From positions 1-41,613 of the forward strand of contig JAGHUI010000080.1 in NCBI GenBank assembly GCA_018064885.1: a stretch of 41,613 nt of DNA, given 5' to 3'. The stretch is from Candidatus Minthosoma equi (GTDB taxonomy: Bacteria > Bacteroidota > Bacteroidia > Bacteroidales > Bacteroidaceae). The translations under genes and the position numbers were made by a program. Positions 1 through 41,613 of the stretch are shown piece after piece. A model generated the notes under the pieces. The model worked only from the letters and a program-made list of their open reading frames with translations. It did not search any database and was not told the origin of the DNA. Each line of letters begins with the position of its first letter. Position 1 is the stretch's first letter.

Positions 1-30
1 AAAGGCATAATATAAAAATATTATGCCTTT
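1..30. terminator. Perfect 12-bp hairpin, likely terminator
   Basis: AAAGGCATAATA (1-12) and TATTATGCCTTT (19-30) are exact complements around a 6-base loop, with A/T runs at both ends. It could end the - strand sigma/membrane-protein operon, whose last stop lies about 115 bases away, or a + strand gene outside the window. A second inverted repeat, TGTTATTGTG (59-68) with CACAATAACA (95-104), lies closer to that stop, so the assignment is open. Confidence 0.6.
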
Positions 31-146
31 TAACCGTTTATATACAATTGTAATAATATGTTATTGTGGAGCGAGTAAACTGCAAAAGAAATAACACAAT
101 AACAATTAACCAGTAATAATAAATATACAATAAATTCATTTATACG

Positions 147-734
147 TTATTCTTTTATTCTGTCAAGTTGAGCAATTATATCGTCACATGATTTCATGAC
201 TTTTTTATACATTCTGTATCCAAGTAAGAATCCTAATAATGCAAATAAAGAAAAAAACAATAAGATGATACTATATATTTTCATGTCAAAATAACCAATA
301 ACATTTAGAAGTTCTTCGTATGCAACCCAGGCAATCCAAGGCAGAAGAAGTGGGGTAGAGTAGATAAACCAACGATGATTGAGAGTCTTAACTTTTACAA
401 ATTCCTGGGTAGTAAAGATTATATTATTTGTGAAAATTGAAGCATCAAGAATATTACGATGAATATACCAATTAGCAATAATACAAGCAATCATTAGAAG
501 AGCTGTTGTCAACATGAATGGGAAAGAGAAAAGACCAGCAGCATATTGAAAAAAGAATACAATTATTGAAAATACTGCACAAAAATTACTGATGATGATC
601 TTTCTCCTAATTACATCTACTTTTCCATGCATATATTCTTTTATCATAGAATCATTGATAATCTCCTGTTCATTCAATTTCTCCTTAAGAATTAATATTT
701 GCTTACGCATTTCAATAAGTTCATTTATCTCCAT
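147..734 (-). CDS. Four-helix membrane protein, probable anti-sigma-like partner of the ECF sigma factor
   Basis: The 195-residue protein starts with a short charged helix (about 1-45, rich in Glu, Lys and Ile). Four hydrophobic segments follow at about 48-66, 70-90, 122-145 and 153-173, then a charged C-terminal tail. The gene begins 5 bases after the stop of the ECF sigma factor gene and must be co-transcribed with it. Bacteroidales ECF genes are often followed by a membrane protein of this style with an N-terminal helical segment, which could hold the sigma factor at the inner membrane. That role is inferred from position and topology. I see no zinc-binding anti-sigma motif (HxxxCxxC) or FecR-like domain. 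The codons are AT-rich (many AAT, ATA and ATT) compared with the genes further along the window. Confidence 0.75.
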   Translation of the reverse strand: MEINELIEMRKQILILKEKLNEQEIINDSMIKEYMHGKVDVIRRKIIISNFCAVFSIIVFFFQYAAGLFSFPFMLTTALLMIACIIANWYIHRNILDASIFTNNIIFTTQEFVKVKTLNHRWFIYSTPLLLPWIAWVAYEELLNVIGYFDMKIYSIILLFFSLFALLGFLLGYRMYKKVMKSCDDIIAQLDRIKE

Positions 735-739
735 AATTT

Positions 740-1219
740 CTATTTCATTTTTTTGAGTTGTTCTTTAATTCTATATAATTTCACTCCAACATTCTGAGCT
801 GTTATTCCAATAATGGCGCCAATTTCATCATAACTCATTCCTTCAAGCCAAAGAAGAATAATAGCTCTATCTATGACTCCAAGTGAACCAATTCTCTTAT
901 GAAGAATCTGTACCTGAACACTTGCATCATCATTATCTGAATAAAGATCTATATTCATCTGAAGAGGAATCTTCTGGCCTTGACGCCTGCGTTTCCTATC
1001 TGTCGAAATACATGTATTTAATGCAACACGCCACACCCAAGTGCTTACAGAACTTTCACCTTTGAACTTCTCAAAACCATTCCAAAGGTTTATCAGCGTG
1101 TCCTGGAAAAGGTCCTCCACCTCTTCTTTATCTTTAGAGAACATGTAGCAAACTGTATAAATTGCAGTCTTGTTCTCTTTCACAATCTGAGTAAATTTGT
1201 TATTATATCTCATTATCAT
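740..1219 (-). CDS. ECF-type RNA polymerase sigma factor
   Basis: The 159-residue product has the two sigma-70 domains of an extracytoplasmic-function sigma factor. Region 2 (about 8-75) contains the DLFQDTLINLW segment and the STWVWRVALN motif that contacts the -10 element. Region 4 (about 105-157) has the helix-turn-helix LEGMSYDEIGAIIGIT followed by a Lys-rich end. Length is normal for the family. Met3 (ATG at 1213) is an equally good start. The next gene downstream, 5 bases away, encodes a membrane protein that probably controls it. It is transcribed away from the iteron region and repB. Two overlapping -7-like elements lie 54-75 bases upstream. The regulon cannot be read from this window. 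Confidence 0.93.
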   Translation of the reverse strand: MIMRYNNKFTQIVKENKTAIYTVCYMFSKDKEEVEDLFQDTLINLWNGFEKFKGESSVSTWVWRVALNTCISTDRKRRRQGQKIPLQMNIDLYSDNDDASVQVQILHKRIGSLGVIDRAIILLWLEGMSYDEIGAIIGITAQNVGVKLYRIKEQLKKMK

Positions 1220-1272
1220 TTAATCAAGTTACACCCATTAGACGCAAAAAATGATGAAAAATTACAAAGAAA

Positions 1273-1294
1273 CAAAATTAATTTTACAAATTTA
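1273..1294 (-). promoter_or_regulatory. Candidate -7 elements for the ECF operon
   Basis: Read on the - strand there are two partly stacked matches to the Bacteroidetes -7 consensus TAnnTTTG: TAAATTTG (1287-1294) and TAATTTTG (1273-1280). The region is very AT-rich, so chance matches are likely. Confidence 0.35.
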
Positions 1295-1522
1295 TATAAA
1301 ATTCTTAAATCATCAAATAATTATACAGACTATAATATACATATATGTGTAAGCAAGATTTACCACAAAATAGATCAGAAAAAAGGGTAGGGGAAAGGCT
1401 ATTTAAAAAGAAATATAATTACGTTTATTTGAAATGTAAAACATATAAAGAAAATAAAATATTTATTATCATAAACTTACATAATAATAATGAAAGTGTT
1501 TGCATAAGAAAAATTAGAAAAT

Positions 1523-1551
1523 GTGACAAATTATCAATACAGATTTGTCAC
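1523..1551. repeat. Inverted pair of iteron cores
   Basis: GTGACAAA (1523-1530) and TTTGTCAC (1544-1551) form an 8-bp inverted repeat with a 13-base spacer. The half-sites match the core of the direct iterons 500 bases downstream. Inverted half-iterons in iteron plasmids commonly act as Rep-dimer operators; that function is inferred here. Confidence 0.6.
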
Positions 1552-1681
1552 GTTATGAGCACGAAAAAAAAGGTGTACAGAATAAAGGAGATTTTTGCAG
1601 TTTAAATTAAAAATAAAAAGAAAAATATACATTGAAAATCATATAATTACAACATTAATAAAGAACATAATATAATACAGA

Positions 1682-1737
1682 TTTGTCACGGCAAATGATA
1701 CGAATTTGTCACGGTATTCTACTACAGATTTGTCACG
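1682..1737. repeat. Three inverted-orientation iteron cores
   Basis: TTTGTCACG occurs at 1682-1690, 1705-1713 and 1729-1737, spaced 23 and 24 bases apart. The first and third are preceded by ACAGA. They face the opposite way from the main array at 2038-2416. They may be additional Rep binding sites. Confidence 0.65.
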
Positions 1738-2037
1738 ATAATAGTTTAAATGTTTAAACGGATTAAGTTAAATATTTAATAATCAATTGAATGTGTAAAA
1801 AACTGTTTAAAATTATATGAAAATGTCGTGACAAATACCCTACAAAAAAAGAAAATAAAAGGGGGAGATAAAAAGCTGATTATTAAGATTATGGTATAAT
1901 AATTACAAATATATCTGAAAAGTTATTATCCTGTTAAGAACATAGAAGAAAGATCCTTCTTTTAAATATAAATAAGATAATATAGAATATATAGATGTCG
2001 CAATTTGTTGAAAATCAATGCTAATACTTGCAAAAAC

Positions 2038-2416
2038 GTGACAAATTACCTACATTTTGTGACGAATTCCAAATATAATTGTGACGAAAAACCAACAAAA
2101 TCAAGCAAAAATGTGACAAAATACCTATTCAAATGTAAAGGTGTGACGAATTCCCAAGTCAGATGTGACAGATTCCAAAGACAAAACAACATTCGTGACA
2201 AATACCCTACAAAGAAATAAGAGCGTGACAAAATACCAACATACACATATTATATAATATAGTGTGACAAATTCCAAAGTATTTTTTTAAGCCAACCAGG
2301 AATAGTTGCAATAATATATATAGTGTGACAAATTCCAAACAGCCATTGTATCGTGACAAATTCCCAAGTTGTGATTCTTCATGCAGGCAAAAAGTCTGTC
2401 GTGACAAATTCCCAAG
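2038..2416 (+). repeat. Iteron array: 12 direct GTGACAAAT-type repeats (candidate replication origin)
   Basis: Twelve copies of a sequence starting GTGAC(A/G) begin at 2038, 2059, 2081, 2113, 2143, 2165, 2195, 2225, 2264, 2325, 2353 and 2401. The fullest form is GTGACAAATTCCCAA (2353 and 2401). Variants are GTGACGAATTCCAA (2059), GTGACGAATTCCCAA (2143), GTGACAAATACCCTA (2195) and GTGACAAAATACCAA (2225). Most start-to-start distances (21, 22, 32, 30, 22, 30, 30, 39, 61, 28, 48) are near whole DNA turns, so most sites lie on one face of the helix. The array sits 280 bases upstream of a Rep_3 initiator gene and reads toward it. Direct iterons plus an adjacent rep gene define iteron-type origins. 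The array is unlike CRISPR because spacing and repeats are irregular. Confidence 0.88.
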
Positions 2417-2501
2417 ACGAAAAGTATCAGAAAAGCATGCATTCAATCAATACCAGAAACTATGTCAGAGAAGAATCTTTGCCAAAGAAAGCTAACACGA
2501 A

Positions 2502-2580
2502 TATGTCACGATGAATTGTAATTCACAATACGGATTTGTCACGATGAAAAGTATGTTTCATGAGAAAAATGAGTGGATAA
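2502..2580. promoter_or_regulatory. Putative repB operator with a DnaA-box-like site
   Basis: Two inverted-orientation iteron cores, ending in the shared string TGTCACGATGAA, start at about 2504 and 2537. They are 33 bases apart, about three helical turns. Between them is a 14-bp palindrome TGAATT-GT-AATTCA (2512-2525). At 2572-2580 the - strand reads TTATCCACT, one mismatch from the DnaA box TTATCCACA. The block lies 115-195 bases upstream of the repB start. This fits Rep autorepression and DnaA loading, but both roles are inferred. Confidence 0.5.
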
Positions 2581-2695
2581 ATGAAAGAAAATCATAGAAA
2601 GTTTTTGTAGTAAGAAAAAAAGTCTCATCTTTGTAACAAATTCTTACAATCAAGATTATAATTACAATCAGTATCACATTTACTAAAAAGAAACA

Positions 2696-4225
2696 ATGAC
2701 CAAATCTGCCGAACCCCAAAAGGAAGAGGTAAAGGTATCATCAAAAACAAAAAAAGCCCAAGACGAGTCAATCATGAAAAACCTGCCGCAGAATGTGGAA
2801 TGGATCAAACAGCCATACGCACTCTCGGTAATGAGAGGTGATCTGTCACTCACGCAGACTCACATCATGGTAGAACTCATGGGAGCCCTCCAGGTGAAGA
2901 TAAATGATTTCATTGCCCATATGGGTGAAGAAGGATATGCAGTCTTCAAGGAAGAGGACTTCGACACAGACGGACTCGCCCATGTTGATGTAAACCTTGC
3001 TGCCATCTCCAACCGACCTGATTACTACGATGAGGTAGAGAAGATGGCATACCGACTGCTCAATGCCACAATAAAAAAGCCAGAGCAAGTGGATGGCATG
3101 AAGATGATAAAGCTCTCTCATGTGTTCCATAGCATTCTTGTTCCATCAGAAGACAACGAGCGCAACCGCCGCAAAGGCTTCATCCGCTTCTGCTTCGACC
3201 GCACTCAGGCAAAGGATATATTCAATTTCACACGCTATAGCAAATACATCAAAGCTGTAGCACGAAACAGCAGCAGTCAATATACAAGCAGAATCTATAT
3301 GATCATTACAGCCTACAAGACCTTCGGTCAGTGGGAAGTAGAATATAGTGAGCTGAGAAAGATTCTGGGATTCAATGTCTATGAGCGTGGAGAGAACGGA
3401 CAGTGGAATTGGGTGGAAAAGAAATACACTGAATATCGCCAATTCAAGCGCCGAGTGCTTGCCACTGCAGCGGAAGAGTTGCGAGAGCTTGCCAAGAAGG
3501 GGGAAGCTGATTGCTATTTTGATTTCAAGGAAATATATCCAGCAGGCAAAAAGAACGGCACTCCAGAGAAGATCCTCTTCACCATCACTACCAGTGATCT
3601 CGGCAAACTAGAAAGTCATTCCGCATCGATGGCTAAGAAAATCATTGAGATTGAAGACTTCCTTAAGAAAGAATTCCTGTTCCGCACATCTGATATTCGT
3701 CAGATGATTCCTCGCATCAACGATGATAATGTTGACATCTTCATTGCAAAGATGCACGATATTAAAGCATATATTGATAAAGAAGATGGCAAAATTCTTG
3801 ACAAGAAGAAATATGCATTCTCTTCATTAAGAAATGTTATTGATGATTTTGAAGAAGTCATTGCTGAAGAAGTCAAGGAATACGATAAGATAAGCTCAGA
3901 AGAGGGTAGGGGAGAAGAAATGCAAAAAAGCAGACAACAGCAATCAGCAAACGTACGTTCAGAATGGGACGGAAAGTCTTTCACCGATGCGCCATTCCGT
4001 GATAAACTCATATCTGCCTTCACAGCGCGCACGTTCAATATGTATATGATGCAGATAAGAATCTTATCATACAAGAACGAAACCCTTGATCTTTTCATTC
4101 CTCACGAAGAGATTAGCGACTACATAGATTCCAATAATCTCATCACGCGATTGAAAGACGTGCTATCTGAAATCATCGGTAAAGTACAAACAATAAACTA
4201 TCTTGTAGGCATGAAGAATGTGTAA
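2696..4225 (+). CDS. repB: RepB-type replication initiator (Rep_3 family) with long C-terminal extension
   Basis: The 509-residue protein has the Rep_3 (PF01051-type) fold signature over about 30-305. It opens with IKQPYALSVMRGDLSLTQTHIM, followed by a first winged-helix part to about 160. The second winged-helix part contains FTRYSKYIKAVARNSSSQYT and WEVEYSELRKILGF (about 178-228). Such proteins bind iterons, melt the origin and load helicase. Usual family members are near 300-350 residues, so about 170 residues are extra. After a charged linker (about 375-425), residues 433-497 have the hydrophobic pattern of DnaA domain I (TFNMYMMQ, then LDLFIPHEEISDYIDSNNL). The iteron array and operator-like repeats lie directly upstream and a terminator overlaps the stop codon. 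No parA/parB pair lies in the adjoining sequence. A role as initiator of a plasmid-derived second chromosome is inferred. Confidence 0.92.
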   Translation: MTKSAEPQKEEVKVSSKTKKAQDESIMKNLPQNVEWIKQPYALSVMRGDLSLTQTHIMVELMGALQVKINDFIAHMGEEGYAVFKEEDFDTDGLAHVDVNLAAISNRPDYYDEVEKMAYRLLNATIKKPEQVDGMKMIKLSHVFHSILVPSEDNERNRRKGFIRFCFDRTQAKDIFNFTRYSKYIKAVARNSSSQYTSRIYMIITAYKTFGQWEVEYSELRKILGFNVYERGENGQWNWVEKKYTEYRQFKRRVLATAAEELRELAKKGEADCYFDFKEIYPAGKKNGTPEKILFTITTSDLGKLESHSASMAKKIIEIEDFLKKEFLFRTSDIRQMIPRINDDNVDIFIAKMHDIKAYIDKEDGKILDKKKYAFSSLRNVIDDFEEVIAEEVKEYDKISSEEGRGEEMQKSRQQQSANVRSEWDGKSFTDAPFRDKLISAFTARTFNMYMMQIRILSYKNETLDLFIPHEEISDYIDSNNLITRLKDVLSEIIGKVQTINYLVGMKNV

Positions 4226-4251
4226 CCGCACATTCTTCATGCTTTTTTTTT
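4209..4251 (+). terminator. repB terminator overlapping the stop codon
   Basis: The 14-bp arms GCATGAAGAATGTG (4209-4222) and CACATTCTTCATGC (4229-4242) pair perfectly. The TAA stop lies in the 6-base loop and nine T's follow. The last five codons of repB therefore form half of the stem. Confidence 0.9.
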
Positions 4252-4345
4252 GCAAAAAACTTTACACAAAAACAATATATATAATTGAGTTGAAGAATCT
4301 TATAAAGTACTGGAACAGCAAGAAAAAAAGTAAACAAGCATTATT

Positions 4346-6262
4346 ATGAAAACTAAAATTATCTATGCTATTACAGCAGTAGCAGTAGTTTTGCTGGCAT
4401 TTTTTTATCAGCAAAAGTCTCAAAATGAGCGCAGTAAAGAACAACCGCCAGCATCTGGCACATGGGACATCGTAGTTATTGGAGGAGGTGGCGCGGGACT
4501 TTGTGCCGCAGCACAGGCAGCACTTGATGGAAACACTGTTCTTGTACTGGAAAAAGCTGCTGAAATTGGTGGCAATACAGCCAAGTCTGGTGGAGTGTTC
4601 CAAAGCGTAACTCCTTATCTTGTTTGGGAAAAAGACAATCCAGATGCTGTCGAGGGAAAAGGCGACGATGGCAAGATGCATCCGAAGATAAAAGCGGTTA
4701 CAGGAAATTTAAATTCTCTGCGCAAATTGTTGGATTGGTCTGAAAAGCCTTTCGACACATCTTATTATAAGAATCATCCATTCCATCCAGGTGATGTAGA
4801 TGAACTTTCAAAGCATGGTGTTCACAGTGAGTATCTTCCAGTATTGAAAGAGTTGAAACAGGAAATCAGAACTTACTTAGCATGGGCAGAAAAGCAAATG
4901 AGTCAGGGCAAGAAAGAAACAGAGCTTGCTCTTTTTTCCACAAATAATCTGCATATCTTCCAGACATACTATGGTGGAGTTCGTCCAAGCGACGACGGCA
5001 CAGAGTGGTGCTATGGAGATGTTGAATTGGTGAGTCAGTTTGTCAAAGAAGGTCAGCAATTGAAACCTTGGCTCACAGAACTTGGCGTAAAGTTCAACGA
5101 GACACAATCGATTCTTGTAGGCATGCTTTATTATCGTGGCGTCAGCACATCTGGTGCAGAAGTCACAATTGATGGCAAGACCGAATTTTTTGAAGGCAAC
5201 AAAGGTATGTATGTCATGGCGCCTTATGCCGCTATTGTTAATTCCAATAAGAAAAATCTGGTTATGACAAATACTGCAGCCCGCGATCTTATCTTTGAAG
5301 GTGATCGCGTAAAGGGCGTTAATGCAGTACGCGAAGATGGCAGCAAGTTCAAGGCATTGGCAAAGAAAGGCGTGATTATTGCTACAGGCGGTTATGCTGC
5401 TAATATACAAAAGGTTGTAGAAACAAACAAGTATTGGTCAAGTTCCAATTTGACAACAGCGATCAAGACAACAAACAATCCTGCTATGCAGGGCGATGGC
5501 ATTTGGATGGCACAGGCAATAGGTGCAGATGTCACAGGTATGGGATGGACGCAGATGCTGCCATTGGCATTCGCAAAAACAGGAAATATCGCTTTTGGTG
5601 GTGTTGACAATGCAATTTTCATCAGTCCTAAAACAGGCAAGAGATATGTGGATGAGATGTCCGAGCGTGATGCTCTGAGTGTTGCAGCATTCGACAACGG
5701 CATTGAGTTTATGGGTGCAAGCGGTGCGCATTTCTATATTGTTGGCAAATACTCATTCGCATTTGCAAAAGCTGGTCCTCTTTTGCCAGATGGAGAGGGC
5801 GCTCAATATACTACAACCATTGCCCAGTTGCCAGATTTGCTGAAGAAGTTGGATATAAAGACTGATGCAAATACGATTATTCAGTCCATTCGTGATTATG
5901 ACGAAGCATTGCTTTCTGGCAAAAGTCCTGAAGGAGTTGGCAAGAAATATGCTACATACACGATTGGTGAGTCTGTTCGCAATGCCGACGGAACGTACCA
6001 GCGCGAGACTTACAATCTGGAGAATACTAAGCTGATTTTCAGAATCCTTGCTCCTGCAACTCACCATACTATGGGTGGCTTGCGCGTAGATACTGAAAGG
6101 CATGTGTTGGACACAAACGGCAACCCAATTCCTGGTCTTTATGCAGCAGGTGAGGTAACTGGCGGCATCCATGGCGGTAACCGTTTGGGTGGAAATGCAT
6201 TGACTGAGATTCTTGTATCAGGCAGAATTGCTGCTCGCAATGCATCAAAAGAAGGAAAATAA
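4346..6262 (+). CDS. Membrane-anchored FAD-dependent fumarate reductase-like oxidoreductase
   Basis: The 638-residue flavoprotein belongs to the fumarate reductase/flavocytochrome c family (FAD_binding_2). Residues 5-21 form an uncleaved-looking membrane anchor or signal, so the enzyme probably faces the periplasm. The FAD-binding GGGGAGL is at 46-52, with the ribose-binding acidic residue at the end of VLVLEK. Family catalytic residues appear present: Arg441 in SERDALS (proton-donor position), His573/His574 in ATHHTMGG, and Arg613 in GGNRLGGNA. Many relatives reduce fumarate, urocanate or other enoate acceptors. Neither a haem (CxxCH) domain nor an FMN-attachment domain is present, so the electron donor and substrate are unknown. 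It stands alone between the repB terminator and a repeat array. Confidence 0.88.
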   Translation: MKTKIIYAITAVAVVLLAFFYQQKSQNERSKEQPPASGTWDIVVIGGGGAGLCAAAQAALDGNTVLVLEKAAEIGGNTAKSGGVFQSVTPYLVWEKDNPDAVEGKGDDGKMHPKIKAVTGNLNSLRKLLDWSEKPFDTSYYKNHPFHPGDVDELSKHGVHSEYLPVLKELKQEIRTYLAWAEKQMSQGKKETELALFSTNNLHIFQTYYGGVRPSDDGTEWCYGDVELVSQFVKEGQQLKPWLTELGVKFNETQSILVGMLYYRGVSTSGAEVTIDGKTEFFEGNKGMYVMAPYAAIVNSNKKNLVMTNTAARDLIFEGDRVKGVNAVREDGSKFKALAKKGVIIATGGYAANIQKVVETNKYWSSSNLTTAIKTTNNPAMQGDGIWMAQAIGADVTGMGWTQMLPLAFAKTGNIAFGGVDNAIFISPKTGKRYVDEMSERDALSVAAFDNGIEFMGASGAHFYIVGKYSFAFAKAGPLLPDGEGAQYTTTIAQLPDLLKKLDIKTDANTIIQSIRDYDEALLSGKSPEGVGKKYATYTIGESVRNADGTYQRETYNLENTKLIFRILAPATHHTMGGLRVDTERHVLDTNGNPIPGLYAAGEVTGGIHGGNRLGGNALTEILVSGRIAARNASKEGK

Positions 6263-6288
6263 TTGTTATTTCATATTATCCCAAACAA

Positions 6289-6368
6289 TTACGAGGTAAA
6301 GCTCAGCAGCATTACCTCGTAAAGCAGCTCAGCATTACCTCGTAAAGCTGAGAGTAATTACCTCGTAA
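6289..6368. repeat. Array of four TTACCTCGTAA sites at exact 23-bp spacing (copy 1)
   Basis: An 11-base near-palindrome, TTAC-N3-GTAA with centre CTC or GAG, occurs at 6289-6299 (as TTACGAGGTAA), 6312-6322, 6335-6345 and 6358-6368. Every start is 23 bases from the next. Spacers are similar (AGCTCAGCAGCA, AGCAGCTCAGCA, AGCTGAGAGTAA). The first and last copies are opposite in orientation, so the ends can pair: CCAAACAATTACGAGGTAA matches the end of the array with one mismatch and one bulge. It lies between the convergent flavoprotein and SH3-protein genes. A second array with the same geometry is at 23997-24076. Confidence 0.9.
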
Positions 6369-6425
6369 GTGTTTTGGATATTTTTCCGTAAATATACAAC
6401 ACATTGTATTTCATTTATATATAAA

Positions 6426-6461
6426 AAATGCTGAAATGAGTGATTTCTCATTTCAGCATTT
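6426..6461 (-). terminator. Terminator of the SH3-domain protein gene
   Basis: The 15-bp arms AAATGCTGAAATGAG (6426-6440) and CTCATTTCAGCATTT (6447-6461) pair perfectly around a 6-base loop. On the - strand a T tract follows. It starts 26 bases beyond the stop of the gene ending at 6487. Confidence 0.88.
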
Positions 6462-6486
6462 GCTTTTTGTGACAATATGTTTTTGT

Positions 6487-7674
6487 CTATTTTACGTAAT
6501 CGAAAGTCATGCCATTCCATTTGAGTGTGTGATATTTGGCAGGTGCTTTCGATTGCTTTGGATCAAACTCACGAATACGGATGTCATAACCCTGCTGTGG
6601 AAGCTCAAGGAAGCGATGCAGCTTTGTTTCTGGCATTCCTTTGAAAGGAACTTCTTCAAGAGCAACGAGTGCTTTCTCTTTTGCGTCGTAGAGGAAAGCG
6701 CGGAAGCCTGTGTCCTTGTATCTGATGTTTCCATCTTTGTCGGCAGATGTCAGAATGGTTGCTTTTCCCCATTTGCAGTCAATGTCCACGTCATTTTCAG
6801 AATCGTAGTCAGGCTTGATAATGTTTTGTGTATAGCTGACAATGAAGAGCTTACTTCCATCTTTGCGGTTCCAGTACGCTCCGTTGTAGGACACGTTTTC
6901 ATCGGTGGAAATATTTGAATATGAGAAAAATCCGTTCTTTGCATCAAATGTTGGTGTCTTTGCCCACTTGTTGTCGGGTGTGAGTGATACGGCTTCGACA
7001 AACTGGCGGATGCCTATACCTCCATTGACGAAATACTTGCCATAGAAAGTGTTTCCCATGCATAGTACATACTCTTCTCCTTCGCCGCATGTGCAATCGG
7101 TGTTGAAGAGAAGTGAGTGCTGTGCCACCCATTCCTCGTTCATCCAGCCTGTATATTTCTTGTCAAGAGTCTGCACCTTGAGCCAGCCGTTCTTGTACTC
7201 GAGCGGAATAACATTCTGAAAATTGTTAGCCTTATAGACCATTTCTGATGATTTGTTCGCTTCCTTGCGAATTTCTGCCTCAGAAAATATCATGACTTGC
7301 AGTTTTGAACTGTGAATCCAATATCCTGTAGTTGAGCCAGTTAACTTGATGCGTTGTTTTGCAAGACCATATTTTTCTATTTCAACATTATGTCCGTCAG
7401 CATCTTCGTCGTACCAATAGAGACAATCATCGGGAATGCGAATCCATCCGTTGACAGCTTTCATACCATCTTTCATGATGAATGTGAAAGTGGAATCAGT
7501 TCCGATTGTATATACCACTTTTCCACCGGCTGATGAGCGTATGTTTGTTTTTGGTCCGTCATGATCAACTGTGAAAACAACAATTCCATCTGTTGGCTGG
7601 TTGTCGTCCCATGTGTCTGCAAAGATAGTTCCGAAGAATGCCATCATGCAAATGAGTAATAAGGTTTTTTTCAT
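6487..7674 (-). CDS. Secreted protein with two SH3-like segments
   Basis: I use the ATG at 7674, giving 395 residues. The protein then starts MKKTLLLICMMAFFGTIFA, a clear signal peptide. The promoter at 7718-7749 would start transcription near 7711, which excludes the upstream Met codons in the longer frame. Two bacterial SH3-like segments can be seen. The first contains TNIRSSAGGKVVYTI and ends in WIRIPDD. The second contains EANKSSEMVYKANN and ends with KVQTLDKKYTGWMNEEWV. Such domains usually bind peptide or cell-wall ligands. The C-terminal half (about 195-395), with a CTCGEG motif and many Asp, Lys and Trp residues, is not recognised. It appears to be a single-gene unit with its own promoter and terminator. 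Confidence 0.8.
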   Translation of the reverse strand: MKKTLLLICMMAFFGTIFADTWDDNQPTDGIVVFTVDHDGPKTNIRSSAGGKVVYTIGTDSTFTFIMKDGMKAVNGWIRIPDDCLYWYDEDADGHNVEIEKYGLAKQRIKLTGSTTGYWIHSSKLQVMIFSEAEIRKEANKSSEMVYKANNFQNVIPLEYKNGWLKVQTLDKKYTGWMNEEWVAQHSLLFNTDCTCGEGEEYVLCMGNTFYGKYFVNGGIGIRQFVEAVSLTPDNKWAKTPTFDAKNGFFSYSNISTDENVSYNGAYWNRKDGSKLFIVSYTQNIIKPDYDSENDVDIDCKWGKATILTSADKDGNIRYKDTGFRAFLYDAKEKALVALEEVPFKGMPETKLHRFLELPQQGYDIRIREFDPKQSKAPAKYHTLKWNGMTFDYVK

Positions 7675-7717
7675 CTTGATATACATATTATAATATAATG
7701 TCTGATTTTTTTCTAGA

Positions 7718-7749
7718 CAAAAGTACAACAAACTATCAAAATGACCAAA
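7718..7749 (-). promoter_or_regulatory. Bacteroidetes promoter for the SH3-domain protein
   Basis: On the - strand TTTG (7746-7749) is followed after exactly 20 bases by TACTTTTG (7718-7725). This matches the -33 TTTG / -7 TAnnTTTG consensus. The start codon is 43 bases beyond the -7 element. Confidence 0.7.
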
Positions 7750-7770
7750 TTTATAGATAGAAAAAATTGT

Positions 7771-8706
7771 TTATTCTTGTTTTTTGCAAGACGTGTCGAT
7801 AGAATGGAACAGGTTGTTGTATTTTTGTCTCTCTTCTATGCTTTCTCGCAGTATGTCAAGGAATACTTCAGAGCTTTTCTTGCAGTATGCTCCTTTCAGA
7901 CGATGTACATAGCAAATGTTTGGCTCACTCAATTCTTTGATTTTCACTGATGTGAGTTCGTCAATACCGTCAATAGTGTGCTGTGACATGAGACATATGT
8001 AGTTGGTGAGTTTCAGTAAGTTGAGTATGGCGCATGGGTCGTTTATGGTTGCTCTTACCTTGAGGTTTCTAGCATCATGATGCAGATAGTACTCAATTGG
8101 ATTGCGGTCCTTTCTTCCCAACTCAGGAACGATAAGTCCCTGGTTTTCTAGGTCTTTGAATGATATTTCTGCTTTTTTGCTGAGAGGGTGGGTGACATTC
8201 ATGACGGCACAGCACTCATATTCTATTATAGGAAGACTGTCCACCCAATCTTCCTCGCCTTCAACCTTGATGGAGAATGCCATGTCAAGTTCTCCGTTGC
8301 GGAGCATGTGTATCATTTCAGGAATTGTCTTGTAGTAGATTTTCAGATGAACCTGAGGATAGAGTTTCATGAATTTCACCATGGCATGACGCACGTAGGC
8401 TTCGAGAGAATAAGTCAATCCGATAGATAGATCTCCGCTCAACACCTCATTTATGTCTGCCATCTTTTCCTGGCAGTCACACACGCTTTTTATCACTTTT
8501 TTTGCCAATGGCAAGAAGATTTCTCCACTTTGTGTTAGTTCTACTTTGTGAGAACTGCGATTGAATAGGGTAGTGTTGAGTTCTTCTTCCAACAGCTTGA
8601 TTTGCTGAGAAATGGCACTCTGCGATAGGAAGCAGCGTCTTGATGCTTCTGAGAAACTGCTACATTCGGCAATTGCTATGAAATACTTTAATTGTCTAAT
8701 TTCCAT
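7771..8706 (-). CDS. LysR-family transcriptional regulator
   Basis: The 311-residue protein has the LysR winged helix-turn-helix at 1-60 (MEIRQLKYFIAIAECSSFSEASRR, then LSQSAISQQIKLLEEEL). A two-lobed substrate-binding domain follows (about 90-295) with GLTYSLEAYVRHAMVKFM and the hinge-type ELDMAFSI. The N-terminus resembles OxyR/CynR-type members. It is transcribed divergently from the superoxide reductase gene, with about 430 bases between the starts. LysR proteins usually control a divergent neighbour, so a link to oxidative stress is possible. I do not see an obvious pair of OxyR redox cysteines, so calling it OxyR would be premature. A -7 element lies 31-38 bases upstream. Confidence 0.92.
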   Translation of the reverse strand: MEIRQLKYFIAIAECSSFSEASRRCFLSQSAISQQIKLLEEELNTTLFNRSSHKVELTQSGEIFLPLAKKVIKSVCDCQEKMADINEVLSGDLSIGLTYSLEAYVRHAMVKFMKLYPQVHLKIYYKTIPEMIHMLRNGELDMAFSIKVEGEEDWVDSLPIIEYECCAVMNVTHPLSKKAEISFKDLENQGLIVPELGRKDRNPIEYYLHHDARNLKVRATINDPCAILNLLKLTNYICLMSQHTIDGIDELTSVKIKELSEPNICYVHRLKGAYCKKSSEVFLDILRESIEERQKYNNLFHSIDTSCKKQE

Positions 8707-8736
8707 AGTTCGTCATTTTTTTGATTGTTACTGCGG

Positions 8737-8744
8737 CAAAGTTA
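8737..8744 (-). promoter_or_regulatory. -7 element of the LysR regulator gene
   Basis: The - strand reads TAACTTTG (TAnnTTTG), 31 bases upstream of the start codon. No good -33 match is seen at the usual distance. Confidence 0.5.
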
Positions 8745-8891
8745 ATGATAGTTTTTTACATAATTGCTAATAATGATTCATTTTTAATCATCTTCTTATA
8801 AGATTTTCTTATTGTATTCAAAAATCTAAAAAACTAATAGTAAATTTATTTCATTGAATAAAAAAAATGTTCTCACAGGAAAAAAACACGC

Positions 8892-8899
8892 TACCTTTG
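8892..8899 (+). promoter_or_regulatory. -7 element upstream of the superoxide reductase gene, with a 230-base leader
   Basis: TACCTTTG matches the Bacteroidetes -7 consensus. The coding start at 9137 is about 238 bases downstream, an unusually long leader. The leader contains a GC-rich palindrome CCGCGCGG near 8922 and two overlapping short open frames. The rest of the 8707-9136 gap shows no other gene. Confidence 0.6.
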
Positions 8900-8984
8900 C
8901 ATCGACGAAAAGAAATAGCGCCGCGCGGGCTTCACTGATTAGTCGTAAATTCTTATAATTTATCAACTCTAAAATGAAGAAGCT

Positions 8985-9095
8985 ATGGTTAAGAAAAATG
9001 TCGTTCAAATGATCATCAAGAAGATTGATCGAGAGCAGAGGTCAATGAGGTGTCAACATCACACAATGTGTGGTAGTGAAAAATGGATTGCTTGA
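8985..9095 (+). CDS. Possible 36-residue leader ORF upstream of superoxide reductase
   Basis: The ATG at 8985 opens a 36-codon frame that ends with TGA at 9095, inside the long leader. The peptide is basic and its C-terminal part has Cys and His residues (SMRCQHHTMCGSEKW), which could bind metal. A second short frame in another register starts at 8974 (MKKLWLRKMSFK, stop at 9012). Its start context, CTCTAAAATG, looks more like a Bacteroidetes start. Either could be translated as a leader peptide or both could be chance. No family is recognised. Confidence 0.25.
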   Translation: MVKKNVVQMIIKKIDREQRSMRCQHHTMCGSEKWIA

Positions 9096-9136
9096 CAGTC
9101 CGAGTTATTAACCATTTGTATTTTTATAGAACTGAT

Positions 9137-9526
9137 ATGAAAGCGAAATTCTTTAAGTGTAATGTTTGTGGGAATGTTTTTGTTCAGCTGAATGACAGCG
9201 GCATCGTTCCACAATGTTGCAACCGTCCAATGGAAATTCTTGATGCAAATACTACAGAAGGTAAAGGCGAATTGCACATTCCTTGTGTTCAGCGTCTGGA
9301 TTGCAGTACTGTTCGTGTAGTGGTGAGTAGGGTAGAGCATCCAATGCAGGATGAGCATCATATTTGCTTTATTCTTTTGGAAACATCATGTGGATTCCAA
9401 GTGCGCTATCTTGAGGTAAATCATCGACCGGAAGCAATTTTCTTTACAACAGCAACACCTCTTGCAGTATATGCTTATTGTAATATTCATGGTTTATGGA
9501 AAGCAACAGATCTTGTGTTTGAATAG
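9137..9526 (+). CDS. Desulfoferrodoxin-type superoxide reductase
   Basis: With the ATG at 9137 the protein has 129 residues, the normal size for a two-iron superoxide reductase. It reduces superoxide to hydrogen peroxide without making oxygen, which suits an anaerobe. The desulforedoxin-like centre I ligands are Cys8, Cys11, Cys27 and Cys28 (CNVC and CC). The catalytic centre II ligands are His47 (ELHIP), His68 (EHPM), His74 or His75 (DEHH), Cys115 and His118 (YCNIHG). These positions match characterised desulfoferrodoxins almost residue for residue. The Glu next to the first His is kept (Glu45), but the usual Lys of the EKH motif is Leu46. The frame continues upstream to 9083, but those extra residues do not fit the family. 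Confidence 0.93.
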   Translation: MKAKFFKCNVCGNVFVQLNDSGIVPQCCNRPMEILDANTTEGKGELHIPCVQRLDCSTVRVVVSRVEHPMQDEHHICFILLETSCGFQVRYLEVNHRPEAIFFTTATPLAVYAYCNIHGLWKATDLVFE

Positions 9527-9577
9527 TTTGGTTTTTTGCAACGATTTGATTGTTAGTTATTGTTGTTCTTTTTTACG

Positions 9578-9610
9578 AATAATGCCGACTCGTGGTGAGC
9601 CGGCATTATT
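9578..9610 (+). terminator. Hairpin terminator between superoxide reductase and GH97
   Basis: AATAATGCCG (9578-9587) pairs with CGGCATTATT (9601-9610), and TTGTTT follows on the + strand. The T side favours use by the superoxide reductase gene. The GH97 gene converges on it from the other side, 34 bases away. Confidence 0.7.
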
Positions 9611-9643
9611 TTGTTTATACGTAATTATGTCGAAACTTTATTT

Positions 9644-11392
9644 TTATTTAACAACCATAACGAAACCGCCACGAGGGAGGAGACTGAAAGTGGATTGAAC
9701 CTTTGTTGATTTAGTGATTTTCCAAGGAGAATCGGCATTGCCACTGTCTTGGAAAATAGTGATATTCTTGCCAAGTTTGCGAAGAACTTCCGTATTGAAA
9801 GTGATGTTTTTGTTTTCGTCGGTTCCATTTATTCCGGCAATGTACCATGTGCTTCCTTTACGGCGCGCAATGACAACAGACTCTCCTGGGTAACCGCAGA
9901 GCAGATGTGTCTCGTCCCATGCTGTTGGAAGTTCAGAAAGATAGTTCTTCACTTCCTGTGGTTGGGCAAGGAAACTCTCTGGTCGGTCGGCAAGATGCTG
10001 GATGCCAGACTCATAAAGTGCAGTGAGTGCAAGCTCGTGAGCGTGAGTTGTGATGTGTAGGTGCTGGCTGTCGGTGAATGCGCATGGGGTGTAATCCATT
10101 GAACCGACCACATTACGTGTGAACGGAAGTGTTGCATTGTGCATAGCTGCTTTTTTTGTGAAAGTTGGTACATTGTTGTACCATTCTGCTCCATAAACAG
10201 CTTCCGTACTAATGAGATTAGGGTATGTGCGTTGCCAACCACGAGGAAGGGTTGCTCCATGGAAGTTTACAAGAAGATGATGCTTTGCTGCATCTTCAAG
10301 GAGTTCTATCATAAACTTGATGTTCTGGTTTGTATCACCAGAGAAGAAGTCAATCTTTATACCTTTGATTCCAAGAGATTCCAACCAAGCAAATTCTTTC
10401 TCACGATCTTCTGGCTTATTCAAACGGAACATAGGACCTGGTGCGCCATTGATCCATCCGATTGAAGATGAATACCATATCATAGGCTTGACACCATGGT
10501 CAACAGCATATTTGATTGCATCTTCCACCTTGTATGGAGCAAGGAAATGATCCCATTCTGCATCTATAAGCACGTATGGCAACTTAAGTTCTACAGCCAT
10601 GTCTGTGTACTTCTTAATGATGTTGTAGTCGTTAGAACCATGATTGTATGCCCAATAAACCCATGAAGCAACGCCAGGTTCAATCCATGAAATATCAGGG
10701 AGTTTACATGGTTCGGAATTGTCAAGAACAAGTGTAGATTCTACTACATCGGCAAGCGAGCCTATGATAAGTGTCTGTGATCCAGAACTTTCTTTTCCGT
10801 CAGGACGAAGGCAGAATATATCTTTGCTATCTGTTGCATACATGCTTGTTGCTGCCATGTCTGCAGTCATGTGAGATTCGGTAAGCAAAGCAAATACTTT
10901 ATTCTTATATTCAAAGAGGGCAGGGTAGGCATAACGATTGTTTGCCTTTTGTTCACGATTGAGAGGAAAAAATTCCTCGTATGCTTCACTCCATTTTTGC
11001 AACCAGTTGTTCTTAGCAGCAGTGAAATTCACCTTGTATTCGCGAGCTTTAGGACCACCGAATGTTACACCGTCATTATAAACGTTAACAATCAGGAAGT
11101 CTTTGTTGTCACCATGTGACTTCATATAACAGCCCTTTTTGTAGGCATTCTTGATATGGCTTTTTTTTCCGAAAGGCATATCATATTCAACCTTTTGCTT
11201 TACTGTGGATGAGAGTCTGTCGTAGTCTGAAGATAAAGTCATGATTTCCATCCAACTACCATTTTGCTTGTACGACACCACAAGACCTTGACCGTCAACG
11301 TACTGTGCATGAATCTTGCCATTGGGAGAAGTTTGTGCATCAGTAGCAATGACACTGAGTATTGCAATAAATGAAAGAATTATTTTTTTCAT
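9644..11392 (-). CDS. Glycoside hydrolase family 97 (retaining, alpha-galactosidase-like)
   Basis: The 582-residue secreted enzyme has a signal peptide ending near residue 19. The GH97 layout is an N-terminal beta-sandwich (about 20-235), a TIM barrel from ISWIEPGVASWVYWAYNHG, and a C-terminal beta domain ending LPRGGFVMVVK. GH97 has inverting members (SusB type) and retaining members. Here GIKGIKIDFF places Asp348 where retaining members have their nucleophile. Glu403 (YGAEW) lies 55 residues later, the same distance as between nucleophile and acid/base in the retaining Bacteroides alpha-galactosidase BT1871. An alpha-galactosidase or related retaining alpha-glycosidase is therefore favoured. 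Its start overlaps the GH31 stop by 4 bases (ATGA), so translation is coupled. It is the last gene of the operon. Confidence 0.92.
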   Translation of the reverse strand: MKKIILSFIAILSVIATDAQTSPNGKIHAQYVDGQGLVVSYKQNGSWMEIMTLSSDYDRLSSTVKQKVEYDMPFGKKSHIKNAYKKGCYMKSHGDNKDFLIVNVYNDGVTFGGPKAREYKVNFTAAKNNWLQKWSEAYEEFFPLNREQKANNRYAYPALFEYKNKVFALLTESHMTADMAATSMYATDSKDIFCLRPDGKESSGSQTLIIGSLADVVESTLVLDNSEPCKLPDISWIEPGVASWVYWAYNHGSNDYNIIKKYTDMAVELKLPYVLIDAEWDHFLAPYKVEDAIKYAVDHGVKPMIWYSSSIGWINGAPGPMFRLNKPEDREKEFAWLESLGIKGIKIDFFSGDTNQNIKFMIELLEDAAKHHLLVNFHGATLPRGWQRTYPNLISTEAVYGAEWYNNVPTFTKKAAMHNATLPFTRNVVGSMDYTPCAFTDSQHLHITTHAHELALTALYESGIQHLADRPESFLAQPQEVKNYLSELPTAWDETHLLCGYPGESVVIARRKGSTWYIAGINGTDENKNITFNTEVLRKLGKNITIFQDSGNADSPWKITKSTKVQSTFSLLPRGGFVMVVK

Positions 11393-13869
11393 AACTTGAT
11401 TGCTGTTTTGTTTCCTTTATACTTAATAGTCTTAGTTTTCGCTTTCTTGCCAAGTTCTTTTGTTGTTACAATGAAAGTGCAGTCTTTCAACATTCCATCA
11501 AATGATCCCTCGCGATTAGCAATTGTGAGAGTGCGCTTTGCATCATTCCATTGCAACTTGATGTTTGTGAATGCCTGATTTTCATAATTGTAGTTGTCGC
11601 CTTCATCGTCATAAAGGGTGAACTCGGCATCAGCGCCAGGATAGATGTTGATTGTTATTGGTTTGCCAAGTTGAAGTTTTACATTCTCAGCAATTTCTGT
11701 TGTTGGAATTATGCTTCCTGCTTTTATGAAAAGCGGGAACTGTGCAACACCATTTGTGAGTTCATAGTCTAACCATTTGCCGCCTTCGTATGAAGTGCCG
11801 TTCCAATAGTCAATCCATTTTGCACCCTTTGGAAGATATAACTTGCGGATCTTTGTCTGAGAGAGTGGGTCGGTAACAGGGCAAACAAGGTAGTCACCAA
11901 ACATGTATTCGTCCTTAATATCAAGAACTTGCTCATCATCGGCAAAGTCGAAAGCCAAGAGACGCGCCATTGTGTAGCCATCAAAAGTTTGGCGTGCAGC
12001 CATGCTATATATATAAGGTATGTGTTCGTAGCGAAGATTTATCATCTTAAGAATAGCGTCGTAGTACTGAGTGCCAGGTTCACCGAACTGCCATATCTCG
12101 CGTGGTGTGTCGCTACCATGACTGCGAAGCATTGGGAGGAATGTGCCCCACTGGAACATGCGAACATAGTATTCTTTGTAGTTGTCATCCTTTACGCCTT
12201 GCTGAAATTCACCCTTGTAGAACCATTGACGTCCATTGCTACGAGTGAAGAACGAACCAACATCGACAGTCCAATATGGATTGCCTGTTGCCATATAGTT
12301 AAGTCCTGATGGAATCTGTTGCTTGAACGATTTCCAAGAAGCGTGTGTGTCGCCATTCCAAACGATGGTTCCATATCGTTGCTGACCTGCGTATGTTGAA
12401 CGTGTGAGGTTCACAACACGTGGAATGATGCCTGATGGATTCTTTGTAAGACGCTGATTCTCATATATACCCATGCTATGATAGAGTGAATAAAGAGAAC
12501 TGCGTTCTATGCCGAGTGCTTCAGAAAGAACATCTTTGTTTAATTGCCAGCGGCGTTCTTGGCTATCCCATCCATAAGGAATGCCATTCTCTGGTTTTGG
12601 TAGTTGGTTCCAGTCGCCATCAAGTGGTTCACTGCTGTCACACCACCAAGCGTCGAATCCTCGAGAATAAAATTCGTCGTTTGCATATTTCCAATAATGC
12701 TTGCGTGCTTCAGGATTGAATACATCATATACATCATGCTCAAGCATCATGCCTCGGCTCTTGAAATCCTCTGCTTCTGGACACCACTGTGGATTTGGCC
12801 AGATGCTGACCATAAGCTTTGCTCCAAGTGCGTGAACGGAATCGGCAAGTGCTTTTGGATCTGGATAGAACTTTGGATCCATCTTCATATAGCCCCAGCC
12901 CTGTGGCCAGTAGTTCCAGTCTTGAACAATCATATCTATTGGCACGTGGCGATCACGGTATTGCTTGAGTGTTTTAAGAATATCGTCTGATGATGTGTAG
13001 CGTTCCTTTGATTGTGTATAACCAAAGACATACTTAGGCATAAGTGATGCATTGCCAGTAAGATAACGATAACCTGCAATTACTTTGTCCATCGTTCCGC
13101 CTGCAATGACATAAAAGTCAACGGACTTCGCAGCTTCGAGTTGCATGGTGAAGCACTCATCTTTTATACCCTCTTTATTTTCTTCATTATAGCCTTCATA
13201 TTTACTGCCAGTAAATTTCATAGCGCAACCTGCATCAAACAATACCCCGACACCTGTGTTTGTAATGAGCATAGGAATCATTGCCTTGAGATTGTGCTGA
13301 GTAAGATACATTGTTTTGCCTTGCAAATTCATGTAGTCCTCCATGTGTGCGCCAAGTCCGTAGATTGCTTTTGCGTTGTTTACAAGGAAAGGAATATAGA
13401 AGCGCGTGCTTTGTCCGATGGTGTCGCGACGGATGATGTCTTTTACTGTCACATTTCCATTAGCAGTTTCTTCGACGTGTGCTGATTTCTCATCATATAT
13501 GATACGTTCCTGAACAGATGGTTCTGCCTTAATGTGATTTAATGTTTGATTAAGAAGAACATCTCCGTTCTTGTTCTCAATACGTATTGCACGACTTTCT
13601 TTTGCAAAAAACACATTAAGGTCAGAGGATTTATATACTGTTACTTGGTCATTATCAGTATTTTCAATGTCAAGTTTTATGTTTTGCTTGGCATATACGC
13701 AAACGCCTGTTCCGTTCTCCTCAATTGTATTTGTAGGAGATGCTTGAACACGCACGATGGATGGTGTGATAAATTCTATCTTATAACTTTGTATCTTATC
13801 GTTTTGTGCGCTTAAAGGTAAGATTGACAATGAAAAAATAGAAAGAAAGAAAAACTTTACTAACTTCAT
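11389..13869 (-). CDS. Glycoside hydrolase family 31 (alpha-xylosidase or alpha-glucosidase)
   Basis: The 826-residue secreted protein has a signal peptide (1-21) and an N-terminal GH31 beta-sandwich (about 25-275). The catalytic barrel holds the nucleophile Asp411 in FDAWWCDSSEP and the probable acid/base Asp507 in WNGDTHASW. The C-terminal beta domains carry DYWNGTSYEGGKW and the DDEGDNYNYE motif of DUF5110-type regions. GH31 enzymes are exo-acting on alpha-linked xylose, glucose or galactose. In an operon with xylan-active GH8, GH43 and GH3 enzymes, alpha-xylosidase is the likeliest activity, but this is inference. It is separated from the upstream GH3 gene by 80 bases that contain a hairpin. 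Confidence 0.93.
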   Translation of the reverse strand: MKLVKFFFLSIFSLSILPLSAQNDKIQSYKIEFITPSIVRVQASPTNTIEENGTGVCVYAKQNIKLDIENTDNDQVTVYKSSDLNVFFAKESRAIRIENKNGDVLLNQTLNHIKAEPSVQERIIYDEKSAHVEETANGNVTVKDIIRRDTIGQSTRFYIPFLVNNAKAIYGLGAHMEDYMNLQGKTMYLTQHNLKAMIPMLITNTGVGVLFDAGCAMKFTGSKYEGYNEENKEGIKDECFTMQLEAAKSVDFYVIAGGTMDKVIAGYRYLTGNASLMPKYVFGYTQSKERYTSSDDILKTLKQYRDRHVPIDMIVQDWNYWPQGWGYMKMDPKFYPDPKALADSVHALGAKLMVSIWPNPQWCPEAEDFKSRGMMLEHDVYDVFNPEARKHYWKYANDEFYSRGFDAWWCDSSEPLDGDWNQLPKPENGIPYGWDSQERRWQLNKDVLSEALGIERSSLYSLYHSMGIYENQRLTKNPSGIIPRVVNLTRSTYAGQQRYGTIVWNGDTHASWKSFKQQIPSGLNYMATGNPYWTVDVGSFFTRSNGRQWFYKGEFQQGVKDDNYKEYYVRMFQWGTFLPMLRSHGSDTPREIWQFGEPGTQYYDAILKMINLRYEHIPYIYSMAARQTFDGYTMARLLAFDFADDEQVLDIKDEYMFGDYLVCPVTDPLSQTKIRKLYLPKGAKWIDYWNGTSYEGGKWLDYELTNGVAQFPLFIKAGSIIPTTEIAENVKLQLGKPITINIYPGADAEFTLYDDEGDNYNYENQAFTNIKLQWNDAKRTLTIANREGSFDGMLKDCTFIVTTKELGKKAKTKTIKYKGNKTAIKL

Positions 13870-13910
13870 GAAAGTGTGTCTATTAATAGGTGTTTTGTTA
13901 AAATAATATC

Positions 13911-13938
13911 CCTTCTTCCCGTTAGAACAGGAAGAAGG
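13911..13938 (-). promoter_or_regulatory. Intercistronic hairpin between GH3 and GH31
   Basis: CCTTCTTCC (13911-13919) pairs with GGAAGAAGG (13930-13938) across a 10-base loop. On the - strand it is followed by ATATTATTTT rather than a clean T run. It could be a weak or partial terminator, or a processing or stability stem, within the operon. Confidence 0.55.
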
Positions 13939-13949
13939 AACTTATAATT

Positions 13950-16553
13950 TTAGTCTTTTACTTCGACAGTAACGCTCTGAAGGTCTTCAGGACGTGAACT
14001 GCTTCCATATAGAATCTCATACTTGCCATCTTTAACGTGGATGGTATTTGTGTTCTCATCGAACCATTCAAAGCTTTTTGGAGTAAGGCTGATAGATGCT
14101 GTTGCTGTCTGACCTGCCTTGACTTCAACTCGCTGATATGCACGCAACTGCTTGATAGGACCGTTTGGATCTTGTGGATTACGAACATAAATCTGAACAA
14201 CTTCTGTTCCGTCCATCTTGCCTGTGTTGCTTACAGGAATATCAATGGTGATGCCTTTCTGTTTAACAGTCGTTGATGAGAGTTTTGCCTTTCCTATATT
14301 ATAAGATGTGTAAGAGAGGCCATAACCGAATGGATAGAGTGGCTTGAAGTCGCGGATGTAGCGATAAGTGCGTCCTTCCATATTGTAGTCTTCAAAGTCG
14401 CCAAGCTGATCGGATGAAGAATAGAATGTTACAGGAAGTTTGCCGCTTGGGTTTATGTTTCCATAAAGAACATCTGCAACGGCAGTACCTCCTTGCATAC
14501 CAGCGTACCATGCTTGAAGAATGGCTGCGCAATTCTCGCTTTCTGGTTTGAGAGCAATGGCACTTCCTGAACAGTTTACATAAACAATCTTTTTGCCAGC
14601 ATCAGCGAGTGCCTTGATGAAGTTACGCTGAACAGCAGGAAGCTCAATGTGAGTGCGGTCGCCGCCTTTGAAGCCGTCAATGTGTACAGGCATTTCCTCG
14701 CCTTCAAGGCTTGGAGCAATACCACCAACGAATACAACCTTGTCGATACCAGCAAGTTGCTCATTGATAATCTTGTTGTAGTCAATCAAAGATTCTGTTC
14801 CAATATTCACGCGAATGCTTGCGCCGTAAGTATGAATATGTGAGAAACGAATTTCAATCTTATACTCTTTGCCTGCTTCTGCCTGAATAACAGTGCGAGT
14901 AGGGGTAACACGCCAAGTGCTTTCTGACTGTTTCTTTTCTCCATTTACGATAACATCGAAATTGCTTACAGATTCTACATTGAGAACAACTTCGCCAGAT
15001 TTTGTTGGCTTGAATACTGTTTCGTATGTTGCAGAGAAATCAACAAGATTAACGCCAGGAGCAAACTGGTAATTGCCTGCTGTTGTCTTGAAGAATGGGG
15101 CAGAGTGGTAAAGAGTTGTAACAGGCTTTCCCTCAAATTTTGTATTGTTCCAGAAGGTGCCTTTGAAACCTTTCTTCCCTTCAAAACTGCATTGTGCAAA
15201 GACATCTGTAACAATTTTATCGTCAGTAAGATCGCATCCTTGAATGTACTTCACATTCTTGTTGTTAGCACGGATACCGTCAAGGATAGTGACTGTAGTT
15301 GTAGGAGTGCCATTGTAGTTACCCCACATCATTGTTTTATTGTCTGCATTAGGACCGATAACAGCAATCTTTTCACCCTTTTTGAGAGGAAGGATGTTGT
15401 TATCATTCTTGAGAAGAACCATTGTTTGGCGAGCCATGTCAAGAGCAAGTTTGAGGTGTTCCTTGCTCTCAAGAACGGAACTTGGAATCTTGCTCCATTC
15501 AACAAGAGAAGGATCGTCCATTTCGCCAAGATCGAAACGACCTTCAAGCAAGCGGATAACATGCTTGTCAACTTCTTTCTCTGTGATAAGTCCTCGCTTA
15601 ACAGCATCAGGAATACTTTTGTATGCATAGTTGAAACCGCATTCAACATCAGTTCCTGCAAGTGTGGCACGAGCGGAAGAATGAGTAGCATCACTTGCAA
15701 CCTTATGATTCTCATGAATGTCTGTTACGGCACCACAGTCGCTGACAACAAGATACTTGAATCCCCAATCATCACGGAGAATGTCCTGAAGAAGTCGTCC
15801 GTTAGAACAGCAAGGCTCATTGTCGTAACGCTGATATGCACACATGACCTCACGAACCTTTGCGTCTTCCACAAGCACCTTAAAAGCTGGAAGATAAGTT
15901 TCCCAAAGATCACGGGCAGAGATGTTATTTATATCTGCTGTATGACGGCTCCATTCTGGTCCGCTGTGAACTGCATAATGCTTAGCGCATGCCCAAAGTT
16001 TACGGTATTTTGTATCTTCTGGTCCTTGAAGGCCTCGAACTACTGCACTTCCCATGACACCACTCAAATATGGGTCTTCACCGTATGTTTCCTGACCGCG
16101 TCCCCATCGAGGATCACGGAAGATATTAACATTTGGTGTCCATACGGAAAGAGCATGAAAACGAGTTACATCATCTCCATTGCGCTGAAGTTCATTCCAT
16201 TTCGCACGTGCCTCTGTGCTGACAGCATCGAAAACCTTGTAAACCATGCCGTCATTGAAAGATGCCGCCATACCAATTGGCTCAGGGAAGTTTGTAACAT
16301 TTCCCATGTTGGCAAAACCATGAAGAGCCTCGCTCCACCACTGCCAATGCTTGATGCCAAGGCGTGGAATAGCAGGGGAATCATCGAGCATGAGAAGAGA
16401 TTTCTCTTCGAGTGTCAGACGTGAACAAAGGTCAACAGCACGTTCGTGAGCTGTGAGGTTAGCATTCTGATAAGGCAATTGCTGAGCCTGTGCAAAGAAT
16501 GTGATGAATGATGCGTGAAGAATGAAGAAAGATAGGATGAAGATACGTTTCAT
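13950..16553 (-). CDS. Glycoside hydrolase family 3 beta-xylosidase-like enzyme with inserted PA14 domain
   Basis: The 867-residue secreted protein has a signal peptide (1-23). The N-terminal GH3 barrel includes HWQWWSEALHG, the RDPRWGRGQETYGEDP motif, KHY and the nucleophile Asp272 in VVSDCGAVTD. A second alpha/beta domain is interrupted at about 455-600 by a PA14-type segment (starts GFKGTFWNN, ends near IRVNIGTES). A fibronectin-like C-terminal domain ends the protein (about 770-867). The WWSEALHG signature and the PA14 insertion are typical of GH3 beta-xylosidases and beta-glucosidases, including Prevotella Xyl3-type enzymes. It would release xylose from xylo-oligosaccharides, with side arabinosidase or glucosidase activity possible. 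It starts 9 bases after the upstream GH43 gene ends. Confidence 0.94.
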   Translation of the reverse strand: MKRIFILSFFILHASFITFFAQAQQLPYQNANLTAHERAVDLCSRLTLEEKSLLMLDDSPAIPRLGIKHWQWWSEALHGFANMGNVTNFPEPIGMAASFNDGMVYKVFDAVSTEARAKWNELQRNGDDVTRFHALSVWTPNVNIFRDPRWGRGQETYGEDPYLSGVMGSAVVRGLQGPEDTKYRKLWACAKHYAVHSGPEWSRHTADINNISARDLWETYLPAFKVLVEDAKVREVMCAYQRYDNEPCCSNGRLLQDILRDDWGFKYLVVSDCGAVTDIHENHKVASDATHSSARATLAGTDVECGFNYAYKSIPDAVKRGLITEKEVDKHVIRLLEGRFDLGEMDDPSLVEWSKIPSSVLESKEHLKLALDMARQTMVLLKNDNNILPLKKGEKIAVIGPNADNKTMMWGNYNGTPTTTVTILDGIRANNKNVKYIQGCDLTDDKIVTDVFAQCSFEGKKGFKGTFWNNTKFEGKPVTTLYHSAPFFKTTAGNYQFAPGVNLVDFSATYETVFKPTKSGEVVLNVESVSNFDVIVNGEKKQSESTWRVTPTRTVIQAEAGKEYKIEIRFSHIHTYGASIRVNIGTESLIDYNKIINEQLAGIDKVVFVGGIAPSLEGEEMPVHIDGFKGGDRTHIELPAVQRNFIKALADAGKKIVYVNCSGSAIALKPESENCAAILQAWYAGMQGGTAVADVLYGNINPSGKLPVTFYSSSDQLGDFEDYNMEGRTYRYIRDFKPLYPFGYGLSYTSYNIGKAKLSSTTVKQKGITIDIPVSNTGKMDGTEVVQIYVRNPQDPNGPIKQLRAYQRVEVKAGQTATASISLTPKSFEWFDENTNTIHVKDGKYEILYGSSSRPEDLQSVTVEVKD

Positions 16554-16562
16554 ATTCGTGTT

Positions 16563-18035
16563 TTATTTTTCAAGTTTTGCGAAGTTCCACTTTGAGTTGT
16601 CACTCTTGAAATCGTAAGGAGCAAGAATAGGAGTGCTGTCCGCCATAGAGTAGAGCACATACTTTGTGTTAATTCCTTCAGTGCCAGGAATATGCTTTGG
16701 CATAATGCGGAATGTTCCGTCTGTAAGCTGCTCAATGCGCCAGAGCTGTTCGTCAGCTCCTGTGAAAGAAGCTACAGTTGTCAATGCATTGCCTTCTCCT
16801 GCTGCAAGTGCTCGTTCTGAACCATTGATAGTAATCTTGAAATATGGACTGCTCAAGTAACCACCAGCCTCAGGAACTGCAGTAATTTGCCATTGCTGAT
16901 GAGGACGGAACATGTAATCTCCTACGCGTACATCTATATTACCAGCAGGCCATGAACCGCTGACTTCACTAAGTGTCTGAAGAGGAACAGGCTTGACAGG
17001 TTCGTCTTGGTTTGCTCCCCATCCACCGCGCTGGCGTGCATAGTTCTGACGTATGAAATCAACAGCAAGTTCAAGAGAATAGCCACGGCGCTCAGAAATG
17101 ATAGCGTATGTTCCTTCGCGGAACTGTTCACCGCCGACAGGCCATCCTTCTTTCCAAAGAAGAGGACGAACAGCAAGCACGGAACGACCAGACTGATCGT
17201 AATCAGCTTCCCAGTGGAATGACATAACTTCCACGCCTTCATCAATTATGGTGCGACCGAAGTGACCAGCACCAACAGCACGGAATTCGGCTCCCTTAAC
17301 CATCTTGCCACCGCCTTGCAGCATGTCACGTCCCATATTATCAATGTAAGGACCTGTCACCTTCTTTGAACGACCACAAACAATGTTGTATGTAGAATTT
17401 ACACCATCGCAGCAAGTGCCGTGAGTACCAAGAAGATAGTAATAACCATCACGATAAATGAGGTCGGATGCCTCACAGTCGATAGCAACATCCTTTGCCT
17501 TGTTGCCAGCCTTGCGTGCTCCTGTCTTTGGATCAAGTTCAACGATGCGGATATTTCCGAAATATGTTCCGTATGAAAGCCATAGACTTCCGTTAGTTGG
17601 ATCGAGAAGAAGACCAGCATCGATAGCATCATTATCTTCGTCACCATCAGAGAAAGCAACCTCAATAGCATCGGAATATTTGAATAGAGGAGACTGAGGA
17701 TCAAGAGTTTGGTTCCACATTGTCAGCACTCTGCCGTTGTGTCCACCGCCAAGACCACCGCCAGTGGCACTATAAGCAACAAGATAACGATCGCCAATTT
17801 TCAAAACATCAGGAGCAGCACCGCCGCCAGGACGAACAGGACCGCTGTGCCAATGCCAGCCATCCTCGCTTACAAGACCGCCGCCACCAGTACCGAATGT
17901 GTACCATTTGCCATCACATTCTGCAAGCGTTGCAGGGTCGTGAATCCAAGGCTGACCGCTTTGGGCGAATGCTGTTTGAGAAAAGAACAATGAGCTCAGA
18001 GCTATTGTTGAAAATATGTTGGATATGCGTTTCAT
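16563..18035 (-). CDS. Glycoside hydrolase family 43, arabinanase-like
   Basis: The 490-residue secreted protein has a signal peptide (1-24) followed directly by a five-bladed GH43 propeller. The three expected acidic residues are visible: base Asp33 in WIHDPA, pKa-modulating Asp139 in AIDAG, and acid Glu188 in DCEASDL. The later segment AVGAGHFG and the beta domain EGWPVGGEQ resemble endo-arabinanase-type members. The C-terminal third (about 345-490), with HQQWQI and EQLWRIEQL repeats, looks like a ricin/beta-trefoil-like or other sugar-binding module. The substrate could be arabinan or arabinose-decorated xylan. The start codon overlaps the stop of the upstream GH43-GH8 gene by 4 bases, so the two are translationally coupled. 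Confidence 0.9.
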   Translation of the reverse strand: MKRISNIFSTIALSSLFFSQTAFAQSGQPWIHDPATLAECDGKWYTFGTGGGGLVSEDGWHWHSGPVRPGGGAAPDVLKIGDRYLVAYSATGGGLGGGHNGRVLTMWNQTLDPQSPLFKYSDAIEVAFSDGDEDNDAIDAGLLLDPTNGSLWLSYGTYFGNIRIVELDPKTGARKAGNKAKDVAIDCEASDLIYRDGYYYLLGTHGTCCDGVNSTYNIVCGRSKKVTGPYIDNMGRDMLQGGGKMVKGAEFRAVGAGHFGRTIIDEGVEVMSFHWEADYDQSGRSVLAVRPLLWKEGWPVGGEQFREGTYAIISERRGYSLELAVDFIRQNYARQRGGWGANQDEPVKPVPLQTLSEVSGSWPAGNIDVRVGDYMFRPHQQWQITAVPEAGGYLSSPYFKITINGSERALAAGEGNALTTVASFTGADEQLWRIEQLTDGTFRIMPKHIPGTEGINTKYVLYSMADSTPILAPYDFKSDNSKWNFAKLEK

Positions 18036-21000
18036 TTGTTTGTGGTAATTTTGCAGTTAGTAACAGGATTTCCTTTCTCGTCGATAAGTCTGAAGCAGAA
18101 GTCACTCATGCCAGGGCCGTTGATGACTGCTCCTGTGATGACGTTTGTGCCTTTCTTGAGAGTGACAGGCTTAGAAACAACATCATCGCGAACCATACGG
18201 CGGTCACCAGAAAGAATGGCTGCTTCTTCGCCATTGAGCCACCACTTAGATGCTGAGTTTGAACCGATTGCGAAACGAACATTAGGAATATCCTCTTCAC
18301 ATTCGATAGTTGTTGTTGCCCAGAAGATAACACCATAGCGCTGCTGCTTTGTGCCTGTTGCAAAACGGTAAAGCTTCACGTTGTAGCGCTGACTGTCGAA
18401 AGCATGCCAAGCCTTGTCGTTTTTCTTGTATGTGATAGGAGAAGGGAATGTCTCGTTGATATAGCTGTCAACAAACACAGTGTTAGTATTGTTTGGCTTG
18501 ATGATAGGATCACGAAGCAACCAGCGAAGCACGAAGCCTTCTTTATCAGGAGTAGCATACTCTCCCTCTACAGGACGCAGATAGTCTGCAAGTTGAGTCT
18601 GGCGCTCAATAACACGGTAGTTGCCGCTGAGGTGCATGAATGCGAAAAGACGGAGAAGACCATCATAGTATGCATCAAAGAAACCATCAGCATCAGGCTT
18701 GTGAGGCATGTTCCAAAGCTGGTCAATGAACTCATAACTTTTTGAATGAGAGCAGAGTAGTGATGCTGCTGCAGATGTTGCTACAAGACCGATAGAGTGA
18801 CGGAGCTTCTCTGGATAGTTGCCAGCCTTGAGAATGCGCTCAGGCTTTGTGCCATCTACGTTATACTGGTCAACGAAATCGTTAATTCCCTGAGAATAAA
18901 GGAAATTCTGGATTGTCTCGCCATAGCTTTGCTGCCAAGCGCGATCAGCACATGACCAGCTGTAATCAAGAGCAATGTTCATTGGCACACGCCAAGAGTC
19001 ATAGCGGAAAGCATCCCCGATGACGAAACGGCTCTTCATCAAAGAACCATCATAGTTGTTATAGTCAGGATTGAGACCTGTGACAGGGTTTATGCTTTTG
19101 TGAAGATATTCGCGGCTCTTCTTTGCACAATCGCGCCAGTATTCTGAGCGTCCATCCTCAGCATAGCGAGCCCATACTTCGTAAAAAGCAGGAAGATGGT
19201 AAGATGGATCAGTGTAGTTTGCGCCAGGAACAAAAGTAATGAGACCTGTAGCTGGGTCAATAAGAGAAGCTGTACGCTTTATTACCATTGGTTCGTCAAG
19301 TGGCTTGCCGTCTCTTCCTCTTGTTATTTTCATCTCAGATTCGCGTGGCTGAATGCAATCAAGGATGTACTGTGCCTCCTTCAAGTAATTGATTTCTCCA
19401 TTGTTACCCCAACGGTTTGAGGCGAAAATGAGAGATGTGATGAAGTAAAGTTCACCATCGCTTGCAGGACCATGAGCATTAGCAGTTCCATCGCGCTTAC
19501 AGCTCCAGCGGAAATATCCCTTGTTAGGACCATCCTCCATCTGCATGTATTTCTTGCTCCAACGCCAAAGGCGGTCGAAGATGTCTTTGCGGTCGAATTG
19601 CACGGCAATCATCAAGCCATAGCTCATTCCTTCTGTGCGAACATCATTGTTCTTGATGTCGCTGATATAGCCCATGTCCTTACCAACCTCAAAGTAGCAT
19701 TTGTTCTTGCCGACAAAAACATCATTGAACACTTCCTGAAGTTTCTTGTCAACAGTTTCTTTTGAGTAACCAGCTTCTACAAAGAGGTTACGATAGTTGC
19801 CGCTTGACATTCCGCCATTAGTTGCAGGCACAAGAGGCTTTCTGTCTGTAAGGCTTATCCAATCCACTTCTACACGCTGTTTTCCTGTATTGCTGAGAAT
19901 CAATTCATAAAGACCATTTGGCTGCTTTTTCGCCTCAAGTTTGAGAGTGGTTTCCTTTATCTCCTTCATTTGAGATCTGCCCCACATTCCAGGCATGCTC
20001 ACCCAGGTTGTATATTTATCATTCTTGATGCTTACGTTGCCGTATGAAACCCATCCGCCTTCAGGAAGAATGACCTTCCATCCGAGGAAACAATTTGTTG
20101 TGTCGTTGTAGGCGATTGTTGCGCCTCCGCCAATGCGAGAATATCTGTCCATCTGAACATGACCGCTTGCATCTGTGATGCCAATACCGCGCTTAGTAGG
20201 AATGACTTCCTGTATTGTGCCGTCAGGGTTGAAGAAGAGTGAGTCTGCGCAAACAGCACGGTTCTTGTCAAAGTTTGGAGAATAGTCATTGTGATGGTAG
20301 AAGAGGTACCATTGATCCTTGTATTGCACGAGGCTGTGGTGGTTTGTCCAGCACTTATTCTCATGCTCTTTCATGATGATGCCTTTATATTCGTATGGTC
20401 CCATTGGGTTGTCACTCATGGCATAAGCAAGACACTCTGTGCCATTGTCTTCGCGAACCCAAGGGTATGTGAGATAGAACTTTCCATTGCGCTCGAAGGC
20501 GAAAGGTCCTTCTTTGAAGCCTTTAGGAAGAGTTTTGTCGCAGGAAACGCCAATAGATTTCATTTCACGGTTGCCCATCTTTATGGTTTCCACAGGATTG
20601 TCGTCTGCAAGTTCGAGAAGATTGTCCTTGAGTTTTGCCACACGCAAGCCGCCGCCACCCCAGAAGATGTAGTTGTTGCCATCGCTAGCCTGTAGCACGC
20701 AAGGGTCGATTCCAGAAATGCCTTTAATGTTTTCCTTTTGTGGAACGAACTTGCCTGTGCTGAGATTATCGCAGATTGCTACTCCGACACCGAAGCCGCG
20801 ACCATCCTTTGGCGCGTTAGGGAAGAAGAAATAGTATTTGCCGTCTTTTTCGACACAGTCTGGAGCCCACATTGAATATGCAGTTGGATTTCCCCAAGGA
20901 ACATCTTCCTGTGAGAGAATCACGCCGTGGTCTGTCCAGTTTGTGAGGTCTGCAGATGAGAACATGTGGTAGTCTGCCATGGAGAACCATTTGCGTTCAG

Positions 21001-21163
21001 GCTCCACAGGACTGATGATGTCGTGAGACGGAAAAACATACATACGGCCATTGAAAACGCGAGCCGTAGGGTCGGCAGAAAACTGGTTGCCGATAATAGG
21101 GTTTTGCGCATAGCTCGTAGCGAATGCTATGCTAAGCGCGCATGCCAGTAAACTCTTCTTCAT
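18032..21163 (-). CDS. GH43-GH8 fusion: beta-xylosidase/arabinofuranosidase plus reducing-end xylose-releasing enzyme
   Basis: This 1043-residue secreted enzyme is the first gene of the operon. After the signal peptide (1-19), a GH43 propeller shows base Asp31 (SADPT), Asp153 (GIDPC) and acid Glu218 (FKEGPF). A beta-sandwich linker follows (about 345-440). A complete GH8 (alpha/alpha)6 domain (about 450-870) carries Glu511 in RTEGMSYG, Asp569 in GPASDGELY and Asp722 in FRYDSWRVP. The 58-residue Glu-to-Asp distance equals that in the Bacillus halodurans Rex enzyme as I recall it, so this half should cut xylose from the reducing end of xylo-oligosaccharides. A C-terminal beta domain (about 895-1035) may bind sugar. 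One chain would thus attack oligosaccharides from both ends. A -7 element lies 42-49 bases upstream. Confidence 0.93.
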   Translation of the reverse strand: MKKSLLACALSIAFATSYAQNPIIGNQFSADPTARVFNGRMYVFPSHDIISPVEPERKWFSMADYHMFSSADLTNWTDHGVILSQEDVPWGNPTAYSMWAPDCVEKDGKYYFFFPNAPKDGRGFGVGVAICDNLSTGKFVPQKENIKGISGIDPCVLQASDGNNYIFWGGGGLRVAKLKDNLLELADDNPVETIKMGNREMKSIGVSCDKTLPKGFKEGPFAFERNGKFYLTYPWVREDNGTECLAYAMSDNPMGPYEYKGIIMKEHENKCWTNHHSLVQYKDQWYLFYHHNDYSPNFDKNRAVCADSLFFNPDGTIQEVIPTKRGIGITDASGHVQMDRYSRIGGGATIAYNDTTNCFLGWKVILPEGGWVSYGNVSIKNDKYTTWVSMPGMWGRSQMKEIKETTLKLEAKKQPNGLYELILSNTGKQRVEVDWISLTDRKPLVPATNGGMSSGNYRNLFVEAGYSKETVDKKLQEVFNDVFVGKNKCYFEVGKDMGYISDIKNNDVRTEGMSYGLMIAVQFDRKDIFDRLWRWSKKYMQMEDGPNKGYFRWSCKRDGTANAHGPASDGELYFITSLIFASNRWGNNGEINYLKEAQYILDCIQPRESEMKITRGRDGKPLDEPMVIKRTASLIDPATGLITFVPGANYTDPSYHLPAFYEVWARYAEDGRSEYWRDCAKKSREYLHKSINPVTGLNPDYNNYDGSLMKSRFVIGDAFRYDSWRVPMNIALDYSWSCADRAWQQSYGETIQNFLYSQGINDFVDQYNVDGTKPERILKAGNYPEKLRHSIGLVATSAAASLLCSHSKSYEFIDQLWNMPHKPDADGFFDAYYDGLLRLFAFMHLSGNYRVIERQTQLADYLRPVEGEYATPDKEGFVLRWLLRDPIIKPNNTNTVFVDSYINETFPSPITYKKNDKAWHAFDSQRYNVKLYRFATGTKQQRYGVIFWATTTIECEEDIPNVRFAIGSNSASKWWLNGEEAAILSGDRRMVRDDVVSKPVTLKKGTNVITGAVINGPGMSDFCFRLIDEKGNPVTNCKITTNK

Positions 21164-21204
21164 GATTTGGTAGGTTGTTTCTGTTAATATGCTAAAACAC
21201 TTTG

Positions 21205-21240
21205 CAAAGGTAATATATTTATAATAATGTTGCTTTCAAA
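21205..21240 (-). promoter_or_regulatory. Promoter of the hemicellulase operon
   Basis: On the - strand TACCTTTG (21205-21212) is an exact -7 match. A possible -33 TTTG lies at 21237-21240, but the spacing of 24 bases is longer than the usual 19-21. All five hydrolase genes down to 9644 lie behind it without a strong internal terminator. Confidence 0.55.
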
Positions 21241-21330
21241 TATGTAACATTTCCTTTTCTATACGTTAAATATCTGTGTATGGCATTGGTTTATAGCATA
21301 TACAGATGCGGTTAGCTTAATGGCGCAAAA

Positions 21331-21364
21331 AAGGTGAATCGGATTGCTCCAGTTCACCTTCTTT
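21331..21364 (-). terminator. Terminator of the ompH/skp operon
   Basis: AAGGTGAA (21331-21338) pairs with TTCACCTT (21353-21360). On the - strand the stem is followed by a run of six T's. It sits 25 bases past the stop of the gene ending at 21389. Confidence 0.8.
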
Positions 21365-21388
21365 ATATATTATATATGTGTGTGTAAA

Positions 21389-22033
21389 TTATTTCTTAGC
21401 TTCTTCCTTCTTTGCATCCTTCTTAGGAGCCTTTGAGTAGCGCTTGTTGAGAGCATTCACCACTTCCTCTGTTACGTCGTATGCCTCATTAGCATAGAGC
21501 ACATTGTCAATGCCAGATGACTTGCAGAGGATGAAGTCGAAGCCTTTTTCCTTAGCATAAGACTTAGTGAAGTTCTGGATTGTATCAGTGAGAGCCTGGA
21601 ACTCCTTCTGGTATTCCTCCTGAAGTGAGTTGCTGAGACGTGCCTGAAGAGCTTCGATGTCCTGCTGAAGCTTGCCGAGGCGAGCCTGCTCTGCCTCAAA
21701 CTGCTGCTGAGTGAACTGATTGCTTTGGTATTTGCGCTGGAACTCCTGTGCCTGTGCTGCAAAGCTCTTTCCCTTATCCTGAATAGTTGATTCTGCATTA
21801 GCACGCTTTTTTGCAAATTCTTCTTCAAGATCCTTGCACTTCTGGTACTGAGATGTGAGAGTATCGATAAGCACGAATGCAATCTTGTATGAACCGCCAG
21901 CCTTTGCTGTCTTTGCAGTTTCTGCACCTTCGTTAACAGATGGTGCTGGCTCTCCAGATTTGTCGCATGATGAGATGATTGCGCTTGCTGCAAGCATCAT
22001 AAGTCCGCTGAGGACAAGTGTAATTTTCTTCAT
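21389..22033 (-). CDS. OmpH/Skp-family periplasmic chaperone, predicted lipoprotein
   Basis: The 214-residue protein has a lipoprotein-type signal ending in ISSC, with the acylated Cys at residue 23. A low-complexity linker (about 24-46) leads into the OmpH/Skp domain, which begins KIAFVLIDTLTSQYQKCKDLEEEFAKK. The long coiled coil (about 65-145) is rich in Gln, Glu and Ala. The domain closes with YAKEKGFDFILCKSSGIDNVLYANEAYDVTEEVV. The tail is Lys-rich. Skp proteins hold unfolded outer-membrane proteins in the periplasm. A lipid anchor is unlike the soluble enterobacterial Skp. The gene lies 33 bases after a small membrane-protein gene and shares its promoter. Confidence 0.9.
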   Translation of the reverse strand: MKKITLVLSGLMMLAASAIISSCDKSGEPAPSVNEGAETAKTAKAGGSYKIAFVLIDTLTSQYQKCKDLEEEFAKKRANAESTIQDKGKSFAAQAQEFQRKYQSNQFTQQQFEAEQARLGKLQQDIEALQARLSNSLQEEYQKEFQALTDTIQNFTKSYAKEKGFDFILCKSSGIDNVLYANEAYDVTEEVVNALNKRYSKAPKKDAKKEEAKK

Positions 22034-22066
22034 TTATTTGATTTTTAGTTTTTGTTCCACATTTAT

Positions 22067-22288
22067 TTATTTGACTTCGTCAACTGCCAAGCGGCTTTTG
22101 TGCCTTGCTGCAAAGTCTTGACTCTGCACACAGGTGACGCCTCTTTCTCGCATCGCCTTTGACTGGCTGACATGAGTCTTGACAAAGCGGCCATTTTTCT
22201 TAAGCAGTATGCGAATGCAGAGCAAAAGCATGCAAACTGCAAGGATTATGACACAAAAAATAGCTGTTAGCAGAATTGTTTTCAACAT
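22067..22288 (-). CDS. Small single-helix membrane protein of the Bacteroidales type ending in a CVQSQD motif
   Basis: The 73-residue protein has one hydrophobic segment (4-28) followed by a basic tail with KKNGRFVKTHVSQSKAMRERG and CVQSQDFAAR. I recognise this as a short conserved Bacteroidales membrane protein whose signature is KKNGxFxxTHV...KAMRxRGxxCVQSQD; its function is not known to me. It sits 33 bases upstream of the OmpH/Skp gene in the same direction, so a role at the cell envelope is possible. A TATCTTTG -7 element lies 30 bases upstream of its start. Length and position argue that it is real despite its size. Confidence 0.78.
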   Translation of the reverse strand: MLKTILLTAIFCVIILAVCMLLLCIRILLKKNGRFVKTHVSQSKAMRERGVTCVQSQDFAARHKSRLAVDEVK

Positions 22289-22294
22289 TTTTTA

Positions 22295-22325
22295 TAACTT
22301 TGTAGTCAAATTGAATACAAAGATA
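22295..22325. promoter_or_regulatory. Opposed -7 elements of pepD (+) and the small-membrane-protein/ompH operon (-)
   Basis: The + strand has TAACTTTG at 22295-22302 and the - strand has TATCTTTG at 22318-22325. Both match TAnnTTTG. They face each other, so the predicted start points would be only a few bases apart. Neither has a -33 match at 20 bases. Confidence 0.45.
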
Positions 22326-22414
22326 GTGTTAAATGATGTACTGCTAAAACAATAGACGGATTTTTAACCTATTTTTAGTGTTTTTTCCATCAAAACTTAA
22401 CATTTTACTAAAAT

Positions 22415-23863
22415 ATGAACAATTCTGAACTTAAACCAAAACTTGTTTTCGACTATTTCAGTCAGATAAACAAAGTACCTCGTCCTTCAAAGAAGGAAGA
22501 GAAAATTATAGCCTTTCTGCAGAAGTTTGCAGAGGAAAACGGTTTGCCATGCAAGGTTGACGAAGCTGGCAATGTGCTGATCACAAAGGGTGCAACTCCT
22601 GGCATGGAAAACAAACCAACCGTAGTGTTCCAGAGCCACATGGATATGGTTTGCGAAAAGACAAGCGACAGAATCATTGACTTTGAAAACGATCCAATCG
22701 AGACATACATTGATGGCGAATGGATGCGCGCTAAGGGAACAACTCTCGGTGCAGACGACGGTATAGGCATTGCTATGGAAATGGCGTTGCTCACAGACGA
22801 TAGTGTGGCTCACGGTCCTCTGGAGTGCCTTTTCACTCGTGATGAGGAAACAGGTCTCACTGGCGCATTTGATTTGATGCCAGGATTCTTTACTGGCAAG
22901 TATCTCCTCAACCTTGATTCTGAGGATGAAGGCGAGATTTTCATTGGCTGTGCCGGCGGTGCAAACACGGAAATCACTCTCCCTTTAAGGATGACAGAGC
23001 TGCGCAAGAGTTATTTTCCTCTCCACATCTGTGTTGACAAACTCACAGGCGGACATTCTGGCGACGACATTGACAAGCATCGTGCAAATGCCAACAAGAT
23101 TCTTGTGCGTTTCATTGCGCAGGCAATGGAGAAATATGATGTGAAACTTGTTGATTTCCAAGGTGGAAATCTCCACAATGCTATTCCTCGCAACGCTGAG
23201 GCTGTCATTGCAGTGCCATTCCCAGACAAGGAGAACATCAGAGTAGATTTCAATATCTTTGCCAGCGAGATTGAGGCAGAATACAGCAATGAGAAGAATG
23301 TTCACTTCTTCCTTGAGAGTGCAGTGGGAGTTACTGAGTGTGTGGAGGATGAGCAAGCTTGCCAGATTATCCAGGCTCTTCTTGCTGTGCATAATGGTGT
23401 ATATGAAATGAGTGTTGATCTGCCAGGACTTGTTGAGACAAGCAGCAACCTCGCAAGCGTTCATTTCACAGAAGATAAGGTTATGAAGATTGTTACAAGT
23501 CAGCGTTCATCCATTGGCAGCCAGCGAATCGCTATGTCACAGATTGTCAGTGCTCCATTCAAGCTCATCGGTGCAGAGACTGTGACAGGGGAGGGGTATC
23601 CAGGGTGGAAACCAAATGCAGACTCTCCATTGCTGAAGACTGTAACTGCAACTTACGAGAAACTATATGGCAAGCAACCAAAGGTTCGTGCTATCCATGC
23701 TGGCTTGGAGTGCGGTTTGTTCAGCGAGAAATATCCAGGACTTGATATGGTAAGCTTCGGTCCTACACTTCGCGGAGTTCATTCCCCAGATGAGCGACTC
23801 CTTATTTCTACTGTCGATATGGTATGGCAGCACATACTGGAAATTCTCAAGACAATAGAGTAA
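22415..23863 (+). CDS. pepD: Aminoacyl-histidine dipeptidase (peptidase family M20C)
   Basis: The 482-residue cytoplasmic metallopeptidase would split dipeptides such as carnosine (beta-Ala-His) and other Xaa-His substrates. Visible M20 zinc-site elements are His75 and Asp77 in QSHMDMV, the bridging Asp in TLGADDGIG (114-115), and the catalytic Glu144/Glu145 in FTRDEETGLTG. Further conserved stretches are LLNLDSEDEGEIFIGCAGG, the dimerisation-domain GGHSGDDIDKHRANANK, and C-terminal HAGLECG and GPTLRGVHSPDE. Length matches PepD. It is a monocistronic unit with a strong terminator right after the stop. No signal peptide is seen. Confidence 0.95.
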   Translation: MNNSELKPKLVFDYFSQINKVPRPSKKEEKIIAFLQKFAEENGLPCKVDEAGNVLITKGATPGMENKPTVVFQSHMDMVCEKTSDRIIDFENDPIETYIDGEWMRAKGTTLGADDGIGIAMEMALLTDDSVAHGPLECLFTRDEETGLTGAFDLMPGFFTGKYLLNLDSEDEGEIFIGCAGGANTEITLPLRMTELRKSYFPLHICVDKLTGGHSGDDIDKHRANANKILVRFIAQAMEKYDVKLVDFQGGNLHNAIPRNAEAVIAVPFPDKENIRVDFNIFASEIEAEYSNEKNVHFFLESAVGVTECVEDEQACQIIQALLAVHNGVYEMSVDLPGLVETSSNLASVHFTEDKVMKIVTSQRSSIGSQRIAMSQIVSAPFKLIGAETVTGEGYPGWKPNADSPLLKTVTATYEKLYGKQPKVRAIHAGLECGLFSEKYPGLDMVSFGPTLRGVHSPDERLLISTVDMVWQHILEILKTIE

Positions 23864-23889
23864 AACATAAAAATACCATTTTTCCGTAT

Positions 23890-23923
23890 GGCTTGGCACT
23901 GCGATGTGTCAAGCCTTTTTTTT
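23890..23923 (+). terminator. pepD terminator
   Basis: GGCTTGGCAC (23890-23899) pairs with GTGTCAAGCC (23906-23915), with one G-T wobble, around a 6-base loop. Eight T's follow. Confidence 0.88.
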
Positions 23924-23996
23924 GTGATTTTCTTTTTGTGTTGAAAATCATTGTGTTGTGATTGCGTGGAATGTTGTGCCGTATTTTGCTGATCAA

Positions 23997-24076
23997 TTAC
24001 CTCGTAATGCAGCACAGCATTACCTCGTAATTGAACGTTGCATTACCTCGTAAAGCTCAGAGTAATTACGAGGTAA
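23997..24076. repeat. Array of four TTACCTCGTAA sites at exact 23-bp spacing (copy 2)
   Basis: The 11-base near-palindrome occurs at 23997-24007, 24020-24030, 24043-24053 and, inverted as TTACGAGGTAA, at 24066-24076. Every interval is 23 bases, as in the array at 6289-6368. The last spacer (AGCTCAGAGTAA) nearly equals that of the first array (AGCTGAGAGTAA). The outer arms AATTACCTCGTAA and TTACGAGGTAATT are exact 13-base complements. It again lies between convergent genes (pepD and the 1443-residue protein) and between their terminators. The rest of the 23864-24233 gap shows only those terminators. Confidence 0.9.
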
Positions 24077-24164
24077 TTGTTTCGGGCATCTCGGAACTAC
24101 CAATTTTAAGGGTAGGGGAGTAAGCGGTGATTGAATATATAAATGATGAGAAAACACAAAAAAA

Positions 24165-24190
24165 GAGCGGAACCCGTGAGGATTCCGCTC
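24165..24190 (-). terminator. Terminator of the large modular secreted protein gene
   Basis: GAGCGGAA (24165-24172) pairs with TTCCGCTC (24183-24190). The - strand continues with a run of T's. It lies 44 bases past the stop codon. Confidence 0.85.
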
Positions 24191-24233
24191 AAGATATTTA
24201 AGTAATTTGAATTACGAGTGTAATGTCAATGGA

Positions 24234-27200
24234 TTACTTGTTGAGGTACTTCTTACCATTCTTGATGATGATACCCTTGTAGTTGTCGCTTACACGCTGA
24301 CCTGCTACATTGTAAACAGCACCGTTAGAAATAGTGTTAGAAGTTACGCTTGCAATACCAGATGGATCTGGGAGTGTAGCAGCGATTGAGTAGTAAACAG
24401 GAGCGTCAACAATCTGATTTCCGCTGAGGTAACCATTGCTCAATGCGCTCTTGAATGCCCATGTGTTAGTAGTCTCGTCGTAGATGAGTTCCCATGCAGA
24501 ACCGTTAGTTCCATCCTGGTCCTTACCGAGTACGAATGATACACCACCTACGTTTGGCTGAGAGTTGAGGAATGTTGGGTTAGAGCCCCAGAGGCCGTAG
24601 TCAGCACCTGCTGGTGTGAGAGCCTTGAACTGGTAGTAAGTCTTACCTTCGATTTCTCTTTCCTCGAGCTTGAACTTAGGAGCAGCCTTAGATGTGCCCT
24701 GAGCCTCTTCGTAAGAAACCATTGCTACGTTCTGAGCGTCGTTGCCAACGAGAACTGTTTCTGTAGCCTGGTCGAAGATGTAGAGAGATTCAGCAGCGAG
24801 GAGATCCTCGATTGGAGCTGGGAGAGAAGCTGCGATTGTGTAGTAAACCATGTCAGAAACGATCTGGTTTCCGCTGAGATAACCACCGCTCAATGCGCTC
24901 TTGAGAGCCCAAGTGTTTGTAGCTTCGTCGTAGATGAGTTCCCATGCAGAACCGTTAGTTCCATCCTGGTCCTTACCGAGTACGAATGATACACCGCCTA
25001 CGTTTGGCTGAGAGTTGAGGAATGTTGGGTTAGAGCCCCAGAGACCGTAGTTTTCACCTGCTGGAGTGAGAGCGCGGAACTGGTAGTAAGTCTTACCGTC
25101 AATTTCTCTTTCTTCAAGCTTGAACTTAGGAGCAGCCTTAGATGTGCCCTTAGCGTCGTCGTAAGAAACCATTCCTACGTTCTGAGCGTCGTTACCAACG
25201 AGAACTTCCTTAGCAGCGATGTCATAGATGTAAACGTAGTCAGCAGCGAGGAGATCCTCGATTGGCATAGTTGGCTGTGGCTGTGGATCTTTCTTCCAAG
25301 TACCGTTCTTGATATCTTCACCTGCCTTCTTGAAGTCTTCACCTGTGAGGTAGAGGAGTTCGAAGTCGTCGAAGATTACCCAGTCAGAAGCGATAGCAGC
25401 AGTCTTGTCAATACCGATTGTGAGGTTGTCACCAGTTTCAATTGTGATCTGTACAGAGTTTGCAACGTCAGCTGGGTGCTTCTGGCATACCTGATAGAAG
25501 CCCTGCATAGATGCTGGATAGTAGTTGTCACCAACCTTAGTGTCGAATGGATATGCACCGTCAGCAACATCATCACCGTAGAGTTCTGCAGCGTAAGACT
25601 TAGCAGTGCCTTCGATAGCAACAGCCTTGTTTACGAACATATTGATAGTACCGTCAGACATTTCCTCAGAACCCCAGTCTGTAACAACTTCAGTGAATGA
25701 GTTTTCAGTGTAGTTGAGAGACTCGATAGCCTTGATGTAAGAAGTCTGCTTGTTCTTGTCGCTTGTAGAAGCGAAGAGACGAGCGTTGTGGTTAGCCCAA
25801 GCTTCTTCGTTGCCAGCTGCATTGTAAGCGTCAACGAGTTCCTGAGTTACAGACTGACCGTCACGGTAGATAGCCTTAACGCGGAGTTCGTAAGTACCAG
25901 CTGGGAGACCAGTGAGAACCTGAGAGAGTGTGAATGCAGACTTGTTCCAGAGTTCAGCGTTAGCCTTCTGGCCCTTCTCGTCAAATGCATATTCGTTGTT
26001 TGTAGGAGTTTCACCTGACCAACCGTTAGTTGGGTTGTTAGTGAAGTCTGGGTTGATGATCAAGCTTGTAATGTCTGTTGGAGCGTCAGCTGTTGCAGTA
26101 GCGCAACCCATAGCGTCCATGAGAGCGTAGCTGTAAGGAACAGCGAGTTCCTCGAGGTATGCGTTAATCTCTTCTGCAGTCTTCATAGCGGCTGTCATTT
26201 CTGCAGTCTGCTTCTTAATGATTTCTGCAACCATAGCGTTGTCGAGTGTAGCAGCCTTGTCGTAAACTTCACAATAAGATGTGTAAGCGTCAGCAATACC
26301 ATTGAGCTCGTCAACCTGCTCGTAAGTGTCAGTTTCTGCGTCACCGAAGTTTGTCATGTAAGTGAGAGCTGGCTCAACGAACTCGTGAGATGCGATATCC
26401 ATCATCTTATCGAATGCTTTGTACTTGCTTTCACCGTTAGAAGCGAGAGAAACGATTTCCTTAGCCTGAGTGTAGAGTTCGTATGCAGCGTTGTAGCCGT
26501 CGCTATCCTGAATAGGACGCATGTCAGCAATCTGAGCGAGAATGTCGTTTACTTTCTTCTTGTCACCAGCAAAAGTGAGTGCGTCAATAGTAGATTGAAG
26601 CTTGTCAATGTATTCACCAAGCTTTTCGTCAAAGTTAAGATTTTCACCGTAGAAGAAGAGACGGAAACCAGTGAAATTAGCAACACCAGTACAACGACCA
26701 CCAATCTTGAGCTTGCCGTCAAGAGCAGAGATGATAGAAGTTTCTACATCACTCCATACATTAGGATTCCATTCATACCAACCGTATGCAGCACCGTTAG
26801 GAGTATCAGAGTCATTCTTTACTGTTTCAGAAACAACGACTTCGCCCTTTGAATTTTCTGCATAAATTTCACGAGTTTGTTCACCAGCCCAGAAGTTACC
26901 ACGAACAAGACCCTTAAGGCTGTAGTAACCATTTGGAAGACCTACGAGAGCCTGCTCGATACCGATTGTACCAGAACTTACAGAGTTCCAACCGTCAGAT
27001 ACACCAACAACACCACCTTGGTACATAAGCTGGAGACCAGCAGACCAACCACTATATGCATTTACTCTATACCATTCGTTTGTTACATCATTAGATGGGT
27101 AAAGAGTTACGCCTTCACAGATGTCAACAAGATCTTTTGAAGCGAGGTTCATTTCTGCGTAAGCCTTTGGACAGCCCAAAGAACCACTGACGCTACCCCA

Positions 27201-28565
27201 GTCGGCCCAACCGCCTTCTTTGAGAGTCCAAGTGCCATCCTCGTTTTGAGTAGGATTGTACTGTGGCTGAACGAACCAAGGGTTAGTGATGAGTGAAGTG
27301 AAGTCCTTTGCTCCCTTTTCGTTTGCAGGCTGAGAGTTGAGGTAGTCTGCACGAGACTTAGAGAGTTCATCATAGATACCTTTGTAGTATGCAGTTGCGT
27401 TATCACCGAGATCCTCAGGATTGTCAGTAGTAGCCAATGCATTGTACTTGTCAAAGTCAGCCTTGAAAGTAGCGTAACCCTCGAATTCAGTAGAAGCGAG
27501 CATTGCTTCGCACTGAGAAAGGAGAGAAGAGAGGTTCTTTACGAACTGGAGGCAGTCTTCATAGTCCTGAACAGCAGCGATGAGGCTCTTGTTTACAGCA
27601 ACAACCTCTTCTACAGATGTGCCATCATAGATAGCATCACCGCTTTCCATGAGCATATCAGAGATAGAACCAGCAAGAGCGCTGAAGCCGGCAGCTTCTA
27701 CGTCATTGTAGATGTCCTCAAGGTTAGAAAGAGAAGCGAGAGCCTCTTCCTTAGCGAGTTCAAGCTTCTGAGCCTCGTCAGCAGGACCGTCATAGATAAC
27801 CTGAAGGTTTGAGAACACAAGCCAGTCAGCAGTGATAGAACCAGTCTTGCGGAAACCGAGACGGATGTAAGAATCCTCAGTAACAACGATCTTCATTGTG
27901 TTGTGGTACTTTCCAAGAGCGAAATACTCACTAAGACCAACGAGGCACTGAGGACAGTAATATGAAGTTACCTCGCCTGTTTCTTTGTCCTTAAGGTCAT
28001 ACTTGTAGTCGTTCATCCATGAACCATCACCATAGTAATATACCTGTTCGTGCTGGTTTGGAGTTGCAAGAGAGCAGAGCACCTTGTCGAAGTTACGAGT
28101 AACCTCAGATGCAGGATCCTCAGAAGTGAGGACATCAGCATAGAGGTGACCATACTTCATGTACTTCTTGTTGAAGTGGTTTGTGAAGTTGTCGGCTGGA
28201 GTTCCTTCACGATAGAGAGCCTGTACGTCGATTGTGTAAGCACCTGCTGGGAACTTAACAACCTGGTACATGTCGGCTTCCTTCTTGTCGTAGAAGCCGT
28301 AAATACCAATGTGTCCATCGAAAGATTCAAGGAACTCATTTGGAAGATCACCATCAACCTTCCAGTAGTCACCAAGAGTCTGTACGACTTTGTCATGTGG
28401 GCGGTTTGTGTCATCGTTTGGTCCAACTGTACCAGAGAATGACATACCGTCAACATCACCAAGACCGAGTTTCGCAGCGACGTTTTCGCCTACTGTGAAA
28501 TCTGCCTGTGCACTTGCAGCAATCGCAGTAACGAGTGCAAACACAAATGTAAACAGTTTTTTCAT
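24234..28565 (-). CDS. Large modular secreted protein with repeated beta-sandwich units and C-terminal tail
   Basis: The ATG at 28565 is chosen, giving 1443 residues, because MKKLFTFVFALVTAIAASAQ is a clean signal peptide. The 20 extra upstream codons run into the likely promoter. The chain appears to alternate sandwich-like, possibly sugar-binding, units with helical spacers. The sandwich units are marked by phrases such as FPAGAYTIDVQALYREG, GLPNGYYSLKGLVRGNFW and GLPAGTYELRVKAIYRDG. The helical spacers include EEALASLSNLEDIYNDVEAAG. Near the C-terminus two almost identical 150-residue units each begin PIEDLLAA. The end, VYNVAGQRVSDNYKGIIIK, is the Prevotella-type tail found on many exported proteins. 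No catalytic motif is seen. A cell-surface carbohydrate- or host-binding role is inference. Confidence 0.85.
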   Translation of the reverse strand: MKKLFTFVFALVTAIAASAQADFTVGENVAAKLGLGDVDGMSFSGTVGPNDDTNRPHDKVVQTLGDYWKVDGDLPNEFLESFDGHIGIYGFYDKKEADMYQVVKFPAGAYTIDVQALYREGTPADNFTNHFNKKYMKYGHLYADVLTSEDPASEVTRNFDKVLCSLATPNQHEQVYYYGDGSWMNDYKYDLKDKETGEVTSYYCPQCLVGLSEYFALGKYHNTMKIVVTEDSYIRLGFRKTGSITADWLVFSNLQVIYDGPADEAQKLELAKEEALASLSNLEDIYNDVEAAGFSALAGSISDMLMESGDAIYDGTSVEEVVAVNKSLIAAVQDYEDCLQFVKNLSSLLSQCEAMLASTEFEGYATFKADFDKYNALATTDNPEDLGDNATAYYKGIYDELSKSRADYLNSQPANEKGAKDFTSLITNPWFVQPQYNPTQNEDGTWTLKEGGWADWGSVSGSLGCPKAYAEMNLASKDLVDICEGVTLYPSNDVTNEWYRVNAYSGWSAGLQLMYQGGVVGVSDGWNSVSSGTIGIEQALVGLPNGYYSLKGLVRGNFWAGEQTREIYAENSKGEVVVSETVKNDSDTPNGAAYGWYEWNPNVWSDVETSIISALDGKLKIGGRCTGVANFTGFRLFFYGENLNFDEKLGEYIDKLQSTIDALTFAGDKKKVNDILAQIADMRPIQDSDGYNAAYELYTQAKEIVSLASNGESKYKAFDKMMDIASHEFVEPALTYMTNFGDAETDTYEQVDELNGIADAYTSYCEVYDKAATLDNAMVAEIIKKQTAEMTAAMKTAEEINAYLEELAVPYSYALMDAMGCATATADAPTDITSLIINPDFTNNPTNGWSGETPTNNEYAFDEKGQKANAELWNKSAFTLSQVLTGLPAGTYELRVKAIYRDGQSVTQELVDAYNAAGNEEAWANHNARLFASTSDKNKQTSYIKAIESLNYTENSFTEVVTDWGSEEMSDGTINMFVNKAVAIEGTAKSYAAELYGDDVADGAYPFDTKVGDNYYPASMQGFYQVCQKHPADVANSVQITIETGDNLTIGIDKTAAIASDWVIFDDFELLYLTGEDFKKAGEDIKNGTWKKDPQPQPTMPIEDLLAADYVYIYDIAAKEVLVGNDAQNVGMVSYDDAKGTSKAAPKFKLEEREIDGKTYYQFRALTPAGENYGLWGSNPTFLNSQPNVGGVSFVLGKDQDGTNGSAWELIYDEATNTWALKSALSGGYLSGNQIVSDMVYYTIAASLPAPIEDLLAAESLYIFDQATETVLVGNDAQNVAMVSYEEAQGTSKAAPKFKLEEREIEGKTYYQFKALTPAGADYGLWGSNPTFLNSQPNVGGVSFVLGKDQDGTNGSAWELIYDETTNTWAFKSALSNGYLSGNQIVDAPVYYSIAATLPDPSGIASVTSNTISNGAVYNVAGQRVSDNYKGIIIKNGKKYLNK
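24366..25265 (-). repeat. 450-bp tandem duplication inside the modular protein gene
   Basis: Two 450-base units (about 24366-24815 and 24816-25265) repeat in frame, for example the string GAGATCCTCGATTGG at 24801 and 25251. Within them roughly 120 bases are nearly identical, with about two differences. The corresponding 42-residue stretch (YGLWGSNPTF through ELIYDE) is identical in both copies. The flanks have diverged more. Confidence 0.9.
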
Positions 28566-28622
28566 AAAACTTGGATTAGTAAAGAAATTAATAAATAGGT
28601 AATTTGTAAAAAAAATCTGGTG

Positions 28623-28630
28623 CAAAATTA
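28623..28630 (-). promoter_or_regulatory. -7 element of the modular secreted protein gene
   Basis: The - strand reads TAATTTTG, 58 bases upstream of the chosen start codon. No clear -33 is seen. The gap 28631-28955 up to GH5 is AT-rich and holds no gene, only this promoter, a small hairpin and the GH5 promoter. Confidence 0.5.
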
Positions 28631-28806
28631 CGCTGATTTAGTTTTTTTTGCGTTTTTTAATGTTTCAAATGTTTGTTTTTACGTTACAATACATAACAAT
28701 ATTGGAAATGATTTGAGAAAAATCACAATTTTAGCTTCGTTTTTGGGAAAAACAGCATTTTTCCTTTCCCTATATATTATATAATGTGTAATCTTTGTTT
28801 TTAAGA

Positions 28807-28827
28807 GTGTTTGTGGCTTTCAAACAC
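28807..28827 (+). other. Small hairpin in the divergent promoter region
   Basis: GTGTTTG (28807-28813) pairs with CAAACAC (28821-28827), followed by CCGTTTTGTTTCTT. It looks terminator-like, but no gene precedes it on the + strand. It lies between two divergent promoters, so it may be a protein-binding dyad instead. Confidence 0.35.
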
Positions 28828-28891
28828 CCGTTTTGTTTCTTAAAATAAAAAAAATGTATCGTTTTGTTATGTGTTTTTGCTAAAAATGGAA

Positions 28892-28899
28892 TACCTTTG
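28892..28899 (+). promoter_or_regulatory. -7 element of the GH5 gene
   Basis: TACCTTTG is an exact -7 match located 56 bases upstream of the GH5 start codon. No TTTG lies at 20 bases. Confidence 0.6.
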
Positions 28900-28955
28900 C
28901 ACACGAAACCTAATGGTCAAAAATCGAAGTTAAACTTTTTATATATCTTCAGCAA

Positions 28956-30845
28956 ATGAAACGATTCATTTTTGCATTGGCTTTGATACTTGCCAATACC
29001 TTTATCCTTTCGGCGCAGAACGATAATGATGTTGCGCCTCATTATGGTAAAATGCCTCCTATTCATGTTGATGGCAATCAACTTCGCGATGAAGCAGGCA
29101 ATAAGGTTGTGCTTCATGGTGTGATGGATACCCCAAGTCCTTATTTCAATTCTTGGCGATGGGGAAACTCAGCAACTGATGCTAACATCTCGGCTTGCGT
29201 GAACTATTTTGATAAGTTGTTCACTGCTATTACTGATTCAACATGCGGAGCGTATTGCAATCTTTTCAGACTTCATCTTGATCCATGCTGGACTAATGAT
29301 AATTCTGTAAATGCAAAGGGTTTCACAACTCAAAATGGAAAGACTTATGATCCGCTTGGTCAGGAAGTTGGAGGTGAGGCAGATATTCACCACTATTCTG
29401 GTGCAAGACTCACTCGTTATCTGAAGACTGTATATTGGCGCATTGCTCAGCAGGGTTTAAGACATGGCCTTTACATCATTATGCGTCCTCCTGGCGTATG
29501 TCCTGGCGACATCAAGGTTGGCACATACTATCAGGATTATCTTGTTGATGTGTGGGATAGAGTGACCAAGAACGATTCTATCAAGAAATATTACGGTCAA
29601 ATTGGCCTTGAGCTTGCCAACGAGCCTGTTCGCATTAAGGATGCTAATGGATCTGAGTCAAATGACCAGCGTTACCGTGATTTTTTCCAGCCAGTAATTG
29701 ACAAGATTCGTGCTAATGGCTTCAAGGGTATCATCTGGCTTCCAGGTGGCATTTGGCAGCAGGAATACAAGCCTTATGCTGCTTGTCCTCCAACAGATCC
29801 ATTGAACAATCTTGGATATGCTGTTCATAACTATCCAGGATGGTATAACAATAGTGACCAGAATTGTGTTGCTGCTAACACAATTACTGCATTCGGCAAC
29901 TCTGTTCCTGTTGTCCGCACTAATCCAATTGTCATTACTGAGGTTGACTGGAGCCCTCAAAAGCCTGGTACAGGTCACTATAATGAAAGTGGTGCTTGGG
30001 TAGAGAGCAACTATGGCACATGGGCGACTGCTTCTACTTCGAAGTGGGGTAAGGCTTACAAAGCATTGCTTGACAACTATGGCAACATTTCTATGACTCT
30101 CTCAGGCACAGCATGTTACATAGATGTTGATTCTTATATCAAGAACAAGAAGGTGGTTCCTGCATTCCCTGGCGTGACAGAGGCTTGTGGTGAGGCTTGC
30201 TTCAAGTGGTATGCAGAATATGCTAAGGTGGACTATCCTAGTGATGAATACTATCAGGAAATGGATATTCCTGAGAATGCTTTTGAGTTGTCTGATAAAT
30301 GGTTTAACCCACATATTTTATATGAAGGAACAGCAACGCATTCTTCTTCTTTTTCAACAGTTAATATGAAAAAGGGCGGTTGTGTCGGATGGAGATTTGA
30401 CAATCCTGGTGGCTTGGACATTTCACAATATGAGTATTTGAAGATTGTTCTTCCAAGAAATGCAGTCAAGGGAACATATTTGCGCATTTATGACAATTCG
30501 TGCAATGCAAATTATTTCGGCGACTGTTACAAGCTTAATATGGCAGGATCGAAGGAATTTACGATAGACTTGCAGAATCTTGTAAGCGAAGCGGGTAATA
30601 AGATAGATTTGTCTCATATCCGAATTGTAGGTGTGTCTTCTGATAATGCAGATCAAAAGTTTTACATATCTTCAATCACACTCGATGGTAATGCTTCTGG
30701 CATAACAGACCTTACCGCTGGTGCTTCTGCCTTTGGAAAAGAAGAGTATTTCACAACAAACGGCATTCGAATCAACTCTCTCCAGAAGGGACTTAACATT
30801 GTTAAAAAAGCAGATGGTTCGGTAAAGAAGGTGCTTGTTAAATAG
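28956..30845 (+). CDS. Glycoside hydrolase family 5 enzyme with C-terminal sugar-binding-like domain
   Basis: The 629-residue secreted enzyme has a signal peptide (1-20) and a GH5 barrel (about 30-430). The acid/base Glu223 is in GLELANEP and the nucleophile Glu329 is in VITEVDW. RLHLDP and VHNYPGW are other barrel-strand motifs of the family. Residues about 440-575 form a beta domain (GWRFDNPGGLDISQYEYLKI) that looks like a carbohydrate-binding module. The protein ends with a short tail, GLNIVKKADGSVKKVLVK, similar to those on exported Prevotella proteins. GH5 members cut beta-1,4 glucans, mannans, xyloglucan or related chains; the subfamily cannot be fixed by eye. It has its own promoter and a strong terminator. 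The GH51 gene follows. Confidence 0.9.
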   Translation: MKRFIFALALILANTFILSAQNDNDVAPHYGKMPPIHVDGNQLRDEAGNKVVLHGVMDTPSPYFNSWRWGNSATDANISACVNYFDKLFTAITDSTCGAYCNLFRLHLDPCWTNDNSVNAKGFTTQNGKTYDPLGQEVGGEADIHHYSGARLTRYLKTVYWRIAQQGLRHGLYIIMRPPGVCPGDIKVGTYYQDYLVDVWDRVTKNDSIKKYYGQIGLELANEPVRIKDANGSESNDQRYRDFFQPVIDKIRANGFKGIIWLPGGIWQQEYKPYAACPPTDPLNNLGYAVHNYPGWYNNSDQNCVAANTITAFGNSVPVVRTNPIVITEVDWSPQKPGTGHYNESGAWVESNYGTWATASTSKWGKAYKALLDNYGNISMTLSGTACYIDVDSYIKNKKVVPAFPGVTEACGEACFKWYAEYAKVDYPSDEYYQEMDIPENAFELSDKWFNPHILYEGTATHSSSFSTVNMKKGGCVGWRFDNPGGLDISQYEYLKIVLPRNAVKGTYLRIYDNSCNANYFGDCYKLNMAGSKEFTIDLQNLVSEAGNKIDLSHIRIVGVSSDNADQKFYISSITLDGNASGITDLTAGASAFGKEEYFTTNGIRINSLQKGLNIVKKADGSVKKVLVK

Positions 30846-30880
30846 AACACATTTAGAAAATATCATTAAGTTTGTATAAA

Positions 30881-30917
30881 AAAGGGGTATAAAGTTTGCT
30901 TTTATGCCCCTTTTCTA
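30881..30917 (+). terminator. GH5 terminator, interleaved with the GH51 promoter
   Basis: AAAGGGGTATAAA (30881-30893) pairs with TTTATGCCCCTTT (30901-30913), a 13-bp stem with one wobble, followed by T's. The loop GTTTGCT contains the TTTG that fits as the -33 element of the next promoter. Confidence 0.82.
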
Positions 30918-30926
30918 TTAACTTTG
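30895..30926 (+). promoter_or_regulatory. Bacteroidetes promoter of the GH51 gene
   Basis: TTTG (30895-30898), exactly 20 bases, then TAACTTTG (30919-30926). The GH51 start codon is 75 bases downstream. Confidence 0.68.
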
Positions 30927-31001
30927 TATTTGATTTGTGTTTTCTACACATTGATAATAGACAATCTGGTAATACCAAATCTGAAAAATAAACCAAACAA
31001 T

Positions 31002-33002
31002 ATGAAACGACAGTTACTTTGCGGAGCTCTTATGCTCGCATCAGTCTTGGGTGCTAATGCCCAGAAAAACATGGCCGCACCTCAAGGCGGCAAACAGATT
31101 AGTAATGAACTCATAGGCATCTTCTTCGAGGACATCAGTTCATCTGCCGATGGTGGTTTGAATGCAGAACTCATTCAGAACGGTTCTTTCGAGTATAGTC
31201 CAGCAGAACGTGATGGCTGGGGACCAGGTACTGCTTGGAAAATCACTCGACCAGGTCACTCTCTTGGTACTATAGAAGTTCATCAGCAGGATCCTATTCA
31301 TCCAAACAATCCTAACTACATGCGTCTCATCATTGAGCGTACTCGTCATTTTCATGATTATGCAGGATTTGCAGGTTTCGGTATCCAGAATGATGGTTTT
31401 GATGGAATTAGCGTAAAATCTGGTGCTAAGTACAACTTCTCTATGTTTGCCCGCAACGTAAAGACTGATGCTAAGTCTGTTCGCATCATTCTTGGTCAGC
31501 CTCAGGGTTGGGGCAAGGATCCAAAGGTTCTTGCGGAAAAAACAATTAAGGTTGATTCTGATGAATGGACAAAGTATTCTTGTGAACTTGAGGCAAATGC
31601 TGATTGCAAGAATGCGTTCCTCCTGATTATTTCTCTCACTACAGGTGTGATGGATGTTGATATGATTTCTCTTCTTCCACAGGATACATACAAAGGACAT
31701 GGTCTTCGCAAAGATCTTGCAGAATCTCTCGAAGCTCTTCAGCCAAAGTTCATGCGTTTCCCTGGCGGTTGTGTAGTTCATGGTGGTGGTGATGGTTTCT
31801 GGAACACTTATCGTTGGAAGGAAACTGTTGGTCCAAAGGAAACTCGCCGTGGCCAGAAGAACACTTGGGGCTATCATCAGTCAATGGCTCTTGGTTACTT
31901 TGAGTATTTCCAGATGTGTGAGGATATGGGTATGCAGCCTGTGCCAATCCTTCCATGTGGTGTAAGCTGTCAGGGTACAAATGGCGGTTGGAACATGTGG
32001 CCAACTCAGGCTCAGGATGTTGTTTCGATGAACGAAATGGACGAATGGGTTCAGGATGCTCTCGACCTTATAGAGTGGGCAAATGGTGATGCAACAACAA
32101 AGTGGGGTAAGGTTCGCGCAGAAGCTGGTCACCCTGAACCATTCAACCTTAAGTATCTCGGTATCGGTAACGAAGAGAAGATTTCTCCTGAGTTCAATGA
32201 GCGCTTTAAATATATGTATGATATCGTCACAGCTGCTCATCCAGAAATCGTGATTGTTGGTACTGATGGTCCAGGTTCTCACCCAGGTAACCCTGACTAT
32301 GAGAATGGTTGGAAGCTCGCTGATGAAATCGGCATTCCTATTCTTGACGAACACTATTATGAGCAGAGAGATTATTTCATGAAGTCTCGTCAGTATGACA
32401 GCTATCCACGTGATCGTAAGACAAAGGTTTACCTTGGAGAATATGCCGCAAAGGATAAGAAACTCATTGATGCACTTGCAGAAGCTCTTTATCTCATTCA
32501 TGTTGAGCGCAATGCAGATGTTGTGACAATGACTTCATACGCTCCTCTTTTCGCTCGCAAGAATGGTACAAGCTGGAATCCAGACCTTATCTACTTTGAT
32601 AATGAGCGTCCATATCTCACTTGCAGCTACTATGTTCAGCAGATGTTTGGTCAGTCTTCAGGTGATTATTTCTATGGTGATTGCGTGACAATCAGCGATC
32701 AGGACAAGTCAGAAGGAGAGGGAATGCTTCAGGAGCAGTCAGTTGTTCTCAACACAAAGACTCGTCAGCTTTTCGTTAAGGTTGCTAACGCTACAGACAA
32801 GGCAAAGAAGGCAAATGTTGATCTTTCTCGCTTCAGCATTAAGCCAAATGCAAAGAAGACAACTCTTTCTGGAAAGGCAGATGACGAAAACAACTTTGAC
32901 CAGCAGCCAATTAAGCCTGTTGTTGAGAATGTTCAGGTTAAGAAGCAGATGACTCTCGACATCGCTCCTTACTCATTCACAATGTTAACAATTCAGTTAT
33001 AA
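31002..33002 (+). CDS. Glycoside hydrolase family 51 alpha-L-arabinofuranosidase
   Basis: The start at 31002 gives 666 residues with a clean signal peptide (MKRQLLCGALMLASVLGANA). The longer frame from 30924 would begin inside the promoter. The N-terminal part has the GH51 opening ISNELIGIFFEDISSSADGG and a carbohydrate-binding-like sandwich (about 45-210). The catalytic barrel has FMRFPGGCVVHGG, acid/base Glu391 in GIGNEE, and nucleophile Glu480 in YLGEYA. The C-terminal all-beta domain ends PYSFTMLTIQL. The enzyme should strip terminal arabinofuranose from arabinoxylan or arabinan. It precedes the HTCS gene by 219 bases; a weak terminator-like stem lies in between. Confidence 0.95.
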   Translation: MKRQLLCGALMLASVLGANAQKNMAAPQGGKQISNELIGIFFEDISSSADGGLNAELIQNGSFEYSPAERDGWGPGTAWKITRPGHSLGTIEVHQQDPIHPNNPNYMRLIIERTRHFHDYAGFAGFGIQNDGFDGISVKSGAKYNFSMFARNVKTDAKSVRIILGQPQGWGKDPKVLAEKTIKVDSDEWTKYSCELEANADCKNAFLLIISLTTGVMDVDMISLLPQDTYKGHGLRKDLAESLEALQPKFMRFPGGCVVHGGGDGFWNTYRWKETVGPKETRRGQKNTWGYHQSMALGYFEYFQMCEDMGMQPVPILPCGVSCQGTNGGWNMWPTQAQDVVSMNEMDEWVQDALDLIEWANGDATTKWGKVRAEAGHPEPFNLKYLGIGNEEKISPEFNERFKYMYDIVTAAHPEIVIVGTDGPGSHPGNPDYENGWKLADEIGIPILDEHYYEQRDYFMKSRQYDSYPRDRKTKVYLGEYAAKDKKLIDALAEALYLIHVERNADVVTMTSYAPLFARKNGTSWNPDLIYFDNERPYLTCSYYVQQMFGQSSGDYFYGDCVTISDQDKSEGEGMLQEQSVVLNTKTRQLFVKVANATDKAKKANVDLSRFSIKPNAKKTTLSGKADDENNFDQQPIKPVVENVQVKKQMTLDIAPYSFTMLTIQL

Positions 33003-33072
33003 TATAACATATCTCTGTCTTTTTTATCGTCAGATGATATGTGACGAACAGGCCTGATATAAAATGATTCGA

Positions 33073-33110
33073 AGGGTTGAGTCGTCTGTGAAGATAACTC
33101 ACCCTCTTTT
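33073..33110 (+). terminator. Possible GH51 terminator
   Basis: AGGGT plus GAGT pair with ACTC plus ACCCT (33073-33082 with 33097-33105), with a one-base bulge, followed by CTTTTCT. It is weaker than the other terminators here, so read-through to the HTCS gene is possible. Confidence 0.45.
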
Positions 33111-33221
33111 CTCCCAAAAATCACTAACTAATCCGTATTTATCTATTATATAAAGGGGGAGTGAATCAAAGGCTTTATAAACAACTAACTACACGAATCA
33201 TTTCATAAGTAATTTTAGCTT

Positions 33222-36200
33222 ATGCAAATAACAAGAATAAAAGCTTTACTGACAATCTTCGTTTTATCGGTTCTGAGCATCATGCAATTGAATGCTCAGA
33301 ATGTTACAGTTTTCAATTCTAAGCAAGGATTGTCCAATTCTTGCATTCAATCTATTTCAGAAGACAGTCGTCATAATATCTGGATTGCGACTCAAAATGG
33401 TCTCAATCGGTATGATGGTGTTAAGATGAATGTGTACCGTCATAGTGAAAAAGATCCATCTTCTCTGTGTCATGATGAAGTAATGTGTGTGTTTGAATTG
33501 GATCGCAATCACATCTTGATAGGAACAGCATCTGGTATTCAGATTTACGATTATCCAACCGACAAATTTTCAGATGTGCCATTCATTGGTATTGAGGGAG
33601 ATACAATTCGTTCGCGTATTTCTAGATTCTGTCGTGTGAATATCGAAGGAAAGGAGCGTATAATGGTTTGCTTCACTGGTTATGGAAATGGTGAAATTTT
33701 GTATGATGATAATGGCAAACCATACGTAAAGCATATCACCAAATATAATACTGGTGCAAACAATGACCATCCAGAACAGTTCTTTCAAGATAAGAAAGGA
33801 CGCTTGTGGATAATGAACAGCACTAATCATGTTTATCTCCAAAAGAAAGATAAGTTTGTTGAATACCCTGAAATTCAAGGTACTGTAAAGCTGTGCATGT
33901 CAAAGTCTGGCAATATCTATGCTGCAACAGGATTCAATGGACTTTTCCGATATGATGAGAAAACAGATAAGTTCATAAATGTCGCTTCTGCCTCACAGTT
34001 CGGTGGAGTAGTATATGGCATAACAACCTGGTCACCTCACAGAATGTTCATTTGTACTGATGGTGGCGGTTTGCGTGTATATGATGAGCAAACAGGCAAA
34101 GTCACTCTTAGCAACTTGAAGGTCAATGACTTTGAACTTTCTACTAGCAATGTCAAGGACGCATTAAGCGATATGTACGGCAATGTATGGGTGGGCGTTT
34201 ACATGAAGGGTGTTATGATGAAGCCAAGTGGCAAATCATCATTCGAGTATGCAGGAAACCGTTCTATCGGAAAGAATTCCATCGGAGAAAATGCAGTTTT
34301 TGCTATTTCAAGAGATATTGATAATAATCATATTTGGATAGCTCCAGATAATGATGGACTTTATCGAATTTCATCAGATGCAGTTTCTTCAACTCATTGG
34401 AATAGAAAAACAAATCCTGGGATGCCTCAAGGATTCACATCAATATATCCTATAAATTCAACAACTGTTCTTCTTGGTTCATTTTTTGATGGACTTTGGA
34501 TGATGACAGGCAATAGTTTCTCGCTTGTCACAAAGGAAATCAATCATATTTTTGATATACAACCAGCAGAAGATGGTGGCTATTGGATAGCCACAATGGG
34601 ACAAGGAGTTTTCCATTTCAAATTGTCCACAAAAGAATATAAGCAATACATTGCTAACTGGTCAAATAGCGCCAAAGGAGAAAGAGTTCTTGGCAACCCT
34701 TATGTTTATAGGGTGTTGAATAGCAATGGTAAGCTTTATGTTGCTACAGCAGAAGGACTTAATATCTGCAAAGTGACAAAAGATGGTACGATAATGGAAA
34801 TGGGGAAAAAGCTCATTGCTGGTACTGCCATCAAGCATATTTGTTTGTCAAAAAATGGCAAATCGCTTTGGGCAGCCTCCAATCGCGGACTTTTCAAGAT
34901 TGACACAAGTACTTATGATGTAAAGAAATACACTACAGATGATGGTCTTTCTAACAATAGCATCGAATCTCTCATTGAGGATGATGGAAAGTTGTGGATT
35001 GGAACAGACTTCGGACTCTCATGTATGGATATAAATACTGAGAAATTCACCAATTTCTATTCCGATGATGGTTTGCAAGACAATGAATTTAGCTGTGGTG
35101 CTGTTGCAACGAATGGCAAGAACATTTATTTTGGAGGTATTGGCGGTCTCACATATTTTAATAATGAGAACCTTGAAGAGATGCGCAAGGAAAACGCTCA
35201 AACAAGGATTCGCCTTGTTGACATTCTCATTGGCGGCAAAGAAATACATTCTGATGATATGTCTGATGGATATCAGATTCTTGAAGGAGTTCTAGATGAC
35301 AATCCAGTAATTAACCTCTGTCATTCGGATAATCATTTCATTCTAAGTCTTTTAATTGAAGGCAAGTCAAGCATTCATGTTACATATGAGTATAGCATAG
35401 ATGGCGGTGATTGGATCAATCAGGGACAATATGTAAATCGTCTTGTATTTGATAATCTTGATCCTGGTACATACAACATTCGCATACGTGCTATTGCGTT
35501 AGGAACGGTCAGTGAAGAACGTGAACTTACAGTTATTGTTCATCCTGCATGGTATGCGTCATGGTGGGCAAAGATAATTTACTTCCTACTTTTCTGTCTT
35601 GTCGGATGGCTTCTTTTTGAATACTCAAGACGTCAGATACAGGCTCGCAGAGTCATCATGCGCCATCGCCAGCAAGAAGAAATCAATGAAGCACGCATCC
35701 AGTTCTTCATGAATATCAGTCATGAAATTCGTACTCCGATGACACTCATTCTTGCTCCATTGGAGAAGCTCATCGGTATGGATAAAGATGCTGAATGTCA
35801 GCGTAACTATCAGCTTATCAAGCAAAATGCCAATCGTATCCTCCGTTTGATAAATCAGATGATGGATGTTAGAAAGATTGAACAGGGTAAGTTCCTCCTC
35901 AATTATAAACAAGTTGAACTTGTCAGTTTCATTCAGAATATCTATGATGTGTTTGTAACTAATGCGCAAAGTCGTGAAATCAACTATCAATTCATTCACA
36001 ATATAGATACCCTTCCTGTATATCTTGATGCTGACAATATGGATAAGATTGTGATGAACTTGCTCAGCAATGCCTTCAAGTTCACACCAAATGGGGGAAG
36101 CATATCAATTTCGCTCGAAACAGATGAAAACAATAACTTTGTTCTTGCTGTGACAGATACTGGTCAAGGAATCAAGGATGAAGATAAACCAAAAGTATTC

Positions 36201-37250
36201 GAGCGTTTCTATTCTGCAAATCATCAGAATGGATACATCGGAACAGGTATCGGTCTCAATCTCACGTCAATGCTTGTTCGTCTGCATAAGGGAGAAATTA
36301 CTGTTGCAGACAATCCTGAAGGCAAAGGAACACAGTTCGTTGTTACAATGCCTTATGGTGATGAGTCTTTGTGTCTTATCAAGACGGGAAATATTATTGT
36401 AGAAGAGCATCAGGCAGATGAAGCAGAACAGAAGACATCCGAACTTCTTGTTGTTGACAAAACAATTGATACTCGTCGTAAAAACATTGTTCTCGTTGAA
36501 GATGACGAAGACATCCATCAGTATGTTCATAGTGAACTTTCTGCAGACTTCATTGTCAATGATTTCAACAATGGTCAGCAGGCATGGGATTTTGTAGTTC
36601 GCAATCCGGAAAAGGCAGATCTCATTATCTCTGATATTATGATGCCTGTGATGGACGGACTCACTCTTTGCCAGAAGGTTAAATCAAATCTCAATACAAA
36701 TCATATTCCTATTGTATTGATGACAGCACTCGGCAGCGATGCAGATAGAATTGTAGGTATTACAAATGGCGCAGACGCTTACTTGTCAAAGCCATTCAAT
36801 ATTGATATTCTTACATCTACTGTTGCTAACCTCTTGAAAACTCGCCAGATGCTGCAAGGCAAGTTCATTAGTGAACGCCAACGCGAGGAGAAGATAGAGA
36901 AGGTTGAGATTGAAACAGCCGACGAGAATCTTATGAATAGAGTTATGACCGTTATAAATGAAAATATGGATAATTCTGAGCTTTCTGTTGAACTTGTTGC
37001 AGATAAGGTTGGCATCAGCCGCGTCCACTTCTATCGTAAGATGAAAGACCTCACAGGTCAGGCACCACGCGAGTTTATCAAGTATATCCGCTTGAAAGAA
37101 GCAGCCCGTCTGCTCTCTGAAAAAGACATAGATATTATCAGTGTTGCCTATGCTACTGGATTCAATTCTGCTTCTACGTTCTCAACAAGCTTCAAGGGAC
37201 TTTTTGGAGTGTCACCTTCTGAGTATAAAAAGCGGAACAAATCGGAATAA
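33222..37250 (+). CDS. Hybrid two-component system regulator (HTCS) with AraC-type output
   Basis: The 1342-residue protein combines sensor, kinase and regulator. A signal peptide (1-25) leads to a large periplasmic two-propeller sensor with repeated WIATQNGLNRYDG, LWAASNRGLFKID and LWIGTDFGLSCMD motifs (about 26-690). A Y_Y_Y domain follows (about 700-775), then one transmembrane helix (about 780-803). The kinase has phospho-acceptor His834 (NISHEIRTP) and an ATPase with NLLSNAFKFTPNGG and GTGIGL. The receiver domain has Asp1138 in ISDIMMPVMDG. An AraC-type double helix-turn-helix (about 1235-1340) ends the protein. HTCS proteins bind oligosaccharides and activate nearby polysaccharide-utilisation genes. 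Location suggests control of the GH51, GH5 or the - strand hemicellulase operon; the ligand is probably a xylo- or arabino-oligosaccharide. Confidence 0.96.
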   Translation: MQITRIKALLTIFVLSVLSIMQLNAQNVTVFNSKQGLSNSCIQSISEDSRHNIWIATQNGLNRYDGVKMNVYRHSEKDPSSLCHDEVMCVFELDRNHILIGTASGIQIYDYPTDKFSDVPFIGIEGDTIRSRISRFCRVNIEGKERIMVCFTGYGNGEILYDDNGKPYVKHITKYNTGANNDHPEQFFQDKKGRLWIMNSTNHVYLQKKDKFVEYPEIQGTVKLCMSKSGNIYAATGFNGLFRYDEKTDKFINVASASQFGGVVYGITTWSPHRMFICTDGGGLRVYDEQTGKVTLSNLKVNDFELSTSNVKDALSDMYGNVWVGVYMKGVMMKPSGKSSFEYAGNRSIGKNSIGENAVFAISRDIDNNHIWIAPDNDGLYRISSDAVSSTHWNRKTNPGMPQGFTSIYPINSTTVLLGSFFDGLWMMTGNSFSLVTKEINHIFDIQPAEDGGYWIATMGQGVFHFKLSTKEYKQYIANWSNSAKGERVLGNPYVYRVLNSNGKLYVATAEGLNICKVTKDGTIMEMGKKLIAGTAIKHICLSKNGKSLWAASNRGLFKIDTSTYDVKKYTTDDGLSNNSIESLIEDDGKLWIGTDFGLSCMDINTEKFTNFYSDDGLQDNEFSCGAVATNGKNIYFGGIGGLTYFNNENLEEMRKENAQTRIRLVDILIGGKEIHSDDMSDGYQILEGVLDDNPVINLCHSDNHFILSLLIEGKSSIHVTYEYSIDGGDWINQGQYVNRLVFDNLDPGTYNIRIRAIALGTVSEERELTVIVHPAWYASWWAKIIYFLLFCLVGWLLFEYSRRQIQARRVIMRHRQQEEINEARIQFFMNISHEIRTPMTLILAPLEKLIGMDKDAECQRNYQLIKQNANRILRLINQMMDVRKIEQGKFLLNYKQVELVSFIQNIYDVFVTNAQSREINYQFIHNIDTLPVYLDADNMDKIVMNLLSNAFKFTPNGGSISISLETDENNNFVLAVTDTGQGIKDEDKPKVFERFYSANHQNGYIGTGIGLNLTSMLVRLHKGEITVADNPEGKGTQFVVTMPYGDESLCLIKTGNIIVEEHQADEAEQKTSELLVVDKTIDTRRKNIVLVEDDEDIHQYVHSELSADFIVNDFNNGQQAWDFVVRNPEKADLIISDIMMPVMDGLTLCQKVKSNLNTNHIPIVLMTALGSDADRIVGITNGADAYLSKPFNIDILTSTVANLLKTRQMLQGKFISERQREEKIEKVEIETADENLMNRVMTVINENMDNSELSVELVADKVGISRVHFYRKMKDLTGQAPREFIKYIRLKEAARLLSEKDIDIISVAYATGFNSASTFSTSFKGLFGVSPSEYKKRNKSE

Positions 37251-37271
37251 CGTATATACATAATTACAGTT

Positions 37272-37306
37272 AAAGGCTGTCAAGTTTGCGCTTGATAGCC
37301 TTTATT
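37272..37306. terminator. Terminator between the HTCS and rmuC genes
   Basis: AAAGGCTGTCAAG (37272-37284) pairs with CTTGATAGCCTTT (37291-37303), a 13-bp stem with one wobble, followed on the + strand by ATTTGTG. The A run on its left side lets it serve the convergent rmuC gene too. Confidence 0.75.
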
Positions 37307-37347
37307 TGTGTAATATAATAGTCTATAATATATTGTATATATGTGTG

Positions 37348-38685
37348 TTATTCTTCTGAAAGAAGATTGATAGGATTTTTGTCGCTAATTTTTGCTCCCA
37401 TCTTGGTGAGTTTTCCGCAAGTTTGCAGGATGCTTTGACCTTGAGGAAGAAGTTTCTTTTCTCCATCTTCGTAAGCCTTTTGGGCAGCATCCAGAGCCTT
37501 GCCGATAGCAGAATATTTCTTCATGAACTGTCCCACACGATCTACCATTTCATTTGCAAGGGCAAAAACCTTCTCATGATTCTGTGCCTGCGAAATCTGC
37601 GTCCATGTGAGGTTCACAATCTTTATGGCAGCATAGAGAGTTTGCTCGTCAGCAATGAACACGTTTTTCTCCATCGCTTTTCTCCAAAGGTCGGGCTGTG
37701 CATTGAGGGCTGTCCAAAGGGCACCGCTATGTGGCACAAACATAATGACATAGTCCATTCGCATCTTAGGCGCGCAGACGTATGAAGAATAGTCCTTTGT
37801 TGACAATTCCTGCACATGACGCTGGATGCTCTTTATGTGTTCTTTCAGATGGTTCTGTCTTTCCCCCTCGTCTTCAGCATTCACATATTCTATATATTCC
37901 TTGAGCGAAACCTTCGAGTCGATGATGACCTCACGCCTTGTGTCAAGATGCAGAATGACATCCGGACGCATCATGCTGCCATCTTCCGACTTGATTATCT
38001 CGCCGTTAGCATTGCGGAGATAAGGCTGAGTGTCATAGTGAATGCCCTGTGTAAGTCCTTGTGACTGAAGTATTTCGTCAAGAACAGTCTCGCCCCAGTC
38101 TCCTTGTACCTTATTGCCATGCTTGAACACCCTTGTCAGTTCTTCAGCACTCTTTTGTGCAGCAGCACTTTGCCTCAGCATGTTCTCCACGTTAGCCCTC
38201 ATCTCTCCTGATATGGTTGATTGCTGCATCGTGTTCTCGTCCATAGCCTTCTTCATCTTATCAATCGTCTCGCGTAACGGATTGACAATCTGTCCAAGAC
38301 TCATGTTACTTGATTCAGAAAACTCCTTCTGGCGCTGCTTCAGCATTTCCTCCGTTGCGCCTTTCATCTCGGCAGTCACCCTTGCTAATGTCTCGTCAAA
38401 TCGGCGCTGCTGAGCATCAAGCATTTCTTTGTGGCGTGCCTCCTGTGCCGCCAAGCTTTCTGCATACGCTTTATCCTTGATTGCCAGTGTCTCAGCGCAT
38501 GATTTTTCTTTCATGCTGACAATCTCCTGGCAATGTTTTTCAGCATCAGATTTTATGTTTGCTATCATTGACTCAAAGTCAGCCTTCTCGTCATTTGTTT
38601 TTTTGTCATACATCATTTTGGCTGCGATAAAACCCGCAACCAAACCTCCTATGAGTCCTATAAATAAGTAAAGTACGATTTCCAT
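37348..38685 (-). CDS. rmuC: RmuC-family DNA recombination protein
   Basis: The 445-residue protein starts with a membrane helix (about 4-24, LYLFIGLIGGLVAGFIAAKMM). A long Glu/Ala/Gln-rich coiled coil (about 30-185) and the RmuC nuclease-like domain follow. That domain has the expected GNKVQGDWGETVLDEILQSQGL, RPDVILHLDTRREVIIDSKVSL and YVIMFVPHSGAL motifs. RmuC limits inversions at short inverted repeats in Escherichia coli; its biochemistry is poorly defined. It lies 27 bases after the methyltransferase gene in the same direction, so the two are probably co-transcribed. Confidence 0.95.
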   Translation of the reverse strand: MEIVLYLFIGLIGGLVAGFIAAKMMYDKKTNDEKADFESMIANIKSDAEKHCQEIVSMKEKSCAETLAIKDKAYAESLAAQEARHKEMLDAQQRRFDETLARVTAEMKGATEEMLKQRQKEFSESSNMSLGQIVNPLRETIDKMKKAMDENTMQQSTISGEMRANVENMLRQSAAAQKSAEELTRVFKHGNKVQGDWGETVLDEILQSQGLTQGIHYDTQPYLRNANGEIIKSEDGSMMRPDVILHLDTRREVIIDSKVSLKEYIEYVNAEDEGERQNHLKEHIKSIQRHVQELSTKDYSSYVCAPKMRMDYVIMFVPHSGALWTALNAQPDLWRKAMEKNVFIADEQTLYAAIKIVNLTWTQISQAQNHEKVFALANEMVDRVGQFMKKYSAIGKALDAAQKAYEDGEKKLLPQGQSILQTCGKLTKMGAKISDKNPINLLSEE

Positions 38686-38712
38686 TAAGTAGGTATATTC
38701 AATATTTTTTCT

Positions 38713-39645
38713 TTATCTTCTTTTTGCGTTTCTTTCCCAAAAAACTCCATCTTCATATCCCTGAATGCTTTTGTCCTTCTCTGCATTTTCCAATCGCTTG
38801 GCAGCCCATAGGCAGTATTCCTCGTTCAGTTCTATTGCTAAGAAATGCCTTTCAAGTTTCTTTGCCACAACAGCAGCTGTTCCGCTTCCGGCAAAAGGAT
38901 CAAAGATGAGATCTCCTTCCTTTGAAGAAGCAAGCATCAGTTTGGCATATAGTTTTTCCGGTTTCTGAGTAGGGTGGTCTGTGTTTTCTGGCATTGACCA
39001 GAAAGGAATGCTTATGTCATCCCAAAAGTTTGAAGGACAAGTGAGTCTGTATTTTCCGTCGTCCGTATCTTCCCAGTCCTTTGGCATTCCATGATCTTTG
39101 TAAGGAGCTAATACCGAGCGCTTTATCTTTACAGCATCAAGGTCGAAGTAGTAGTCGTTCTTATTCTTCACGCCAAACCAGATGTCCTCCATTCCGTTTT
39201 TCCAATTGCTCTTAGCACCCTTGCCCTTTTCTCTCTGCCATGTGATACGATTAAGAATGGTAAGCTCTTCATTCATAATCGTTTGAAGTGCTGCCGTGCA
39301 TTTCCAATCGCCGCAAAGATATAGAGAACCATTAGGCTTCATCTTCATGCACACCTTGTGAAACCATGAACGAAGGTATGCCAGATAGTCCTCATCCGAA
39401 CGGGAAGAAAACACCATTTCGCCAAACGTCTTTTGAAGATTGTAAGGGGGATCAACAATTACCATATCGGCAATGCCATCAGGAATCTTGTCAATGACAT
39501 CAAACAAGTCGCCCAGAATGAATTTGTCCTTCCATTCCGTGCAATCATTAAGTTCGTCAGTCTTGACAAAACGTTCCGACAGTTCGCCTATTTCTTCGGG
39601 TTCAACTGTTATTGTCCTGTTATTTTTGGCTCTTATTTTCTCCAA
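38713..39645 (-). CDS. Orphan DNA methyltransferase (beta-class, N6-adenine or N4-cytosine type)
   Basis: The 310-residue protein has the catalytic motif DPPYN at 65-69 and the AdoMet-binding motif FDPFAGSG at 248-255. The catalytic motif comes first, which is the beta-class order, and the target-recognition region lies between them. The HPTQKPEKL segment (224-232) is typical of this group. DPPY rather than SPP(Y/W) favours N6-adenine methylation, although N4-cytosine cannot be excluded. No restriction endonuclease gene is next to it, so it is a solitary enzyme in this window, with possible roles in gene regulation or replication timing. The target site is not predictable by eye. Confidence 0.92.
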   Translation of the reverse strand: MEKIRAKNNRTITVEPEEIGELSERFVKTDELNDCTEWKDKFILGDLFDVIDKIPDGIADMVIVDPPYNLQKTFGEMVFSSRSDEDYLAYLRSWFHKVCMKMKPNGSLYLCGDWKCTAALQTIMNEELTILNRITWQREKGKGAKSNWKNGMEDIWFGVKNKNDYYFDLDAVKIKRSVLAPYKDHGMPKDWEDTDDGKYRLTCPSNFWDDISIPFWSMPENTDHPTQKPEKLYAKLMLASSKEGDLIFDPFAGSGTAAVVAKKLERHFLAIELNEEYCLWAAKRLENAEKDKSIQGYEDGVFWERNAKRR

Positions 39646-39720
39646 TATATAAATATATGTGTCCCGTGCGGAATCTTTATAATTTAACTCTTAGCCATTA
39701 GGCTTTATATTATAATTTCA

Positions 39721-40218
39721 TCAGAGAACTTTCCATATCTTCAAAGATATGAATCCAGGCTTGAATCCCGGCACGCAAACATATATGGCATTGTTAAGCC
39801 AAGCATATTTGCTGTCGTTAGGAGCCTCGAAGCGTGGGGCGGTGCGGAAATAGAAAGTTGGCTTGCCTTCAGCATCCGTACCTTCGCTGATTAGACCGCA
39901 GTTGCGAACATGGATGTTCACGCCATCGTCAGTTCGGATGGAATAGATGGCTTCCAGCTCTGTGCGTCCCTGCGACTGGTCGCGAAGCTGATAGTCAGCG
40001 CCTCCGGGGATGATAGTCCCTTTCATCTTAGGTCCCTCAAAAGTTCCGCCAGTGATAGGAATAATCACACGCTCGCCGTGCGATGTCTTTCCAACGGTGT
40101 ATGCTGGGTCGCAGGTTACGAGAAGTTCACAAACATACTCCATGTCGGGTGCTTTTTCCTGTGCAAACGAAGCAATGCAGAAGAAAGCGGAAATAAGAAA
40201 AATGAGCGTTCTTTTCAT
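39721..40218 (-). CDS. Secreted DUF3237-family protein
   Basis: The 165-residue protein has a signal peptide (1-19) and then a single DUF3237-type beta-barrel. Family phrases are MEYVCELLVTCDPAYTVG, RVIIPITGGTFEGPKMKGTIIPGGADYQL and DGVNIHVRNCGL. Members of this family are small barrels of unknown function, often found near carbohydrate or aromatic catabolism genes. It has a well-formed promoter and is divergent from the isomerase gene. The following methyltransferase starts 75 bases after its stop; no strong terminator was seen between them. Confidence 0.88.
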   Translation of the reverse strand: MKRTLIFLISAFFCIASFAQEKAPDMEYVCELLVTCDPAYTVGKTSHGERVIIPITGGTFEGPKMKGTIIPGGADYQLRDQSQGRTELEAIYSIRTDDGVNIHVRNCGLISEGTDAEGKPTFYFRTAPRFEAPNDSKYAWLNNAIYVCVPGFKPGFISLKIWKVL

Positions 40219-40240
40219 GATTGAGATTGTTATAGTGTTG

Positions 40241-40272
40241 CAAATTTAGTATTAAAATGTAACACAAACAAA
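40241..40272 (-). promoter_or_regulatory. Promoter of the DUF3237 gene
   Basis: On the - strand TTTG (40269-40272), exactly 20 bases, then TAAATTTG (40241-40248). It lies 23 bases upstream of the start codon. Confidence 0.68.
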
Positions 40273-40289
40273 GATTTTAAGGGTAAAAA

Positions 40290-40320
40290 TTGTTTCGTTC
40301 GGAATTATATTATAAATTTG
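40290..40320 (+). promoter_or_regulatory. Promoter of the isomerase gene
   Basis: TTG (40290-40292), exactly 20 bases, then TAAATTTG (40313-40320). The coding start at 40397 is 76 bases further on, after an A-rich leader. Confidence 0.68.
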
Positions 40321-40396
40321 CAAGCACAAAGCCTATAATAAATCTGATTTTATTAAGACTCTAACATAATTGCTTAATTTAAAACTAAAATCTAAA

Positions 40397-41613
40397 ATGA
40401 TCAATCAACCAACAGTGAAGCTTGGTATCGTAGGCGTTAGCCGCGACTGCTTCCCAGTGACTCTTACTCAGGCTCGCCTCGCTGCTATCATGGCAGAAGT
40501 TAAGGCAGCTGGTCTTCCAGAGGTTTACGATTGCCCTATCACAATCGAGAACGACGTTGACACTTACAAGGCTCTTGACTGGGCTAAGGAGAATGGTATC
40601 AATGCAGTTTGTATGTTCCTCGGCAATTTCGGTCCAGAGGGTCCAACTACACTCTTCTGCCAGAAGTTCGGTGGTCCTGCAATGGTTCTTGCTGCAAAGG
40701 AGGAAGGCAAGGCTAACCTCGCTTCTGACCGTGGTGACGCTCTCTGCGGTGTGCTCAATTTCTCTTACAGCGTAGGTCTCCGTCGCCTCAAGGTTTACAT
40801 CCCAGAGTATCCAAACGTAACTCCACAGGAGGCAGTTAAGGAACTTGCTGACTTCCGCAACATCGCTCGCGTTGTTATCGGTGTTCGCAACCTCAAGGTT
40901 ATCGGCTTCGGTCCACGTCCTTGGGACTTCCTCGCTTGCAACGCACCTATCCAGCCAATGTATGATCTCGGCATCGAGGTTCAGGAGAACTCTGAGCTCG
41001 ACCTCAAGAAAGCATTCGACGAGACTGCTTGCAAGACTGCAGAGATCGCAGCTGTTGCTAAGGACATGGAGAAGGAGCTCGGTGCTGAGCGCAACACATA
41101 CCCAGAAATCATCAACAAGATGGCTCAGCTTGAGGTTACTCTCATGGACTGGTACGAGAACCAGAAGGGTGGCTCTAAGTTCGCTGTATTCGCTAACAAG
41201 TGCTGGCCAGCATGGCAGCCAATCTTTGAGTTCGAGCCTTGCTACGTCAACTCACGTCTCACAGGTCGTGGTATTCCTGTAGCATGTGAGGTTGACCTCT
41301 ACGGTGCTCTCTCAGAGTTCATGGCAGAGTGCGCTACTGAGAAGCCAGCTACTCTCCTCGACATCAACAACTCTGTTCCTGCTGACGTTATCCCAGCTGG
41401 CGCTAACCTCGCTGGTGCAGACCTCAAGGACCTCTACATGGGCTTCCACTGCGGTAACACTTGCTCACAGTGCATGAAGGACTGCAAAATCAAGTATCAG
41501 CTCATCCAGGCTCGTCTCATGAGTCCAGATATCACTAAGGGTACTCTCGAAGGTCAGATCAAGCCAGGCAAGTCAACAATGTTCCGCATCCAGTCTAACT
41601 CTGACGCTAAGCT
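40397..41613 (+). CDS. L-fucose isomerase-family sugar isomerase (3' end beyond the window)
   Basis: The frame opens at the ATG at 40397 (MINQPTVKLGIVGVSRDCFP) and runs without a stop to the window end, giving 405 codons. Similar Bacteroidales proteins are near 470 residues, so about 15 percent is missing. Family-like features are an N-terminal Rossmann domain (GINAVCMFLGNFGPEG), FANKCWPAWQ, the metal-region segment GIPVACEVDLYGALSEFMAE, and MGFHCGNTCSQC. It would interconvert an aldose and a ketose, such as L-fucose/L-fuculose. With arabinofuranosidases nearby, an L-arabinose role is also possible. Codon choice is strongly biased (CTC for Leu, AAG for Lys, GCT for Ala), a sign of high expression. 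Confidence 0.87.
   Translation, partial: MINQPTVKLGIVGVSRDCFPVTLTQARLAAIMAEVKAAGLPEVYDCPITIENDVDTYKALDWAKENGINAVCMFLGNFGPEGPTTLFCQKFGGPAMVLAAKEEGKANLASDRGDALCGVLNFSYSVGLRRLKVYIPEYPNVTPQEAVKELADFRNIARVVIGVRNLKVIGFGPRPWDFLACNAPIQPMYDLGIEVQENSELDLKKAFDETACKTAEIAAVAKDMEKELGAERNTYPEIINKMAQLEVTLMDWYENQKGGSKFAVFANKCWPAWQPIFEFEPCYVNSRLTGRGIPVACEVDLYGALSEFMAECATEKPATLLDINNSVPADVIPAGANLAGADLKDLYMGFHCGNTCSQCMKDCKIKYQLIQARLMSPDITKGTLEGQIKPGKSTMFRIQSNSDAK

Follow-up and report, generated by a model that had tools for sequence, protein, structure and literature searches.

The DNA analysed here, referred to as the window, is a 41,613-nucleotide contig of Candidatus Minthosoma equi (JAGHUI010000080.1, assembly GCA_018064885.1). 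Near its left end lies rep (2696..4225, forward strand), an open reading frame of 509 amino acids for a Rep_3-type initiator with a winged-helix part and a predicted C-terminal DnaA-domain-I-like module. The window had 22 matches to the motif GTGACRRAW, where 3.69 would be expected (SD 2.02, largest 10); none of 100 shuffles reached that count, and 19 of these matches fell in 1523-2542. The 1400 bp upstream of rep held 14 forward and 5 reverse sites, and 200 shuffles gave a mean of 0.17 and a maximum of 2. The main array (2038..2409, forward strand) comprised 12 direct copies of GTGAC(A/G)(A/G)A(A/T), often with a TTCC(C/A)AA-like tail, at a start-to-start spacing of 21-61 bp. The result was in agreement with the first-pass annotation, which had counted exactly 12 direct repeats upstream of the Rep_3 gene. 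The inverted copies and AT-rich flanks that it mentioned were also found, the former at 1543, 1681, 1704, 1728, and 2534, and the latter with GC contents of 27% in the 1400 bp upstream of rep and 22% in 1741-2030.

The arrangement of these sites was common to eight aligned loci. A facing pair of iterons (1523..1551; direct at 1523, inverted at 1543) was present in all eight loci of the core alignment; G006 lies outside that alignment and showed no facing pair by motif. The distance from the inverted member of the pair to the inverted triplet was 138 bp in six of the eight loci, 137 bp in G032, and 135 bp in G008. The triplet itself (1681..1736, reverse strand; copies at 1681, 1704, and 1728) was found in all eight, with the middle copy altered in G008. 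Just 3' of it, TGTTTAAA (1751..1758) was invariant in 8/8 loci and may mark where the AT-rich unwinding region begins. A single direct iteron (1828..1836, forward strand), aligned in the relatives, stands between the triplet and the main array, and the AT-rich spacer at 1838..2030 (24% GC) is a candidate DNA-unwinding element. Downstream of the array, a lone inverted iteron (2534..2542, reverse strand) occupied the same place in nine of nine aligned loci, altered only in G006, and might serve as the operator for rep autoregulation. Promoter-like elements of rep (2604..2633, forward strand) consisted of TTTG followed by CATCTTTG, or TATCTTTG in several relatives, with a conserved ATCTTTG block; they were assigned to the Bacteroidota type by comparison with what we take to be the consensus of that phylum. 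An intrinsic-terminator-like stem-loop (4207..4244, forward strand) was located at the end of rep. Scans of the window with Rfam, at the gathering threshold, and for tRNAs gave no match.

Two further signals were less favourable. The DnaA-box-like site described in the first-pass annotation, TTATCCACT at 2572-2580, carried one mismatch, was one of 12 such sites in the window against 11.3 expected, and showed no conservation in the alignment of relatives. A DnaA box at the origin was rejected on this chance-level count and lack of conservation. Likewise, GC skew, which had been proposed earlier as an origin test, did not consistently change sign at the iterons in the contig itself (1, 2, and 4 kb windows) or in 11 related loci (4 kb windows).

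The distribution of the initiator was studied by a family-wide search. Rep matched at E<=1e-40 in 14 of 399 genomes and 3 of 30 genera, and the nine strongest matches were in the host's genus, whose members are uncultured Prevotellaceae/Bacteroidaceae, in part of ruminant origin. The iteron array preceded the Rep gene (at least 69% identity) in 8/8 genomes of the genus and in one named contig, as counted in upstream lengths of 1300-2600 bp picked locus by locus. No array was found beside divergent Reps at the three loci checked (G001, G009, and G025), where 0-1 sites occurred in 2.5 kb upstream. Accordingly, among the loci checked, the array was seen only beside a Rep of at least 69% identity.

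Rep was strongly conserved among the relatives. The second winged-helix domain (WH2) matched Pfam Rep3_C over the cut-off (E=2.4e-5) and the Pi protein at E=0.0024, and the first (WH1) matched Rep3_N only below the cut-off (E=0.07); NCBIfam gave no match to Rep. The AlphaFold model of the whole protein was poor (pLDDT 58), and the best PDB match of this low-confidence model was RctB domains 2-3, with E=0.004 and a TM score of only 0.16-0.25. For the C-terminal domain (3965..4213, about residues 424-506), the best fold match of the predicted model was DnaA domain I at 13-20% identity. One of the five AlphaFold models of the tail was confident (86.7 versus 54-61), and Foldseek gave no match at E<=0.001, the best being 0.0018. 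DnaA domain I (PF11638) was matched in Rep tails below the Pfam cut-off, with best E values of 0.014 in clade A (6/7) and 0.0035 in the other Reps (3/7), and two matching rows scanned singly scored 12.2 bits, the cut-off being 24.6. These weak matches were in relatives only, and the tail of the window's own Rep had no PF11638 (DnaA_N) match. In PDB sequence searches, one C-terminal profile gave no match at E<=10 and a second gave four weak matches, all unrelated; when profiles of the two C-terminal sets were compared with each other, the result (probability 32%, E 0.0005) was suggestive only. DnaA domain I helps load the helicase, and from the predicted DnaA-domain-I-like fold we infer that the Rep tail may recruit the helicase itself. 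DnaA domain I proper is N-terminal, whereas the module here is C-terminal and fused to a winged-helix Rep. No report of such a tail on a Rep_3 initiator was found in search listings of open-licence PMC text.

The replicon to which such a locus may belong was seen most clearly in a relative. The Rep contig of G032 closes into a circle of about 54.4 kb through an exact 99-bp terminal overlap, and the contigs of other genomes are circular permutations of it. G026 reads across the circle junction, and G041 also spans it, with rmuC inverted; conversely, G032 joins both ends of the G026 contig, save about 5 kb without a match. The two contigs of G029 fill in the rest of this map. Different species keep the genes in the same order round the circle, and the replicon size in the relatives is 54-79 kb. 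The circle combines a plasmid-type kit for replication and maintenance, Rep_3 with iterons together with ParA, with the only copies of nrdD, purN, and rmuC found in that genome. No conjugation family was matched among the 30 G032 proteins scanned.

The three core genes gave one match each (E<=1e-50 for nrdD, 1e-20 for purN, and 1e-30 for rmuC) in G032, G026, G029, and G041, and every one of these matches was on a contig with Rep or ParA. Class I/II ribonucleotide reductase (PF02867) was found in none of 12 genomes, with 11 of 14 genomes matched in the control; nrdD is therefore probably essential in these genomes. Among the 12 ParA-positive genomes, nrdD was linked to a Rep or ParA contig in seven, lay off such contigs in G006, G008, and G011, and was not found in G028 and G030. 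Furthermore, five of 45 bins lacked nrdD, purN, and rmuC together, where 0.63 would be expected (no such count in 20,000 permutations), a pattern that the loss of a single replicon in binning would give; the count of genomes with rmuC mixes two kinds, 18 with at least 58% identity and 18 at 30-37%. In the 14 high-quality genomes, the three genes were absent in 9 of 42 cells, compared with 0 of 42 for rpoB, phoH, and rluD.

The partition gene showed a similar association. Of 45 genomes, 12 had ParA (at least 88% identity), and all eight genomes with this Rep were among them. Distances of Rep and ParA correlated with those of rpoB (r=0.67, p=0.010, and r=0.65, p=0.004, respectively), and the ParA correlation was 0.57 (p=0.018) without G009. 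The label of ParA presence was scattered on the rpoB tree, which left out G011, G028, and G032 (no rpoB), with 8 changes and 320 of 500 shuffles as low; the argument for vertical inheritance therefore comes only from the distance correlation. The GC content of the replicon was within about 1-2.5 points of that of the chromosome in G032, G026, and G029, mixed in G009, and a loose match in G041 (0.527 versus 0.435-0.486), with chromosomal samples of only 2-3 pieces per genome. The dinucleotide distance between replicon and chromosome was 23-46 in five genomes, overlapping or below the 34-105 between chromosomal samples, a range inflated by the shortness of those samples.

In the window's own genome, the corresponding genes were spread over three contigs: rep and rmuC on the window (contig C14), nrdD on C30, directly followed by ParA and then a small gene, and purN on C62. 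The rmuC gene (37348..38685, reverse strand) was the only RmuC match in this genome at E<=1e-30 and, at the threshold used, the one gene besides rep common to the window and the G032 circle. The OmpH domain (21389-22033) and the M20 peptidase/aa-his-dipeptidase (22415-23863) were confirmed. Hence pepD, ompH/skp, and rmuC were present as first annotated, but the diagnostic value of pepD and ompH as grounds for a chromid was not borne out. The contig had no terminal overlap and ended inside an open frame. Much of the window was carbohydrate-degradation cargo, and its gene at 4346-6262 had a 54% match on the Rep contig of G014. C30 also carries secG, so the replicon here is either larger or fused. 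A free replicon in this genome is likely.

Taken together, the iterons and rep of the window probably make up the origin and initiator of a small chromid; by chromid is meant a replicon of plasmid type that carries core genes. The criteria were those of Harrison et al. (2010), in the form in which PMC6090056 gives them; the core genes were on the replicon in four relatives and chromosomal in G036. From the anatomy of the locus, Rep would be predicted to bind the GTGACAAAT iterons in three places (the main array, the triplet of inverted copies, and the facing pair), to bend and open the neighbouring AT-rich DNA, and to repress its own promoter via the lone inverted site at 2534. The C-terminal module would, judging from its fold, recruit the replicative helicase directly. 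The dedicated ParA with its small following gene, on C30 in this genome, would partition the replicon, which would be kept for genes that the cell cannot lose, in the relatives including the only ribonucleotide reductase found. A bolder version, which we advance tentatively, is that the fusion of Rep with a DnaA-domain-I module loads the helicase itself, so that a 54-kb chromid with the cell's only ribonucleotide reductase fires with no DnaA at its origin, and that the genus has free and reabsorbed states, with rep and parA lost in the latter.

The alternative that survives best, although unlikely, is that the chromid has fused into the main chromosome in this genome, so that the chromosome would contain, at the iterons, a second origin that is perhaps still active. 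It draws on G036, a sister genome in which the gene block, largely collinear with the circle, lies in the chromosome beside phoH and near genes reading as efp/rluD, on contigs that also carry mutL-like and soj/parB-like genes, and on C30, where nrdD-parA is joined to secG and a gene that we presume to be lptE. However, neither this Rep nor the chromid ParA remains in G036. In the window's own genome the two genes are intact, and Rep shows strong conservation. Moreover, at each of the G036 sites all 10 relatives examined were without chromid genes (at the efp/rluD site, G021 was seen over no more than 5.1 kb, short of efp), so fusion looks rare and recent. The first-pass annotation had left the choice between a chromid and a plasmid origin fixed in the chromosome; the chromid was better supported, by the circle and the single-copy core genes, and fixation was true of the gene block in G036, without rep.

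It is considerably less probable that the replicon is an ordinary accessory plasmid on which the housekeeping-like genes are redundant copies or cargo. Rep_3, iterons, and ParA are standard equipment of plasmids, related Reps, at about 23-28% identity, occur on Bacteroides-type plasmids, with 31 of 38 matching records typed conjugative, and carbohydrate-degradation cargo fills much of the window. Nevertheless, the core genes are single matches per genome on the replicon in G026, G029, G032, and G041 with no other RNR class found, the order round the circle is kept between species, and the scanned G032 proteins include no conjugation family. To our knowledge, core genes are not expected on Rep_3 iteron plasmids. 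Mis-binning of plasmids from other organisms is the least credible explanation, for although plasmid binning in MAGs is unreliable and the genus is represented by draft genomes in about 40-380 contigs, G036 has this block, largely collinear, in its chromosome, Rep and ParA distances track rpoB, otherwise complete genomes would have no RNR, and dinucleotide distances to the chromosome overlap or fall below the range of chromosomal samples.

The chromid reading can be compared with known systems. Like F RepE, R6K Pi, and the Rep of Bacteroides pBF9343, the initiator is a winged-helix protein, with its Rep3_C and Pi WH2 matches, and the relevant passage of PMC4980987 describes direct repeats next to such genes in F and R6K. 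The pBF9343 Rep, of 385 amino acids, ends before the C-terminal domain. Vibrio cholerae ori2/RctB is alike in its iteron origin, in replicative and regulatory sites by the initiator gene, and in its core-gene replicon. It differs in the host phylum and in the size of chromosome 2, quoted at about 1 Mb against 54-79 kb in these relatives; moreover, the iteron consensus here is without GATC and the initiator has a DnaA-domain-I-like tail. The second replicons of Prevotella intermedia and P. nigrescens share a Rep_3-type gene and core genes but, at 0.57-0.87 Mb, are about ten-fold larger. The 568-kb P. nigrescens record, labelled a plasmid and read by us as a second chromosome, encodes a Rep 27% identical to that of the window and an NrdD 81% identical to that of the relatives, and the P. 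nigrescens Rep (388 amino acids) is too short for the C-terminal domain. In the part of PMC4755523 dealing with the P. intermedia second chromosome, a Rep_3 gene lies at its start, and the authors saw no iterons near it and reported the origin as unknown.

The locus therefore offers a compact, well-conserved candidate origin for a replicon type related to the P. intermedia second chromosome. Chromid sizes of 0.04-4.00 Mb are reported in section 6 of PMC12456017, and a replicon of 54-79 kb with the only RNR found in its genome would be near the lower end. In addition, a probably essential nrdD on such a replicon runs against the finding of PMC8297927 that plasmids seldom carry essential genes and can be destabilised by them. 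Search listings on rumen Prevotella megaplasmids and on nrdD on chromids yielded nothing pertinent to this replicon. Some species have the gene block on a free replicon and a sister species has it in the chromosome, so the genus provides a natural experiment on chromid formation and reabsorption.

The main iteron array, with 12 direct GTGAC(A/G)(A/G)A(A/T) copies at 2038-2409, was found upstream of the rep gene (2696-4225, 509 aa), and the first-pass annotation was correct in both the number and the coordinates of these repeats. The DnaA-box-like site that it had also proposed was no better than chance. Beyond the main array, 2 more direct and 5 inverted iterons were present upstream of rep. 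The pattern occurred 22 times in the whole window versus 3.7 expected, and the 1400 bp preceding rep held 19 sites versus 0.17 in shuffles. The WH2 of Rep_3 initiators was recognized in Rep (Pfam Rep3_C, 2.4e-5; R6K Pi protein, E=0.0024), and WH1 was seen weakly (E 0.07). An ECF-type sigma factor gene (740-1219, Sigma70_r2/r4_2) and, downstream of it, a gene for a small protein (147-734, no Pfam match) were divergent from the origin region.

The origin is a unit conserved as a whole. In the genome search, Rep matches were obtained in 19 of the 45 genomes of the genus, with identities of 69-100% in 8 genomes (own genome counted) and 23-41% in the remaining 11. When named genome contigs were scanned, 7 relatives were obtained, each from an assembly of an uncultured member of the Prevotellaceae, Bacteroidaceae or Bacteroidales; reindeer rumen and roe-deer rumen were mentioned in two of the titles, and others were labelled RUG/RUI, the labels of rumen collections. 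Iterons preceded rep (forward 10-14, reverse 3-5) in all 8 genomes with Rep of at least 69% identity and in one additional contig, ONAG01000015.1. In the alignment of 8 loci, from which G006 was left out, the fixed elements were a facing pair, an inverted triplet 135-138 bp on, TGTTTAAA without variation, and one isolated forward site. Next came the main array and a lone inverted site. The latter was located 150-264 bp ahead of the start of the rep match and was altered in G006. No comparable array was found alongside the divergent Reps at three loci (G001, G009 and G025), which fits a Rep-iteron pair changing together.

Other features of the window included a tandem pair of 450-bp units (24363-25265, 87% matches) within a 1463-aa frame, and two short intergenic arrays of 23-bp units with a ATTACCTC core (6296-6368 and 23996-24053), possibly one dispersed repeat family. 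A DNA methylase gene (N6_N4_Mtase, 38713-39645) was beside rmuC. The contig end (40397-41613) fell inside a 405-codon open frame with an L-fucose isomerase match below the cut-off.

The Rep contig of the relative G032 (C12, 54,475 bp) had an exact terminal overlap of 99 bp, indicating a circle of about 54.4 kb. Its junction was read through by the contigs of G026 (65.3 kb) and G041 (63.6 kb, with rmuC inverted), and the two ends of G026 were joined by G032, except for about 5 kb without a match. Furthermore, two contigs of G029 (44.1 and 34.4 kb) together completed the G032 map. A linear stretch of chromosome would not readily give rise to such circular permutation between species. Terminal overlap was observed in none of the 11 other sequences tested, several of them only partial stretches; G009:C51, tested whole, had none. 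Among the 30 proteins scanned, the circle encoded ParA with a small gene after it, NrdD, PurN, RmuC, LemA, a CobW-type protein, a SusC/SusD pair and surface proteins. The gene after NrdD was activase-like (Fer4_12) and, by position, was taken as NrdG.

The gene content points to a chromid. In G026, G029, G032 and G041, nrdD (P0002 type), purN and rmuC had a single match each, on Rep or ParA contigs. PF02867, the large chain of class I/II ribonucleotide reductase, was found in none of the 12 genomes examined, versus 11 of 14 control genomes; therefore, deoxynucleotides are probably made solely through nrdD. ParA of at least 88% identity was present in 12 of 45 genomes, including all 8 carrying Rep of 69-100% identity. 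In these 12, nrdD was on a Rep or ParA contig in 7, elsewhere in 3 and not found in 2. In addition, on two contigs (G035:C28 and G007:C125), purN and an nrdD were accompanied by another Rep (24-27%), as if the replication module had been exchanged around a constant set of core genes.

The genes nrdD (any subtype), purN and rmuC were jointly missing in 5 of 45 bins (G010, G012, G022, G031 and G034) against 0.63 expected (0 of 20,000 permutations), G031 and G034 being near-identical in rpoB and so not independent. Pairs with rpoB, phoH or rluD showed no excess of joint absence in the 45 bins. Among the 14 high-quality genomes (completeness at least 90%, contamination at most 5%), 9 of 42 cells were empty for the chromid genes versus 0 of 42 for control genes. 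As an independent sign, this pattern is what would be expected of a single separate replicon that binning frequently misses.

In the sister genome G036 (98% complete), neither a Rep of the window type nor the chromid ParA was found, and the chromid gene block was located in the main chromosome (C2, 63.9-101.3 kb; C6, about 141.4-144.0 kb). On a 148.8-kb contig, the block was largely collinear from just after rep to DUF4421, with the purN segment inverted and the two-gene parA segment missing between cobW and DUF4421. Genes reading as efp, rluD and ddl were to its right, and the contig also had soj/parB-like and mutL-like genes. On a second contig, which bore chromosomal genes, phoH was adjoined by nrdD with its partner; all these gene names were taken from the sequence. 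At both sites the flank was conserved and the chromid genes were absent in 10 of 10 relatives examined (for G021, the view of the first site was limited to 5.1 kb), and G036 grouped with G026 and G029 in the rpoB tree (support 92/72). Therefore, reabsorption of the chromid into the chromosome is more likely than the reverse direction. ParA was scattered over this tree with 8 changes, no fewer than when shuffled, which counts against a simple history and could result from incomplete bins, losses or transfer. Rep and ParA distances correlated with rpoB distances.

The own genome is a draft of 114 contigs (3.51 Mb, completeness 97.6%), one of which, C14 (41,613 bp), makes up the window in full. 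Its sole PF13597 match was on C30, immediately preceding the chromid ParA; this NrdD was of a subtype other than the P0002 type, and in G014 this subtype was on the Rep contig. The subtypes in the chromid lineage differed by species, NF005497/TIGR02487 type versus TIGR02827 type (compared for G000:C30 33868-36075 and G032:C12 14535-16628), and were apparently swapped while on or beside the replicon. The purN gene was on C62. Judging from gene content, the own replicon probably comprises at least the unjoined contigs C14 (the window), C30 and C62, with at least 112 kb. As secG was also on C30, the own chromid is larger, or there was a fusion. A second plasmid-type pair, ParA and a 520-aa Rep, was observed on C77 (L079, 289-3697). 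This ParA was 43% identical to the chromid ParA and the Rep about 25-28% to the window Rep; the Rep tail had no Pfam match of its own and aligned with DnaA_N-matching tails.

The replicon probably has the same mode of working as the iteron chromids of Vibrio, as described in PMC6090056, and it resembles the second chromosomes of Prevotella. The origin of the P. intermedia second chromosome was called unknown in PMC4755523. The replicon differs in its size, in its initiator tail and in having on board the only ribonucleotide reductase found.
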